From positions 186,001 to 250,000 of the forward strand of contig NZ_CP090836.1 of the NCBI RefSeq assembly GCF_021491915.1: a DNA stretch of 64,000 nucleotides, written 5' to 3'. This document shows, piece by piece, positions 1 through 64,000 of the stretch. The position numbers and the translations under genes are program-made. The number at the start of each line of letters is the position of its first letter. Positions within the stretch are counted from its first letter, which is position 1. The notes under the pieces are model-generated. The model did no database searches and was not told where the DNA came from. It saw only the letters and a program-made list of their open reading frames with translations. This DNA is from Paracoccus everestensis (GTDB taxonomy: Bacteria > Pseudomonadota > Alphaproteobacteria > Rhodobacterales > Rhodobacteraceae).

Positions 1-370
1 CCACCGTGATCGCACCGTCGGGCAGGCGGTCCAGCCGGTCGGGCCATTCGATCAGGCAGATGGCGTCCGCCAGCGCCTCGTCCAGGCCCAGTTCGGCCAG
101 TTCCGACGGATCGGACAGGCGATACAGGTCGGCGTGCCAGATCTCGGTGCCCATGGGGTCGTCATAGGTCTGGACCAGGGTGAATGTCGGGCTGGGCACG
201 TCCTCGGCCGCATCGCCCTGGCGGGCGCGGATGAAGGCCCGGGCGAAATGGGTCTTGCCTGCCCCCACCGGCCCGTCCAGCAGGATCGTCTGGCCGGGCC
301 GCAGCGTGGCGGCCAGCATCCGCGCCAGGGCGGCGGTCAGGGTTTCATCTGCGGGCAGGCGCGTGGTCAT
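1..370 (-). CDS. tsaE: TsaE, tRNA t6A biosynthesis ATPase (3' end outside window)
   Basis: Translating the minus strand from an ATG at 370 gives an open frame running off the left edge, 123 codons visible. A P-loop, GPVGAGKT, lies at about residues 33-40. It is followed by the TsaE-typical SPTFTLVQTYD and the HADLYRL segment. TsaE is the ATPase partner of TsaB and TsaD in making N6-threonylcarbamoyladenosine on ANN-decoding tRNAs. The missing part is the C-terminal end. It diverges from the SH3 gene that begins at 474. The family call is based on motif order and is secure. Confidence 0.9.
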   Translation of the reverse strand, partial: MTTRLPADETLTAALARMLAATLRPGQTILLDGPVGAGKTHFARAFIRARQGDAAEDVPSPTFTLVQTYDDPMGTEIWHADLYRLSDPSELAELGLDEALADAICLIEWPDRLDRLPDGAITV

Positions 371-473
371 GGGATGTTTCTAGCGGCTTCGTCCTGCGGG
401 GGGAACCATCCGTGAACGGATCGCGTGCCTTGTGGCACCAAAGCCGCTAGACTGGCCGGCAAAGGAGGCCTCC

Positions 474-1076
474 ATGTTCCGCACCGCTTTCATCCTGACC
501 CTGGCCCTTGCCGGGCCTGCCGCCGCCACGCAGGAATATATCCTGCCCACGCTGTTCGACGTGGCGGGGGTGGCATCCGACGACGTCCTGAATATCCGGG
601 CCGAGCCGACCGCCACGTCCGCGATCATCGGCACCCTGGCCCCCGACGCCCAGCGGATCGAGGTGGTCGAGGAACGCCGGGGCTGGGCGCGCATCAACAC
701 GGCCGACGGGACGGGCTGGGTTTCGGCGCGATACCTGTCCTATCGCGTCGATGTCTGGGAGCCGGGCGAACTGCCGCCCGCTTTCCGCTGCCTGGGAACC
801 GAGCCGTTCTGGGACGCCAAGGTGGAAGGCGGCGATCTGGTCCTGCGCAGTCCTGATGATCAGGGGGGCGACCGCCGTCCCGTGCAGGGGGTGCTGGACA
901 CCGGCGTCTTCCGCGATCCGGCGCGGGTGGTCGTGGCGCAGGACATGACGCTGTTCTCGCATCCGCAGATCTGTTCGGACGGGATGTCCGACCGGCTGTT
1001 CGGGTTGGCGGCAACGCTGGTGCTGCATGGCGACCAGCCAAGGCTGCTGTCGGGGTGCTGCACGATCCAGCCCTAG
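474..1076 (+). CDS. Secreted SH3-domain protein with GTEPFW C-terminal module
   Basis: The protein is 200 aa. The ATG at 474 was chosen because AAAGGAGG sits 5 bases upstream and a clear signal peptide follows (residues 1-19, ending AAAT). Residues about 35-90 form a bacterial SH3 domain (VLNIRAEP, then GWARI and GWVSARYL). The C-terminal half starts with CLGTEPFW (about 106-113), a motif seen in small exported proteins of the COG3650 type, and ends with paired cysteines (GCC). It probably acts in the periplasm or on the cell wall; no enzymatic role can be read from it. A GTG at 432 is in frame but would bury the signal peptide. Confidence 0.75.
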
Positions 1077-1105
1077 TGCCGGGGTTCGCGCCGCCACCCT
1101 GCCGG

Positions 1106-1942
1106 TCAGTTCAACCCCAGCACGTCCTGCATGTCGTATTCGCCCGGCCCCTTGTCCTGGCCCCAGATCGCCGCGCGGATGGCGCCGCGCGCGAAGATCG
1201 CCCGGTCGGTCGCCAGGTGGCGCAGCACGATCCGTTCGCCCTCGCCTGCGAAGACCACGTCATGTTCGCCCACCACATCGCCGCCGCGAATGGCGGCAAA
1301 GCCGATGGAACCCGGCACCCGCGCCCCGGTGATCCCCTCGCGCGCCGGGGTGCGCAGTTCGGCAAGCGTCGCCCCGCGCCCCTCGGCGGCGGCCTCGCCC
1401 AGCATCAGGGCGGTGCCCGACGGCGCATCGACCTTCATGCGGTGATGGGCCTCGACCACCTCGATGTCCCAATCCTCGCCCAGGACGGCGGCGACCTTGC
1501 GGGTCAGGCCGGTCAGCAGGTTCACCCCCAGGCTCATGTTGCCCGCACGGATGATCGGCGCGTGGCGGGCGGCGGCCTTGAGGCAGTCCAGATGCGATTG
1601 TTCAAGGCCCGTGGTGCCGATGACATGGACCGCACGCGCCTGCGCGGTCAGTTCGGCGAATGCCACGGTCGCGGCGGGTGCGGTAAAGTCGATCACCGCT
1701 TGGGCCTGCGCGATCACCGCGACCGCATCGTCGCTGACCGTCACGCCGAGCGGTGCCGCTCCCATCGCCTCGCCCACGTCGCGCCCGATCCAGGGATGGC
1801 CGGGCCGTTCCAGGGCGCCGGCCAGCCGCACATGGGGGTTTTCCCCCAGCAGCCGGATCAGCATCTGCCCCATCCGACCCGATGCGCCGGTGACGATGAT
1901 CCCCGGCAGGGCGGGCGCGTCCGTGTTCTGCAAGTCGCTCAT
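1106..1942 (-). CDS. dapB: 4-hydroxy-tetrahydrodipicolinate reductase
   Basis: DapB reduces 4-hydroxy-tetrahydrodipicolinate with NAD(P)H in the lysine/diaminopimelate pathway in the cytoplasm. The 278-aa product has the nucleotide-binding GASGRMGQ at 19-26 and the active-site EAHHRMK and VDAPSGTA run at about 164-178 (catalytic His and Lys present). Length matches the family (about 270). The open frame extends 190 codons further upstream, but homology starts just after the ATG at 1942. It diverges from rbfA with about 70 bases between starts. Confidence 0.95.
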
Positions 1943-2014
1943 GAGGGCCTCCGGCTGTCTTTCCCGCGTCATATCCCGTTGCGGCGCGGCCCGCGACCCC
2001 CTACATCGGGACGC

Positions 2015-2434
2015 ATGGCACAGAACCGTTATTCCCATGGCTCCGGCCCCTCGCAGCGCCAGCTTCGCGTGGGCGAGCTGATCCGCCGCACCTTGTCCGA
2101 CGTGCTGGCGCGCGCCGACGTGCATGACCCGGACCTCAACCGCCATTCGATCACCGTGGGCGAGGTTCGGATGTCCACCGACCTGAAGGTCGCGACCGCC
2201 TTTGTCCTGCCCTTGGGCGGGCAGGGGGCCGAGGACGCCCTGGCCGCACTGCGTCGCAATACGTCCGAATTGCGGCATCTGGTCGCCAAGGCGATGACGC
2301 TGAAATACGCGCCCCAACTGAAGTTCCACCTGGACGAGACCTTTGACCGGATGGACGACACCCGCCGCCTGTTCGCCGACGAACGCGTCCGCCGCGACGT
2401 GGAAGCCGTGGACAAGGATGACGATGAGGATTGA
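2015..2434 (+). CDS. rbfA: Ribosome-binding factor A
   Basis: RbfA is a small KH-fold protein that binds the 30S subunit and helps mature the 5' end of 16S rRNA. The 139-aa product shows the family pattern: [17 protein letters not shown] at the start, the [14 protein letters not shown] beta-strand region, and [28 protein letters not shown] near the end. The tail is acidic and charged (DKDDDED). Its stop overlaps the start of the next gene by 11 bases, which suggests a co-transcribed set with truB, a common rbfA partner. Confidence 0.95.
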
Positions 2435-3179
2435 CCTGCGCCCCCTGGGCGTGGCGTTCGGGATGCTGCTTGCCTGGGCGATCCCGGCGGCGGCGGATGG
2501 CTGCGGGCGCATGACCCATGACGGCCAGGGCTATGTCGTCTGCGAGGTGTCGGCCGACCGGGAACCTGCGCTGCGGCTGTGGCAGGACGATGCCAGCGGC
2601 CAGCCGCTGCGCAACTTCGCCAATGTCCGCGCGACCCTGGGCCAGGGCGAAAGCCTGGCCTTCGCGATGAACGCGGGAATGTATCACGCCGATTATCGCC
2701 CCGTGGGCCTGTTGGTCATCGACGGGGTGGAACTGCAACCCATCGTCACGGGCGCCAGCCGCGACAATTTCGGGATGCTGCCCAATGGCGTCTTCTGTAC
2801 TGGCGGCGCGCGTCCCTTCCAGGTGATCGAAAGCCGCGCCTTTGCCGATGCGCGCCCCGACTGCCGCCTTGCCACGCAATCCGGGCCGATGCTGGTCATC
2901 GACGGCGACCTGCATCCGCGCTTTCTGGTCGATTCGGACAGCCGCCATGTCAGGAACGGCGTCGGCGTCTCGCCCGATGGCCAGACGGCATGGTTTGCGA
3001 TTTCCAACCGGGCGGTGACCTTCCACGAATTCGGGCGGCTGTTCCGCGACGGGCTGGGCGTGCGCGACGCGCTGTATTTCGACGGATCCATCAGCCGGCT
3101 TTACGCACCGGGGGTCAGCCGGGCGGATTTCGGGCGTTCGCTGGGACCGATCATCGGGCTGGTGGACAGCGCCGGTTGA
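2424..3179 (+). CDS. Exported phosphodiester glycosidase-like (DUF2233/NAGPA) protein
   Basis: The protein is 251 aa with a signal peptide ending around residue 24 (IPAAAD). The AMNAGMYH motif at about 81-88, then GLLVID and PNGVF, and the later [11 protein letters not shown] and RHVRNGVGV blocks match the phosphodiester glycosidase/DUF2233 fold, which removes sugars from phosphodiester-linked glycans in characterised relatives. The substrate here is unknown. The ATG at 2424 lies inside the end of rbfA, so translation is probably coupled. Finding an exported enzyme between rbfA and truB is unusual. Confidence 0.8.
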
Positions 3180-3231
3180 CCTTGCGCCAGTGGCTGGCTA
3201 TGCCGCCGCCTTCCGTTTGCAAGGGGATCCC

Positions 3232-4125
3232 ATGGCACGCAAGAAGGGCCGCGACATCAATGGCTGGCTGATCGTGGACAAGCCCGCGGGCGTCGGCTCG
3301 ACGGCGGTGGTGGCCAAGGTCCGCTGGGCGCTGGATGCGAAAAAGGCAGGCCATGCCGGCACGCTGGACCCTGACGCGACCGGCGTGCTGGCCGTGGCCC
3401 TTGGCGAGGCGACCAAGACCGTCGCGGCCGTGACGGACGCGCTGAAATGCTATGACTTCACGGTCAACTGGGGGGTCGAGACCGCGACCGACGATGCCTC
3501 GGGCGAGGTTGTCCGCAGGTCCGATTCCCGCCCCGACCGCGCCTCGATCGAGGCCGCGCTGCCCGCCTTTACCGGCAATATCATGCAGGTTCCCCCGGCC
3601 TTTTCCGCCGTCAAGGTCGATGGCGAGCGCGCCTATGACTTGGCGCGCGAGGGCGAGGATCTGGATCTGGCCGCGCGTCCCCTGTGGGTTCAAAGCCTGA
3701 CCTTGCTGGATTGCGATACCGACACCGCGCGGCTGGAGATGATCTGCGGCAAGGGCGGTTATGTGCGATCCATCGCGCGCGACCTGGGCCGGGCGCTGGG
3801 CTGCCTGGGCCATGTGGCGCATCTGCGCCGCACCTGGTCGGGGCCGTTCGAGGCCAGCGAGGGCGTTGCCTTCGACAAGATCGACCGAAGCGCGCAGGAC
3901 TGGCTGGACAGCCAGCTTCTGCCTCTGGAAATTGCGCTGGGCGACCTGCCCATGCTGCGCGCCACGCCCGAAGGGGCGGTCCGCATCCGCAACGGCAATC
4001 CGGGCCAGGTGACAGGATCGGCGGAATGGGGCGATCTGGTCTGGGTCGCGGATGCCAAGGGGCCGGTCTGCATTGGGCGATATCAAGGCGGGCTGGTGCA
4101 GCCCGAACGGGTCTTCAACCTTTAG
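3232..4125 (+). CDS. truB: tRNA pseudouridine(55) synthase
   Basis: TruB isomerises U55 of the T-loop in tRNA. The 297-aa protein contains the catalytic-Asp motif [14 protein letters not shown] (Asp at about 46), the substrate-loop GEATKT, and [10 protein letters not shown] in the second half, followed by a PUA-like C-terminus. The ATG at 3232 is preceded by AAGGGG. An in-frame start at 3190 would add residues without homology. Its stop codon overlaps the thiQ stop from the other strand by 3 bases (convergent genes). Confidence 0.95.
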
Positions 4126-4826
4126 CCCAGATAGGCGCGCAGCCCCGGCGGCGGGTTGTCCAGCAGCAGCCCGGTTGGCACCGGTGGATGAGCCATGCCG
4201 CCATCGACCAGGATCGTCTGCGGCGCGAAGCTGCGGGCATCGCCGGGATCATGCGTGACCATCAGGACCGTAGCCTCGGTTTCATCGGCGATCCGCGCCA
4301 GCAGGGCCAGCATTTCCCCCTTCAATGCCGGTCCAAGCGCCGCGAAGGGTTCGTCCAGCAGCAGCACGGGACGCGCGCGCAGCAGCACGCGGGCCAGGGC
4401 CACGCGCCCTTGCTGGCCGCCCGACAGGTTGGCGGGGCGGCGCGTCTCCATCCCCTCCAACCCGACCTCGGCCAGCACCTGCGCCACGCGGGCACGCTGC
4501 GGATCGGACAGGCGCAGATCCGGGCGCAGGCCAAGGCCCACGTTCTGCGCGACCGTGAGATGCGGGAACAGGTTCTGGTCCTGGAACAGCGTCGATACCG
4601 GGCGCCGACCGGGCGAAAGGGTGGTGATGTCCTGCCCCGCCACGCGGATCCTTCCCCGGTCCGGGGCCAGGAATCCCCCCACCAGCGACAGCAGCGTGGA
4701 TTTGCCCGACCCGGACGGACCGATCACCGCGATCCGCGCGCCCTTGGGGATCGACAGATCGGCTGACAGGGTGAAGCTGCCGCGTGAAACATGGATGCCG
4801 TCGAATTCAAGCAAGGTGACCCCCAC
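4122..4826 (-). CDS. thiQ: Thiamine ABC transporter, ATP-binding protein
   Basis: This ATPase energises the thiamine/TPP importer with ThiP and ThiB. It shows Walker [10 protein letters not shown] (about 36-44), Q-loop [12 protein letters not shown], signature LSGGQQGR, Walker [10 protein letters not shown] and switch His in MVTHD. The start is ambiguous: a GTG at 4826 gives 234 aa, close to the usual length, while an ATG at 4850 would add eight residues. Either start overlaps the end of thiP, so translation is likely coupled. It is the last gene of thiB-thiP-thiQ. Confidence 0.93.
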
Positions 4827-6354
4827 GGTCGAAGATCCAGAATAGGCCAAAACTGATCGCCATCAGCAGCACCGCGCAGGCCGAGGCGTCCGCCATGCGA
4901 TAGGAGTTCATCAACTGATACATCTGCAAGGGCAGCGTCGGCCGGTCGCCCGCGAACAATGTGATCACACCCAGATCCCCCATGGCCAGTGCCGCCGCCA
5001 GACCCCCCGTAAAGCCCAGCGACCGGGCCAGGCGCGGCAGGGTCAGGTAACGCAGCCGCGCAAGCCCTCCCATCTCCAGCGAATCGGCCAGCCGCCCGTA
5101 ATCCCTCTGCAAAGTCCGCGCGGCGGGGATCAGCGCCCGCAACCCGAAGGGCAGGGCCATGATCGCGTTGACCCCTACGGTCAGCGGCAAGGCCAGCGAT
5201 TGGGGATCAACCCATGGGCGCAGCAGGATGAACAGCCCCGTTCCCAGCACCAGGGGCGAGGCGATCAGCGGCAGCATCCCCGCCGTTTCCACCCACTGCA
5301 TCCGCCCGCGCGCCAGCGACAAGGCCAGCACCAGCGTCAGGATCAAGGCCAAGGTGGCCGAAATCAGCGCCATGACCATGGATCGCAGCGCAGCCTCCCA
5401 AACCTCGGGCGGCAGGGCGGGGATCTGCGGCAAACCGCGCGCCGTCACCGCGCCCATGGGCCAGATCAGGAATCCTGCTGCGACGGTGATCACAAGGGCG
5501 TCGCTGATCCGGCGCCAGCCGCCGGGCGCTGCGGGCATATGCGCGGCATCAAGCCCCGCCCCGAAGGCTGCGGGAATCGCAATCCACCATGCCAGCATCA
5601 TCGCGCAGACGCAGATGCCGATCTGGACCAGCCCTAGGCTTGCCGCCCGGCCCAGGTCGAAGTCGAAGCGGAAGGCCTGATAGATCGCCAGCTCCACCGT
5701 GGTCGCGCGCGGCCCGCCGCCCAGGGCCAGCGCCACGGTGAAGCTGGTCAGGCAGACCAGGAACACCGCCAGCCAGACCCCCGGCAGCACCGCCCGCAGC
5801 ATCGGCCGTTCCAGATGCCGCGCCACGTCGCGGGGGCCGAAGCCCAGGGATGCGGCCAGCCGGAAGCGTTCGGCGGGGATTGCCTGCCAGCCTTGCAGGA
5901 TCAGCCGCACGGACAAGGGCAGGTTGAAGAACACGTGCGCCAGGATCACGCCCTGCCAGCCATAGATGCTGACCTCGGGCAATCCGGCAAGCCGCAAGGC
6001 ATCGTTGATCGCGCCGTTACGGCCAAAGACCGCGATCAGCCCCATGATCGCCACGATCACCGGCAGGATGAAGGGCGCGCCCAACAGCGTGACCAGGGCC
6101 GACCGTCCGGGAAAGCGCCGCCGGGCCAGGGCGCGGGCCACGGGAATTGCCAGCGCAGACGACAGGGTGGCGGACAAGGCCGCCTGCCACAGCGTGAACC
6201 AGACCGCGCGCCAGTCCCAGGGGCCAAGCCCGGACAGCCCCTGCGCCTGCCACATGACTGCGGCAAGCGTTCCCCCGATCAGCAGGGCCAGTCCGGTTGC
6301 GGCGACCGCCCCCCCGGCCTCGGCCCGCGTCAGCCGGAAAATGCCCGCAGCCAT
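4807..6354 (-). CDS. thiP: Thiamine ABC transporter, permease
   Basis: The inner-membrane channel of the thiamine importer is a 515-aa fused permease with about twelve hydrophobic segments arranged as two homologous halves. Each half ends in a permease EAA-type loop (ERFRLAASLGFGPRDV in the first, GRLADSLEMGGLARLRY in the second). Length agrees with known ThiP (about 530). It starts 25 bases inside the end of thiB and overlaps thiQ, consistent with one operon under the upstream riboswitch. Confidence 0.93.
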   Translation of the reverse strand: MAAGIFRLTRAEAGGAVAATGLALLIGGTLAAVMWQAQGLSGLGPWDWRAVWFTLWQAALSATLSSALAIPVARALARRRFPGRSALVTLLGAPFILPVIVAIMGLIAVFGRNGAINDALRLAGLPEVSIYGWQGVILAHVFFNLPLSVRLILQGWQAIPAERFRLAASLGFGPRDVARHLERPMLRAVLPGVWLAVFLVCLTSFTVALALGGGPRATTVELAIYQAFRFDFDLGRAASLGLVQIGICVCAMMLAWWIAIPAAFGAGLDAAHMPAAPGGWRRISDALVITVAAGFLIWPMGAVTARGLPQIPALPPEVWEAALRSMVMALISATLALILTLVLALSLARGRMQWVETAGMLPLIASPLVLGTGLFILLRPWVDPQSLALPLTVGVNAIMALPFGLRALIPAARTLQRDYGRLADSLEMGGLARLRYLTLPRLARSLGFTGGLAAALAMGDLGVITLFAGDRPTLPLQMYQLMNSYRMADASACAVLLMAISFGLFWIFDRGGHLA

Positions 6355-7310
6355 TCGTCAAGCGCAGGCTGACGCAGTGCCTCGGCCTCGTCCTCGGAAT
6401 AGAACAGGGTCTTTTCGGGGCGCGGCAGGTCGCGCATGACCTGCGGCCAGTCATCCTGGGGCAGCTTGGCGGGCAGCGACCAGTTGGCCAGCGGAATGAT
6501 CGTCTGGAACTCGGGCGTCAGGATCCAGTCCATGAAGGCTTGCGCCAGTTCCGGCTGGTCGGTGGTGCGAAGCTGGGCCGCGACCTCGGTCATGAAGTAG
6601 TGGCCTTCGGGGAAGATGGCGGCCCTCTTGGTCGTGTCGTCCTCCTCGGCGATGTGATAGGCGGGCGAGGTGGTATAGGACAGGACCATGTCGGCCTCGC
6701 CCTCGGTGAACATCCCATAGGATTCCGACCAGCCCTTGGTCACGGTCAGCACCTTGGGCGCCAGCTTGGCCCAGGCGTCCGGCGCCTGGTCGCCATAAAC
6801 CGATTTCACCCACAAAAGCAGCGCCAGCCCTGACACGGACGACCGCGGATCCTGGATCACAATCTTCATGTCGTCGGGCGCCTCCAGCAATTCGGCGAAA
6901 CTGGCGGGCGGGTTCTGCAACCGGGTTTCGTCATAGACAAAGGCCGTCTCGCCCCAGTTGTAGGGCAGGAAGATGTCGTCGGTCCATTCGATGGGCAGCG
7001 ACAGATCGCCCGTGTCCTGCCCATGCGGCGCGAAAAGGCCGGATGCACGGGCGCGGGCGGTCACGTCGGTGTTCAGGCCGAAGACGATGTCGGCCTCAGT
7101 CCGCTCGCCCTCCATCAGCACGCGGGACAACTCGTCCCCGGTGACGAAGCGCAGGTCGCAGTTGCAGAAGGCCTCGAACCCTTCCTCGATCTTCGGGCCG
7201 GGGCCCCATTCGCTGGTGATGGATTCGCCCGCATAGACGGTCAGGACGGGCTTGTCCTGCGCAATGGCCGGGGTCGCCGCCAGCAGAACAAGCATCAGGG
7301 GCAGTTTCAT
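6330..7310 (-). CDS. thiB: Thiamine ABC transporter, periplasmic binding protein
   Basis: ThiB captures thiamine or its phosphates in the periplasm. The 326-aa product has a signal peptide (residues 1-17, ending AIAQ) and the family's LTVYAGESITSEWGPGP start, CNCDLRF, FGLNTD, and WSESYGMFTEGEADMVLSYTTSPAYH, which contributes to ligand binding in relatives. It is the first gene of the operon, directly downstream of a TPP riboswitch on the same strand. Confidence 0.95.
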   Translation of the reverse strand: MKLPLMLVLLAATPAIAQDKPVLTVYAGESITSEWGPGPKIEEGFEAFCNCDLRFVTGDELSRVLMEGERTEADIVFGLNTDVTARARASGLFAPHGQDTGDLSLPIEWTDDIFLPYNWGETAFVYDETRLQNPPASFAELLEAPDDMKIVIQDPRSSVSGLALLLWVKSVYGDQAPDAWAKLAPKVLTVTKGWSESYGMFTEGEADMVLSYTTSPAYHIAEEDDTTKRAAIFPEGHYFMTEVAAQLRTTDQPELAQAFMDWILTPEFQTIIPLANWSLPAKLPQDDWPQVMRDLPRPEKTLFYSEDEAEALRQPALDEWLRAFSG

Positions 7311-7351
7311 CGCTGTCTCCTTTCCAAAAGGGTTCCGAAAGAAAGGACAGC

Positions 7352-7437
7352 GTCACCTTCCCTCCGCCGGTGTTAGCCGGATCAGGTTCAACGGGTCCGC
7401 TTGCGCGTCTCAGCCACATGGCCCCCCGAGGTAGGCC
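7352..7437 (-). promoter_or_regulatory. TPP (THI-box) riboswitch upstream of thiBPQ
   Basis: Read on the minus strand, this leader carries the conserved TPP-riboswitch blocks in order: a CGGGG-rich opening arm, GGCTGAGA, an ACCCG segment, GAACCTGATCCGG, then CTAACACCGGCGGAGGGAA. It lies about 40 bases before the thiB start. TPP binding is known to lower expression of such transporter operons, probably here by hiding the ribosome site; no clear terminator follows it. mutS starts about 50 bases away in the opposite direction. Confidence 0.93.
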
Positions 7438-7485
7438 TGAATGTAGGGATTTCGCGCGCCCGCGCAAGCGGCTAGAACAGCGGCC

Positions 7486-10134
7486 ATGACGAAGGACATG
7501 ACCGATCAGCCCACCCCGATGATGGCGCAGTACCTGGCGATCCGGGACGCCAATCCCGGCGCGCTGCTGTTCTATCGCATGGGCGATTTCTACGAGATGT
7601 TCTTCGACGACGCGGTGGCCGCCGCAAGCGCCCTGGATATCGCGCTGACGAGACGCGGCACCCATGCGGGGGAACCCATCCCGATGTGCGGCGTGCCGGT
7701 CCATGCGGCCGAGGGCTATCTGCTGACGCTGATCCGCAAGGGCTTTCGCGTGGCGATTGCCGAGCAGATGGAGGATCCGGCCGAGGCCAGGAAGCGGGGG
7801 TCGAAATCGGTCGTGGCCCGCGACGTGGTGCGGCTGGTGACGCCCGGCACCCTGACCGAGGAATCGCTGCTGGAGGCGCGGCGGCACAACTATCTGGCCG
7901 CCTTCGCCCAGGTGCGGGATGATTGCGCGCTGGCCTGGGTGGATATCTCCACCGGCGCCTTCCAAGTGATGGACTGCCCGCTGCCGCGCCTGGCGCCCGA
8001 ACTCGCGCGTCTGGCGCCGCGCGAATTGCTGGCCTGCGACGGATCGGGCCTGGACGATCTGGCGGCTGATGCCGGTGCGGCGCTGACCGACCTGCACGCG
8101 TCCGCCTTTGACAGTGCGGCGGGGCAGCGGCGGTTGTGTGCGCTGTATGGAGTAGAGACGCTGGACGGGTTCGGGTCGTTCACCCGCGCCGAACTGGCGG
8201 CCATGGGGGCCATCGTCGATTACCTGGACCTGACGCAGAAGGGAAAGCTGCCCCTGCTGCGCCCGCCGGTGCGCGAACGGGTCGGCGGGGCGATGCAAAT
8301 CGACGCGGCGACCCGGCGCAACCTGGAACTGACGCAGGCGCTGTCTGGCGGGCGCGAGGGATCGCTGCTGTCGGCCATAGACCGGACGGTGACGGCTGCG
8401 GGCGCGCGGCTGCTGGAACGGCGCATCGGCGCGCCATCGCGCGATCTGGCGCTGATCCATGCGCGGCATGACGCGGTGGCGATGCTGGTCGATGATCCCC
8501 GCCTGACCGGCGATCTGCGAACGGCGCTGGCCCGCGTGCCTGACATGGACCGGGCGCTGTCGCGGCTGGCGCTGGACCGGGGCGGGCCGCGCGATCTGGG
8601 GGCGATCCGGGCGGGCTTGGCGCAGGGCGCGGCCATCGCGGCGCGGCTGCCCGCCGATGCGGCGCCGGTGCTGGCGGATGCCGCGCGCGACCTGACCGGG
8701 CACGACGACCTGATCGGTCTGCTGGACGATGCGCTTGTGGCCGAACCCCCGCTGCTGGCGCGCGACGGCGGTTTCGTGGCAAGCGGTTACGATGACGACC
8801 TGGATCAGACCCGCCGGTTGCGCGACGAGGGGCGGGGCGTGATCGCCGGGATGCAGGCCGATTATGCGGCGCTGGCCGGGGTGCAGAGCCTCAAGATCAA
8901 GCACAACAACGTCCTGGGCTATTTCATCGAGACGACGACGACCCATGCCGAACGCATGATGGCTCCGCCCCTGAACGCGACCTTCATCCATCGCCAGACC
9001 ACCGCCAACCAGATCCGCTTCACCACCGTCGATCTGTCGGAACTGGAAACGCGGATCCTCAACGCCCGCGACCGCGCGTTGGAGATCGAGCGCGGCATCT
9101 TCGACCGGTTGCGCGCGGCGGTGCTGGACCGCGCGGCCCCCATCGGCCAGGCGGCCCGCGCTTTGGCCGAGATCGACCTGGCCGCCGCCTTTGCCGACAT
9201 CGCCACGGGCGAAGGCTGGACGCGGCCCCTAGTCGATGACAGCCGCGCCTTTGTCATCGAAGGAGGGCGCCACCCGGTCGTGGAACGCGCCTTGAAGCGC
9301 AAGGCGGAAAGCTTTGTCGCCAATGACTGCGCGCTGACCGAAGGCGACACCCCCGCGATCTGGCTGCTGACCGGGCCGAACATGGCGGGCAAGTCCACCT
9401 TTCTGCGCCAGAACGCGCTGATCTCCGTGCTGGCCCAGGCTGGTGCCTTCGTGCCCGCCCGCCGCGCCCATATCGGCTTGGTCAGCCAGCTTTTCAGCCG
9501 CGTGGGCGCCGCCGACGACCTGGCGCGGGGACGCTCCACCTTCATGGTCGAAATGGTCGAAACCGCCGCGATCCTGAACCAGGCCGATGACCGGGCGCTG
9601 GTGATTCTGGACGAGATCGGGCGCGGTACCGCGACCTGGGACGGGCTGTCCATCGCCTGGGCGGTGATGGAGCATCTGCACGAAACGAACCGCTGCCGCG
9701 CGCTCTTCGCCACCCATTACCACGAGATGACGGCGCTTTCCGCCAAGCTGGACGGCGTGGAAAACGCCACCGTCGCGGTGCGCGAATGGGAAGGCGAGGT
9801 GATCTTCCTGCATGAGGTTCGCAAGGGCGCCGCCGACCGCAGCTATGGCGTGCAGGTGGCGCGGCTGGCGGGGCTGCCCGCATCCGTGGTCGAACGCGCC
9901 CGCGCCGTGCTGGACGCGCTGGAGTCGGGTGAACGCGAGGGCGCGGCCCGCCCCGCCGCCCTGATCGACGACCTGCCCCTGTTCCGCGCCGTGCCGCCCG
10001 CGCCTGTTGCGCCAAGGGCCAAGGAAAGCCCGCTTGAGGCGCGGATGAAGGACATCCATCCCGACGCCCTGTCCCCGCGCGAGGCGCTGGACCTGATCTA
10101 TGAACTGAAGGCCCTGAGCAAGGAAACCGCATGA
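7486..10134 (+). CDS. mutS: DNA mismatch repair protein MutS
   Basis: MutS recognises mismatches and recruits MutL. The 882-aa protein has the mismatch-probing GDFYE (about 33-37, the Phe-x-Glu wedge), the Walker [11 protein letters not shown] at about 629-638, STFMVEM, Walker [11 protein letters not shown] and FATHYHEM. Length matches the family. The ATG at 7486 is used; an ATG four codons later is equally possible. Its stop overlaps the aroC start in an ATGA arrangement, an unusual functional pairing that suggests co-transcription. Confidence 0.96.
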
Positions 10135-11246
10135 GCTTCAACACCTTTGGCCGCGTGTTCCGGTTCACCACCTGGGGCGAAAGCCACGGCCCCGCCCTTG
10201 GCGCCACCGTCGATGGCGTCCCGCCGGGCGTGGCCCTGGACGAGGCATATATCCAGCAATTCCTGGACCGCCGCCGTCCCGGCACCTCCAAGCACACCAC
10301 GCAGCGGCGCGAAGCCGACCAGGTCCGCATCCTGTCGGGCGTCTTCGAGGGCCGCACCACCGGCACGCCGATCCAGCTGATGATCGAGAACACCGACCAG
10401 CGGTCCAAGGACTACGGAGAGATCGCGCAGGCCTTCCGCCCCGGCCATGCCGACATCACCTATCACCTGAAATACGGCCATCGCGACTATCGCGGGGGGG
10501 GCCGGTCAAGCGCCCGCGAAACGGCGGCAAGGGTCGCGGCGGGGGGCGTCGCGCAGGCGGTGCTGCGCGAGTTGCTGCCCGATCTGCGGATCACCGGATA
10601 CATGGTGCAGATGGGAACGCTGCATCTGGACCGCGCGAAATTCGACGCCAATGCCATTGCCGAGAACCCGTTCTTCCTGCCGGACGCGACGGCCGTGGAC
10701 CAGTGGTCCGACTATCTGGACGCCATCCGCAAGGACCAGAACAGCGTCGGCGCCGCCATCGAGGTTCTGGTCGAGGGCTGCCCGCCCGGCCTTGGCGCGC
10801 CGGTCTATGCGAAGCTGGACACCGACCTTGCCGCCGCGATGATGTCGATCAATGCCGTCAAGGGCGTCGAGATCGGCGAGGGGATGGGTGCCGCAGCCCT
10901 GACCGGCACCGACAATGCCGACGAGATCCGCATGGGCAATGACGGGCCGATCTATCTGTCGAACCACGCGGGCGGCATTCTGGGCGGTATCAGCACCGGC
11001 CAGCCGATCGTGCTGCGCTTTTCGGTCAAGCCGACCAGTTCGATCACCACGCCGCGCCGCACCATCGACCGCCACGGCAAGGAAATCGACCTGATCACCA
11101 AAGGCCGCCACGATCCCTGCGTGGGGATTCGCGCGGTTCCCGTGGCCGAGGCGATGGCGGCCTGCGTGATCCTGGACCACCTGCTGATGGACAGGGCGCA
11201 GACAGGCGGCCAGCGAGGCCGGATCGGCGAATTGCCGCAAAACTGA
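10131..11246 (+). CDS. aroC: Chorismate synthase
   Basis: AroC converts 5-enolpyruvylshikimate-3-phosphate to chorismate, the last common step to aromatic amino acids, and uses reduced FMN. The 371-aa protein shows all three family signatures: [18 protein letters not shown] near residues 17-34, the [10 protein letters not shown] block at about 123-132, and the C-terminal TPRRTID and HDPCVGIRA. It overlaps the mutS stop codon by four bases. The next gene, pstS, has its own promoter region. Confidence 0.96.
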
Positions 11247-11271
11247 CGCGAAACTTTCAAAGATCCGGCGT

Positions 11272-11289
11272 CTGTCATAAAAGGGTCAT
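11272..11289 (+). promoter_or_regulatory. Pho box upstream of pstS
   Basis: The sequence CTGTCAT-AAAA-GGGTCAT matches the two-half PhoB box (CTGTCAT, 4-base spacer, CTGTCAT) at 12 of 14 defined positions. It lies about 80 bases before the pstS ATG, where an activator site in place of the -35 element is expected. PhoB itself is encoded at the end of the operon it would control, implying positive feedback under phosphate starvation. Confidence 0.85.
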
Positions 11290-11371
11290 GCTTCTTTCGC
11301 ACAAGCGTCACCACGGGCGCTTAGGTCACGCACAGGCCCAGCCTTGGGCGTGAAGAAAACAGGAGAGATCC

Positions 11372-12400
11372 ATGTCCACCGTGAAATTCACCGTCTCGGC
11401 CCTTGCCGTGATCGCCGCCTCGGCCACAACTGCGGCCGCCCGCGACCAGATCCAGATCTCGGGGTCGTCCACCGTGCTCCCCTATTCCACCATCGTGGCC
11501 GAAGTCTTCGGCGAGAACATGGACTTTCCCGTTCCGGTCGTCGAATCCGGGGGCACCGGCAGCGGGCTGCAGAAATTCTGCGAGGGCGTGGGCGCCAACA
11601 CCATCGACATCGCCAATGCCAGCCGCCCCATTCGTGACGCCGAACGCGAAACCTGCACCGCCAATGGCGTGACCGACATCATGGAAGTCCGCATCGGCTA
11701 TGACGGGATCGTCTTCGCCAATTCCGCCAATGGCCCGGATTTCGCCTATACTCCTGCCGACTGGTTCAACGCCCTGTCCGCCAAGGTGGTCCGTGACGGC
11801 CAGGTCGTGGACAATACGGCCGCCAACTGGAACGAGGTGAACCCGGATCTGCCCGCGCAGGAAATCCTGGCCTTCGTCCCCGGCACCAAGCACGGCACCC
11901 GCGAGGTCTTCGAGGAAAAGGTGATCCTGGCCGGCTGCGAGGAATCGGGCGCCATGGAGGCCTTTGTCGCATCCGGCATGGACGAGGACGCGGCCGAGGA
12001 AGCCTGCACCACGCTGCGCACCGATGGCCGCGCGGTCGATATCGACGGCGATTACACGGAAACGCTGGCGCGCATCGAATCCTCGCCCAACGGCATCGGC
12101 GTCTTCGGCCTGTCCTTTTATGAAAACAACACCGACAAGCTGAAGGTCGGCACCATCAGTGGTGTCACCCCGTCCACCGAGACCATTGCCTCGGGCGAAT
12201 ATCCGGTGTCGCGCCCGCTGTTCTTCTATGCGAAGGCCGCGCATATAGGCGAAATTCAGGGCCTCAAGGAATTCCTGGAATTCTTCGTGTCCGATGAGAT
12301 CGCCGGTCCCGACGGCCCGCTGGCCGAATACGGGCTGGTGTCGGATCCCAAACTGGCAGCGACCCAGCAAGCCGTCGCCAATGGGACGGTGATGCAATAA
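11372..12400 (+). CDS. pstS: Phosphate ABC transporter, substrate-binding protein
   Basis: The periplasmic phosphate-binding protein of the high-affinity Pst system is 342 aa with a signal peptide (residues 1-23, ending TAAA). Binding-site blocks are ISGSSTVLPY, ESGGTGSGLQKFCEGVGANTIDIANASR and KHGTREVFEEKV. AGGAGA precedes the ATG at 11372. It is first in pstS-pstC-pstA-pstB-phoU-phoB and is followed by a strong hairpin that may raise its level relative to the downstream genes. Confidence 0.95.
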   Translation: MSTVKFTVSALAVIAASATTAAARDQIQISGSSTVLPYSTIVAEVFGENMDFPVPVVESGGTGSGLQKFCEGVGANTIDIANASRPIRDAERETCTANGVTDIMEVRIGYDGIVFANSANGPDFAYTPADWFNALSAKVVRDGQVVDNTAANWNEVNPDLPAQEILAFVPGTKHGTREVFEEKVILAGCEESGAMEAFVASGMDEDAAEEACTTLRTDGRAVDIDGDYTETLARIESSPNGIGVFGLSFYENNTDKLKVGTISGVTPSTETIASGEYPVSRPLFFYAKAAHIGEIQGLKEFLEFFVSDEIAGPDGPLAEYGLVSDPKLAATQQAVANGTVMQ

Positions 12401-12405
12401 GGCCA

Positions 12406-12438
12406 GGCGGGCGGCCCGGAAAAACCGCGCCGCCCGCC
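12406..12438 (+). terminator. Intercistronic hairpin between pstS and pstC
   Basis: GGCGGGCGGC (12406-12415) and GCCGCCCGCC (12429-12438) form a perfect 10-bp GC stem around a 13-base loop, starting 6 bases after the pstS stop. No long T run follows (GCTTTCT only), so it may be a partial terminator or an RNA-stabilising hairpin that lets pstS be expressed more than pstCAB. Confidence 0.7.
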
Positions 12439-12463
12439 GCTTTCTGGTAAAGGATTGCCCCGA

Positions 12464-13669
12464 ATGCCGCTGTCATGGGCGTTGTTTGCAAGTTTCCTGC
12501 TGGCCGCCGCCGGTTACATCGTCGGCCGCAGCCGCGCCTTTGCGACTGCGGGACCGGATGTGCGCAAGCTGCACAGCCGCCCCATCTATCACGGCACCAG
12601 CGTCGCGCTGGCCGCGTTGCTGCCCGCCCTGGCGGTGCTGGGCCTTGCGTCCGTCCTGCGCCTGACGGGTGTGGTGACGCCCGAATCCGGACTGGTTGCG
12701 GGGGCCATCGCTCTGATCGCCGCCGTGCTGGGACTGGGCGTGGGCGTGATGCGGATCGGCCAGGAATACCAGGCCCGCAACGTGGTCGAGCGGATGGTCC
12801 TGGGCCTTCTGATGCTGTGTTCGCTGATCGCCATCGTGACCACCGCCGGGATCGTGCTGTCCCTGGTCTTCGAGACCGGGCATTTCTTCCAGCTTTACGA
12901 CTGGAAGGCCTTTTTCTTCGGCACTGAATGGACGCCGCGCTTCCAGGGCAATTCCCGTCTGGGGATCGTGCCGTTGCTGTGGGGCACGATGTATGTGTCG
13001 GCCATCGCGCTTCTGGTGGCGGTCCCCATCGGGCTGTTTGCCGCCGTCTATATGTCGGAATACGCGTCGCGCCGGGTGCGCGGCTTCGTGAAACCGGCCA
13101 TCGAGGTTCTGGCCGGGATTCCCACCATCGTCTATGGCCTGTTCGCGCTGATCACCGTCGGCCCCCTGCTGCGCGATTACTTTGCGCAGCCGCTGGGCTT
13201 GGGCAATTCCGGCACCTCGGTCCTGACGGCCGGGCTGGTGATGGGGATCATGCTGATCCCCTTTGTCAGCTCGCTGTCCGACGACATCATCAACGCCGTG
13301 CCGCAATCCCTGCGCGACGGGGCGCTTGGGCTGGGATCGACGCCTTCGGAAACCGTGCGCCAGGTGGTGCTGCCCGCGGCCCTTCCGGGCATCGTGGGCG
13401 CGGTCCTGCTGGCCGCCAGCCGCGCCATCGGCGAGACGATGATCGTGGTCCTGGGCGCGGGCGCCGCAGCCCAGATGAGCCTGAACCCGCTGGAGGCGAT
13501 GACCACCATCACCGTCAAGATCGTCAGCCAACTGACCGGCGACAGCGACTTCAATTCGCCGGAAACGCTGGTGGCCTTCGCCCTGGGGCTGACGCTGTTC
13601 GTCATCACCCTGGCCCTGAACGTCGTCGCGCTGATCATCGTGCGCAAATACCGCGAGCAATACGAATGA
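12464..13669 (+). CDS. pstC: Phosphate ABC transporter, permease PstC
   Basis: One of two inner-membrane permeases of the Pst importer, 401 aa. The C-terminal two thirds hold the permease domain, with the EAA-type loop DGALGLGSTPSETVRQVVLPAALPG cut short here to its key DGALGLG and LPAALPG parts, plus IGETMIV. The N-terminal about 150 residues are longer than in E. coli PstC and match the extra N-terminal domain (DUF3708 type) found in alphaproteobacterial PstC. The ATG at 12464 is preferred to a TTG at 12455. Its last bases overlap the pstA start (ATGA). Confidence 0.93.
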   Translation: MPLSWALFASFLLAAAGYIVGRSRAFATAGPDVRKLHSRPIYHGTSVALAALLPALAVLGLASVLRLTGVVTPESGLVAGAIALIAAVLGLGVGVMRIGQEYQARNVVERMVLGLLMLCSLIAIVTTAGIVLSLVFETGHFFQLYDWKAFFFGTEWTPRFQGNSRLGIVPLLWGTMYVSAIALLVAVPIGLFAAVYMSEYASRRVRGFVKPAIEVLAGIPTIVYGLFALITVGPLLRDYFAQPLGLGNSGTSVLTAGLVMGIMLIPFVSSLSDDIINAVPQSLRDGALGLGSTPSETVRQVVLPAALPGIVGAVLLAASRAIGETMIVVLGAGAAAQMSLNPLEAMTTITVKIVSQLTGDSDFNSPETLVAFALGLTLFVITLALNVVALIIVRKYREQYE

Positions 13670-15024
13670 CCGATATGCCGCTGTCCCAGCCCGTCGCCGT
13701 GCCCGACCGCAAGTCTGCCTCGTTGCTGCAACAGGATGCGCGCACCAAGGCCCGCAATGCCGCCGAGAAGCGCTTTCGCCTGTATGGCGTCGCTGCCATC
13801 GCGATTTCCATGATCGCGCTTGTGGTGCTGCTGGCCACGATCCTGACCGGCGGCGCGGGCGCGTTCCGCCAAACCTATCTGAACATCCCCGTGACGCTTG
13901 ACGCCGCCGTCCTGGACCCCAAGGGCAACCGCGATCCGGCGGAAATGGCCAAGGTTCTGACGCTGTCCTATGGCAAGGTTCTGGACGCCGCGGTCGAGGC
14001 CACGGTCGCGCGCCACGGCATCCAGATCGAGGGACTGTCTGACAAGGACATCGACGGCCTGATTTCCAAGGAAGCCTCGGCCCAGGTGCGCAACCGCGTT
14101 CTGGCCGAACCCGACCTGATCGGCCAGACCGTCGAATTCGACGTGCTGACGGGGGGCCGCATCGACGGTTTCTTCAAGGGCCGCGTGACCATGGAAAGCG
14201 CGGCACGCGACAGCAACACCTCGCCCCAGCAGTTGCAACTGGCGCAGGAACTGGCCGACCGGGGCGAGATCGTGACCCGCTTCAACTGGAACTTCCTGAG
14301 GCTTGCCGACGCATCCGACCAACGCCCCGAGGCGGCTGGCGTAGGCGCGGCAATCGTGGGGTCGTTCTACATGATGCTGGTGGTGCTGGTCCTGGCCGTG
14401 CCCATCGGCATAGCGGCCAGCATCTATCTGGAAGAATTCGCCCCCAAGAACCGCATCACCGACATCATCGAGGTCAATATCTCGAACCTGGCGGCGGTCC
14501 CGTCGATCGTCTTCGGGATCCTGGGGCTGGCGGCCTTCATCAACTTTGCGGGCCTGCCGCAATCGGCGCCCATCGTGGGCGGGCTGGTGCTGACGCTGAT
14601 GACGTTGCCGCGCATCATCATCCCGACGCGCGCCGCGCTGAAGGCTGTGCCGCCCTCGATCCGCGATGCGGCACTGGGGGTGGGTGCGTCCAAGATGCAG
14701 TCGGTGTTCCACCATGTCCTGCCCCTGGCCACGCCCGGCATCCTGACCGGTATGATCCTGGGCTTGGCCCAGGCCCTGGGGGAAACCGCGCCGCTGCTGC
14801 TGATCGGCATGGTGGCATTCATCCGCGACATCCCCGGCGGTCTTCCCCAGGGGTTGTTCGACCCGGCATCCGCGCTGCCGGTGCAGGTCTATAACTGGAC
14901 GCAGCGGTCGGACCCGGCCTTCATCGAACGGGCATCCGGGGCGATCATCGTGCTGCTGGTCTTTTTGCTGTGCATGAACGTGCTGGCCATCTGGTTGCGC
15001 CGCAAGTTCGAACGCCGTTGGTAA
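13666..15024 (+). CDS. pstA: Phosphate ABC transporter, permease PstA
   Basis: The second Pst permease, 452 aa. After a first membrane segment (about 45-65) comes a roughly 160-residue soluble insertion that would face the periplasm, matching the DUF3333 domain of alphaproteobacterial PstA. The permease core follows, with [22 protein letters not shown], the loop [20 protein letters not shown] and [10 protein letters not shown]. The long open frame begins earlier, but family similarity and the ATGA overlap with pstC place the start at 13666. Confidence 0.93.
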
Positions 15025-15043
15025 ACGGCCCCGAGGAGCCAAT

Positions 15044-15844
15044 ATGTACGATACGAGCCACCGCTTGGAGAATGCCGTGACCCCCAAGGACATCAAGATC
15101 CAGGCCCGCCAGGTGCAGGTCTTTTATGGCGACAAGCAGGCGCTGAAGGATGTCGATGTGGACATCCTGGACAAGACCGTGACCGCCTTCATCGGCCCGT
15201 CAGGCTGCGGCAAGTCCACCTTCCTGCGCTGCATCAACCGCATGAACGACACCATCCCCATCGCCCGGGTCGAGGGCGAGATCCTGCTGGACGGCGAGGA
15301 TGTGTATGACCGCCGCGTCGATCCGGTGCAGTTGCGCGCCAAGGTCGGCATGGTCTTCCAGAAGCCGAACCCCTTCCCCAAGTCGATCTATGACAACGTG
15401 GCCTATGGTCCCCGCATCCACGGGCTTGCCCGCAACCGGGCGGAACTGGACGATGTCGTGGAAAAGGCCCTGCGCGGCGCCGCCTTGTGGAACGAGGTCA
15501 AGGACCGCCTGTCCGAACCCGGCACCGGCCTATCGGGCGGCCAGCAGCAGCGGCTGTGCATCGCCCGGGCGGTCGCCACATCGCCCGAGGTTCTGCTGAT
15601 GGACGAACCCTGCAGCGCGCTGGATCCCATCGCCACCGCCCAGGTCGAGGAACTGATCGAGGAATTGCGCACCCGATTCTCGGTCGTGATCGTGACCCAT
15701 TCCATGCAGCAGGCCGCGCGCGTCAGCCAGAAGACGGCCTTTTTCCACCTGGGCAACCTGGTCGAATATGGCGACACCGACGACATCTTCACCAAGCCGC
15801 AGGACAGCCGGACCGAGGCCTATATCTCGGGCCGGATCGGCTGA
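15044..15844 (+). CDS. pstB: Phosphate ABC transporter, ATP-binding protein
   Basis: The ATPase of the Pst importer, 266 aa. Motifs are Walker [10 protein letters not shown] followed by the PstB hallmark [11 protein letters not shown]-loop [20 protein letters not shown], signature LSGGQQQR, Walker [14 protein letters not shown] and switch His in VTHSMQQA. It also takes part in phosphate sensing with PhoU. GAGGAGCC precedes the ATG at 15044; a second in-frame start lies 11 codons in. Confidence 0.96.
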
Positions 15845-15865
15845 GGCAACAGAAGGGCAGGACAC

Positions 15866-16591
15866 ATGAACCGCGAAAAGCATATCTCGTCGGCCTTCGA
15901 CCGCGACCTGGAAACGATCCAGGCCCTTGCCGTCAAGATGGGCGGCATGGTCGAGGCCGCCATCAGCGACGCCGCCACGGCGCTGGAAACCAGCGACGTG
16001 GAACTGGCCGAACAGGTCCGCCGCCGCGACAAGGCCATCGACGCCCTGGAGGTGCAGTTGAACGAGGATGCCGCCCGGCTGATCGCCCTGCGCGCGCCCA
16101 CGGCCACCGACCTGCGCATGGTTCTGGCGGTGATGAAGATCGCCCATTCGCTGGAACGGGTGGGCGATTACGCCAAGAACATGGCCAAGCGCACCCATGT
16201 CCTGTCGCAGATGCCGCCCATCGACGGAGCGGGCCTAGCCCTGCGCCGGATGAGCACCGCGGTGGGCAGGATGGTCCAGGACGCGCTTGACAGCTATATC
16301 CGCCGCGACGCGGGCCTGGCCGAGGACGTGCGCCAGCGCGACCTGGAAGTGGACCAGATGTACAACGCGCTGTTCCGCGAGTTCCTGACCCACATGATGG
16401 AAGACCCGCGCAACATCACCGCCTGCATGCACCTGCATTTCATCGCCAAGAACGTCGAACGCATGGGCGATCTGGCGACCGCCATCGCCGAACAGGTGAT
16501 CTATCTGGTCACGGGCGAGTTGCCTGACGACAGCCGTCCCAAGGACAACAGCGTGCCGGGCATGGTTTCGGACCAGCCGGCAGGGGGCTGA
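15866..16591 (+). CDS. phoU: Phosphate signalling protein PhoU
   Basis: PhoU is a helical protein that links Pst transport to the PhoR/PhoB pair, keeping the regulon off when phosphate is plentiful. The 241-aa protein has two repeats of the PhoU helical bundle with the metal-binding ExxxD patterns (RRRDKAIDALE, RQRDLEVDQMY) and LERVGDYAKNMAKR / VERMGDLATAIAEQ. It lies 21 bases after pstB and 2 bases before phoB. Confidence 0.95.
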   Translation: MNREKHISSAFDRDLETIQALAVKMGGMVEAAISDAATALETSDVELAEQVRRRDKAIDALEVQLNEDAARLIALRAPTATDLRMVLAVMKIAHSLERVGDYAKNMAKRTHVLSQMPPIDGAGLALRRMSTAVGRMVQDALDSYIRRDAGLAEDVRQRDLEVDQMYNALFREFLTHMMEDPRNITACMHLHFIAKNVERMGDLATAIAEQVIYLVTGELPDDSRPKDNSVPGMVSDQPAGG

Positions 16592-16593
16592 TC

Positions 16594-17283
16594 ATGACGC
16601 GGCAAGCCCCCTGCGTTCTGGTGGTCGAGGACGAAGGCGCGCAGCGCGAAGTCCTGCAATACAACCTGGAGGCCGAGGGTTTCGCGGTCGTGGTCGCCGA
16701 CAACGGCGAGGACGCGCTGCTGCTGGTCCAGGAAGAACAGCCCGACCTGATGGTGCTGGACTGGATGCTGCCCAAGGTGTCGGGGATCGAGGTCTGCCGC
16801 CAGGTCAAGGCCGATCCCGCGACGCGCGGCATCCCGATCATCATGCTGTCCGCGCGCAGCGAGGAGACCGACCGGGTGCGCGGCCTGGAAACAGGGGCCG
16901 ACGATTATGTCGTGAAGCCCTATTCCGTGGTGGAACTGATGGCCCGGCTGCGCACGCAACTGCGGCGCACGCGGCCCGCCAGCATGGGCGAGCGGCTGTC
17001 GTTCGCCGACATCATCCTGGACGCCGCAGAACACCGCGTTTTCCGGGCGGGCCAGGCCCTGCATCTGGGACCGACCGAATTTCGGCTGCTGTCCGCCTTG
17101 ATGGAAAGGCCGGGACGGGTCTGGACGCGCGAACAGTTGCTGGACCGGGTCTGGGGGCGCGACATCTATGTCGATACGCGCACCATCGACGTTCATGTTG
17201 GCCGCTTGCGCAAGGCACTGATGCAGAACGGCGGCGCCGATCCGATCCGCACGGTGCGCGGGACGGGGTATTCGCTGGGCTAA
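16594..17283 (+). CDS. phoB: Phosphate regulon response regulator PhoB
   Basis: The protein is a two-domain OmpR/PhoB-type regulator of 229 aa. The receiver domain has the acidic pair at 12-13, phospho-acceptor Asp at about 56 (VLDWMLP), Ser at about 86 and Lys at about 108 (VKPYS). The C-terminal winged helix shows LGPTEFRLLSALM and IDVHVGRLRKAL. It would bind the Pho box before pstS. The sensor gene phoR is absent from both ends of this operon. The stop lies 11 bases from that of the convergent sugar-kinase gene. Confidence 0.95.
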   Translation: MTRQAPCVLVVEDEGAQREVLQYNLEAEGFAVVVADNGEDALLLVQEEQPDLMVLDWMLPKVSGIEVCRQVKADPATRGIPIIMLSARSEETDRVRGLETGADDYVVKPYSVVELMARLRTQLRRTRPASMGERLSFADIILDAAEHRVFRAGQALHLGPTEFRLLSALMERPGRVWTREQLLDRVWGRDIYVDTRTIDVHVGRLRKALMQNGGADPIRTVRGTGYSLG

Positions 17284-17294
17284 GCGTTCTTGTC

Positions 17295-18170
17295 CTAGGA
17301 CGGGTTGGCGATAAAGCCGATCACTTCCTCGATCCCCGGAATGGCGTCGCCCGCGCCCGGCCGCGTCACCTTCAGCGCCGCTGCGCCTGCGGCCAGGCGC
17401 AGGGCTGCGGGAACCGGATCACCACGGTCCAGGGCCGCCGCGAAATAACCTGCGAACGTGTCGCCCGCCCCCGTCGTATCGACCGGTTTGACGGGAAACG
17501 CGGCCTGGCGGTGAACGGTCCCCGTGGTCAGGTCGCGGTATTCCGCGCCATCGCCCCCTCGGGTGATCAGCAGACCCTGGACCGGCAGATCGCCCGGCAT
17601 TGCCGCAAACAACTCATCGGCCTCGCCCGCGTTCATCGCCAGGATGGTCGTAAAGGGCAGCATGGCGCGCACCGCCCCGATGTCGAAGGGCGCGGCGGAA
17701 TAGATCACCCGGGCGCCCGCCTTCCGTGCGATCCGCGCGGCCTCTACCTGGCAGGCCGTCTCGTTCTGGATCAGCAGGGTATCCTGGGGCTTGAGGGCCG
17801 CCAGGGACTTTTCCAGCATGGGCCGGGTGATCGCCCGGTTTGCGCCCGGATGGATGACGATGGCGTTTTCCGCCTGGCTGTCCAGCAGGATGATCGCATG
17901 GCCTGTCGCCTGCCCCGGCAGGCGCCCGATATCGGCGGTGCAGACCCCGGCGTTCTTCAACCGGTCCACTACCCAGTCATCGCCCGTGCCCATGGCCCCG
18001 ATGTGATGGGTGATCGCACCCGCGCGGGCGGCGGCAATGGACTGGTTCGCACCCTTGCCCCCCAGGCCCTGGACATAGCTGCGGGCGGCCAGCGTCTCGC
18101 CCGGGCGGGGCAGGTGATCCAGCCGATAAACATGGTCGATATTGATCGACCCCAGGTTCCAGATCGCCAT
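17295..18170 (-). CDS. PfkB-family carbohydrate kinase, ribokinase-like
   Basis: The 291-aa protein (start ATG 18170) carries the PfkB N-terminal GGKGANQS block and C-terminal DTTGAGDTFAGYF, where the Asp is the catalytic base. Ribokinase is the nearest characterised type (phosphorylation of ribose at O5). However, no ribose transporter or regulator is nearby, so the sugar is uncertain. An ATG ten codons upstream (18200) is possible but poorly supported. It reads in the same direction as the bc1 operon but is separated from it by a terminator. Confidence 0.8.
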   Translation of the reverse strand: MAIWNLGSINIDHVYRLDHLPRPGETLAARSYVQGLGGKGANQSIAAARAGAITHHIGAMGTGDDWVVDRLKNAGVCTADIGRLPGQATGHAIILLDSQAENAIVIHPGANRAITRPMLEKSLAALKPQDTLLIQNETACQVEAARIARKAGARVIYSAAPFDIGAVRAMLPFTTILAMNAGEADELFAAMPGDLPVQGLLITRGGDGAEYRDLTTGTVHRQAAFPVKPVDTTGAGDTFAGYFAAALDRGDPVPAALRLAAGAAALKVTRPGAGDAIPGIEEVIGFIANPS

Positions 18171-18239
18171 GTGTTCCCTTCCGATATTCGATGCGGCCAT
18201 GGTGGCGGGGGGCCGTGTGGCTTGTCCAGTAACGAAAGA

Positions 18240-18260
18240 CGCGCCCCGAGAAGGGGCGCG
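18240..18260 (-). terminator. Terminator after petC
   Basis: CGCGCCCC (18240-18247) pairs perfectly with GGGGCGCG (18253-18260) around a 5-base loop. On the minus strand the hairpin is followed by the T-rich TCTTTCGTT. It lies about 25 bases after the cytochrome c1 stop and fits a Rho-independent terminator of the bc1 operon. Confidence 0.8.
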
Positions 18261-18285
18261 CCAGGGTGTTTCATCGGCGATCGGA

Positions 18286-19683
18286 TCAGCGATGCAGCTT
18301 CTTACCCTTGTGCGGCGCCCAGAGCCGCTTGTTGGTCAGATACAGAAGCGAGGTCAGCACGATCAGCAGTAACACCGCCACCAGGCCCACCTGCTTGCGG
18401 TCGGTCAGCTTGGGCTCGGCGGTCCACATCATGAAGGCCGCCACGTCGCGGGCCATCTGGTCGGCCGTGGCGGGGGTGCCGTCCTCATAGGTGACCAGAT
18501 CGTCGGACAGCGGCGGCGGCATACCGATCAGGCCGCCTGCGAAGGCGGTGTTTTCATACAGCACGCTGCCCGCCTGCTCGACTTCCTCGCCCGTATAGCC
18601 GGTCAGCAGGGCATGGATGTATTCCGGCCCGCCGATACCGTTGACCAACTGGTTGATCCCGGTGCCGTAAGGGCCATGGAAGGCCGCGCGCGCCTTGGCC
18701 ATCAGCGACAGATCCGGTCCCATGCCTTCGCCCGTGACCGTGGGGAAGTGGTCGGTCGGCAGGCGCGGACGCTCTTCTCCGGTTTCGGGATCCAGGACTG
18801 CCGTCAGGTTTGCCGCATAGGCGCGGACCTGATCATCGGGCAGGCCGGGGCCGCCGTCGTCATGCAGCGTGCGGATCGGCACGAACTTCATGCCGTGGCA
18901 GGCCGAACATACCTCGGTATAGACCTGCAGTCCGCGTTGCAGCTGGAACTGGTCGTATTTGCCGAACGGACCTTCGAAGCTGAAGGCGATGTCTTCGATA
19001 TGGGCCGCGCCGTGGCTGGCCGCGGCGTGTTCCTCGCCTTCGGCTTCCGCGTGACCGCCTTCTGCCGCGCTGGCATTGTCTTCGCCCGCGCCCTCGATGT
19101 CGTCATGGCCTTCCTCGGCCACCACGGTGCCGGTGGTTTCGGCAGGGGCGGCGGCTTCGTCCCCTTCGGTCACCTGGACGGCGTCCCCGGCTTCCTGGCC
19201 CGCGCCTTGCTCGGCTTCGGCAGGTTCTGCAGCCGCGGGTTCCTCTGCCGCCGGTTCCGCGGCAGCGTCCGCCGGAGCGGCGTCGGCTTCGGCAGCCGGG
19301 GCTTCCTCGGCCGGGGCTTCAGCGGGGGTTTCCCCCTCGGTTGCCGTCACCGATGGCACTTCCGGCGCCTCCATCGGGGTCTGCTCGGCCCCGGCGGGGG
19401 TCGAGGTCGGCTCGGACGACTGGGTGGGCGCGGTCGCGGATTCGCCGGCGGGGGTTTCCCCCGATCCGGCTTCGACCGGGTCGGCAGGCGCCTGGGCCGG
19501 GGTTGCCTGGCCCGCATCCGTTTGATCGGCGGGGGCCGGGGCGGCGGCGGGTTCGGACGACTGCTGCGTTCCGGCCGGTTGCTGGGCCGGGGCGGGCGTG
19601 GCGGCGTCCTGCGCAAGGGCAGGGCCGCCGACACAGACCGCCAGGGCCAGAGCGGCCGTGAGCGTCTTGTTTCTCAGGGTCAT
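18286..19683 (-). CDS. petC: Cytochrome c1 of the bc1 complex, with long acidic extension
   Basis: Haem-bearing subunit of ubiquinol-cytochrome c reductase, 465 aa, anchored by a C-terminal helix ([18 protein letters not shown]). The signal peptide ends around residue 24. From about 25 to 235 the sequence is almost only Ala, Glu, Pro, Thr, Gly and Asp, with no folded-domain pattern; such an acidic segment is known in Paracoccus cytochrome c1. The haem motif CSACH is at about 259-263, and a Met ligand is expected in the [10 protein letters not shown] region. The start at 19683 is preferred because the signal peptide begins there. Last gene of petABC. Confidence 0.95.
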
Positions 19684-19696
19684 TGTCCGGCTCTCC

Positions 19697-21019
19697 TTAC
19701 TCGGCCATGCGCGTGGGGGAATTGTGATGCGCAAGGTAGTCTTCCTCGATGGTCGCAGGCATGGGCTCGGGCTTCTCGATCACGCCCAGCAGCGGCAGGA
19801 TGATCAGGAAATAGGCGAACCAATAGGCCGAGGCGATCAGCGAGATTGACGCATAGGGTTCTTCGGCAGGCATCGCGCCGCACCACATCAGCAGCATGAA
19901 GTCGAAGGCCAGCAGCCAGAACCACCACTTGAACTGCGGGCGATAGCGGCCCGAGCGGACGCGGCTGGTGTCCAGCCAGGGCACAAGCGCCATGACCAGG
20001 ATCGCGCCGAACATCGCCAGAACGCCGAAGAACTTGGCGTCGATGATGCCGAAGGACAGGAACTGGACGATCTGCACGACCCAGACATCCGCCGTGAAGG
20101 CGCGCAGGATGGCGTAGAAGGGCAGGAAGTACCATTCCGGCACGATATGGGCGGGCGTCACCAGCGGGTTCGCCTCGATATAGTTGTCGGGGTGGCCCAG
20201 ATAGTTTGGCATGAAGCCGACGACCGCGAAGAACACGACCAGCACCACGCCAAGCGCGAACAGATCCTTCATCACGAAATAGGGCCAGAAGGGCAGGGTG
20301 TCCTTTTGGGCGTCTTCCTTGCTGGTCCGGCGCACCTCGACCCCGGTGGGGTTGTTGTTGCCGGTGGTGTGGAAGGCCCAGACGTGGACGACGGCCAGGC
20401 CCAGGATCACGAAGGGCAGCAGGTAGTGCAGCGAGAAGAAGCGGTTCAGCGTGGCATTGTCCACGGCCGGTCCGCCCAGCAGCCATTGCTGGATCGCGCC
20501 GCCGACGCCCGGGATCGCGCCGAACAGGCCGGTGATCACCGTGGCGCCCCAGAAGGACATCTGGCCCCAGGGCAGCACATAGCCCATGAACGCGGTCGCC
20601 ATCATCGCCAGATAGATCAGCATGCCGATGATCCAGGTGACCTCGCGCGGCGCCTTGTAGCTGCCGTAGTAGAGGTTGCGGAAGATGTGCAGATAGACCG
20701 CCACGAAGAACAGCGATGCGCCGTTCGCGTGCAGATAGCGCAGCATATAGCCGCCGTTCACGTTGCGCATGATGTGTTCGACCGATGCGAAGGCCATGTC
20801 GACATGCGGCGTATAGTGCATCACCAGGACGATGCCGGTGACGATCTGAAGAACCAGGCAGAACATCAGGACAATGCCCCAGATCCACATCCAGTTCAGG
20901 TTCTTGGGCGTGGGAATCATGATCGTGTCATAGATCACCCCCGCGATTGGCAGGCGGCGGTGAAGCCATTTTTCGAAGCCCGTCTTAGGCTCGTAATGGT
21001 CGTGCGGAATTCCGGCCAT
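19697..21019 (-). CDS. petB: Cytochrome b of the bc1 complex
   Basis: The 440-aa inner-membrane subunit binds haems bL and bH and forms the quinol-oxidation and quinone-reduction sites. Eight hydrophobic helices are visible. Haem-ligand histidines occur in VLVMHYTPH and [11 protein letters not shown] on one helix pair, and in [20 protein letters not shown] on the other. The quinol-site PEWY motif is in [13 protein letters not shown]. Its length equals that of bacterial fbcB products. It lies between the Rieske and c1 genes with 11- and 13-base gaps. Confidence 0.96.
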
Positions 21020-21030
21020 GCGAAGCCTCC

Positions 21031-21594
21031 TCAGCCCAACTGGATGATTGTGTCGCTGATGAACTCAGCGACGGGAATGTGCAGGTTCTGCGGTGCGGGG
21101 CCGCGGCGGATGCGTCCGGCGGTGTCGTAATGCGAACCGTGGCAGGGGCAGAACCAGCCGCCGAAATCGCCCGCGCCGTCGCCGATGGGGACGCAGCCCA
21201 GGTGGGTGCAGACGCCGATCTGGACCAGCCATTCGCCGGCCTCGTCCAGGGTGCGGTTCTGGTCGGTGGCGGGTTCGGTCCCGCTCAGATTGGCGTTCTG
21301 CGCGGTGGGGTCGATCAGTTCCCCCAGATCGACCGCGCGGCCGGCCTCGATCTCCTCGGGGGTGCGGCGGCGGATGAACACGGGCTTGCCCAGCCATTTG
21401 ACAGTCAGCTGGGTGCCTTCCGCGATCCCGCTGACATCGACCTGGATCGAGGCAAGCGCCTGCACGTCGGCCGAGGGGTTCATCTGGTTCACAAGCGTCC
21501 AGGCGGCGGCACCGGCGGCCACCGTGCCTGCGCCCGCCGTGGCATAATAGAGGAAATCCCTCCGGGTGCCTACGTGGTCATCTGCGTGGGACAC
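21031..21594 (-). CDS. petA: Rieske iron-sulfur subunit of the bc1 complex
   Basis: The [2Fe-2S] subunit passes electrons from quinol to cytochrome c1. The 187-aa protein has a twin-arginine type N-terminus ([20 protein letters not shown]) that stays as the membrane anchor. The two cluster boxes are CTHLGC (129-134) and CPCHGSHYD (149-157), giving Cys/His ligands at 129, 131, 149 and 152 and the disulfide pair at 134 and 151. First gene of the bc1 operon. Confidence 0.96.
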
Positions 21595-21901
21595 GGGTCA
21601 TTCTCCAATTCGGGCCGAAGGACCGGCCGATACGACAATCCGGGCCGCGTATCGTCGCAGCCTTCGCGCGGCGGTTCTAGCCTTCAATTATCTGTCAGTC
21701 CAGCCGGTAAGCCCGCCTGACCGGGGCCATGGACCAGCCTATGTTGGAAAATTGTCGCGGGCATTTCGTCGCAGGGAGACAGTCACGGGGCTTTCCGCCC
21801 TCATGGCCGCTGTTGCGGCCCATCGTTGCCGGAAAAGGTCCGCCAGGCATCTTTGCCGGGGGCGCCAATGGCCCAAGGCTATTTGACGTGAACGAAGACG
21901 G
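21595..21901. other. Intergenic region between radC and the bc1 operon
   Basis: About 307 bases without a convincing gene. It should hold the petABC promoter and the radC transcription end, but no clear promoter consensus or hairpin was recognised. Short open frames here have no recognisable similarity and no ribosome site. Confidence 0.5.
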
Positions 21902-22669
21902 TTACAAAAGACCCTGGCTGCGAAAGGAAAGCTCTCGCGACTTGCCGATGATCAGGTGGTCGTGGATGGTGATTCCCATGCTGTCGGCGGCCTGGGCGAT
22001 GCGGGCAGTCATGGTGATGTCGGCATCCGAAGGCGTGGGATCGCCCGAAGGATGGTTATGGACCAGGATCAGCGCCGAGGCGTTCAGTTCAAGCGCGCGG
22101 CGGATGATTTCGCGCGGATAGACCGGGACATGGTCGACGGTTCCCCGTGCCTGTTCCTCGTCCGCGATCAGGACGTTCTTGCGGTCGAGGTAAAGGACGC
22201 GAAACTGTTCGATCTCGCGATGCGCCATGGCGGTGTGGCAGTAATCCAGAAGCGCGTCCCAGCCTGACAGAATGGGGCGGTGCATGACACGGGCCCGCGC
22301 CATGCGCTGTGCCGCAGCCTCGACGATCCTGAGTTCGGTGATCACGGCGGGGCCGACGCCATCCATCTGTTCCAGGCGCGTGGCGGGCGCGGTCAATACC
22401 CGGTTGAAATCGCCAAAGGCTTCGATCAGGCGGCGGGCCAAGGGCTTTACGTCCTGGCGCGGGATGGCGCGGAACAGGACCAGTTCAAGAAGTTCGTAGT
22501 CAGGCATCGCCGCCGCGCCGCCCGCCATGAAGCGTTCGCGCAATCGGGCACGGTGGTCTGCCAGATAGGACGGCGCCTTGCCCCCGGGCAGCGGGATCGG
22601 CGCGGCCTCGTCGGTGGCGGGCTGGAACAAGGGCAGGGGCATTTCGCCAAAGGTACGATTCGGGTCCAT
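21902..22669 (-). CDS. radC: RadC-family JAB-domain protein
   Basis: The 255-aa protein has an N-terminal helix-hairpin-helix region (MDGVGPAVITELRIVEAA, around 102-119) and a C-terminal JAB/MPN metal-binding domain with HNHPSGDPTPSD at about 204-215. The conserved upstream Glu is in the HREIEQFRVLYLD stretch. Despite the name, a DNA-repair role is not established for the family; relatives in mobile elements act in other contexts. It starts 46 bases after dnaJ on the same strand. Confidence 0.9.
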   Translation of the reverse strand: MDPNRTFGEMPLPLFQPATDEAAPIPLPGGKAPSYLADHRARLRERFMAGGAAAMPDYELLELVLFRAIPRQDVKPLARRLIEAFGDFNRVLTAPATRLEQMDGVGPAVITELRIVEAAAQRMARARVMHRPILSGWDALLDYCHTAMAHREIEQFRVLYLDRKNVLIADEEQARGTVDHVPVYPREIIRRALELNASALILVHNHPSGDPTPSDADITMTARIAQAADSMGITIHDHLIIGKSRELSFRSQGLL

Positions 22670-22715
22670 GGCGACAGCATGGACCCGTGCCGGTGAATAA
22701 ATGGTTAACGCACCA

Positions 22716-23876
22716 TCAGCGCGTCATGCCGTCCCAGAAACTCTTGACCTTGTTGAAGAAGCTGTCCGATTGAGGGCTGTTGTCAGCCTTCTGTTCCTCG
22801 AATTCGCGCAGCAACTCGCGCTGGCGCGGGGTCAGGTTGACGGGGGTTTCGACCGTCAGTTCGATCAGCATATCGCCCGGTTCGCCCGCAGCGCCGGGAC
22901 CGTGGCGCAGGGGTGGCATCCCCTTGGCGCGAAGGCGCATCTGGCGACCAGACTGGCTGCCCGCCGGAACCTTGACCCGAGCACGGCCACCGTCGATGGT
23001 CGGCACCTCGACCTCGCCTCCCAGGGCGGCGGTGGCCATGCTGACCGGAACTTGGCAGGCCAGGATCTTGCCGTCGCGCAGGAAGATCGCGTGTTCCTGA
23101 ACCTCGATGAAGATATACAGATCTCCGGCAGGGCCGCCGCGCAGCCCGGCCTCGCCTTCCCCGGCCAAGCGGATGCGGGTGCCGGTTTCGACGCCTGCGG
23201 GAATATTGACCGACAAGGTGCGTTCGCGTTCGGTCCGGCCCGCGCCGTGGCAGGCCTTGCACGGATTCTTGACAATCTGGCCCTGGCCGCCGCAGGTGGG
23301 GCAGGTGCGTTCAACCGTGAAAAAGCCCTGTTGCGCCCGAACCTTGCCCATGCCCGCGCAGGTGGGGCAGGTGGCGGGCTGGGTCGCGCCCTCGGCCCCG
23401 GTGCCCTCGCATTCCTCGCAGGCGATGGATCCGGGAACGGTGATGGATTTCTTGAGGCCCGTATAGGCCTCTTCCAGGCTGACGCGCAGGTTGTAGCGCA
23501 GATCCTGGCCGCGTTGCGCGCGGGACCGGCCACCGCCGCCGCCGCCACGACGCCCCATCATGTCGCCGAACAGATCTTCGAACACGTCGGCAAAGGCGGT
23601 GCCGAAATCGCCCGGATGGGCGCCGCGCCCGTTGAAACCGCCACCGCCGCCTTCAAAGGCCGCGTGACCGAATCGATCATAGGCCGCCTTCTTCTGGTCG
23701 TCCTTGAGGCAGTCATACGCCTCGTTGGCTTCCTTGAAATGCGATTCGGCCTGTGGATTGTCTTGATTGCGGTCTGGATGCAGTTCCTTCGCCTTCTGGC
23801 GATAGGCCTTCTTGATTTCCTCGGCCGATGCCCCGCGCGTCACGCCCAGAACCTCGTAATAGCAACGCTTGGCCAT
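22716..23876 (-). CDS. dnaJ: Chaperone DnaJ (Hsp40)
   Basis: DnaJ stimulates DnaK ATPase activity and delivers unfolded proteins. The 386-aa protein has a J-domain with HPD at 33-35, a Gly/Phe-rich linker ([15 protein letters not shown]), and four CxxCxGxG zinc motifs ([32 protein letters not shown]). Two C-terminal substrate-binding domains follow. The ATG at 23876 starts the J-domain directly; an in-frame start eight codons earlier is less likely. It lies 81 bases after dnaK; the gap holds a GC-rich inverted repeat. Confidence 0.96.
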
Positions 23877-23957
23877 TTTTTGTCCTGTCTGGTTCCCCAA
23901 CGAAATGGCCGGCCCGCGTTTCTCGCACGGACCGGCCCCGAAAGGGTGCGGCCCGGA

Positions 23958-25874
23958 TCAGCCGCGCTTCTTGTCTTCGCCGAGGTCTTCGAAATCGGCA
24001 TCCACGATGTCTTCATCGACGTTGCGCGGCTGATCGCCATCCTCGTCGCCGCCGTCAGCCGTGGCTTGGGACGACTTGTAGATGGCCTCGCCCAGCTTCA
24101 TCGATGCATCCATCACGTTCTGGATGCCGCCGCGGATCTTGCCCGCGTCGTCGGATTTCAGCGATTCCTCCAAGGCGCCCATCGCCAATTCGATCGCCTC
24201 GACGGTCGAGCTGTCCACCTTGTCCCCATGCTCTTCCAGCGACTTCTTGGTGGAATGCATCAGGCTTTCGGCCTGGTTGCGAGCCTCGACCAGTTCGCGG
24301 CGGGACTTGTCGGCGTCGGCATTGGCCTCGGCATCCTTGACCATCCGGTCGATATCCTCGTCGGTCAAACCGCCCGAGGCCTGGATGGTGATGTTCTGGG
24401 TCTTGCCGGTGCCCTTGTCCTTGGCGCTGACGGACACGATGCCGTTGGCGTCGATGTCGAAGGTCACTTCGATCTGAGGCAACCCACGCGGCGCGGGCGG
24501 GATGTCTTCCAGGTTGAACTGACCCAGCAGCTTGTTGTCCGCCGCCATTTCGCGTTCGCCCTGGAACACCCGGATCGTCACGGCGTTCTGGTTGTCTTCC
24601 GCGGTCGAGAAGATCTGCGACTTCTTGGTCGGGATCGTGGTGTTGCGGTCGATCAGGCGGGTAAAGACGCCGCCCAGGGTTTCGATGCCCAGCGACAAGG
24701 GCGTCACGTCCAGCAGGACCACGTCCTTGACGTCGCCTTGCAGCACGCCGGCCTGGATGGCCGCGCCAAGCGCCACGACCTCGTCGGGGTTCACGCCCTT
24801 GTGGGGTTCCTTGCCGAAGAACTCGGTCACGGCCTCGATCACCTTGGGCATCCGGGTCATGCCGCCGACCAGGACGATCTCGTCGATGTCGGATTTCGAC
24901 ACGCCCGCGTCCTTGATGGCATCGGCCACCGGCTTCATGGTGCGCTTGATCAGGTCGCCCACCAGGCTTTCAAGTTTCGCACGGGTCAGCTTGATGACCA
25001 GGTGCAGCGGCGTGCCGCTGTTCTTGTCCATCGAGATGAACGGCTGGTTAATCTCGGTCTGCGACGAGGAGGACAGTTCGATCTTGGCCTTTTCGGCGGC
25101 TTCCTTCAGGCGCTGAAGGGCCATCTTGTCCTTGGTCAGGTCGACGCCGTGTTCCTTTTTGAACTCGTCGGCCAGATAGTTGACGATGCGCATGTCGAAG
25201 TCCTCGCCGCCGAGGAACGTATCCCCGTTGGTCGATTTCACTTCGAACAGCCCGTCGTCGATTTCCAGGATGGTGATGTCGAAGGTGCCGCCGCCAAGGT
25301 CATAGACGGCGATGGTCTTGCTGTCCTTCTTGTCCAGGCCGTAGGCCAGGGCGGCCGCGGTCGGCTCGTTGATGATGCGCAGGACTTCCAGGCCCGCGAT
25401 CTTGCCCGCGTCCTTGGTCGCCTGACGCTGCGCGTCGTTGAAATAGGCGGGAACCGTGATGACCGCCTGCGTGACGGTTTCCCCTAGATAGGATTCGGCG
25501 GTTTCCTTCATCTTCTGAAGGATCATCGCGCTGACCTGGGCAGGGGAATACTTCTCATCCCGCACCTTGACCCAGGCGTCGCCGTTGCCGCCGTCCACAA
25601 TGTCGTAGGGAACCAGCTTGCGGTCCTTTTCGACGGCCTCGTCGCCGACGCGGCGGCCGATCAGGCGTTTCACGGCGAACACGGTATTGGTAGGGTTCGT
25701 GACGGCCTGGCGCTTGGCAGGCTGGCCGACCAGGCGCTCGCCTTCCGTGAAGCCCACGATCGAGGGCGTGGTGCGGGCGCCTTCGCTGTTCTCGATGACC
25801 TTGGGCTGGCTGCCGTCCATGATCGCGACGCAGCTGTTCGTGGTGCCGAGGTCGATGCCGATGACTTTTGACAT
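23958..25874 (-). CDS. dnaK: Chaperone DnaK (Hsp70)
   Basis: The 638-aa Hsp70 folds and refolds proteins in the cytoplasm through an ATP-driven cycle with DnaJ and GrpE. Diagnostic blocks are [13 protein letters not shown] at the N-terminus, [26 protein letters not shown] and the substrate-domain [14 protein letters not shown]. The C-terminal tail is acidic and ends [10 protein letters not shown] sigma32-type promoter lies about 110 bases upstream, so heat induction is likely. Confidence 0.97.
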
Positions 25875-25982
25875 GCTTGTTTCCTTCTTGCGGCGATTGT
25901 CTGGACTTCAGGTCCGTTATGGCCCCCGAGGCCCGATCCCAAATACGTTTTCAGCTCCGGCGGGCCGGACGCTTCGGGGGTG

Positions 25983-26011
25983 TATATAGGGATGGTTTCA
26001 AGCCCCGCAAG
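25983..26011 (-). promoter_or_regulatory. Sigma32 (RpoH)-type promoter of dnaKJ
   Basis: On the minus strand CTTG (26011-26008) is followed after exactly 17 bases by CCTATATA (25990-25983). This fits the alphaproteobacterial RpoH consensus CTTG-N17/18-CYTATNT. It lies about 110 bases before the dnaK start, in the only gap upstream of the gene. Confidence 0.8.
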
Positions 26012-26038
26012 CGCCGGATGCGGGCAATTTGCGCCTGC

Positions 26039-26923
26039 TCAATCAGCCGCGCTCCAGCTGAGGGATTCGTATTTGCGGGTGGTAAAGTTGATCAGCAAGC
26101 CGATCATCATCGCGGCCAGCGAAAACCAAAGCGCATAAAGCGGATCCGATTTCAGGGGCGTATAGTTGATGAAGATGTATCCGCGCTGCTGGTCGATGAT
26201 GTGGAACAGGGGGTTCCAGATGAACCAGGGCAGCAGGGCGTTGGGCACCACATTGCCCACGAACATCTTGCCCGACGCGAACATGTTGATGCGCTGATAG
26301 GCCGTGGTGAACAGCTTGGACGCACGGGGCGACCAGGGCCGGATGCCCAGAAACACCAGGCCGATGCAGCCCCCTGAAAACCAGGCCAGCAGATACATCC
26401 CCAGGCTGCCGGGCCAGAAGTCGAAACGGATGGGGGTCATCAGCACGTGATACAGCCACAGGATCGCGATGCAGCTGATGGTCTGGCGATACAGCACCGC
26501 AAGGGCCGCCGAGGCGATCAGGATCGCGGGGTTCAGGGGTTCGTGCTTGACCAGTCCGCCCGTCACCGAATGGCTGCCCGCCACTGCGCCCGATGCCTGG
26601 ACATGGACCATGAACATGAAGATGCCCGACATCAGGTACAGCATGAAATCGCCGCGAATGGGCGAATTGCGCACCCCCATGACCAGATAGATCAGCAGAA
26701 ACGCCATCATGAAGATCGCCGACTGCAGAATCGTCAGCAACAGCCCGACGACCGCGTTGCGATGGTCGTTGCGCAGGTTATAGACGGTCTGGTGATAGAT
26801 CAGGCCCAGGGTCGTGCCCGCCGCCCCGATGATCGTGCTGTTCTTTCGCTGGTTGAACAAAGCCTGTGCCGCCCCTGCTGCCCGGTCCCACGGGCGCTTG
26901 CCCAAGCCGTCGGCCCCGATCAT
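26039..26923 (-). CDS. Polysaccharide-export ABC transporter permease (KpsM-like)
   Basis: The 294-aa membrane protein belongs to the ABC-2 permease group used for capsule or O-antigen export. An N-terminal cytoplasmic segment of about 55 residues is followed by about six hydrophobic helices (LLLTILQSAIFMMAFLLIY, FMLYLMSGIFMFMVHV and others). The usual ATPase (KpsT-like) and periplasmic partners are not in this window. It diverges from cysQ across a 67-base gap and borders the glycan genes, which supports a role in polysaccharide export. Confidence 0.8.
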   Translation of the reverse strand: MIGADGLGKRPWDRAAGAAQALFNQRKNSTIIGAAGTTLGLIYHQTVYNLRNDHRNAVVGLLLTILQSAIFMMAFLLIYLVMGVRNSPIRGDFMLYLMSGIFMFMVHVQASGAVAGSHSVTGGLVKHEPLNPAILIASAALAVLYRQTISCIAILWLYHVLMTPIRFDFWPGSLGMYLLAWFSGGCIGLVFLGIRPWSPRASKLFTTAYQRINMFASGKMFVGNVVPNALLPWFIWNPLFHIIDQQRGYIFINYTPLKSDPLYALWFSLAAMMIGLLINFTTRKYESLSWSAAD

Positions 26924-26990
26924 AAGGGGATCCGGTGCCCGTCACAATCGGCGGGACCGCGACAGGCGGGCCGTCCGGGAGGGAAACTAG

Positions 26991-27788
26991 ATGGAATTTG
27001 AACGACTGATCGCCCAGATGCGGCACCTGGCGTTGCAGGCCGGAACGCGGATCATGGAGATCTATGATGCCGATGACTTCGACGTGCGGGCCAAATCCGA
27101 CGATTCGCCCGTCACCGCCGCCGACGAGGCAGCCGATGCGCTGATCTCGGCCGGGCTGCGCGAGGCTTTCCCGGACATTCCCCTGATCACCGAGGAACAG
27201 GCCGCCAGCCATGCGCAGACGGCCCGGACCTTCCTGATCGTCGATCCCCTGGACGGGACCAAGGAATTCGTCCAGCGGCGCGGCGACTTCACCGTCAACA
27301 TCGCCTATGTCGAAAACGGCGTGCCCCTGCGCGGCGTGGTCTATGCCCCCGCCAAGGGACGGCTGTTCTATACCACCGCCGACGGACGCTCGGTCGAGGA
27401 ACAGGGGCCGTTCGGCGACGCTCTCGGCCAGACCGTTCCCATCGGTGTCAATCCGGTTCCCGACAATCGGGGGTTGATGGTGGTCGCGTCAAAATCACAC
27501 CGGGATGCCGCGACCGACGATTACATCGCGCAATATGCGGCGCGCGACATGACCAGCGCCGGATCGTCGCTGAAGTTCTGCCTTGTCGCGACCGGAGAGG
27601 CGGATCTGTATCCCCGCTTGGGCCGGACCATGGAATGGGACACGGCGGCGGGCGACGCCGTCCTGCGCGGCGCAGGGGGCGAGGTCGTGCGCTTTGACGA
27701 CCACACGCCCCTGACCTATGGCAAGCCGGGGTTCGAGAACCCGTTCTTCATCGCCTTCGCGCCGGGCGTGCTGCTGGTCCGGGCCTGA
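26991..27788 (+). CDS. cysQ: 3'(2'),5'-bisphosphate nucleotidase CysQ
   Basis: CysQ removes the 3'-phosphate from PAP, the by-product of PAPS-dependent sulfotransfer and sulfate assimilation. The 265-aa protein shows the Mg-binding signatures of the inositol-monophosphatase fold: ITEE (66-69), DPLDGT (85-90) and, near the end, MEWDTAAGDAV. GGGAGGG precedes the ATG at 26991. Its stop overlaps the kdsB start (TGATG). The nearby sulfotransferase gene would be a PAP source. Confidence 0.92.
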   Translation: MEFERLIAQMRHLALQAGTRIMEIYDADDFDVRAKSDDSPVTAADEAADALISAGLREAFPDIPLITEEQAASHAQTARTFLIVDPLDGTKEFVQRRGDFTVNIAYVENGVPLRGVVYAPAKGRLFYTTADGRSVEEQGPFGDALGQTVPIGVNPVPDNRGLMVVASKSHRDAATDDYIAQYAARDMTSAGSSLKFCLVATGEADLYPRLGRTMEWDTAAGDAVLRGAGGEVVRFDDHTPLTYGKPGFENPFFIAFAPGVLLVRA

Positions 27789-28588
27789 TGTCGGTCCTGA
27801 TCGTCATTCCCGCCCGCCACGCCTCGACCCGCTATCCGGGCAAGCCGCTGGTGGAACTGCGCGGCGCCTCGGGCCAGGCGCGCAGCCTGATCCGGCGCAG
27901 CTGGGATGCGGCCATGGCCGTGTCCGGCGTAGACCGGGTGGTGGTCGCCACCGACGACACCCGCATCCGGGACCACGCCGCGGGCTTCGGAGCCGAGGTT
28001 GTGATGACCGGCACCGCCTGCCGCAACGGCACAGAACGCTGCGCCGAAGCCCTGTCCAATCTGGGAATCGCGCCCGAGATCGTGGTCAACCTGCAAGGCG
28101 ACGCCCCCCTGACGCCCCCCTGGTTCGTCGAGGATCTGGTCGCGGGCCTGCGTGCCGATGCGGGCGCCGCTGTGGCGACCCCGGTCCTGCGCTGCACCGG
28201 CCGGATGCGCGCCGACCTGATCGCCGATCGCCATGCCGGCCGCGTGGGCGGGACGACGGCGGTCTTTGGCCATGACCGCCAGGCGCTGTATTTCTCCAAG
28301 GAAGTGATTCCCTTCGCGGCGGGCGATTTCGGCGACGCCGAACCCAGCCCGGTTTTCCACCACGTCGGCGTTTACGCCTATCGGCCCGATGCCCTGGCGG
28401 AATATGCGTCCTGGGACGAAGGCCCCCTGGAGCGGCTGGAAGGACTGGAACAGTTGCGCTTTCTTGAACGCGGCCGCCGAATCCTGTGCGTCGAGGTCGA
28501 ATCGCGCGGCCGCCAGTTCTGGGAACTGAACAATCCCGAGGACGTTTCTCGTCTGGAAGCCATGATGCAGGCCATGGATCTGGACTGA
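27788..28588 (+). CDS. kdsB: CMP-Kdo synthetase-type cytidylyltransferase
   Basis: The 266-aa protein starts with the KdsB signature IPARHASTRYPGKPL, followed by VVVATDD, GTERCAEAL (canonical GTDR-type region), NLQGDAPLTPP and YFSKEVIPF. It would activate Kdo or a related 3-deoxy sugar with CTP. The N-terminal loop RGASGQARSLIRRSW is a little longer than in E. coli KdsB, so a capsule-specific paralogue (KpsU-like) rather than the lipid A enzyme is possible. Translationally coupled to cysQ. Confidence 0.85.
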   Translation: MSVLIVIPARHASTRYPGKPLVELRGASGQARSLIRRSWDAAMAVSGVDRVVVATDDTRIRDHAAGFGAEVVMTGTACRNGTERCAEALSNLGIAPEIVVNLQGDAPLTPPWFVEDLVAGLRADAGAAVATPVLRCTGRMRADLIADRHAGRVGGTTAVFGHDRQALYFSKEVIPFAAGDFGDAEPSPVFHHVGVYAYRPDALAEYASWDEGPLERLEGLEQLRFLERGRRILCVEVESRGRQFWELNNPEDVSRLEAMMQAMDLD

Positions 28589-28780
28589 CCGGGTGCCGGC
28601 GGCGGAACAATTTAATCAAAGACGCAGAAAATCCTGGGTTGTTTTCTGCAATTGCATTGGCACCATTCCGCCGTCCCGGATATTATCCTGCTTGATGACG
28701 CAGCCTTTGCGGCTGATGAGCGTTGTGATGCGTTCGGCCGACCGGCCGCCGCAAATGATCGAACAAGGGTGTCACAGCAC

Positions 28781-29677
28781 ATGACTCGTAAGGTAACCAA
28801 GGCCATCTTTCCCGTCGCTGGTCTGGGCACGCGCTTTCTTCCGGCGACCAAAAGCATCCCCAAGGAGATCATGACCCTCGTCGATCGCCCGCTGATCCAG
28901 TATGCGATCGACGAAGCGCGGGCTGCCGGCATTACCGAATTCATCTTTGTCACTTCGCGCGGCAAGGGTGCGTTGGAAGATTACTTCGACCACGCCCATG
29001 AACTGGAAAGCAGCCTGAAGAAATCCGGCAAGACCGACTTGCTGGAATCCCTGCGCTGCACGAACATGGAATCGGGGGCCATCGCCTATATCCGGCAGCA
29101 CAAGGCGCTTGGCCTGGGCCATGCGGTCTGGTGCGCGCGCCGCCTCCTGGCAGATGACGAACCCTTCGCGGTGGTGCTGACCGACGACGTGATCATGGGC
29201 GACCCGCCCTGCCTGCAGCAGATGATCGAGGCTTATGGCGAAACCGGCGGCAGCATGGTCGCCACGATGGAGGTCGCGCCCGAAAAGGCCCAGGCCTATG
29301 GCGTGCTGGACGTGGCTGAGGACATGGGCGCCATCGTCAAGGTGCGCGGCATGGTGGAAAAGCCCCCCATGGGCACCGCCCCGTCGAACCTGGCGGTGAT
29401 CGGGCGCTATATCCTGGCGCCGACTGTCATGCAGAACCTGAACAAGCTGAAGGCCGGATCGGGCGGGGAAATCCAGTTGACCGATGCCATCGCCGACGAC
29501 ATCGCGGCGGGGCGCGATGTGTTCGGCCTGCGCTTCCGGGGTCAGCGTTTCGACTGCGGATCCAAGGCAGGCTTCCTGCAGGCCACTGTGGCATTCGGCT
29601 TGGAACGCGACGAACTGAAGGAAGAATTCGCCGAATATTTGCATGACATCATGTCGATGCGTCGGGCGGCCGAATAA
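28781..29677 (+). CDS. galU: UTP-glucose-1-phosphate uridylyltransferase
   Basis: GalU makes UDP-glucose from UTP and glucose-1-phosphate. The 298-aa protein has the nucleotide-binding FPVAGLGTRFLPATKSIPKEIMTL (key residues G-x-G-TR, K), RGKGALEDYFD, LGLGHAVWCAR, DDV and GEIQLTDAI, and CGSKAGFLQATV near the C-terminus. The ATG at 28781 matches the family start; upstream codons in frame lack similarity. galE follows 3 bases later, giving a UDP-glucose/UDP-galactose pair. Confidence 0.96.
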   Translation: MTRKVTKAIFPVAGLGTRFLPATKSIPKEIMTLVDRPLIQYAIDEARAAGITEFIFVTSRGKGALEDYFDHAHELESSLKKSGKTDLLESLRCTNMESGAIAYIRQHKALGLGHAVWCARRLLADDEPFAVVLTDDVIMGDPPCLQQMIEAYGETGGSMVATMEVAPEKAQAYGVLDVAEDMGAIVKVRGMVEKPPMGTAPSNLAVIGRYILAPTVMQNLNKLKAGSGGEIQLTDAIADDIAAGRDVFGLRFRGQRFDCGSKAGFLQATVAFGLERDELKEEFAEYLHDIMSMRRAAE

Positions 29678-29680
29678 TCC

Positions 29681-30667
29681 ATGGCGCCCAATGTTCTGGT
29701 GACGGGGGGTGCGGGCTATATCGGCTCGCACGCCTGCAAGGCCCTGGCTGCGGCGGGGTATACTCCTGTCACGCTGGACAATCTGTCGACCGGCTGGCGC
29801 GATGCGGTCCAGTTCGGACCCTTCGTGCAGGCCGATCTGCTTGACCGCACAGCCTTGGATGCGGCCTTTGCCGAATACCGGCCCATCGCCGTGCTGCACT
29901 TCGCCGCCCTGAGCCAAGTGGGCGAGGCGATGGCGGAGCCGGGCAAATACTGGCGCAACAATGTCAGTGGATCGCTGAACCTGATCGAGGCCGCCATTGA
30001 CGCGGGCTGCCTGGATTTCGTCTTCAGCTCCACCTGCGCCACCTATGGCGACCGCGACGGAGAGGTTCTGGACGAGGACACCCCCCAGGCTCCGCTGAAC
30101 GCCTATGGGGCGTCCAAGCGCGCGATCGAGGATATGCTGGCCGATTTCGGTGCATCCCATGGGCTGCGCTCGGTGATCTTCCGCTATTTCAACGTGGCGG
30201 GCGCCGATCCTGACGGCGAGGTCGGCGAACATCACCGTCCGGAAACGCATCTGATCCCGCTGATCCTGGATGCGGTGGATGGCAAGCGTGCGGCCCTGAC
30301 CGTGCATGGGACCGATTACCCCACCCCGGACGGCACCTGCATCCGCGACTATGTCCATGTGATGGATTTGGTCGATGCCCATGTGAAAGGCCTGGAATGG
30401 CTGCGCGCTGGACGCGGCAGCCGGGTGTTCTGCTTGGGCACCGGATCGGGCTTTTCCGTGCGAGAGGTCGTGGACGCCACCCGCCATGTCACCAACCGCC
30501 CTGTGCCCATGGTCGATGGCCCGCGCAGGGGCGGGGACGCGGTCAAGCTGGTCTGCGGCAGCACTCGCGCCAAGGCGGAATTGGGCTGGCATCCCGGCCG
30601 GTCCACCATGCAGCAGATGATCGCCGATGCCTGGCGGTGGCACCAGAACGGCACCTATCAGGCGTGA
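29681..30667 (+). CDS. galE: UDP-glucose 4-epimerase
   Basis: GalE interconverts UDP-glucose and UDP-galactose with tightly bound NAD. The 328-aa extended SDR protein has GGAGYIGSH (8-16), the SSTCATYGD block, the catalytic pair YGASK, and RYFNVAGADPDGEVGE. Length is typical. The following glycosyltransferase begins within its stop codon (GTGA), tying it to glycan assembly. Confidence 0.94.
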   Translation: MAPNVLVTGGAGYIGSHACKALAAAGYTPVTLDNLSTGWRDAVQFGPFVQADLLDRTALDAAFAEYRPIAVLHFAALSQVGEAMAEPGKYWRNNVSGSLNLIEAAIDAGCLDFVFSSTCATYGDRDGEVLDEDTPQAPLNAYGASKRAIEDMLADFGASHGLRSVIFRYFNVAGADPDGEVGEHHRPETHLIPLILDAVDGKRAALTVHGTDYPTPDGTCIRDYVHVMDLVDAHVKGLEWLRAGRGSRVFCLGTGSGFSVREVVDATRHVTNRPVPMVDGPRRGGDAVKLVCGSTRAKAELGWHPGRSTMQQMIADAWRWHQNGTYQA

Positions 30668-31713
30668 CCGGCGACCGTGCCCCGGCGTACCGGCGGGCCT
30701 GGTCGGCCTGGCGCCAACGCTGGAAACGCCGGGAACTGCTGTGGCGCTGCCTGCGGGCGGGCCAGGATCTGGCCCCGCTGGCCGACCGCACGGCGGCGAT
30801 CCGGCCCGACAGCATCCTTTGCTTCGCAACCCTGCGAAACGAGATGCTGCGCCTGCCGGAATTCCTGGATCATTATCGCCGGCTGGGTGTCGGAAGCTTC
30901 CTGATCGTCGATAACGCCAGCACCGACGGGACCGGGGATTTCCTGCGTGGCCAGCCCGATGTCTCGTTGTGGCAGGCGCCGGGCAGCTACCGAAGCGCGC
31001 GTTTCGGGATGGACTGGCTGGGCGCGCTGCTGTTTCGCCATGGGCACGGCCATTGGTGCGTCACGGTCGATGCCGACGAACTGCTGATCTATCCCGAATG
31101 GGACCGCCATCCGTTGCGGCGCCTGACCGCCCATCTGGACGCCGCCGGTTGCCCGGGCATGGGGGCGATGATGCTGGATCTGTATCCGCGCGGTCCGCTG
31201 GGCCAGGCCGATGCCGGACCGGGGGCGCCCTTGACCGAACGCCTGCCCTGGTTCGATGCCTCCCCTTATCGGTGCCGGATGGTGCCGCCCAAACGCAACC
31301 GGATCCTGCATGGGGGCGTCCGCGAACGGGTCTTCTTTCCGGGCGATCCCGACCGTGGCCCGACGCTGAACAAGCTGCCCCTGCTGCGGTGGAACCGGCG
31401 ATACGTTTACGTCAATTCCACCCATTCGGCTTTGCCCCCCCGGCTGAACGACCATTACGACGGTCCCGGCGACCCCCGCCCGTCAGGGGTGCTGCTGCAC
31501 GGCAAGTTCCTGCCCGACAGCACCGCCCGCGCGTCCGAGGAACTGGTCCGAGGTCAGCATTTCATCGACCCCCAGGGCTATCGCGCTTATCACGGTGCAA
31601 TCGCCCAGGCGCCGGTCCTGTGGCACGAAGGATCGGTCCGATACCGGGATTGGCGGCAGCTGGTCGATCTGGGGCTGATGGGCGGGGGCGACTGGTTGTC
31701 ATCCAAAGGTTGA
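30664..31713 (+). CDS. Glycosyltransferase family 2-like protein (first of tandem pair)
   Basis: The 349-aa protein starts at a GTG overlapping the galE stop. It has the GT-A opening ILCFATLRNEMLRLPEFLDHY, IVDNASTDGT, and the DxD-like VDADELLIYP at about 140, matching the Glyco_tranf_2_4 group. A basic N-terminal segment (WRQRWKRRELLWR) precedes it. The C-terminus keeps HGKFLP and YHGAI with VRYRDWRQLVDLGL. The next gene is a clear paralogue. Donor and acceptor are unknown; the upstream galE suggests a UDP-hexose. Confidence 0.8.
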   Translation: MTGDRAPAYRRAWSAWRQRWKRRELLWRCLRAGQDLAPLADRTAAIRPDSILCFATLRNEMLRLPEFLDHYRRLGVGSFLIVDNASTDGTGDFLRGQPDVSLWQAPGSYRSARFGMDWLGALLFRHGHGHWCVTVDADELLIYPEWDRHPLRRLTAHLDAAGCPGMGAMMLDLYPRGPLGQADAGPGAPLTERLPWFDASPYRCRMVPPKRNRILHGGVRERVFFPGDPDRGPTLNKLPLLRWNRRYVYVNSTHSALPPRLNDHYDGPGDPRPSGVLLHGKFLPDSTARASEELVRGQHFIDPQGYRAYHGAIAQAPVLWHEGSVRYRDWRQLVDLGLMGGGDWLSSKG

Positions 31714-31805
31714 CTGCAGATTAACCATCTTGCCAAATGCGTGCATTCAACGCATTCGGGCATCATGACAATCAGGCGAAACGGTTTGGATCGGAGGGCG
31801 CGGCA

Positions 31806-32834
31806 ATGCGGGGCATAGGCGCGCATCCGATCGCCGCCCGCTTGCGCCGGAGGGTTGAACGCCAGCGCCTGATCCTGCGCGGGATCCGGCGTCGCGGTTC
31901 CCTGCGCTCCTTGGCTGATCGCACCAGGCAGATTGGGCAGGGTGATATCCTGTGCCTTGTGACTTTGCGCGACGAACGCTCGCGGCTGCCGTGGTTCCTG
32001 GATTATTACCGGGCCATGGGGGTGCGCCACTTCCTGATGGTGGACAACAACAGCGGGGACGGCAGCGGCGATTACCTGCGCGGCCAGCCGGACGTGTCCT
32101 TGTGGTGGACGGACGCCAGCTACAAGGGCGCGCGCTTTGGCATGGACTGGATGAACTGGCTGCTGCTGCGCCACGGCCGGGGGCATTGGTGCCTGACAGT
32201 CGATCCCGATGAATTCCTGGTTTATCCGCATATGGGCCATCGTCCCCTGGCGGCGCTGACCAGCTGGCTGGACGCGACCGGACGGCGGTCCTTTCCGGCG
32301 ATGCTGCTGGATATGTATCCCGAAGGCCCCATCGAGGATGCGATCTGCGCCGAGGGCGAGAACCCCTTCGACATCGCCTGCTGGTTCGACCCGGCCAATT
32401 ACTCGATCCAGAAGAACCCCCATTTCGGCAATCTGTGGATCCAGGGCGGGCCGCGCACGCGAGCGTTCTTCACCCACGATCCGCTGTCCGGGCCTGCCCT
32501 GAACAAGATCCCCCTGGTGAAATGGGACGCGCGATACGCCTATGTCAGTTCGACCCATATGCTGCTGCCGCGCGGGTTGAACCTGGTCTACGACGAAGAC
32601 GGCGGCGAACAGATTTCAGGCTGCCTGCTGCACGCCAAGTTCCTGTCGTCCTTTGCCGCCAAATCGGCCGAGGAACTGGACCGCAGGCAGCATTACGGGG
32701 GCAGCGGGGAATACCGCGCCTATCACGCGGGGCTGCACCGGGGCGTGCAACTGTGGTGCAGCGAATCGCGCCGGTACCGCGATTGGCAGCAGTTGGAGGA
32801 TCTGGGCCTGATTTCCCGGGGGAACTGGGCATGA
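31806..32834 (+). CDS. Glycosyltransferase family 2-like protein (second of tandem pair)
   Basis: The 342-aa paralogue of the preceding gene has the same block order: LCLVTLRDERSRLPWFLDYY, MVDNNSGDGSGDYLRGQPDVSLW, VDPDEFLVYP, FDPANY, NKIPLVKW, LHAKFLSSFA and RRYRDWQQLEDLGL. The ATG at 31806 is preceded by GGAGGG; an in-frame start at 31737 is weaker. Its stop overlaps the next start (ATGA). The pair likely arose by tandem duplication and may add two related sugars in sequence. Confidence 0.8.
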   Translation: MRGIGAHPIAARLRRRVERQRLILRGIRRRGSLRSLADRTRQIGQGDILCLVTLRDERSRLPWFLDYYRAMGVRHFLMVDNNSGDGSGDYLRGQPDVSLWWTDASYKGARFGMDWMNWLLLRHGRGHWCLTVDPDEFLVYPHMGHRPLAALTSWLDATGRRSFPAMLLDMYPEGPIEDAICAEGENPFDIACWFDPANYSIQKNPHFGNLWIQGGPRTRAFFTHDPLSGPALNKIPLVKWDARYAYVSSTHMLLPRGLNLVYDEDGGEQISGCLLHAKFLSSFAAKSAEELDRRQHYGGSGEYRAYHAGLHRGVQLWCSESRRYRDWQQLEDLGLISRGNWA

Positions 32835-34525
32835 AGGCGCCCGCGACCGTGCGGCTGGGCGTGGTGTTGCTGTGCCATGGCGATCTGGGCATGGCGGCGC
32901 GGCTGGCACGGATCTGGACGGATGGTGGGGCGCGGGTGGCAATCCATGTCGATGCCAAGGTGTCGGGCGCGCGGGCGGCCGGACTGCGCCAGGCATTGAA
33001 GGATTGCGACAGGGTCATCTTCAGCAAGCGCCATCGGTGTTCCTGGGGCCGCTTCAGCCTTGTGCGCGCCACCCAGGATGCGGCGGCGGAACTGCTGGCC
33101 CGCTTTCCCGACACGACCCATGTCTATCTTGCCTCAGGTGCCTGCCTGCCGCTGCGGCCGGTTGGCGAACTGGCCGCCTATCTGGCCGCCGATCCTGACC
33201 GCGACCATATCGAGAGCGTCAGCAGCCATGACGTGGGCTGGACCGTCGGCGGGCTGAACGAGGAACGATTCACCCTGTTCTTTCCCTTTGACTGGAAGCG
33301 GCACCGCTGGCTGTTCGACCGCTTCGTGACCTGGCAACGCAGGCGCGGCATTCGCCGACGGATGCCCGCCGGGCTGATCCCGCATCTGGGGTCGCAATGG
33401 TGGTGCCTGACGGCGCGCACCCTGCGCGCCATTCTGGACGATCCGCAACGGCCCGCCTTTGACCGATTTTTCCGGTTCACCTGGATTCCCGACGAAAGCT
33501 ATTTCCAGACTTTGGTGCGGCGCCATTCCACCAAGCTGGAAAGCTGGTCATTGACCATGGCCAAGTTCGATCACACCGGACGGCCTTATTCGCTTTATGA
33601 CGACCATATCGACATGCTGGTCGAATCACGCTGTTTCGTGGCACGCAAGGTCTGGCCGGGGGCATCGAGGCTGTTGTCGCATTTCCCGCTGCCCGACCAG
33701 GGCCAGCCCCAGGTCGATCCACCCCAGCCCGCGCGGATTTCGCGCATTATCAACCAGACGGTGCATCGCCGCGTGCTTGGCCGGCCGGGCCTGTATATGC
33801 AAAGCCGCTTTCCCCGCAAGGACGCCGAGAACGGCAAGACCTCGGCCCCTTATGCGGTGATCCAAGGCCTGTCGGACATCTTTCCGGGGTTCGAGGATTG
33901 GCTGCGCGGGCATCTGTCCTGCCAGGTCCACGGCCATCTGCTGGGACCGGAAGGGGTGGAATTCGCAGAGCGTGCCCGCATCGGTCCGGGTGCGATCTCG
34001 GCGGACCCGCTAATCCGCGACCGCGATCCGCAGGGGTTCCTGACATCCCTGATCCGCATCACCGACCGGATGCAGGCGTTCCAGTTCAGCCCGCGCGACA
34101 ATCAGGCGCTGAACTGGTTCATCGCCACCGATCCCAATGCCCATATGCTGGTCGTGTCCGGCGCATGGAAGCTGCCCCTGCTGCATTCGGGGATGCCCTT
34201 CGACGACGTGCGCCGGGTCTTTGCCCAGCTGCAGCGGACCGAGCTTGAGCAGCTGGAGGTGCTGAATTCCGTCTGGGTCCGCGCGCGCCTGCATCATCAC
34301 GACCTGGGCGAATTCTTGTTGAACCCCCGGCCGATCCTTCAGGATTTCCTGTTGCAGATCGACCCGCATTCCGCGCCCGTGACCATGCTGCCCGCGATGC
34401 GCGACCTGACGGGGCTGGACGGGATGCTGCGGCGGCTGCGCAACTCCGGCCTGCGCCCGCGCCTGACGGGCGAGGATCTGCCCCCCATCGAACTGCTGAC
34501 CACTGAAAGGGCGGCTGCCGAATGA
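32831..34525 (+). CDS. GT14-type (core-2/I-branching) glycosyltransferase with C-terminal DUF5928-like region
   Basis: The 564-aa protein's N-terminal half resembles beta-1,6-N-acetylglucosaminyltransferases and xylosyltransferases of the Branch family: VVLLCHGDLGMAARLARIW, VAIHVDAKVS, YLASGACLPLRP, GSQWWCLTARTLRAI and WIPDESYFQTLV. The C-terminal about 270 residues are unlike GT14 and match, by pattern, an extension (DUF5928) that I associate with Rhodobacteraceae homologues. Start and stop both overlap neighbours by four bases, so it is co-translated with the upstream glycosyltransferase and the sulfotransferase. Confidence 0.78.
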   Translation: MKAPATVRLGVVLLCHGDLGMAARLARIWTDGGARVAIHVDAKVSGARAAGLRQALKDCDRVIFSKRHRCSWGRFSLVRATQDAAAELLARFPDTTHVYLASGACLPLRPVGELAAYLAADPDRDHIESVSSHDVGWTVGGLNEERFTLFFPFDWKRHRWLFDRFVTWQRRRGIRRRMPAGLIPHLGSQWWCLTARTLRAILDDPQRPAFDRFFRFTWIPDESYFQTLVRRHSTKLESWSLTMAKFDHTGRPYSLYDDHIDMLVESRCFVARKVWPGASRLLSHFPLPDQGQPQVDPPQPARISRIINQTVHRRVLGRPGLYMQSRFPRKDAENGKTSAPYAVIQGLSDIFPGFEDWLRGHLSCQVHGHLLGPEGVEFAERARIGPGAISADPLIRDRDPQGFLTSLIRITDRMQAFQFSPRDNQALNWFIATDPNAHMLVVSGAWKLPLLHSGMPFDDVRRVFAQLQRTELEQLEVLNSVWVRARLHHHDLGEFLLNPRPILQDFLLQIDPHSAPVTMLPAMRDLTGLDGMLRRLRNSGLRPRLTGEDLPPIELLTTERAAAE

Positions 34526-35734
34526 CCCAGGGGTTCCGCAGCTTTGTCATCTTTGCCGGGATGCGCACCGGGTCCAACCTGCTGGAGGCGACCCTGAACG
34601 CCGTCAAGCGCGTCACCTGCTTTGGCGAGGCGTTCAATCCCTATATGATGGGCTGGCCCGGCAAGGACGAGATGCTGGGGATCACCCGCGCCGCGCGCGA
34701 GGCGGATCCCCTGTCCCTGCTGGCGAAGCTGACCGACAAGCCGGGGCATCTGCCGGGGTTCCGCTATTTCCACGACCACGATCCCCGCGTGCTGGAACCC
34801 ACCATCCAGGACCGGGGCTGCGCCAAGATCATCCTGACGCGCAATCCGCTGGACAGCTATGTCTCGACGCGGCTGGCCTGGGAAACGAACCAATGGAAGC
34901 TGAACGAGTCGGAAACGCCGATTCCGGCCCGCATCACTTATGACGGCGACGAATTCCGCCGGACCCTGTCCGAGGCCGAGGAGTTTCGCCGCCATGTCGT
35001 CAGCCGCTTGCAGGCGACGGGACAGACGGCGTTCCATCTGGGTTTCGACGATCTGCGCGACGGCGATGTGATCACGGGTCTGCTGCACTGGCTGGGCCGC
35101 ACCGATCTGGCGCGCGTGGAACCGGCCCGCGACCAGGTGCCCCAAAACCCGCAGGAACTGGCGCAGAAGGTCGCCAATTTCGACGCGATGCAGGCCGATC
35201 TGCGCGACATGGATCCGTTCCTGCTGCACCGCCTGCCCGTGTTCGAACCACGGCGCGGGCCTGCCGTGCCCAGTTTCCTGGGGGCGGGCGCGGGACGGGG
35301 CCTGCTGTTCATGCCGGTCAAGGGCGGGCCGGAACAGGCGATCCGGGATTGGCTGGACAGGCTGGGCCCGGTCGCGGACGGCTTTACCCAATCGACCCTG
35401 CGCCAATGGAAACGCGCCCGTTCCGGCCATCGCAGCTTTACGGTCCTGCGCCACCCCCTTTTGCGGGCATGGGAGGCCTTTGACCACCTCCTGGCTCGGG
35501 GCAATCCCGAACAGCGCGAGGTGCTGCGCCGTCTCCACCGCGTGGCCCTGCCGCCAGACGATGCGCTTGCCGCCCTGACGGGCGACGCGCGCATCGCCGT
35601 ATTCGCCGATTTCCTTGGATTCCTGCGGCGAAACCTGAATGGCCAGACATCGCTGCCCACCCATCCGACATGGGCCAGCCAGACCGAGGTTCTGTCGGGA
35701 TTTGCCCGTTTTGCCACCCCTGATACCAACGGCA

Positions 35735-36310
35735 TTATCCACTGACCTGCGCCCAATCGCGTGAGGTGATTGAAGCGACGCGTTCCGGCATTGCGAGGAG
35801 GGTGTTCCAGGCATCGCAGCAGACGTCGACAATGGCGTCGTAGCTGTCGAAGACCCGGTTCGCGAGGGTGTTCTGACGGAGGAACTGCCAGAGGTTCTCG
35901 ACCGGGTTCAGTTCCGGACTGTAAGGTGGCAGTGGCAGCAGGCTGATGTTGGGCGGGATGATGAGGTCTGTGGAGCTGTGCCAGCCGGCGCCATCGAGAA
36001 CAAGGAGCGCGTGTGCACCGGGCGATACCTGCCCGCTGATTTCGGCCAGGTGGGCGTTCATCGCCTCCGTGTTCGCGTAGGGCATGACGAGCGCCGCACC
36101 GATCCTGCGGGCCGGGCAGACCGCCCCGAAGATGTAGGCCCAGGCGTAGCGGCAGTCTTTTGGCGCCCGCGGGCGTGTGCCCTTTCTCGCCCACACGCGT
36201 GTCAATGTTCCCTGCTGGCCCACCCTGGCCTCATCTTGGAACCAAATCTCCAAGGGCTTTCCTTGCGCTTCGTTAGGCAAGGCTGCGCGCGCCAGTTCGG
36301 CAAAGTTTTT
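35735..36310 (-). CDS. IS630-family transposase, C-terminal frame (DDE domain)
   Basis: This frame begins at the A run (reading AAA-AAC-TTT-GCC) and holds the catalytic DDE residues: Asp in IWFQDEARVGQQG, Asp in LLVLDGAGWH and Glu in PPYSPELNPVENLW. It has no credible start of its own. Joining it to the upstream frame needs a +1 shift (equal to losing one A of the run), by ribosomal frameshifting or polymerase slippage. All three catalytic residues are intact, so the element may be active. Confidence 0.82.
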   Translation of the reverse strand, partial: KNFAELARAALPNEAQGKPLEIWFQDEARVGQQGTLTRVWARKGTRPRAPKDCRYAWAYIFGAVCPARRIGAALVMPYANTEAMNAHLAEISGQVSPGAHALLVLDGAGWHSSTDLIIPPNISLLPLPPYSPELNPVENLWQFLRQNTLANRVFDSYDAIVDVCCDAWNTLLAMPERVASITSRDWAQVSG

Positions 36311-36794
36311 TATATACCGCTTGCGCTTCGCCATCGGCCTGCGGATGGCGCGGCCGGACTGAGAGACGCGCAAAGCCGAGCCGGTGAAGGATCGCGCTCA
36401 TGGTCCTCTCCGCCACGCGAATGCCAAACCGCTGGTCAACCACGTTGCAGAGGTCAATCCGACGCCAACGCACGACCTTATCCGTCGACGGGTCAGGCCC
36501 CGTTTCGACGATCACGGCAAGTTCGCGCATCTGCTCGGCGCTGAGCCGCGCTGGCCGCCCGGAAAGCGGCCGATCGCCAAGGCCGGCCAGCCCTTCGGCA
36601 TTGTAACGATGAACCCAGTCACGCAGCGTCTGCCGATCCATACCGCAGCTTTGTGCCGCTTCCGTCCGGCTTCGCCCGTCAAGCACATGCGCCAGCGCAA
36701 GCATCCGGCGCGACGCTCGCGCGTCCTTCACTTGAGCCGCCTCCCGCCGCAGATCCGATGCTGAAAGGTCCGTGCGTGTGATGCCCACTGCCAT
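36273..36794 (-). CDS. IS630-family transposase, N-terminal frame (helix-turn-helix)
   Basis: The start ATG at 36794 follows GGAGGAGG. The product contains the N-terminal DNA-binding part: RRMLALAHVLDGRSRTEAAQSCGMDRQTLRDWVHRYN, with the second basic helix region and WRRIDLCNVVDQRFGIRVAERTMSAILHRLGF. The frame runs past a six-A run at 36311-36306 and soon stops. The rest of the transposase lies in another frame, so a shift at that run is needed for a full-length enzyme. Confidence 0.85.
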   Translation of the reverse strand: MAVGITRTDLSASDLRREAAQVKDARASRRMLALAHVLDGRSRTEAAQSCGMDRQTLRDWVHRYNAEGLAGLGDRPLSGRPARLSAEQMRELAVIVETGPDPSTDKVVRWRRIDLCNVVDQRFGIRVAERTMSAILHRLGFARLSVRPRHPQADGEAQAVYKKLCRTGARSLA

Positions 36795-37078
36795 CCTGAT
36801 CCTCCTCCGCCTTGCAAGGGAGTGAATCAGAGGTCGGCCGCAAAGCAAACCATCTTCAGAGTCGATGGTTCATGCCGCTGGTATGACATGGTGGTCAGGG
36901 AAGACCGCCTGACCGAGGATCTGGACCATTTGTCCCGCATGGCAGGCATTGCCGATGCAAAGCTGGAAACGGTTGCGCCTGCCCCCGTGCCGGACGCGCT
37001 GCGCGACAAGGCCCTGATTGACGCCGCGCAGGCTGCATACCTGCGCGACTATGTCACTTTCGGCTTTGACCCGATGCC

Positions 37079-38467
37079 CTAGCCCTTCAGCAGCGCGGCC
37101 AGTTCCGCCTGCTTTTCGCGCACCAGATCCGCATCGCCATCGGATTCCAGGTTCAGCCGCACCACCGGCTCGGTGTTGGACTTGCGCAGGTTGAAGCGCC
37201 AGTTTCCGAAATCCAGAGACACGCCGTCCAGGTCGTCGCGGCTGTCGGCGTGGGGTTCGTAGTTCTCGATCAGCCGGGCAATCGCCGCGTCGGGGTCGTC
37301 GATGTGATAGTTCGTCTCACCGGATGACGGGTAAAGTCGCATCCGCTCCTCCAGCAGTTCGGCCAGCGTCTTGCCCTTGCGCGACAGCAGCTCGATCATC
37401 AGCAGCCAGGGGATCATGCCGCTGTCGCAGTAATAGAAGTCGCGGAAATAATGATGCGCCGACATCTCTCCGCCATAGATCGCGCCCACGTCGCGCATCT
37501 TGCGCTTGATGAAGGCGTGGCCGGTCTTGCTGACGACCGCCTGCCCGCCCGCTTCCTCGATCATGGCGCGGGTGTTCATGATGACGCGGGGGTCGTGGAC
37601 GATCTTTTCGCCGGGTGATTTTTCCAGGAAGGCCGCGCCCAGCAGGCCGACGATATATTCGCCGGGAATGAAGCGGCCGTTTTCGTCGAAAAAGAAGCAG
37701 CGGTCGAAATCGCCGTCCCAGGCCACGCCCAGATCGGCCTTTTCCGCCTTCATCCGCTCGACCGTGGGGGGTTGGTTCTCGTCCAGAAGCGGATTGGGGA
37801 TTCCATTCGGAAAGCTGGAATCGACTTCATGGTGCATCCGCACGAAGGTCAGCGGTGCGCCGCGCCGTTCCAGTTCATCGGCAATGGCGTCAAAGGTCGG
37901 CCCGGCAGTGCCGTTCCCGGCGTTGACCAGGATCTTCATCGGCTTCAAGGCCTGCACATCCACGAAGTCCGCCATGGCCTTGGCATAATCCGCCCGGGCA
38001 TGGCTGAAATCGGTGACGCTGCCCTTGGTTGCGGGGGCAAAGCTGCCGGATGTCGCCAATTCGATGATCGGCGGCAGTTCGGTCGCCGGATCCAGCGGCG
38101 CGGAGCCCCGGCCCACGATCTTCATGCCGTTGTAGTTGATCGGGTTGTGGGACGCCGTGACCTCGATCCCGCCATCGGTGTCGTGGAAGCCAGTGTGGAA
38201 ATAGACCTCCTCGGTCCCGGCCAGGCCCAGGTCCAGCACGTCTGCCCCGCCGTCGGTCAAACCATCAATCAGCGCCGCCGCCAGTTCGGGCGAGGTGGCG
38301 CGGCTGTCGCGGCCCACCACGACGCGTTTCGCCTGGCGGACCTGCGCAAAGGCGCGCCCGATGCGGTAGGCCACGTCGGCGTCCAGGTTCTTGCCCAATT
38401 CCCCCCGCACGTCGTAGGCTTTGAAACAGGTGATCTCTCGGGGTCCGAGGTTGCTGCGGTCGGTCAT
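37079..38467 (-). CDS. Phosphomannomutase/phosphoglucomutase
   Basis: The 462-aa alpha-D-phosphohexomutase interconverts hexose 6- and 1-phosphates, feeding GDP-mannose or UDP-glucose synthesis. It has the start FKAYDVRGELG, the phospho-serine loop EVTASHNPINYNGMK (Ser of TASHNP), the metal-binding DGDFDR, GGEMSAHHYFRD and the C-terminal phosphate-binding RKSNTEPVVRLN. GEMSAHHYF is typical of the ManB/CpsG group. It converges with the sulfotransferase remnant (3-4 base overlap of ends), closing the glycan region. Confidence 0.92.
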   Translation of the reverse strand: MTDRSNLGPREITCFKAYDVRGELGKNLDADVAYRIGRAFAQVRQAKRVVVGRDSRATSPELAAALIDGLTDGGADVLDLGLAGTEEVYFHTGFHDTDGGIEVTASHNPINYNGMKIVGRGSAPLDPATELPPIIELATSGSFAPATKGSVTDFSHARADYAKAMADFVDVQALKPMKILVNAGNGTAGPTFDAIADELERRGAPLTFVRMHHEVDSSFPNGIPNPLLDENQPPTVERMKAEKADLGVAWDGDFDRCFFFDENGRFIPGEYIVGLLGAAFLEKSPGEKIVHDPRVIMNTRAMIEEAGGQAVVSKTGHAFIKRKMRDVGAIYGGEMSAHHYFRDFYYCDSGMIPWLLMIELLSRKGKTLAELLEERMRLYPSSGETNYHIDDPDAAIARLIENYEPHADSRDDLDGVSLDFGNWRFNLRKSNTEPVVRLNLESDGDADLVREKQAELAALLKG

Positions 38468-38604
38468 GGGCGCGGATCCTTTATGCGCGAGGTTGGTTCA
38501 ATCGCTAACAGCTTGGCCCGGATTTTCAAGGCAATGGTCCTTTCGGATCAAGTGACGCCGGGCACCGGCCGCGATAATGGATGGCAAACGCACGGAAGGG
38601 CAAA

Positions 38605-39006
38605 ATGGACACAAAATCTTTGATCGCCGCCTATTACGATGCCTTCAACGCGGGCCGCACCGACGATATGCTAGCCCTGCTGCATGACGAGATCGAGCAT
38701 CATGTGAACGAAGGCGGCATCCGCCGGGGCAAGGCGCTGTTTGCCGATTTCAACGCGCATATGACCGAAAGCTACAAGGAAACCCTGACCGACATGGTGA
38801 TCTTCGCCAACGAGGCAGGCGACCGGGCGGCGGCGGAATTCGTGGTCAACGGCACCTATCTGAAGACTGACGAGGGTTTGCCGGAAGCCAAGGGCCAGAC
38901 CTATCGCCTGCCTGCGGGCACCTTCTTCACCATTCGCGACGGCAAGATCGCGCGGGTGACGACCTATTACAACCTGTCCGACTGGATGCGGCAGGTCGGC
39001 CAATGA
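38605..39006 (+). CDS. NTF2-like/SnoaL-fold protein (ketosteroid isomerase-like)
   Basis: The 133-aa protein has the cone-shaped NTF2-like pattern: YYDAFNAGRTDDMLALLHDEIEHHVNEG, FVVNGTYL, and FFTIRDGKIARVTTYYNLSDWMRQVG. Such proteins are isomerases, dehydratases or binding proteins; no catalytic role can be assigned. GGAAGGG precedes the ATG at 38605. Its stop overlaps the acetyltransferase start, forming a three-gene unit with the amidohydrolase after that. Confidence 0.75.
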   Translation: MDTKSLIAAYYDAFNAGRTDDMLALLHDEIEHHVNEGGIRRGKALFADFNAHMTESYKETLTDMVIFANEAGDRAAAEFVVNGTYLKTDEGLPEAKGQTYRLPAGTFFTIRDGKIARVTTYYNLSDWMRQVGQ

Positions 39007-39587
39007 CCGTCACGACGCGCGTCCTGACAGGCGAGGCGTTGGCCGCCGCGCTGGAGGATGTCGCGCGTCTGCGCATCCGGGTGTTCCGGGATTTCCCCTA
39101 TCTTTACGACGGGGACGCCGATTACGAACGCGATTACCTGCGCGCTTATCAGTCGCCGGGCGCGGTGGTCGCGGTGGCGATGGACGGCGAAAAGGTCGTG
39201 GGGGCGGCAACCGGTGCGCCTATGGCCGATCATGCCGCCGATTTCGGGGCGGCCTTTGCGGACCGGCCCGAGCCGATGAGCCAGATCTTCTATTGTGCCG
39301 AATCGGTGCTGCTGCGCGACTATCGCGGCCTGGGCATAGGGCACGCCTTTTTCGACGCGCGCGAGGCCCATGCCCGCAAGCTTGGCCTGGCCTTCAGCGC
39401 CTTTTGCAGCGTGATCCGCCCTGCCGATCATCCGGCCCGGCCTGGCAATTACCGGCCGCTGGACGATTTCTGGCGCAAGCGGGGATATGAACCGCTGCCC
39501 GGCGTTACGGCGCGTTTTTCCTGGAAGGATCTGCGCGAGGCGACTGATACCGAAAAAACCCTGCAATTCTGGATGCGCCGCCTGTGA
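39003..39587 (+). CDS. GNAT-family N-acetyltransferase
   Basis: The 194-aa protein shows the GNAT fold: RLRIRVFRDFPYLYDGD at the start, VVGAATGAPM, and the acetyl-CoA-binding segment AESVLLRDYRGLGIGHAFFDAREAHA (R/Q-x-x-G-x-G/A in YRGLGIG). The substrate is unknown. It overlaps both neighbours by four bases (ATGA at its start, GTGA at its end), so all three proteins are probably made together. Confidence 0.82.
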   Translation: MTVTTRVLTGEALAAALEDVARLRIRVFRDFPYLYDGDADYERDYLRAYQSPGAVVAVAMDGEKVVGAATGAPMADHAADFGAAFADRPEPMSQIFYCAESVLLRDYRGLGIGHAFFDAREAHARKLGLAFSAFCSVIRPADHPARPGNYRPLDDFWRKRGYEPLPGVTARFSWKDLREATDTEKTLQFWMRRL

Positions 39588-40456
39588 AGATCGCCGCCGC
39601 CGCTTATCCCATAGACTGGTTCGACAGCTTCGCGGATTACGAGGCCAAGCTGACCGCCTGGGTCGCTGATGCTGCAGGCGCGGACCTGCTGGTGTTCCCC
39701 GAATACGGCGCGATGGAGCTTGCCTCCTTGGGCGGGCGCACGGTGGCCGGCGATCTGGAGGCTTCCCTGCACGAGGTCGCCTGGCATTGGCCACAGGTCC
39801 AGGCACTGCATCAGCGGCTGGCGGCGGCCCATGGCTGCCATATCCTGGGCGCGTCAGGTCCGGTGTTCGAGGGTTCGCGCCCGGTCAATCGCGCGGTGCT
39901 GTATGGTCCCGAGGGCATCATCGGCCATCAGGACAAGCAGATCATGACCCGATTCGAGCGCGAGGAATGGCACGTGACCGGCGCTTCCGGCCTGCGGGTG
40001 TTCGACACGACCCTGGGGCAGATCGGCATCCTGATCTGCTATGACAGCGAATTTCCCCTGTTGGGCCGGGTGCTGGCGCAAGCGGGCGTGGAACTGCTGC
40101 TGGTGCCAAGCTGCACGGATACGGTGGCGGGTTTTTCCCGCGTGCGCATCGGCGCCATGGCCCGTGCCCTGGAAAGCCAATGCGTCGTGGTCCAGGCACC
40201 CACGGTCGGGGCCTGCGACTGGATGCCCGCCCTGGACGAGAACCGGGGACGCGCGGCGATCTATGGCCCGCCCGATGGCTTCTGGCCGGAAACCGGGATC
40301 ATCGCGGAAGGCCCGATGGACCAGCCAGGCTGGGTTTTCGCCCAGGTCGATCTGGCCCGGGTCGGGGACAGCCGCCGCAATGGCGCGGTCCTGCCCTTTG
40401 CCCATTGGCCCGAAAGCGAGGGCACAAGGCTGACGGACACGGAAACCATTTCTTAA
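39584..40456 (+). CDS. Carbon-nitrogen hydrolase (nitrilase superfamily)
   Basis: The 290-aa amidase-type enzyme starts at GTG 39584 inside the preceding stop. The catalytic triad is visible: Glu40 (VFPEYGAMEL), Lys118 (GHQDKQIMTRFE) and Cys152 (ILICYDSEFPLL). The substrate is not evident. With the adjacent acetyltransferase and NTF2-like protein it may modify a small amine or amide. This is inference from neighbourhood only. Confidence 0.85.
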   Translation: MKIAAAAYPIDWFDSFADYEAKLTAWVADAAGADLLVFPEYGAMELASLGGRTVAGDLEASLHEVAWHWPQVQALHQRLAAAHGCHILGASGPVFEGSRPVNRAVLYGPEGIIGHQDKQIMTRFEREEWHVTGASGLRVFDTTLGQIGILICYDSEFPLLGRVLAQAGVELLLVPSCTDTVAGFSRVRIGAMARALESQCVVVQAPTVGACDWMPALDENRGRAAIYGPPDGFWPETGIIAEGPMDQPGWVFAQVDLARVGDSRRNGAVLPFAHWPESEGTRLTDTETIS

Positions 40457-40520
40457 CCATTCGCGTTTTATTGGTCATTGGCGCTGTTCATGGCGTCTTT
40501 CCGTGCCATATTCCACGGCC

Positions 40521-40943
40521 ATGCTGCATATCACGAACACCATCACCATCGAGGAGTGGGAACTGACCGAACAGTTCACCAGATCCCAGGGACCGGGCGG
40601 GCAGAACGTCAACAAGGTCGAAACCGCAGTCGAACTGCGGTTCGAGGCCGCGCGCTCCCCGAACCTGCCCGATGCCGTGAAGCGCCGCCTGGAACGGCTG
40701 GCGGGGCGGCGATGGACGCGCGACGGCGCGGTGGTGATCCTGTCCCAGGAAACCCGCAGCCAGGCCCGAAACCGCGACATTGCCCGCGAAAGGCTGGCCG
40801 AGCTGATCGGCCGCGCCGCCGAACCCGTCAAGCGCCGGGTCGCCACCAAGCCCACCTGGGGCAGCCAGTTGCGGCGTCTCAAGGCCAAGTCCACGAGGGG
40901 AGAGGTCAAGGCCCTGCGCAACCGGATCGAGGACGGCGAATGA
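40521..40943 (+). CDS. arfB: Peptidyl-tRNA hydrolase ArfB (stalled-ribosome rescue)
   Basis: ArfB frees ribosomes stalled on mRNAs lacking stop codons by hydrolysing peptidyl-tRNA. The 140-aa protein has the RF1/2-type GGQ motif in RSQGPGGQNVNKVETAVELRF and the basic C-terminal tail that enters the mRNA channel (KRRVATKPTWGSQLRRLKAKSTRGEVKALR). The ATG at 40521 gives the usual size; an in-frame ATG-like start six codons earlier is possible. Its stop overlaps the Nudix gene start. Confidence 0.93.
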   Translation: MLHITNTITIEEWELTEQFTRSQGPGGQNVNKVETAVELRFEAARSPNLPDAVKRRLERLAGRRWTRDGAVVILSQETRSQARNRDIARERLAELIGRAAEPVKRRVATKPTWGSQLRRLKAKSTRGEVKALRNRIEDGE

Positions 40944-41392
40944 CCGCGCTGCGCCATTCGCTGGGAATGCTGTTCGGGCGCCGTCCCCCCGCGATGCAGG
41001 TTGGCGCCGTCTGCCGCTGCGTCAGGACGGGCGAGGTGGTCCTGGTCACAAGCCGGGGCACGGGCCGCTGGGTGATCCCCAAAGGCTGGCCGATGGAGGG
41101 CAAGACCCTGCCCGCCGCTGCCGCCACCGAGGCGTGGGAGGAAGCGGGCATTGAAGGGCGGATGCACGACACCGAACTGGGCCGCTATCGTTACAACAAG
41201 GAACAGGACCGGGGCTATTCCGTCCCGGTCGAGGTGCGCGTCTTTCTGATGGATGCCGACAGCCTGCGCGCCGATTTTCCCGAGGCGAAACAACGCAAGC
41301 GCCGCTGGTTCAGCCCCCAAGACGCAGCGCGGCACGTCGCCGAACCGGGCCTGCGGGAAATCCTGCTTGCATTGCCGCCCCTGCGCGGCTGA
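40940..41392 (+). CDS. Nudix hydrolase
   Basis: The 150-aa protein has a Nudix box GKTLPAAAATEAWEEAGIEG; note that Ala replaces the first conserved Glu spacing of strict boxes, as in the diphosphoinositol-polyphosphate-type group. The catalytic EAWEEAG part is intact. The preceding RWVIPKGWP also fits that group. Possible substrates are dinucleoside polyphosphates. It starts within the arfB stop codon (ATGA). Confidence 0.83.
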   Translation: MTALRHSLGMLFGRRPPAMQVGAVCRCVRTGEVVLVTSRGTGRWVIPKGWPMEGKTLPAAAATEAWEEAGIEGRMHDTELGRYRYNKEQDRGYSVPVEVRVFLMDADSLRADFPEAKQRKRRWFSPQDAARHVAEPGLREILLALPPLRG

Positions 41393-41401
41393 CATCGGGG
41401 C

Positions 41402-42844
41402 ATGACGACGCCGCCCGACCGCCAATTTGATGTTCTGGACAAGGATTTGCGGCGCATCACCGTCGCGGAATCGGCTCAGTTCCACGCCGTCCGTCCGGTC
41501 TTGCGATTGGGCGCCGGCATCCTGCTGGGCGTGGCGCTGATCTTTCTGGCCCTGGGCGTCACCGGGCAACAGCCCGGCCTGATCGCCATCGGCGCAGGGG
41601 CCATCGTGGCGGGCTGGCTGGGCTTGTCGATCGGGGCAAACGACATCGCCAACTCGCTTGGTCCCGCCGTGGGCGCGGGGGCGATTGCCATCGGTCCGGG
41701 GTTGATCCTGGTGGGCCTGGCGGAAATCGCCGGGGCAACGCTGGCCGGTCATGCGGTCACGCACCGGTTGGCCGACGGGATCGTCCAGATCGCCGTTCTG
41801 GAAAGCGGCGCGCGAGGGCAGGTGATGATGCTGGCCGCCCTGATAGGCGCGGCGGCCTGGATCACCATCGCCACGGGGGCCAGCCTGCCGGTCTCGACCT
41901 CTCATTCCATCGTCGGGGCGATTGCCGGGGCGGGACTGGCGGCGGCAGGGGTCTCGGCCATGTCCTGGGGCGGCATCCTGGCCATCGCGCTTGCCTGGGT
42001 GGTGACCCCCTTTGCGGCGGCGCTACTTGCGGGGGCCTTGCTGGCCCTGCTGCGCATCCGGGTGGCCGAGGCGCCGGATCGCGGCCGGGCTGCAAAGGCC
42101 TGGTTGCCCCCCCTGGTCGGCACGATGGTCGGCCTGTTCGTGGCCTATGTCGCGACCCTGCTGCCGGTCTTGCCCCTTCGCCTGCCCGTGGCGCTGCTGC
42201 CGGGCGCAATCGCGGGCCTTGCAGTGGCCCTTGTGATGCGCCGCCGCCTGGATCAGGCAATAGCGAAGGGAGAAGGCAAGCCCGGCATGAAGCGCATCCT
42301 GCGCCAGCCCCTGTTGTTCGCCGCCGTGATGATGGGTTTCGCCCACGGCGCGGGCGATGCGGGCAATGTCGCGGGTCCGCTGCTGGTGATCCTCACGCCT
42401 GCGCAGGCGGGGGCCTTGCAGGTGCCGCTGTCCATGCTGGCACTGGCCGGGGGGATCATCGCGCTTGGGGCGTTTCTGTTCGGCCGCCGCCTTGTCGGCA
42501 TGGTCAGCGAGGGGATCACCCGCCTGAATGCGGTCCGGGCCTTTTGCATCACGCTGGCCACCGCGATGATCGTGCTGGCCGCGTCGGCGCGCGGGCTGCC
42601 GGTGTCATCGACCCATGTGGCCGTAGGCGGGGTCTTTGGCGTGGGCTTTGTGCGGGAAATGCTGGACCGGCGCGGCAACGCCACGCGCACCGCCCCCCTG
42701 CCGGCCGAGGAACGCCGCCGCCGAATGCTGATCCGCCGCAGCCATGTCGCCACGATCACCCTGGCCTGGGTGGTCACGGTGCCGATCACGGCGACTTTGG
42801 GCGGGTTGTGCTGCCTGGCAATGTTGTGGGTATCGGGGGTCTGA
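41402..42844 (+). CDS. pit: Inorganic phosphate transporter, Pit family
   Basis: This 480-aa inner-membrane transporter has about eleven hydrophobic helices and two Pit repeats. The signatures are GANDIANSLGPAVGAGAI (repeat 1) and HGAGDAGNVAGPLLVI (repeat 2), with SLPVSTSHSIVGAI and GLPVSSTHVAVGGVFGVG. Pit carries metal-phosphate by proton symport with low affinity, complementing the Pst system encoded 25 kb away. The C-terminal end converges on pncB with a 3-base gap. Confidence 0.92.
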   Translation: MTTPPDRQFDVLDKDLRRITVAESAQFHAVRPVLRLGAGILLGVALIFLALGVTGQQPGLIAIGAGAIVAGWLGLSIGANDIANSLGPAVGAGAIAIGPGLILVGLAEIAGATLAGHAVTHRLADGIVQIAVLESGARGQVMMLAALIGAAAWITIATGASLPVSTSHSIVGAIAGAGLAAAGVSAMSWGGILAIALAWVVTPFAAALLAGALLALLRIRVAEAPDRGRAAKAWLPPLVGTMVGLFVAYVATLLPVLPLRLPVALLPGAIAGLAVALVMRRRLDQAIAKGEGKPGMKRILRQPLLFAAVMMGFAHGAGDAGNVAGPLLVILTPAQAGALQVPLSMLALAGGIIALGAFLFGRRLVGMVSEGITRLNAVRAFCITLATAMIVLAASARGLPVSSTHVAVGGVFGVGFVREMLDRRGNATRTAPLPAEERRRRMLIRRSHVATITLAWVVTVPITATLGGLCCLAMLWVSGV

Positions 42845-42854
42845 CGATCAGACC
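42838..42854. other. Palindrome spanning the two convergent stop codons
   Basis: GGTCTGA-CGA-TCAGACC is a perfect 7-bp inverted repeat with a 3-base centre. It contains the pit stop (TGA, 42842-42844) and the pncB stop (read on the other strand, 42850-42848). It may serve as a short bidirectional transcription end, though no T tract follows. Confidence 0.55.
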
Positions 42855-44140
42855 ACGACATCCATCCGGGCCTGCTGGCCCACGTCGAAGACGCGGCGGT
42901 AACGCGCGATCTCGTCTGCGGGGCCGGTCGCCTTGGCGGGATTGTCCGACAGCTTGACGGTCGGGCGTCCATCGGCGGACACCGCCTTGCAGACCAGACT
43001 GAAGGGCGCCAGCCCGTCGCCCGCCACAAGGCCACGGAAATCGTTGGTCAGCAGCGTGCCCCAGCCGAAGCTGACCTTGACCCGGCCATGGAACTGATGG
43101 TGCAGTTCCACGATCTTCTGGACGTCCAGCCCGTCCGAGAAGATCACCAGCTTCTGGCGCGGATCCTCGCCCCGCTCGCGCCACCAGCGGATCGCGGTTT
43201 CCGCCCCCGTCGCCGGGTCGCCGCTGTCGATGCGGATGCCGGTCCAGCCCGCCAGCCAGTCCGGGGCGCCCGCCAGGAAGCCTTCGGTCCCATAGGTATC
43301 GGGCAGGATCAGCCGCAGGTTACCGTCGTGTTCCTCGTGCCAGTCGGCCAGCACCTCGTAGGGCGCGCGGCGCAATTCCTCGTCCGTGTCGGCCAAGGCA
43401 GCATAGACCATCGGCAGTTCATGGGCATTAGTGCCAATGGCCTCGATGTCGCGGCGCATGGCGATCAGGCAGTTCGAGGTGCCGGTGAAGCGTTCGCCCA
43501 AGCCCTCGATCATGGCCTGGACCGCCCAGTCCTGCCACAGGAAGCTGTGGCGTCTGCGCGTGCCGAAATCGGCGATCAGCAGGTCGGGCAGGGTGCGCAA
43601 CACCTCGATCTTTTCCCACAGGCGGGTCATGGCGCGGGCGTAAAGCACCTGCAATTCGAACCGGCCCAGGGTTTCCAGGACGGCGCGGGACCGCAATTCC
43701 ATCAGGATGGCCAGAGCGGGGATTTCCCACAGCATCACCTCGGGCCAGCGGCCTTCGAAGGTCAATTCATACTGGCCGTCGCGCTTTTCCAGGTGATAGG
43801 GGGGCAGGCGCAGGTTTTCCAGGAACTCCATGAAGTCAGGGCGGAACATCTGGCGCTTGCCGTAAAAGGTGTTGCCGCGCAGCCAGGTGCCTTCGCCCCG
43901 GGTCAGCGACAGGCCGCGGACGTGATCCAGTTGTTCGCGCAACTCGCCTTCGTCGATCAGGTCGGCCAGGCGGATGTCGGTCGAACGGTTGATCAGGCGG
44001 AACCGGACCACCGTGTCGGGGCGGTTGCGAAAGATCGACTGGCACATCAGCAGCTTGTAGAAATCCGTGTCGATCAGCGACCGCACGATGGGGTCGATCT
44101 TCCATTTGTGGTTATAGACGCGGGTGGCGATATCGGCCAT
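42848..44140 (-). CDS. pncB: Nicotinate phosphoribosyltransferase
   Basis: PncB joins nicotinate to PRPP in NAD salvage. The 430-aa protein begins with the [14 protein letters not shown] block, has [32 protein letters not shown] (with the His phosphorylated in relatives in the FGTRRRHS region), [28 protein letters not shown] and [12 protein letters not shown]. An in-frame start 18 codons upstream lacks similarity. It starts 4 bases after pncA on the same strand. Confidence 0.94.
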
Positions 44141-44144
44141 CGGC

Positions 44145-44741
44145 TTACTCCAGGGTGACGCCTGCGGCACGCATATCGGTGCGGGCGCGGTCAAGGCTGC
44201 CGTTCAGGTCGATGGCCCGGGTGGCGGATTCGATCACGGTGGCCGCAAAGCCCCCCCTGGCCGCGTCCATCGCGCTCCAGGCGACGCAGAAGTCATGGGC
44301 AAGGCCCACAAAGGTCAGGTCCAGCAGACCCCTGTCGCGCAGGTACCCGGCAAGCCCCGTGGGCGTCTGATGGTCGTTTTCGAAAAACGCGGAATAGCTG
44401 TCGATCTGCGGGCGAAATCCCTTGCGGATCACCAGATCGACGCGCGACAGATCCAGGTCCGGGTGGAAATCCGCGCCCTTTGTGCCGATCACGCAATGGG
44501 CAGGCCACAGCACCTGGGGTCCATAGGGCATCTGCGCCACGCTGAACGGTTCCGCCCCCGGATGGTTGGCGGCGAAGCTGGCATGGTTCGCCGGATGCCA
44601 GTCCTGCGTCAGGACAACCGCGTCATGATCGGCCATGAGCGCGTTGATGGGATCGACGATTCCGTCCCCACCCGCGACGGCCAAGGCGCCGCCGGGGCAG
44701 AAATCGGCCTGCATGTCGATGACGATCAGCGCGCGCGGCAT
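44145..44741 (-). CDS. pncA: Nicotinamidase
   Basis: PncA hydrolyses nicotinamide to nicotinate, the substrate of the adjacent PncB. The 198-aa protein shows the isochorismatase-fold triad: Asp9 ([12 protein letters not shown]), Lys in VIRKGF, and Cys in [12 protein letters not shown]. The metal site is [10 protein letters not shown]. The ATG at 44741 precedes [10 protein letters not shown]; a start nine codons earlier is unlikely. pncA and pncB form a two-gene NAD-recycling operon. Confidence 0.94.
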
Positions 44742-44836
44742 TGCCTTCCCCTTTCCAAGGATGACCATGCCTAGAAACTGCCGGGCACAGGGTCAATGGC
44801 TTGCAGAACCGGGCGTTGCTGGCTAAGGCCGCCGAT

Positions 44837-45736
44837 ATGCTGACCGTTGCCGCCCTTTATCACTTTACACGCTTTCCCGATCCCGCCGCACTCAAGGGGC
44901 CGCTGGCCTCGGTCGCCTGCGCGAACGGCGTGCGCGGCACGCTGCTGCTGGCGGCCGAAGGGATCAACGGCACCATCGCCGGGACGCGGGGCGGCATCGA
45001 CGCGGTGCTGGCCCATATCCGTGCCCTGCCCGGATGCGGGGCGCTTTCGTGGAAGGAAAGCACGGCGGAGGCGATGCCCTTTGGCAAGATGAAGGTGCGG
45101 TTGAAACGCGAGATCGTGTCGATGGGCCAGCCCGACGTCGATCCCCGTGCCGCGGTGGGCCATTATGTCGAGCCTGCTGCCTGGAACGCCCTGATCAGCG
45201 CGCCCGATGTGGCCGTGATCGACACCCGCAACGATTACGAGGTTGCCATCGGCACCTTTGCGGGGGCCGTGGATCCAGGCACGCGCAGCTTTCGCGACTT
45301 TCCCGCCTGGTGGCAGGCCAATGCGGACCGCTTTGCAGGCAAGCGCGTGGCGATGTTCTGCACCGGCGGCATCCGCTGCGAGAAGTCGACGAACTATTTG
45401 CTGTCGCAGGGCGTCACCGACGTGTTCCACCTGAAGGGGGGAATCCTGAAATATCTGGAAGACGTGCCCGAAGGCGACAGCCTGTGGCAGGGCGATTGCT
45501 TTGTTTTTGATCAACGGGTCAGCCTGATCCATGGCCTGCAACAAGGCCGCCATGTCCTTTGCCACGCCTGCCGCCGGCCACTTGCCCCCGAGGATCGGGC
45601 GCGGCCCGAATACGAGGACGGCGTCTGCTGCCACCGCTGCGTGGATGAATATGACGACGCCGACCGGGAACGGTTCCGGGAACGGCAGCGTCAGTTCCGT
45701 CTGGCCGAGGATCGGAAAACCTTGGATCCCGCTTAG
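44837..45736 (+). CDS. trhO: tRNA uridine(34) hydroxylase (rhodanese-like)
   Basis: TrhO makes 5-hydroxyuridine at the wobble base of some tRNAs. The 299-aa protein has an N-terminal acylphosphatase-like domain ([17 protein letters not shown]) and a rhodanese domain with catalytic Cys at about 175 in [13 protein letters not shown]. The C-terminal cysteine-rich tail is CHACRRPL...CCHRCVDE. The stop TAG is formed by the TA at the edge of an insertion sequence plus its first base. The uninterrupted flank also reads TAG, so the protein is unchanged. Confidence 0.9.
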
Positions 45737-45819
45737 AGCGTATTGCGGCTTTCCCGATTCAGGATACCCCTGTGGCTTGATCTGTGATTCCCTGCCTGCA
45801 TGACAGGTGGAGGGATGAT

Positions 45820-46200
45820 ATGGGCAGACCGCATCCTATGGCGCTCCGAGAGCGCGTTGTGGCGTTTGTGGAGGAAGGGAACTCGCACCGTTCAGCCGCT
45901 GCGCGGTTCCGGGTTTCGGTGAAGTTCGTCAACGACATGGTGATCCTGAAGCGCGAGACGGGCGGGTTAGCTCCGCGTGCCCAAGGCCATGGTGGTGGTC
46001 ATGGCAAATTGGTTGGTGTGGGGGACTGGATCACCGCGCGCATGAAGGCGAAGCCCGATCTGACGCTGAACGACCTGGTCGGCGAACTTGCGGATCATCA
46101 CGGCATCGCCATTCACCGTGTCTCGGTTTGGCGGTTTTTGCGCGGTCTCGGGCTGACACACAAAAAAAGACCTGCAAGCCCTCGAGCAGAAGCGGCCTGA
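45820..46200 (+). CDS. IS630-family transposase, N-terminal frame
   Basis: The frame starts at ATG 45820 after GGTGGAGGG and codes for 126 residues with a helix-turn-helix region: MALRERVVAFVEEGNSHRSAAARFRVSVKFVND. A second part, LTLNDLVGELADHHGIAIHRVSVWRFLRGLGL, follows. It reads through seven A residues (46162-46168) and ends in an unrelated tail. A +1 shift there leads into the catalytic frame. Confidence 0.85.
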   Translation: MGRPHPMALRERVVAFVEEGNSHRSAAARFRVSVKFVNDMVILKRETGGLAPRAQGHGGGHGKLVGVGDWITARMKAKPDLTLNDLVGELADHHGIAIHRVSVWRFLRGLGLTHKKRPASPRAEAA

Positions 46201-46777
46201 GATCCGGCAGGCACGCCATATCTGGATCACACGACGCCAACCGTTCATGCGCAGCGCGTTGACGCGCCTTGGTTTCATCGACGAGACGTCGCTGAAGACG
46301 AACATGGCCAAGACCACCGGATGGTCTCCAAAAGGCGCGCGCCTTGTCGACCATGCGCCCTTCGGCCACTGGAACACCCAGACCTTCATCGCCGCCCTGC
46401 GCCATGACCGGCTGGATGCGCCCTGGGTGATCGACGGTGCCATGAACCGCGAACTGTTCGAGCTCTATGTCGAAACCCAACTGGCCCCGACACTGCGACC
46501 CGGCGATGTGATCATTCTGGATAACCTGTCATCGCACAAGAGTCCCAAGGCAGCGGCGACTATGAGCGCCGTTGGCGCGTGGTTCTTGTTCTTGCCTCCC
46601 TACAGTCCGGATCTGAACCCGATCGAGATGGCCTTCGCAAAGCTCAAGGCCCTGATCCGGAGAGCCGCCGCGCGAACCTACGAGGCTCTCTGGCACGCCG
46701 TCGGGCAGGTCTGCGATCTTTTCACCGATGAGGAATGCTACAATTTCTTCAAAGCCGCCGGATATGAAACCGATTAG
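46163..46777 (+). CDS. IS630-family transposase, C-terminal frame (DDE domain)
   Basis: From the A run this frame reads KKDLQALEQKRPEIRQAR and on into the catalytic core. The three acidic residues are present: Asp in GFIDETSLKTNM, Asp in VIILDNLSSHKS and Glu in LPPYSPDLNPIEMAFAKLK. The first usable Met is far downstream (46247), so expression must depend on a shift from the upstream frame. The element looks intact. Confidence 0.85.
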   Translation, partial: KKDLQALEQKRPEIRQARHIWITRRQPFMRSALTRLGFIDETSLKTNMAKTTGWSPKGARLVDHAPFGHWNTQTFIAALRHDRLDAPWVIDGAMNRELFELYVETQLAPTLRPGDVIILDNLSSHKSPKAAATMSAVGAWFLFLPPYSPDLNPIEMAFAKLKALIRRAAARTYEALWHAVGQVCDLFTDEECYNFFKAAGYETD

Positions 46778-46792
46778 ACGCAACGCGCTCTA

Positions 46793-46813
46793 GCGGGGGT
46801 TTTGCACCCCCGC
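46793..46813 (+). terminator. GC hairpin, original trhO terminator
   Basis: GCGGGGGT (46793-46800) pairs with ACCCCCGC (46806-46813) around a 5-base loop. It starts directly after the right TA of the insertion sequence. Before the insertion it would have followed the trhO stop immediately. A trailing ACCCCCGCAGGATATTT resembles the tail after serC and may be part of a repeat family. Confidence 0.65.
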
Positions 46814-46915
46814 ACCCCCGCAGGATATTTCCCCCAGGCAAAGAGCCGCTGTTTCCCCGGCCTGTGGCCTGTGTGTCACAGGAAAACCGCTGCAGGTGAC
46901 CTGGGCAGCGCCCCC

Positions 46916-49195
46916 TTATCGCCCCGTCCCCAGGCCCCCCGCTGAAATCGCGGCCATGTTGAGGATGTCGTTCACCGTCGAGGTGGTCGAGCAAAGCTGG
47001 ATCGATTGCGGCACGCCGGTCAGGATCGGGCCGATCACGGTGGCCCCGGCCATTTCCTGCATCAGCTTCACGCTGATCGATGCAGAGTGGCGGGCGGGCA
47101 CGACCAGGACGTTGGCAGGCCCAGTCAACCGGCTGAAGGGATACCGCGCCATGGAGTCCGCGTTCAGCGCCACGTCCACGGTCATTTCCCCTTCGTATTC
47201 GAAATCGACGCCGCGGCGGTCCAGAACCTTGGGCGCCTTGGCCATCTTGATGGCGCGTTCGCTGACGGGATAGCCGAAGTTGGAAAACGACAGGAATGCC
47301 ACGCGGGGCTCCAGCCCCAGGCCGCGCGCGACGGCGGCCCCGCGCGTGGCGATGTCGGCCAGATCCTCGGCCTCGGGCCATTCATGGACCAGGGTATCGC
47401 CGATCAGCACGATCCGGCCCTTGTGCAGCACGGCGGTGATGCCGACTGCCCCGTCCTGCGGGCGCAGGTCGAAGACCGTGCCCAGTTGCGCCAGCACCGG
47501 CGCGTTCTTGCGGGTAGCACCCGTGACAAGCCCGTCGCCATGCCCATGCGCCAGCATCAGCGCGGCAAAGACGTGGCGGTCGCGGTTGGCCAGCTTGTGC
47601 GCGTCTTCCCGGTCCACGCCCTTGCGTTGCAGGCGGGCATAAAGGAATTCGTGATAGGCATCGAGGTGGCGGGAGTTCGCCGCATTGACCACGGACAGCT
47701 CTCGCACCGCATCAGCGAGGCCCACGGCTTCCAGCTTTTCCCTTACATCGGCCTCGCGGCCCACGACCAGGGCCTGGCCCATGCCGCCGCGCTGCCAGGC
47801 GACGGCGGCGCGCAACACGCGCGGATCGTCTCCCTCGGCAAAGATCATGCGGGCCTGGCTTTGACGGGCGCGGGCATGGATGCCTTGCAGGATCGCCGCC
47901 GTCGGATCCATGCGGTTCTTCAGCGACTGGACATAGCCGTCCATGTCGATGATCGGGCGCCGTGCGACGCCCGTGTCCATGCCTGCCCTGGCAACCGCGG
48001 GCGGGATCACATGGATCAGGCGCGGATCGAAGGGCGTCGGGATGATGTAATCGCGCCCGAATTGCAGCTTGCGGCCATAGGCCACGGCGACTTCGTCCGG
48101 GACATCCTCGCGTGCGAGCTTCGCCAAGGCCTCGGCGCAGGCGATCTTCATCTCATCGTTGATGGCGCGGGCGTGGATGTCCAGGGCGCCCCGGAACAGA
48201 TAGGGAAAGCCCAGGACGTTGTTCACCTGGTTCGGGTAATCGCTGCGGCCCGTGGCGACGATGGCGTCAGGGCGGACGGCATGGGCATCCTCGGGCGTGA
48301 TCTCGGGGTCGGGGTTGGCCATGGCGAAGATGACCGGGTTGTCAGCCATCGAGGCCACCATGTCCTGCGTCACCGCGCCCTTGGCGCTGACGCCCAGGAA
48401 AACGTCGGCGCCACGCATCGCCTCCTCCAGCGTGCGGGCATCGGTCACGACCGCATGGGCCGATTTCCACTGGTTCATCCCCTCGGTCCGGCCCTGGTAG
48501 ATGACGCCCTTGGTGTCGGCCATGATGCAGTTGTCATGCCGCGCGCCCATGGATTTCAGCAGTTCCAGGCAGGCGATGCCCGCCGCGCCCGCACCGTTGA
48601 GGACGATCCTCACGTCCTCGATCCTCTTGCCCGACAATTCCAGCGCGTTCAGCAGGCCCGCCGCGCAGATCACCGCCGTGCCGTGCTGGTCGTCGTGAAA
48701 GACCGGGATGTCCATCATCTCTTTCAGGCGCTGCTCGATGATGAAGCATTCGGGCGCCTTGATGTCTTCCAGGTTGATGCCCCCAAAGGTCGGACCCATC
48801 AGCTTGACGGCATTGATGAACTCGTCTGCGTCCTCGGTGTCCAGTTCGATGTCGATGGCGTTCACGTCGGCGAAGCGCTTGAACAGCACCGCCTTGCCTT
48901 CCATCACGGGCTTGGAGGCAAGCGCGCCCAAGTTCCCCATCCCCAGGATGGCGGTGCCGTTGGAAATCACCGCGACCATGTTGCCCTTGGTGGTATAGTC
49001 ATAGGCGGTTTCAGGCCGGTCGGCGATGGCTTGGACGGGCACCGCGACGCCCGGCGAATAGGCCAGCGACAGGTCGCGCTGCGTGGCCATGGGAGTGGAG
49101 GCGACGATGTCGAATTTTCCCGGACGCGGCTCAAGGTGATAGGCCAGAGCCTCCTCGGGGGTGATGCGGGCGCTGCGGGGGGACTTGTCGGTCAT
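46916..49195 (-). CDS. maeB: NADP-dependent malic enzyme, MaeB type with phosphotransacetylase-like domain
   Basis: The enzyme decarboxylates malate to pyruvate and makes NADPH. The 759-aa protein has the malic-enzyme domain at about 1-430 (YSPGVAVPV, FADVNAIDIELDT, FHDDQHGTAVI, NADP loop LNGAGAAGIA, FAMANPDPEI). A C-terminal phosphate-acetyltransferase-like domain spans about 440-759 (IFAEGDDPRVLRAA, GPANVLVVPARHSASISVKLMQ). The hybrid layout is typical of MaeB; the second domain is regulatory in studied members. It stands alone between the IS630 element and the Anbu genes. Confidence 0.95.
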   Translation of the reverse strand: MTDKSPRSARITPEEALAYHLEPRPGKFDIVASTPMATQRDLSLAYSPGVAVPVQAIADRPETAYDYTTKGNMVAVISNGTAILGMGNLGALASKPVMEGKAVLFKRFADVNAIDIELDTEDADEFINAVKLMGPTFGGINLEDIKAPECFIIEQRLKEMMDIPVFHDDQHGTAVICAAGLLNALELSGKRIEDVRIVLNGAGAAGIACLELLKSMGARHDNCIMADTKGVIYQGRTEGMNQWKSAHAVVTDARTLEEAMRGADVFLGVSAKGAVTQDMVASMADNPVIFAMANPDPEITPEDAHAVRPDAIVATGRSDYPNQVNNVLGFPYLFRGALDIHARAINDEMKIACAEALAKLAREDVPDEVAVAYGRKLQFGRDYIIPTPFDPRLIHVIPPAVARAGMDTGVARRPIIDMDGYVQSLKNRMDPTAAILQGIHARARQSQARMIFAEGDDPRVLRAAVAWQRGGMGQALVVGREADVREKLEAVGLADAVRELSVVNAANSRHLDAYHEFLYARLQRKGVDREDAHKLANRDRHVFAALMLAHGHGDGLVTGATRKNAPVLAQLGTVFDLRPQDGAVGITAVLHKGRIVLIGDTLVHEWPEAEDLADIATRGAAVARGLGLEPRVAFLSFSNFGYPVSERAIKMAKAPKVLDRRGVDFEYEGEMTVDVALNADSMARYPFSRLTGPANVLVVPARHSASISVKLMQEMAGATVIGPILTGVPQSIQLCSTTSTVNDILNMAAISAGGLGTGR

Positions 49196-49300
49196 CGGGA
49201 TCCTCCGGGGGGATGGTGGTCCCGTTTAACGTTACGTCACCGCTGGCTCAACAGGCTTTGCAGGCAAATCTGTGTCGCGGGAACCGTGAAAATGCCCGGA

Positions 49301-50026
49301 TCAGACCGAAATATTGACAAAGCTGTCGCGCAGCGCGGCGGACCAGGCCGCGCTCATTCTTGCGAAATCGGCGTCACCTTCCAGAATGCGGCGGCGATGC
49401 GTGACGGCGCAGGCGTCCCGTCCGATGATCGCCAGATCCAGGGGCATTCCGACCGAAAGGTTGGACCGCAGCGTCGAATCCATCGACAGCAGCACGGCTT
49501 TCTGCGCATCGGCCAGATTGGTTGCGGGCGTCACCACGCGGTCGAGGATGGGCTTGCCGTATTTGTGTTCGCCGATCTGCAGAAAGGGCGTGTCCTCGGT
49601 CGCCTCGATGAAATTTCCCTCGGGATAGATAAGGAACAGGCGCATATCGCCGCCGCACCGCTGGCCCGCGACGATCATGCTGGCGGACGCCTGCTGGCGC
49701 AGGTCGCGGTGTTGCTCGGCGATTTCCCGACGTGTGCGCGACAGCGTGTCGCCGATGATCGTGGCGACCTGCAACATCGTCTGCGCCTTCATGATCGAGG
49801 TGGTCTCGTCTGCCATCTCGTCATGGATGGCCTCGTTCAGGCGCGCCAGGGTGGTCTGCGTCACCGACAGGGATCCGGCGGTCATCACCACGATGCTGCG
49901 TTCGCCCGGCTGTTCGAAAAAGAACATCTTCCGATAACAGGCGATATTGTCCAAGCCTGCATTGGTGCGCGTGTCCGACAACAGCACAAGTCCGGCATTC
50001 AGCTTCAAGCCGACGCAATAGGTCAT
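49301..50026 (-). CDS. Anbu, proteasome-like peptidase (COG3484)
   Basis: The 241-aa protein is a proteasome/HslV-fold Ntn hydrolase of the Anbu type. After Met removal, Thr2 (MTYCVGLKL) would be the catalytic nucleophile. The segments VLLSDTRTNAGLDNI, VMTAGSLSVTQ and YPEGNFIEATEDTPFLQIGEHKYGKPILDRV match the family. The ATG at 50026 puts Thr at position 2; an upstream start is not credible. Anbu usually occurs with the three genes upstream here. Its substrate is unknown. Confidence 0.9.
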   Translation of the reverse strand: MTYCVGLKLNAGLVLLSDTRTNAGLDNIACYRKMFFFEQPGERSIVVMTAGSLSVTQTTLARLNEAIHDEMADETTSIMKAQTMLQVATIIGDTLSRTRREIAEQHRDLRQQASASMIVAGQRCGGDMRLFLIYPEGNFIEATEDTPFLQIGEHKYGKPILDRVVTPATNLADAQKAVLLSMDSTLRSNLSVGMPLDLAIIGRDACAVTHRRRILEGDADFARMSAAWSAALRDSFVNISV

Positions 50027-50190
50027 GTCTGCGTCTTTCCCGTCATGATCGCGCTGCAATCTAGTCGTCGCGGGGACAGGTCGCAATCCGTCCTTTCCGT
50101 TCTCCTTGGCTTAAATATCCGCAGGGCTTCGGAACGCCCGGAAAGGTCCAGTGCACCTTTTTCAGCAGAGAAGGGACCGGCCGGCCTTTT

Positions 50191-51033
50191 TCAACTTTGC
50201 GTCTGGCTTTGACTTTGGGTCTGGAAGCGTTCCACTTCCTCGACATTGACCGCGACATCCATCGTCTCGATGCCCTGGCCCGCGGCGATCCCGCGGATGG
50301 GGGCCGCGTCGGACGCATCCAGCCCTGACCCCAGGCGGACATAGCGTTCGTCGGGACAGCACTGGTTTGCCGGATCAAAGCCGATCCAGCCCAGGCCGGG
50401 AACATGGATCTCGGCCCAGGCATGGGCGGCCTCGTGCGCCTCGCCCTCGGTCGTGCTGTGCAGATAGCCCGACACATAGCGCGCGGACAGGTCACGCAGG
50501 CGCGCGACTGCGACCAAGGCATGGGCATGGTCCTGGCAGACGCCTTTGCCCTGTTCCAAGGCTTCGGCCGCGGTGGTGTGGAACTCCGTCTGGCCGGGGA
50601 CATAGGCGATGGCGCCCGATACCGCCCCCGACAGCTTATGTGCAAGGTCCAGCGAATCCGATGGGTCGGTGACTGCCGCCGCCAGTTCGCGCAGCCCTGC
50701 CTCGGGCTGTGTCGTGGGCGTGTCGCGCAGATATGCAAGCGGGTGGATCAGTTCGCGATGCCCGCGCAGCACGCCGGCGGTGTCGCGTGTCTCGACCCGG
50801 CCCGTCACGGTGACGGTGACTTCCCCGGTTGGCCCGCGCACGGTCCATCCTTCGATCCAGTCGCCGGCCCCATCGCGGAAACCGGGGCCGCGGATGCCGC
50901 CCTCTACCTCGATCGCCCAGTCATGCGTCCGCTGGCCTTCGGAAACCGAGGGGGTCAGCCGCAAGCTTTGCACCAGGTTCCTGACCGGCCGGTCATAGCG
51001 GTAAACCGTCCGATGAAAGATGCGCAGCTTCAT
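50191..51033 (-). CDS. Transglutaminase-like protein of the Anbu gene set
   Basis: The 280-aa protein has an N-terminal beta domain (LRIFHRTVYRYDRPV) and a transglutaminase-like cysteine-protease core with the triad Cys166 (GKGVCQDHAH), His204 (HAWAEIHVPG) and Asp220 (WIGFDPAN). The end is a Gln/Ser/Thr repeat (QTQSQSQTQS). Its start overlaps the alpha-E stop (TGATG). Related proteins are cytoplasmic, but the role in protein modification or cleavage is not known. It precedes Anbu by 164 bases. Confidence 0.88.
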   Translation of the reverse strand: MKLRIFHRTVYRYDRPVRNLVQSLRLTPSVSEGQRTHDWAIEVEGGIRGPGFRDGAGDWIEGWTVRGPTGEVTVTVTGRVETRDTAGVLRGHRELIHPLAYLRDTPTTQPEAGLRELAAAVTDPSDSLDLAHKLSGAVSGAIAYVPGQTEFHTTAAEALEQGKGVCQDHAHALVAVARLRDLSARYVSGYLHSTTEGEAHEAAHAWAEIHVPGLGWIGFDPANQCCPDERYVRLGSGLDASDAAPIRGIAAGQGIETMDVAVNVEEVERFQTQSQSQTQS

Positions 51034-51989
51034 CACGATCCCCCCAAAAGATAATCCTCGTGCACCAGGGACGAGATCGTGCCGATCTCGGTGATGAACC
51101 AGGTCAGGAATTCATGCAGCCCTTCGTCGAAGATCATGTCGATGTCATGGGCCTGCAGGCGGGACAGCACCTCTCGTGCCTTGTCACGCGCATTGGTCGG
51201 CACCGTTTCGCCATATCGCTTGGCAAGCCCTTCCAGGTTCCAGACCGCCTCGTAAAGCGAGGTGATCAGCGACCGGGGGCTTTCGCCGTTCAGGATCAGG
51301 AAATCCGCGACCCGCCCCGCCGTGATGTCGCCCCCATAGGCCCAGTGATAGGACCGGTGCGCCGACAGCGCCCGCAGGATCACCTGCCATTGATAGGTGT
51401 CCAGACCCGATCCGACGAATTCGATCCGGGGCAGCAGCACATAATACTTTACATCCAGCAGCCGGGCGGTTGCATCTGCCCGTTCCAGGCCATAGCCGAG
51501 ATTCATGAAATGCCAGCCGTCGTTGCGCAATTGCGTGGCATTGATCGCGCCCCGCACGGTCGAGGTATAGCTGGTCGTCACATCCGTCAAAGAGGCCATG
51601 TCCAGCTTGTCGCGGGGCGTCTTCTCGATCTTGCGCAGATCCTGATAGGCCATGTTCAGCGCGTCCCAGACCTGGCTGGTCAGCGCGGTCCGCACGATCC
51701 GCCCCGCTTCGCGCGCCTTTTCGGTGCAGGACATCACCGATGACGGGTTTTCCCGGTCGAAGAAGATGAATTCCTCGATGTTTTCCTGGCTGATCTCGCC
51801 ATATTTGCGGGCGAACAGGTTGGCCGAACCCGATGCCTGCAACAGCGAGTTCCATTCGTTCTGATACCCCGAGGCGGTGTTCGGCAGCAGCGTGATGCGC
51901 TGGCCCACATCCAGCAGGCGGGCGGCGGTGTCGGCGCGTTCCAGGTGCCGGCCCATCCAGAACAGGTTCGCGGCGGTGCGGCTGAGCAT
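51033..51989 (-). CDS. Alpha-E domain protein of the Anbu gene set
   Basis: The 318-aa mostly helical protein belongs to the alpha-E family (COG2307), with the opening MLSRTAANLFWMGRHLERADTAARLLDV and a repeat of it, MNLGYGLERADATARLLDVKYYVLLP. No catalytic motif is visible. The family is nearly always encoded next to the circularly permuted ATP-grasp and transglutaminase genes, as here. It starts 10 bases after the ATP-grasp gene; an in-frame start 23 codons upstream is disregarded. Confidence 0.88.
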   Translation of the reverse strand: MLSRTAANLFWMGRHLERADTAARLLDVGQRITLLPNTASGYQNEWNSLLQASGSANLFARKYGEISQENIEEFIFFDRENPSSVMSCTEKAREAGRIVRTALTSQVWDALNMAYQDLRKIEKTPRDKLDMASLTDVTTSYTSTVRGAINATQLRNDGWHFMNLGYGLERADATARLLDVKYYVLLPRIEFVGSGLDTYQWQVILRALSAHRSYHWAYGGDITAGRVADFLILNGESPRSLITSLYEAVWNLEGLAKRYGETVPTNARDKAREVLSRLQAHDIDMIFDEGLHEFLTWFITEIGTISSLVHEDYLLGGS

Positions 51990-51999
51990 ATGCGTCCCC

Positions 52000-53409
52000 T
52001 TATTCCGACAAGACCCAGGTGTCCTTGACGCCCCCGCCCTGCGACGAGTTGACGACAAGGCTTCCCTCGCGCAGCGCCACGCGCGTCAGGCCGCCCGGCA
52101 CCAGCTCGATCCGGTCGCCGCACAGGCAATAGGGGCGCAGGTCCACGTGGCGCGGGGCCAGCCCTTCGGCGACAAAGGTGGGGCAGGTGGACAAGGCCAA
52201 GGTCGGCTGGGCGATATAGTTGCCAGGATCGGCCTTTATCTTGGCACGGAAAGTCTCGATCTCCTCCTTGGTGGACCGGGGACCGACCAGCATTCCGTAA
52301 CCGCCCGATCCATGGACCTCTTTCACGACAAGGTCGGGCAGGTGTTCCATGACGTATTTGTAGTCGTCGTCCTTCCACAGGGTCCAGGTCTGGACGTTCT
52401 GCAACAACGGCTCCTCTCCTAGATAGAAGCGGACCATTTCCGGCACAAAGGTATAGATCGCCTTGTCGTCGGCCACGCCCGCGCCCGGTGCCGAACAGAT
52501 CGACACCCCGCCCGAGCGATAGACATCCATCAGCCCCGGAATGCCCAGCATCGAATCGGGGCGGAAGCACAGCGGATCCAGGAAGGGATCGTCGATCCGG
52601 CGATAGATCACATCGACGCGCCTTGGCCCCTGCGTGGTGCGCATATAGACGAATTCGCCGTCCACGAACAAATCCGCGCCTTCGACCAGTTCGACGCCCA
52701 TCAGGTTGGCCAGGAAGCTGTGTTCGTAATAGGCGCTGTTGAAATGGCCTGGCGTCAGGACCACGCAGGTCGGACGGTCGTGGCATTTAGCGGGCGCCAC
52801 CGATTCCAGCGTGCGGCGCAACAGGTCGGGATACTGGTCCACGGGTTCGATCCGGTTGCCGCGGAACAGGCCAGGGAACATCCGCATCATGATCTCGCGG
52901 TTTTCCAGCATATAGCTGACACCGGACGGGGTGCGGCAGTTGTCCTCGAGGACATAGAACTCGTCCTTGGCGGTGCGCACCAGGTCGATGCCGATGACAT
53001 GGGAATAAACGCCGCGCGGGGGCACCACGCCCACCACGGCCTTTTCATAGGCGTCGTTCTGGTAAACCAGCCGGGCGGGAATGCGGCCCGCGCGCACGAT
53101 CTCGGCCCGGCCATAGACATCGCGCAGAAATGCGTTCAGCGCCCGCGCGCGCTGCTTGATGCCGCGTTCAAGGCGGCGCCATTCGGCCTGTTCGAAAACG
53201 CGCGGCATCATGTCAAAGGGGATCAGCCGGTCGGGGTCGCCCCCCTCGCCATAGACGGCGAAGGTGATGCCGATGCGGCGGAACAGGGCCTCGGCCTCGG
53301 CCTGCTTCATCTGCCGGAAATCCGCCGGCATTGTTTCGACCCATTGGCTCAGCCGCGCATAGGGTTCGCGAACCTGCGATCCCTCGAACATCTCGTTGTA
53401 ATAGGTCAT
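52000..53409 (-). CDS. Circularly permuted ATP-grasp enzyme of the Anbu gene set
   Basis: The 469-aa protein of the COG2308 type is expected to form an amide bond using ATP. Conserved segments are MTYYNEMF at the start, LERGIKQRARALNAFLRDVYG, VLEDNCRTPSGVSYMLENR, GPRRVDVIYRRIDDPFLDPL and VVKEVHGSGGYGMLVGP (glycine-rich loop of the fold). It ends GGVKDTWVLS. Together with the alpha-E, transglutaminase and Anbu genes it suggests a cytoplasmic route that adds and removes a peptide-like tag or product. This is inference; no product is known. Confidence 0.9.
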   Translation of the reverse strand: MTYYNEMFEGSQVREPYARLSQWVETMPADFRQMKQAEAEALFRRIGITFAVYGEGGDPDRLIPFDMMPRVFEQAEWRRLERGIKQRARALNAFLRDVYGRAEIVRAGRIPARLVYQNDAYEKAVVGVVPPRGVYSHVIGIDLVRTAKDEFYVLEDNCRTPSGVSYMLENREIMMRMFPGLFRGNRIEPVDQYPDLLRRTLESVAPAKCHDRPTCVVLTPGHFNSAYYEHSFLANLMGVELVEGADLFVDGEFVYMRTTQGPRRVDVIYRRIDDPFLDPLCFRPDSMLGIPGLMDVYRSGGVSICSAPGAGVADDKAIYTFVPEMVRFYLGEEPLLQNVQTWTLWKDDDYKYVMEHLPDLVVKEVHGSGGYGMLVGPRSTKEEIETFRAKIKADPGNYIAQPTLALSTCPTFVAEGLAPRHVDLRPYCLCGDRIELVPGGLTRVALREGSLVVNSSQGGGVKDTWVLSE

Positions 53410-53684
53410 GTCTTCACCCGCTGACACCGGACCCTTCGCGGGTCTTCTTCCCCCGATGATCGGAGACGGCCTTGCCCAAGTCCACACAGGAATGGTGGTT
53501 CCTGCATGAAAGTTCCGCAAGACAGTGTCGTCGGCGGGGAAAGCTTTGCCGGAATGTCAGGCGTTTGCCAAAGATTCGGGCGCTGCAGGTGCGGTGGGGA
53601 ATCCGATCCTCCGGCCTGGGCGTCGCTTACCGGATGGTAACCTTTCGGAGGTAAGGCTGATCCCTGGAAGCGCAGGGGAACAAG

Positions 53685-54008
53685 ATGCAGCTGATCGTCA
53701 CCGAAACCGAAACCCAACTGACCGTCACCGTGGACGAAACACGCATCGACGCCGCCATCGCCACAAGGTTCAAGGACCGGCTGCGAGAGATCGTGTTGCG
53801 GGGCCGCAAGCCCGTCCGCCTGGATATGCGCCGTGTCGATTTCATGGACAGTTCCGGCCTTGGCGCCATGATCGCGGTCCGCAAGGCCTTGCCGGAATCG
53901 TTGCCGCTGGTGCTGGAAGGACTGACGCCCAACGTGGAACGCGTGTTCCGCCTGACCCGGATGGACAGCGTGTTCGACATCAGGCCCGCCGCCGCCCCGC
54001 AGGAATAG
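53685..54008 (+). CDS. STAS-domain anti-anti-sigma factor
   Basis: The 107-aa protein is a single STAS domain of the SpoIIAA/RsbV type. The phosphorylation site DSSGLGAM lies at about 55-62 with Ser56/57 available. GTTCAAGG does not precede it, but AGGGGA is 5-10 bases before the ATG. It is 30 bases upstream of an anti-sigma kinase gene, with which it would form a partner-switching pair. No sigma factor or PP2C phosphatase gene lies next to it. Confidence 0.87.
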   Translation: MQLIVTETETQLTVTVDETRIDAAIATRFKDRLREIVLRGRKPVRLDMRRVDFMDSSGLGAMIAVRKALPESLPLVLEGLTPNVERVFRLTRMDSVFDIRPAAAPQE

Positions 54009-54038
54009 TGACAACGATCCCAGACAGGAGTTTGTGTA

Positions 54039-54545
54039 ATGAGTTCCACCGAACGGCAGAATGCCGGTCACACCCTGCGCCCCCTAACCCGGACGCAGCC
54101 GATGTTCCATCGCGTGCTGCAGGCCGAACCCCATGACGTGCGCCGGACGCTGAAGGATCTGCGCACGCGCTTTGCGTCACAGGTCAGCGCCGATGCCATG
54201 GGCCGGCTGGAACTGGTCCTGGCCGAGGTGATGAACAACGTCGTCGAACACGCCGACCTTGCCCCACAGCCCCTGCCGGGGTCGATGTCGCGCTCGATGC
54301 ATCTGTGCGTGGTGATGCACGACAATGGCCTGTCCTGCGCAATCACAGATAACGGCGGCCACCTGCCGGCCGACTGCCTGCTTCCCCGCAGCCTTCCCGC
54401 CCTTGATCCGCTGGACCTGCCGGAAGGCGGCTTTGGCTGGTGCCTGATCCAGGGGCTGACGCAATCGCTGTGTTATTACCGCGAAGGCCAGCGGAATTGC
54501 TTGGCCTTCATGGTGCCTTATACCTCGCGGGTGGAAAATCCCTGA
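54039..54545 (+). CDS. Anti-sigma regulatory factor, HATPase (RsbW/SpoIIAB-like)
   Basis: The 168-aa GHKL ATPase has the N-box ELVLAEVMNNVVEHA, a G1-type AITDNGGHLP and G2-type LPEGGFGWCLIQGL. It would phosphorylate the adjacent STAS protein and bind an unknown target. A polar linker of about 20 residues comes first. The 3' end abuts the IS200/IS605-type element: the stop is intact and the mobile DNA begins close after it. Confidence 0.87.
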   Translation: MSSTERQNAGHTLRPLTRTQPMFHRVLQAEPHDVRRTLKDLRTRFASQVSADAMGRLELVLAEVMNNVVEHADLAPQPLPGSMSRSMHLCVVMHDNGLSCAITDNGGHLPADCLLPRSLPALDPLDLPEGGFGWCLIQGLTQSLCYYREGQRNCLAFMVPYTSRVENP

Positions 54546-54586
54546 GCTTCAGCTGGGAGATGTGTGGCTGCGCGGCGACTTCAGGG

Positions 54587-55000
54587 CTACAAGCCTTGGC
54601 AATGTTCAATATAGTGCCTGACCGTCTGTGCGGACATGTCTCCGGTTGTTCCGACATAGTAGCTCTGCGCCCACAGGGCGCGCTCGCCGCAGGTGCTTGC
54701 GATGTCCGGATGCTGCTTGCGCACGGCGCGACTGCTCGCTCCCTTCAGGACCCGCACCGCATCGGCGGGCGAGACAGAAGGTTTGGCTGACACGAAGGCG
54801 TGGACATGATCCATATCCGTCTCGAGTGCGAGCAGTGCCATATCCGCAGTCTCGCAGGCCGAGGCGATGGCCGCCTTAACGGTTGCCTCGACTTCGGGCG
54901 TGAGGATCCTGCGCCGATACTTCGGGATCCAGACGAAGTGGTATCCGATCCGATACCGCGCCCAGCGGGTAGCTGCATCAGGAACGGTGCCTTGGATCAT
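54587..55000 (-). CDS. tnpA: IS200/IS605-family Y1 transposase TnpA
   Basis: The 137-aa single-strand DNA transposase has an HUH motif HVH at about 65-67 (DMDHVHAFV) and the catalytic Tyr at about 130 (VRHYIEHCQ) in the C-terminal helix. The start YRIGYHFVWIPKYRRRIL is typical. All catalytic residues are present, so it could cut and join the element as single strands. The start is divergent from tnpB with 73 bases between them. Confidence 0.92.
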   Translation of the reverse strand: MIQGTVPDAATRWARYRIGYHFVWIPKYRRRILTPEVEATVKAAIASACETADMALLALETDMDHVHAFVSAKPSVSPADAVRVLKGASSRAVRKQHPDIASTCGERALWAQSYYVGTTGDMSAQTVRHYIEHCQGL

Positions 55001-55073
55001 ATCTGCCTAAAGTTACTTGATAATTTCTATCTTCGCACTTGCATCATGAACCGTCAGGTGGGAAAATGCAAGC

Positions 55074-56492
55074 ATGAGCCAGTCGGTCTGCATCATCCCC
55101 CTCCGTTTGCAAGACCCGCGTTATGCGGCGCTGCGCCAGAGGTTGTTCGATGGGCAGCGCGAGGCGGCAAGGCTCTGGAACGATTGCGTGGCCTGGCATT
55201 ACGAGCAGCGTGCGGCTGGCGGGCGCTGGCCCGGCAAGGCCGAGATTCATGCCTTCAGCAAGGGGCGTTATGCGCTCCACTCCCAGGTCGTGCAGCGAAC
55301 GGCATATCGGCTTTTGGCCAATATCGACGCGACAATGGAGCGGCGCCGCAGGGAGCCGTCAGCGCGCCGGTGGCTGAAGCTGCCCTGGCGCGAGAAGCTC
55401 TTTCAGCCGCTGTCCTGGCCGGCCCAGGCCGTCCGATATGATGCCGAGGCGCAGCGGATGATCCTGCCGATGGGGCGGGGACGTCCGTCGATTGTGCTGA
55501 ACGGGCTTAGGCTTGATCCTGGCCATGTCGGCGCGGTGTCAATCGTCTGGGGCCATCCCGGCTACGAGCTGCATGTTTCGGCGCCCGACGAGCGAGCGCC
55601 TGAGGCGCCATGGAATGGCCGGGCGGCGATCGACCTCGGCATCATCCATCATTCGACCATTGCCGATGACGCGGGACATGCGCTCGTGGTCAGCGGTCGC
55701 GGCATCCGGGCGATCAAGCGGCACCGCGGCAAGAAGCTGCGGCAGCTGGCGCGGCGGCAGTCGCGATGCGAAAAGCACTCGCGGCGCTGGAAGAAGATCC
55801 AGGCCCGCAAGGACAAGCTGCGGGCCCGCGTGAAGCGGCAGGACCGCGATCTGCGTCACAAGGCCACGCGGTTGATCATCGACTGGTGCATCCGTCGCGG
55901 CATCGGTGAGATCTATATCGGCAATCCCTGCGGGATTCAGGGAGGAAGCGGGCGCAAGCAGAACCGCAGGACCTCCCAGTGGGAGATGGGGGCGGATATC
56001 CGCTACCTGTCCGAGAAAGCGAAGAAGGCCGGCATTCGGAGCTCCGATGGGGACGAGCGTGGAGCGTCTTCCCATTGTCCCGAATGCCGGCGCCGTCGCA
56101 AGGTAAGGGGGCGTGATTGGCGCTGCCCTGATTGCGGCTTCACAGGCCACAGGGATGTGGTCGGAGCGGTCAACATGCACCGCTTGGCCTTCGGCACCAA
56201 AGTCACCTTTCCGCGTCGTTCCGATGTGACGTATCTGCGCCCGGGTTCGCTGCGCAAGCCGCGGCCCGCAAGCAGTATTCGCCTAGACACGGGCCTTTCC
56301 GGCGAGGTCTTCCTGATCCGGTCTGAAGCTTTCTCCAAACCTTCCCTATCGGCACCGCCAGGTCGAAAGACCTCGCGGGAGCGTAAGCTCCATGCCGCGT
56401 CAGCGGTTAGGCACTGGAAAAGAAACCCACCCAGTTCACTGGGCGGGGAGTGTCATCACCAATCTCAGTTCAGCGGACCCATCAGCGGATAA
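55074..56492 (+). CDS. tnpB: TnpB, RNA-guided nuclease family, unusual RuvC-II region
   Basis: The open frame codes for 472 aa. The conserved part ends near residue 375. RuvC-I Asp is at about 187 (RAAIDLGIIHH), the zinc ribbon has Cys at about 335, 338, 351 and 354 (CPEC...CPDC), and RuvC-III Asp is at about 361 (GHRDVVGAVN). The RuvC-II segment reads GIGEIYIGNPCGI. A Gly occupies the place where most TnpBs have the catalytic Glu, though a Glu occurs four residues earlier. The last roughly 95 codons overlap the presumed guide-RNA region and cross the element's end, so the true C-terminus may be untemplated tail. Confidence 0.85.
   Translation: MSQSVCIIPLRLQDPRYAALRQRLFDGQREAARLWNDCVAWHYEQRAAGGRWPGKAEIHAFSKGRYALHSQVVQRTAYRLLANIDATMERRRREPSARRWLKLPWREKLFQPLSWPAQAVRYDAEAQRMILPMGRGRPSIVLNGLRLDPGHVGAVSIVWGHPGYELHVSAPDERAPEAPWNGRAAIDLGIIHHSTIADDAGHALVVSGRGIRAIKRHRGKKLRQLARRQSRCEKHSRRWKKIQARKDKLRARVKRQDRDLRHKATRLIIDWCIRRGIGEIYIGNPCGIQGGSGRKQNRRTSQWEMGADIRYLSEKAKKAGIRSSDGDERGASSHCPECRRRRKVRGRDWRCPDCGFTGHRDVVGAVNMHRLAFGTKVTFPRRSDVTYLRPGSLRKPRPASSIRLDTGLSGEVFLIRSEAFSKPSLSAPPGRKTSRERKLHAASAVRHWKRNPPSSLGGECHHQSQFSGPISG
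56300..56456 (+). ncRNA. Candidate omega (reRNA) guide RNA at the element's right end
   Basis: TnpB guide RNAs derive from the 3' end of tnpB up to the right end. This stretch overlaps the variable tail of tnpB and closes with a stable hairpin (CCCACCCAGT-TC-ACTGGGCGGG) and GGGGAGTGTCA. The guide would be the flanking bases after about 56456. The 5' limit is a guess; only the terminal hairpin is directly supported. Confidence 0.45.
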
Positions 56493-56797
56493 CGCCCGTC
56501 CTCGAAGTCACCGAACATCTCCTCGACCTCGGGGTGATCCAGCGGCTCTCCCGAATGATCGGGCACCAGGTTCTGTTCCGAGACATAGGCGACATAATAG
56601 GTCGCCTCGGTTTCGGCATACAGGTGATAGAAGGGCTGATCCTTGGCTGGACGCACGTCCTCGGGGATCGAATCATACCATTCCTGGGTATTGGCGAATT
56701 CAGGATCGACATCGAAGATCACCCCGCGAAAAGGCCTGTTGCGGTGGCGAACCACCTGGCCCAGGCCGTATTTGGCGATGCGATGCTGTCCGTACAT
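56465..56797 (-). CDS. hspQ: Heat shock protein HspQ
   Basis: The 110-aa protein matches HspQ (YccV-like): AKYGLGQVVRHRNRPFRGVIFDVDPEFANT, YHLYAETEATYYVAYVSEQNLVPDHSGEP, and PEVEEMF near the end. In enterobacteria HspQ is a Lon-protease specificity factor; the fold was first described as hemimethylated-DNA binding. The ATG at 56797 gives the family length; a longer frame adds 37 residues without similarity. Its stop lies about 9 bases from the end of the IS605-type element and on the opposite strand from tnpB. Confidence 0.9.
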   Translation of the reverse strand: MYGQHRIAKYGLGQVVRHRNRPFRGVIFDVDPEFANTQEWYDSIPEDVRPAKDQPFYHLYAETEATYYVAYVSEQNLVPDHSGEPLDHPEVEEMFGDFEDGRYPLMGPLN

Positions 56798-56918
56798 AGA
56801 TCTTCCATAAGGCTTCAGGGCCGGTCTGACTGGCGTTTTAATCCGATACGCCGATTCTGTCCATCGGATCGCCAGCATTTGCACGATTTCCTGGGGCAAG
56901 CGCGCCACAGGACCAAGC

Positions 56919-57383
56919 CTACCGGGCGGGATTGCCCGTCATGTCCCCGGCCAGCAGCGGCACGGTGGACATCGACATCTTGGCCGAGCCTTCGTTCAAC
57001 TCGCTCGCATGGGCCAGATAGACCAGCACCCGGTTTTCCGCATCATAGATGCGCTTGACCCGCAAGGACTTGAACAACAACGACCGCCCTTCGCTGAACA
57101 CGTCCTCGGGCCTGCCCGGGCGCAGGGCGCTGACATCGACCGGACCGGTGCGGGCGCATTGGATGGCGCTGTTCGAGGGATCCTCGAACCAGTTGCCCTG
57201 GCTGAGGCGGTCCAGGACCGAACGCTCGAAATAGGCCAGGTGGCAGGTCACGCCGCCCACATCGGGATCGGCGATCGCCTCGATCACGATGTCGTTCCCA
57301 ACCCAGTCGACGCCGACCTGAGCGATTTCCCTGGCCTGGGCCAGAGCCGGCATCATCAGCAGGGCGGCGGCGATCATTCGCAT
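56919..57383 (-). CDS. creA: CreA family exported protein
   Basis: The 154-aa protein has a signal peptide ending AQA (about residue 16). The mature part matches CreA: VGNDIVIEAIADPDVGGVTCHLAYF, NSAIQCARTGPVDVSAL, EGRSLLFKSLRVKRIYDAENRVLVYLAH and a closing VPLLAGD. Function is unknown, although creA is linked by name to the CreBC regulon in E. coli. The start overlaps the upstream phosphatase gene by 10 bases, implying co-translation. Confidence 0.88.
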   Translation of the reverse strand: MRMIAAALLMMPALAQAREIAQVGVDWVGNDIVIEAIADPDVGGVTCHLAYFERSVLDRLSQGNWFEDPSNSAIQCARTGPVDVSALRPGRPEDVFSEGRSLLFKSLRVKRIYDAENRVLVYLAHASELNEGSAKMSMSTVPLLAGDMTGNPAR

Positions 57384-58111
57384 GGCAGATCCTTTGGTTC
57401 CAGGGGGATGCGGCCCGCATCGGTCAGCAGATGCACCGCGTCCTTTTCGATCACCACCGCGCAAAGCGGCCGGCCGTAAGCCGCGCCGCCATCCACGTTC
57501 AGGCGGTTGCCGTAATGGGTGGCGGTCTGGATCGCGGTATGGCCATGAACCACCAGCGGCCCGTGGTCCTGCGGGCTGTTCAGGAAACCCTGCCGGATCC
57601 AGACCAGATCCTCCTCGGCCTGGTCTTGCAGGTCGACTCCGGGCCGGATGCCCGCATGGACGACCAAGGCCAATGGATGCAGAAAATACAGCGGCAGCGA
57701 CGCCAGATAGGCGATATGACCCGCAGGCACCGCACGCCTGGCCTGGTCCAGCATCCGGTCCGGGGACACCGCTGTGTCCACTCCATAGGATTGCAGCGTT
57801 TCCGGCGCCCCCAGACCTGAATGCAGGGTCCAGTGCAGCCTGGAACTCAGCCCCGGATCGACCCAATCGGGCTGCAGCAGATATTGCGGCAGAAAGCGGT
57901 CGTGGTTGCCGCGCGTGACAATCCAGGGACGTCCCCGGTCCCGGCCCGTCATCAGGTAGTCAACGACACCGCGCGAATCCGGTCCCCGGTCGATCAGGTC
58001 GCCCACATGGGCGATCAGCGCATCGGACCCGCCATCGCGGAAGATGCGGTCATGCGCGGCCTTGAGCTGGTCCAGATGCCCATGGACATCGCCAATGACG
58101 TAAAGCCGCAT
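57374..58111 (-). CDS. Metallophosphoesterase (Ser/Thr protein phosphatase-like)
   Basis: The 245-aa calcineurin-like phosphoesterase has the full metal-binding series: GDVHGHLDQ (7-15), GDLIDRGPDSRG, GNHDRF, and late VHAGIRPG and VHGHTAI. This order is typical of bacterial PPP-type phosphatases (PrpA/PrpB, lambda phosphatase group). A GTG-free start at 58111 is used; an ATG one codon earlier is also there. Coupled to creA downstream. The substrate is unknown. Confidence 0.88.
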   Translation of the reverse strand: MRLYVIGDVHGHLDQLKAAHDRIFRDGGSDALIAHVGDLIDRGPDSRGVVDYLMTGRDRGRPWIVTRGNHDRFLPQYLLQPDWVDPGLSSRLHWTLHSGLGAPETLQSYGVDTAVSPDRMLDQARRAVPAGHIAYLASLPLYFLHPLALVVHAGIRPGVDLQDQAEEDLVWIRQGFLNSPQDHGPLVVHGHTAIQTATHYGNRLNVDGGAAYGRPLCAVVIEKDAVHLLTDAGRIPLEPKDLPCE

Positions 58112-58131
58112 CACCGCCCCGCTGCAAGAAA

Positions 58132-58159
58132 GCCGCGCCCCTGACTAAGGGGACGCGGC
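58132..58159 (-). terminator. Terminator after serA
   Basis: GCCGCGCCCC (58132-58141) pairs with GGGGACGCGGC (58149-58159, one bulged A) around TGACTAA. On the minus strand it is followed by TTTCTTGC. It lies just after the serA stop and fits a Rho-independent terminator. Confidence 0.8.
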
Positions 58160-58166
58160 GGGATCG

Positions 58167-59756
58167 TCAAACCTCGAACTGCAGGCGGCGGGCTTGCAGG
58201 AACTTGCCGGTGTTCTGCAAACCGGCCAGGGCCTCGTCGCTGATGGGTTCGTCCAGATACAGGATCGCGATGGCGTCATTGCCCTCGGCCGACCGGCCCA
58301 GGGTAAAGTTCGCGATGTTCACGCCCAGATCGCCCAAGGTCATGCCAAGCGCGCCGATCACGCCCGGCACGTCCTTGTTGCGGGTATAAAGCATATGCCG
58401 CCCGACCTCGGCATCGATGGTAATGCCGCGGATCTGGATAAAGCGCGGCTTGCCATCGCTGAAGACCGTGCCCCCGATGGACCTTTCGCGCGTGTCGGTG
58501 ACGACCGTCAGCTTGATATAGCCTTCGAAGACGCCCGCCTTGTCCTGGGTGGTGGTGGCCACCTGCACGCCGCGTTCCTTGGCCATCACCGGGGCCGAGA
58601 CCATGTTCACGTCCGGGTTCGTGGCCTTCATCACGCCCGCGATGACCGAGGCGTTCAGCGCGTTCAGGTTCATCGTGGACGCAACGCCGTCATACAGCAC
58701 GTTGATCGCCTTGATCGGCTCGTCCGTCATCTGGCCCACAAAGGCGCCCAGATGGCCCGCCAGCTTGATCCACGGCCCCATCACCGCAGCTTCCTCGGCC
58801 GTGACCGAGGGCATGTTCAGCGCGTTCTGCACCGCGCCGGTCAGCAGGTAATCCGACATCTGTTCGGCCACTTGCAGAGCCACGTTTTCCTGCGCTTCGG
58901 TGGTGGAGGCGCCCAGATGCGGGGTGACGACCACGTTGGGCAGGTTGAACAGCGGGCTTTCGGTTGCCGGTTCCACAGCAAACACATCGAAGGCGGCCCC
59001 TGCGACGCGACCGTCCTTCAGCGCCTCGGCCAAGGCTTCCTCATCGACCAGGCCGCCACGGGCGCAGTTGATGACGCGGACGCCGGGCTTCAGCTTTGCA
59101 ATGGCCTCGCGCGACAGGATGTTCTTCGTCTTTTCGGTCAGCGGCACATGGAAGGTGATGAAATCCGCACGGCCCAGCAGATCGTCCAGTTCGACCTTGG
59201 TCACGCCGATCTCCTTGGCGCGCTCGGGCGACAGGAAGGGGTCATAGGCCAGCACCTTCATGTGCAGCCCCAGGGCGCGATCAATGACGATCGACCCGAT
59301 ATTGCCCGCGCCGATCACGCCCAGGGTCTTGTTGAACAGCTCGACCCCCATGAAGCGGTTCTTTTCCCACTTCCCGGCATGGGTGCTGGCCGATGCCTCG
59401 GGCAACTGCCGGGCCACGGCGAACATCATGGCAATGGCGTGTTCTGCGGTGGTCACGCTGTTGCCGAAAGGCGTGTTCATCACGATCACGCCCTTTTTCG
59501 ACGCGGCCGGAATGTCCACATTGTCGACCCCGATCCCGGCCCGGCCGATCACCTTGAGGTTGGGCGCAGTTTGCAACAGCTTTTCGGTGACCTTTGTCGC
59601 GGACCGGATCGCCAGCCCGTCATATTGCCCGATCACTTCGGCCAGCTTTTCCTTGTCCTTGCCCAGGTCGGGCAGGTAATCGACCTCGACGCCGCGGTCA
59701 CGAAAGATCTGAACGGCGGATTCCGACAGCTTGTCGGACACAAGAACCTTCGGCAT
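58167..59756 (-). CDS. serA: D-3-phosphoglycerate dehydrogenase
   Basis: SerA oxidises 3-phosphoglycerate, the first step of serine synthesis. The 529-aa long-form enzyme has the catalytic domain with NAD loop LGVIGAGNIGSIV, the NCARGGLVDEEAL block and the PHLGASTTEAQENV block. An intervening domain follows, and a C-terminal ACT domain (about 455-529) senses serine. An upstream in-frame start 16 codons earlier is weaker. It is the second gene of serC-serA with a 103-base gap. Confidence 0.95.
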   Translation of the reverse strand: MPKVLVSDKLSESAVQIFRDRGVEVDYLPDLGKDKEKLAEVIGQYDGLAIRSATKVTEKLLQTAPNLKVIGRAGIGVDNVDIPAASKKGVIVMNTPFGNSVTTAEHAIAMMFAVARQLPEASASTHAGKWEKNRFMGVELFNKTLGVIGAGNIGSIVIDRALGLHMKVLAYDPFLSPERAKEIGVTKVELDDLLGRADFITFHVPLTEKTKNILSREAIAKLKPGVRVINCARGGLVDEEALAEALKDGRVAGAAFDVFAVEPATESPLFNLPNVVVTPHLGASTTEAQENVALQVAEQMSDYLLTGAVQNALNMPSVTAEEAAVMGPWIKLAGHLGAFVGQMTDEPIKAINVLYDGVASTMNLNALNASVIAGVMKATNPDVNMVSAPVMAKERGVQVATTTQDKAGVFEGYIKLTVVTDTRERSIGGTVFSDGKPRFIQIRGITIDAEVGRHMLYTRNKDVPGVIGALGMTLGDLGVNIANFTLGRSAEGNDAIAILYLDEPISDEALAGLQNTGKFLQARRLQFEV

Positions 59757-59834
59757 GTCATTTATCCTTGCAGGGGCGCCCGGGCAAAGCCGCGCCGACG
59801 CCATGTTTCTTCTTCAGAAAAATATCCCGGGGGT

Positions 59835-59853
59835 CCGGGGGCAGCGCCCCCGG
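59835..59853 (-). terminator. GC hairpin between serC and serA
   Basis: CCGGGGG (59835-59841) pairs with CCCCCGG (59847-59853) around CAGCG, 6 bases after the serC stop. On the minus strand it is followed by ACCCCCGGGATATTTTTCTGAAGAAGAA, quoted here in parts as ACCCCCGGGATATTTTT and CTGAAGAAGAA. It may reduce read-through to serA. A related GC stem with GGATATTT tail is found at 46.8 kb. Confidence 0.65.
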
Positions 59854-59859
59854 CTCAGC

Positions 59860-61008
59860 CTAGGCTTGCGCAGCCAACTCGGCGCGATAAGCCCATTCGA
59901 TCCAAGGCATCAGTGCCGCGACATCGGATGCCTCGACCGTCGATCCGCACCAGATCCGCAAGCCCGCCGGTGCGTCGCGATAGGCGCCCGCATCCAGGGC
60001 GACGCCTTCCTTTTCCAGCCGCTTGGCCACGGCCTTTGCGAAAGCCGCGCCGTCCCTGATGGACGGATCGGTAAAGCGCAGGCAGACGCTGGTGTTGGAC
60101 GCCGTTGCCGGATCGGCGGCCAGATCGGCGATCCAGTCCTTGTCCGCGATAAAGTCGCGCACGGCGGCAGCATTGGCATCGGCCCGGGCGATCAGTGCCT
60201 TAACGCCGCCCAGCGACTGCGCCCATTTCAGCGCGACCAGGTAATCCTCGACCGCCAGCATGGACGGCGTGTTGATCGTCTCGCCCTTGAAGATGCCCTC
60301 GATCAGCTTGCCGCCCTTGGTCAGGCGGAAGATCTTGGGCAGCGGCCAGGCAGGGGTGTAAGTTTCCAGCCGTTCCACCGCGCGGGGCGACAGGATCAGC
60401 ATCCCATGCGCGCCCTCGCCGCCCAAAACCTTCTGCCAGCTGAAGGTCACGACATCCAGCTTGTCGAAGGGCAGGTCCATGGCGAAGGCGGCGCTTGTCG
60501 CGTCGCAGATGGTCAGGCCGGCGCGGTCCGCCGGGATCGCATCGCCATTCGGGACGCGCACGCCGCTGGTGGTGCCGTTCCAGGTGAAGATGACATCCTT
60601 GTCGAAATCGACCTGCGCGAAGTCAACGATCCTGCCATAATCGGCCTTGCGGACCGTCGCATCCAGCTTCAGCTGCTTGACAGCATCGGTGACCCAGCCT
60701 TCGCCAAAGCTTTCCCAGGCCAGCATCTCGACGGGGCGGGCGCCCAGCAGGGACCACATCGCCATCTCGACCGCGCCGGTGTCGGAGCCGGGGACGATGC
60801 CGATGCGGTAATCGGCGGGAACGCCCAAGACCTCGCGCGTGAGGTCAATCGCCTCGGCCAACTTCGCCTTGCCAACGGCGGCACGATGCGAGCGGCCCAG
60901 GGGCGCGTCCAACAGAAGGTCCAAATTGTAATGAGGAATCTTGGCGCAAGGGCCAGAAGAAAAGCGCGGGTTTGCCGGGCGCGCCACCGGGGTCGTCAGA
61001 TCTTTCAT
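59860..61008 (-). CDS. serC: Phosphoserine aminotransferase
   Basis: SerC transfers an amino group from glutamate to 3-phosphohydroxypyruvate, the step after SerA. The 382-aa PLP enzyme has the start [45 protein letters not shown], and the PLP-lysine region [20 protein letters not shown] (Lys of SWQK). The GxSDT/SWQK form is typical of the alphaproteobacterial and archaeal-type SerC, not the E. coli type. The ATG at 61008 starts the conserved region; a longer frame from 61152 is leader. Confidence 0.93.
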
Positions 61009-61090
61009 GACTAGCCTTCCAGCTAAAAGCCCTTCGTTGGGGAAGGGTGTCCCGCCGCCGGGAATACTTCCCCCCTGAAAATACTGCAAT
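61009..61090 (-). promoter_or_regulatory. Structured leader of serC (candidate serC RNA motif)
   Basis: On the minus strand the leader contains GGGGGAAGTATTCCC and then CCCTTC-CCCAAC-GAAGGG, a 6-bp hairpin 20-35 bases before the start, close to the ribosome site (GGAAGG). A serC RNA motif is described upstream of alphaproteobacterial serC-serA operons. Position and arrangement fit, but I cannot check the consensus. Confidence 0.5.
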
Positions 61091-61208
61091 AGAAAAAGAC
61101 GCTTCGCGCTCGACCGTGCAGGTTCTGACGTCAAGATGCAGAACGATACCAAAACCGTGGAGGATGATTCGCACAGGCTGTTCTTCGGGCGTTCCCGCCG
61201 AAAATTAT

Positions 61209-61364
61209 GGCCTCAGTGCGCTGACGGGGCGACCTGGCCGCCTTCGCGTGTTCTCCGATGCAGAAATCCAGTTCTGCTTGATGGTAAAGGTGCTCTTTGG
61301 TCTACCTCTTCTGCAAATCACGGGCATGGTGTCCGGCATCCTAGAGATGGCAGGACTCGAGTAG
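61209..61364 (+). pseudogene. IS5-family transposase fragment
   Basis: A frame ending at TAG 61362 reads FSDAEIQFCLMVKVLFGLPLLQITGMVSGILEMAGLE. This matches the conserved N-terminal block of IS5-family transposases (typically YSDAAIQTCLTLKVLFGLPLRQTTGFV.SLL...GLDW, given here only as a pattern). The rest of the transposase, including catalytic residues, is missing and there is no start codon with a ribosome site. It is a remnant of an old insertion at the start of the decayed region. Confidence 0.72.
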
Positions 61365-62523
61365 CGAGAACCAAAATTTTTTACGCTGAACGCGCTCGGT
61401 AAACCGTCGAGCGGTTCACACTACGTAAGCATATACAATTATGGTTTTTCTTGTAGATTTTCTGGAGCTGGGAACAGGAACACGCAAACATAATCTACTG
61501 TTTCCGCGGCGCTGAGGAAGATCGAGCATCCTTCCTCCTTAATGTGGTCATTGACGGTGGATCTGTCTTGGTGGGCGTCTGCCTGCGGATCACCTATCGC
61601 TGCCGACATTGGAGGCGTATGTAGTCGATTTCCTGCGCATGGCGAACGAATAAGAGAGGCGGCTGATCTGCGATACCCATGGACGTGCTCTGGGGCGCAT
61701 GGCACGGACCTGGTCGCCGCCGGAGGGCCTGAGCTTTCTGCGGGGAGGTTTGTGCCGTGGTGCGGTGGCGCAAGGCGGACAATAAGGAGGAGTTCCGCGC
61801 TCACCTGCGCAGGGATGTCTGGAAAATGGTGCTGCCGGAGCTCGTGTATGGCCAGCCGCCGCAAGTGAAGCAATAACGTCGTAATTGAGGTTGTCCCTGT
61901 CACCGGGAATGATGTGCTCAAGAACGTGCACCGTTCGGGCGCTTGTCGATGATGAGGATCTCGGTTCCAAATATAAGAACCGGCAGTCGCTCCTAGGAAA
62001 CGTCATTTCCAGGAAAAGTCATCGAACTGTTGGACCGTTGGACCGTCTGGATGACCATTCGAGGCACCGCTGCAAATCTGCCATGGTTTGCCTGGAGAGG
62101 TGGGCCCCGTGCCGAGCGGATTGGTGACATGCTGGAATATCGAACCGCCATGCCGCCACCATTTCCAGGAAGGTTGGTGTATTCAGGGGTTGATCTGCCT
62201 CCAGGCAGGCAATCACCAACGGAAACGTCGCGGCTCAGATCGGGAACTCGTCCAGCGACTTTCCCGCCTCCAAGACCTCGGCAATCTAGCCCTGCTTTCG
62301 TCCCCAACCTGTCCGGGTCAAGGTGGATGTTCCAGATGGCGGTATTCAGGCCTCGGCCTGAGCCCGTCTCGCCGGCTGAGCCGCAATCATTCTCGCCACG
62401 GAAGAAAACCCACGGCCTTGGCCATCTCTGAGGCTTTGGCGATCGCCTTTTTCATTCGACGGCTTTCGACTCCGGCAATAGTGGCTGCAGATTTCCCATG
62501 GCTGTGCTTCAGTTATTCCAGCG
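61365..62523. other. Decayed region of lower GC without an intact gene
   Basis: About 1.16 kb with visibly more A/T than the surrounding genes. Frames of up to 160 codons exist on both strands, but none has recognisable domains, a good ribosome site or typical third-position GC bias. A minus-strand stretch near 61.9 kb reads VHVLEHIIPGDRDNLNYDV, weakly like an HNH-nuclease EHI-P...N pattern. A minus-strand stretch at 62.40-62.52 kb reads KSAATIAGVESRRMKKAIAKASEMAKAVGF, broken by stops. I see gene debris here, with no function to assign. Confidence 0.55.
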
Positions 62524-63846
62524 TCATTTCGGTGTCATTGGTGTCCAGGATCGGCTCATCAGGCTCTTGAGCGTCGAGACAGCAACGATCGTCTTTTTGG
62601 AAGCCGTCTTGGCCGACCCGGATGATTGCGTAGGGAGGGACGGCGAAGGGAAATCGCGCCAAAAGCTTGACTGGAGCTCCGGCGGTTTACCCAATGGATC
62701 AATCCGCACCTCGCGTGCCCTGGCAGCGTCCGGCACCTGCTCCAGGATCAACTCCCCGCTGTGTGGCATCCTGCCCACCACGGGATAAAGGCTGTCGACG
62801 TTCCGTTGCCTGGCTGTCCAGACCGACGTGGACACCGGAGCCATGAATGGTGTTTTGGCACCCTCGTCGACCTCGCTGGGCTGACCCGTGCGGGTGATGC
62901 CGCGCATGGCCTGCGTCCCTTCCGCAGCGACGAGGCGCGGAGCTTCTGGCCAGTTGGTAGGCTCGTTCGTCAAAGCCTGGTGCCGGACCCGTTCCGCGGC
63001 GGCATAGAGTGTCACAAGCTCGCGGCGGGCGAGTGAGGGCTGGACAGCCCGTGCCGCCGCGGCTGCCAGGGGCAGCGTGTCCAGCCGTTCCCTCAGTTCC
63101 TCGGCGCTGCAGCCCTTGGCGCGGATGAAGTAGTTCGGGCTTGCCGAATAGCCCTTGGGCGTCACTTCGGCAGCGAGGACGGCCGCTTCAGGGCAGGACA
63201 GGATCACGCCAGCCCGGCTACCCACCCGGCGGATAACCAGATCGGCCTCAGCAAGGTCGGTCACGAACTCGAAGTCGGGATGGGCGTCGGGCGTGCGGGT
63301 GATGACGCGTGCCTCAGGCCGCCGCTCCCAGATCTGGAAGACGCAGTTGACCCGGTGCAGCCCTTCTGCGGTGTGGAAGGGTTCGTTTGGGAGATCGACC
63401 TGGCAGCGCAGATGAAACCGCGGGTCGATGCCGCGCTGCATGGAGGCCTTGGCGAAGGAGGCTGGCAGGATAAAGGCGATGACATCGGCAAAGGCCGCTG
63501 CGTGCTGGATGAAGCGCTTGGCCAGATGGCCGCCGCGCCCGAAAGGCGGATTGCCCAGCACGATGATGCGGCCGTCATGCTGTGGCGCGGCCAGGGCGAG
63601 GAAATCCTGCTCCTCGATGCCAGGCGCATCGGGGGCGATATCAAGGGCGATCAGCCGATCCGGGGGCAGAAGGCGCGAGAACGCTCCGGCGCCGGCGGCA
63701 GGCTCGATGAAGAGATCGTCCCCCCGAAACCGGCACTCGCGCCACACCGTGCCGACGCAGGCCCGGGCGGTGGCCTCCAGCGTGTAGAACTTGTCCAAGG
63801 CCGGCTGGCGAGAAGCCTTGCTGTCCATCATGTTAAAATCGCCCAT
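62524..63846 (-). CDS. Adenine-specific DNA methyltransferase-like protein
   Basis: The 440-aa frame (ATG 63846, preceded by AGGA) has the SAM-binding FIEPAAGAGAFSRLL (about 46-60) and the catalytic NPPFG at about 99-103 (IIVLGNPPFGRGGHLAKRF). ADVIAFILPASFAKAS and VNCVFQIWERR follow, as in N6-adenine methyltransferases of phages and plasmids. The first about 280 residues are convincing. The last about 150 (after ERVRHQAL) have no family match and poor composition, so the original end may be lost. No restriction enzyme gene is visible beside it. Confidence 0.75.
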   Translation of the reverse strand: MGDFNMMDSKASRQPALDKFYTLEATARACVGTVWRECRFRGDDLFIEPAAGAGAFSRLLPPDRLIALDIAPDAPGIEEQDFLALAAPQHDGRIIVLGNPPFGRGGHLAKRFIQHAAAFADVIAFILPASFAKASMQRGIDPRFHLRCQVDLPNEPFHTAEGLHRVNCVFQIWERRPEARVITRTPDAHPDFEFVTDLAEADLVIRRVGSRAGVILSCPEAAVLAAEVTPKGYSASPNYFIRAKGCSAEELRERLDTLPLAAAAARAVQPSLARRELVTLYAAAERVRHQALTNEPTNWPEAPRLVAAEGTQAMRGITRTGQPSEVDEGAKTPFMAPVSTSVWTARQRNVDSLYPVVGRMPHSGELILEQVPDAARAREVRIDPLGKPPELQSSFWRDFPSPSLPTQSSGSAKTASKKTIVAVSTLKSLMSRSWTPMTPK

Positions 63847-64000
63847 CACCATCCTGCTATCTTGCGATTGCGCGGTCTTCGCGCTGTTGAAGAGGAAGGT
63901 AGCTCACGGTGGTAAAAACCGTTACACGCGCAACTTCGGGTCGAGCGCCAAACCTGTGGATAACGGGGCAGGGAAATGCGGTGCAGCAACGATCCCTTGC
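63847..64000. other. Region upstream of the methyltransferase, with a DnaA-box match
   Basis: Contains no complete gene. TGTGGATAA at 63955-63963 is a perfect match to the reverse complement of the DnaA box TTATCCACA. A single box is not evidence for an origin, and the window ends here. Confidence 0.35.

Follow-up and report, generated by a model that had tools for sequence, protein, structure and literature searches.

In the 64 000 nt stretch of the Paracoccus everestensis genome analysed here (the window), a gene for a sulfotransferase-like protein is interrupted by an insertion sequence (IS), which raises the question of what the gene was before the insertion, how the IS entered it and what may have been lost with it. 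We are confident in the following overall reading: a conserved gene for a predicted tandem sulfotransferase-fold protein, the last in a run of glycosyltransferase-type genes, was recently broken by an IS related to the IS630 family that duplicated 3 bp (TGA) of its target, with a putative loss of glycan sulfation, and the IS would cut at TNA with a 3 nt stagger. Breakage of such a gene by an IS is ordinary; the 3 bp footprint of the element is unusual for its family. The features of the locus are listed in Table 1.

Table 1. Features of the interrupted locus and of the IS630-family element used as a control (window coordinates)
Feature	Position	Strand	Basis
Upstream partner gene, Branch (core-2/I-branching) + DUF5927	32702..34525	+	ORF, Pfam
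Truncated tandem sulfotransferase-like gene	34522..35745	+	ORF plus orthologue comparison
Left TGA copy of the 3 bp target duplication	35721..35723	.	Orthologue comparison, single-TGA join
IS630-related IS, 1160 bp (transposase on - strand)	35724..36883	-	Domain scans; 5 more full copies in the genome
Transposase ORF2 (DDE_3)	35735..36373	-	NCBIfam IS630 equivalog NF033545, 160 bits, cut-off 100
Transposase ORF1 (HTH)	36273..36848	-	IS630 model, 93.7 bits, under cut-off 100
Six consecutive A where ORF1 and ORF2 overlap	36306..36311	-	Sequence; role inferred
Right TGA copy of the 3 bp target duplication	36884..36886	.	Orthologue comparison, single-TGA join
Stranded 3' remnant of the sulfotransferase-like gene (last strand + helices of domain 2)	36887..37082	+	Frame, model
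Second element of the IS630 family (1055 bp; six genomic copies)	45736-46790		NCBIfam match to ORF 46157-46774, 128.2 bits

The interrupted gene

The interrupted ORF runs for 407 codons from an ATG at 34522; its final six residues (TNGIIH) and the stop codon are supplied by the IS. When one TGA is removed together with the IS, a frame of 465 codons ending at TAG (37080–37082) is restored. The net gain in length is 1163 bp (1160 + 3), where a TA duplication would yield 1158 bp. The original prediction, made from the window alone, was that the insertion splits one gene and that collapse of the TGA pair recovers a 465-residue protein. Of 29 orthologue loci handled, the 13 in the right orientation were read across the junction and the 16 in the other orientation were left out; all 13 are continuous through the motif PD[ML]xxRE with zero extra residues. 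The joined frame is therefore taken to be the ancestral state, which confirms the prediction, and uninterrupted orthologues that run straight across the site do exist. A functional split of the gene into two proteins was rejected, since the 3' remnant is short and does not share the frame of the 5' part. The frame of the remnant is still open to 37080 and the full copies of the IS in the same genome (n=6) share 99.9–100% identity with the one in the window; on these sequence grounds the insertion appears to be recent.

The IS is related to the IS630 family

The 1160 bp IS ends in TACCAACGGCAT at the left and ATGCCGCTGGTA at the right, giving terminal inverted repeats of TACCAACGGCAT / TACCAGCGGCAT. 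Members of the IS630 family have terminal inverted repeats and are about 1–1.4 kb long. The IS shares these properties, ORF2 scores above the cut-off of the curated transposase model, and, as in this family (the bacterial side of the IS630-Tc1-mariner group), HTH and DDE_3 domains are encoded in two overlapping frames. However, the family typically duplicates 2 bp (TA), as does the IS630-family element in the same window, whereas the duplication found here is a 3 bp TNA; the element is therefore termed an IS630-related, TNA-duplicating variant. The six-A run is a possible site for fusion of ORF1 and ORF2, by +1 or -2 frameshifting or by transcriptional slippage. A plasmid collection searched for more copies of the IS gave just two Sinorhizobium records, both partial. 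A seventh, incomplete copy in the genome (L007/L008, C1:1804929–1807049) is interrupted in turn by about 1.1 kb, and its two parts overlap by 12 bases, as would happen had a further element inserted there.

Target duplication in young copies and empty sites

The six full copies are flanked by TAA, TGA, TAA, TCA, TAA and TAA, equal on both sides in every case, and the chance of a match between a random pair of trimers from the window is 0.022. A copy in P. kondratievae (TAA) and a split copy in P. aerius (TTA) also agree with TNA. TAA and TTA make up 239 of the 1858 TNA trimers in the window against four TAA among the six copies, which suggests that the element favours A/T as the middle base of its target. 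At the L004 site the IS lies in a different multicopy sequence, whose five uninterrupted copies in the same genome all show a single TGA in place of TGA-IS-TGA. The gain at these sites is 3 bp, at TNA; the T and A alone cannot separate bases copied from the stagger from bases fixed by the target. The transposase would thus cut at TNA, with TAA/TTA favoured, and leave a 3 nt stagger in place of the 2 nt TA stagger usual for IS630. Another copy (L001, C1:1565026–1566185) is flanked by a TAA that looks like the stop codon of a small gene, and the stop is duplicated and so kept; at 18 of 19 related loci TCA or TTA, each a stop codon in complement, occupies this place.

Two other explanations of the insertion and its footprint were weighed. 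The IS occurs in several almost identical copies, a usual setting for misjoins, so that the insertion could be an assembly artefact at a repeat; this is highly improbable, since the genome is one contig and each of the six full copies lies between flanks of its own with a matching 3 bp duplication, which a misjoin would not create. Alternatively, a canonical IS630 member could have duplicated TA (which would put the IS at 35726–36881), the TGA pair around it being a coincidence. The transposase is indeed IS630 by NCBIfam, both inner edges do have TA, and TA duplication is reported, in the portions of the sources available to us, for relatives of ISHsp2 (PMC3606827) and for IS630-type elements of Photorhabdus (PMC6267812). 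However, such an arrangement requires empty sites of the form TNATATNA, and the extra bases of the TATGA type are missing from all 13 orthologues read and from all five empty copies of the L004 site. TA duplication by the 1160 bp IS was rejected on these empty sites, and the equality of the flanking trimers in all six full copies leaves a coincidence with hardly any probability at all.

The second IS630-family element in the window served as a control for the TNA duplication. In all six copies it has TA on both sides (45734–45735 and 46791–46792 in the window) and its 3 bp flanks are unequal. A third element, reached through its remote similarity to ORF2 (27% identity), is represented by two copies with common TATA-type ends.

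Partial and diverged copies

Among copies with a single readable end, TNA was found in seven (L007, L049, L055, L061, L066, L068 and L076) but not in two (L047/L090, CTA; L072, TTT). A footprint scan of 86 loci, requiring intact TACC/GGTA ends, gave 10 candidates, two of which are the 1160 bp IS itself (L046, L193); L169 was discarded, as its flanks are unrelated and it was taken as chance. The seven relatives that remained have TNA on both sides, with equal trimers in four (L051, L167, L176, L209) and differing middle bases in three (L067, L194, L200). Further relatives have TCA (L009) and TGA (L172), each with one end read, or GGA on the left and TGA on the right (L164, which the scan had missed). 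As judged from these flanks, the TNA rule is strict in young copies and looser in old ones, and the looseness may come from mutation or recombination. A pattern scan of genome contigs found 91 stretches, of which nine were read and the five from Paracoccus were useful; the 80 listed among the 91 come from so many unrelated organisms that we take most of the stretches for chance.

The IS resembles, by description, two known cases. ISHsp2 from Halomonas is an IS630-type element with two ORFs that is called divergent by its authors, and in the part of that paper available to us its duplication is likewise not TA; it is 4 bp (TTAA), as opposed to the 3 bp TNA of the window IS (PMC3606827). Fot elements belong to the same wider transposon group and have a 3 bp TAA duplication in 341 of 385 cases, although their transposases are those of the eukaryotic pogo superfamily (PMC7386202, seen in part). 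No TNA duplication in the IS630 family was found in the literature searched, mostly at title level and with ISfinder outside its scope, and the portion of a study of the Paracoccus mobilome that was available does not mention IS630 (PMC3281130). We think it probable that in Alphaproteobacteria a subgroup of IS630-type elements cuts TNA (TAA/TTA favoured) with a 3 nt stagger and coexists in one cell with IS630 elements that cut TA, and that stop-codon targets let some insertions keep the host gene whole via a duplicated stop. The presence of a TNA element and a TA-duplicating relative in one genome offers a clean comparison for what in an IS630-type transposase sets the cut stagger.

Domain structure of the sulfotransferase-like protein

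In the predicted model, domain 1 adopts a fold like that of Stf0, which places it among sulfotransferase folds. RTGSN, R107 and S115 are present in 120/120 sequences aligned from the genus and in 28/29 from the family search (the remaining one is gapped), and are unbroken in the window protein; we take them to be the 5' phosphosulfate loop and the 3' phosphate motif that bind PAPS. The corresponding positions of domain 2 were assigned by eye in the same alignments. Position 267 is R/K in 102/120 genus and 25/29 family-search sequences and R310 is found in 119/120 and 29/29, while position 270 is Pro in 107/120 and 23/29 and position 318 is variable; in this by-eye alignment the set of PAPS-binding residues is incomplete in domain 2. 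Sulfotransfer_2 (PF03567) usually has Thr/Ser at the position matching 270 and Ser at that matching 318, and the window family differs from it in having Pro and no fixed residue.

At E <= 0.01, Sulfotransfer_2 matched 41 of 64 family members (best 1.7e-7), and in the one member for which the position was shown the match lies in domain 2 (residues 294–426). For three orthologues the Pfam gathering cut-offs of Sulfotransfer_3 and Sulfotransfer_2 were not reached (best 20.6 against 27 and 16.6 against 22), and the Pfam and NCBIfam searches gave no name for the gene. A fold search with the whole-protein model covered mainly domain 1, for which reason domain 2 was modelled separately. Foldseek with the whole model gave five matches below E 0.001, all to tyrosylprotein sulfotransferases with a TM-score of about 0.25, and a PDB sequence search with domain 2 alone gave two sequences of poly(A) polymerases (E 1.1). 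That the fold of domain 2 had no strong match is not evidence against a sulfotransferase fold. The earlier proposal of a tandem-domain sulfotransferase holds for domain 1, in both fold and motifs; domain 2 is a weakly supported sulfotransferase-like domain whose motifs are degenerate. The matched chains of Stf0 sulfotransferase (1tex) and the LPS sulfotransferase NodH (9vki) have 239–264 residues and a single domain, whereas the protein of the window gene has a fused second sulfotransferase-like domain.

Conservation and gene neighbourhood

With the first 399 residues as the query, matches were found in 122/125 genomes of the genus, and with a full-length orthologue in 244/295 genomes of the family (own genome counted in both), at least three of the 244 being weak (G179, G197, G301). 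Among those listed, the matches from other genera have 44–53% identity across nearly the full length. At E <= 0.001 a protein database search returned 4762 sequences. The top 120 of them are 447–469 aa long, are named at source as hypothetical protein, nodulation protein NodH, LPS sulfotransferase NodH or sulfotransferase family 2 domain-containing protein, and in some cases bear a precomputed PF03567. Judged by these matches, the gene for the predicted tandem sulfotransferase-fold protein is conserved across the family.

Upstream of it are an epimerase gene, two glycosyltransferase-type ORFs and the Branch/DUF5927 gene, for which we chose the start at 32702 inside a longer ORF (32435–34525) and whose stop overlaps the sulfotransferase start (ATGA). 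The glycosyltransferase-type ORFs (30667–31710 and 31737–32831) are 52% identical over 309 residues and are probably a tandem duplication; the second is Glyco_tranf_2_4 in a Pfam scan, which covered this one of the pair. Branch/DUF5927 lies directly upstream, within 200 nt, in 30/30 best loci of the genus search and 29/30 of the family search (the remaining one at 228 nt; own genome in both sets). Three genomes of the genus had no sulfotransferase match. Two of them (G090 and G108, 99% complete) have no match to Branch/DUF5927 either, yet still have a phosphomannomutase-like gene homologous to the one that comes next in the window, and the third (G086, 71% complete) has the Branch/DUF5927 partner at a contig end. 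The neighbourhood and the joint absence in G090 and G108 point to a pair acting on one glycan. A literature search at title level found no study of a Branch/DUF5927 and tandem sulfotransferase pair.

Probable consequence of the interruption

The intact enzyme would transfer sulfate from PAPS to a glycan built with the Branch/DUF5927 partner; domain 1 would be the catalytic part, and domain 2, sulfotransferase-like but degenerate, would serve folding or acceptor binding. The truncated product, which lacks the final strand and helices of domain 2, would probably be inactive, which would leave the glycan built with the partner unsulfated in this strain. An unlikely alternative is that the 407 aa protein still works, domain 2 being merely accessory and the insertion near neutral. 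Just 64 of the 465 residues are missing, the motifs of domain 1, which carries the PAPS-binding ones, are unbroken, and the PAPS positions of domain 2 are degenerate in genus and family sequences; moreover, the next gene is convergent, and therefore no polar effect on it is expected. Against this, R405 and E406, which lie past the break point, are kept in all 120 best homologues (genus sequences), the lost part is rich in residues at least 90% conserved among 64 aligned sequences (A447, A448, Y452, R454, D455, F459, G460 and F461), and it includes, in the predicted model, the final strand of the sheet in domain 2. Loss of activity, and with it loss of sulfation of a surface glycan as first proposed, is plausible in this strain. 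Most of the sampled family genomes appear to keep the Branch/DUF5927 and sulfotransferase pair, and the interruption provides a natural mutant that makes the putative role of the pair in glycan sulfation open to testing.
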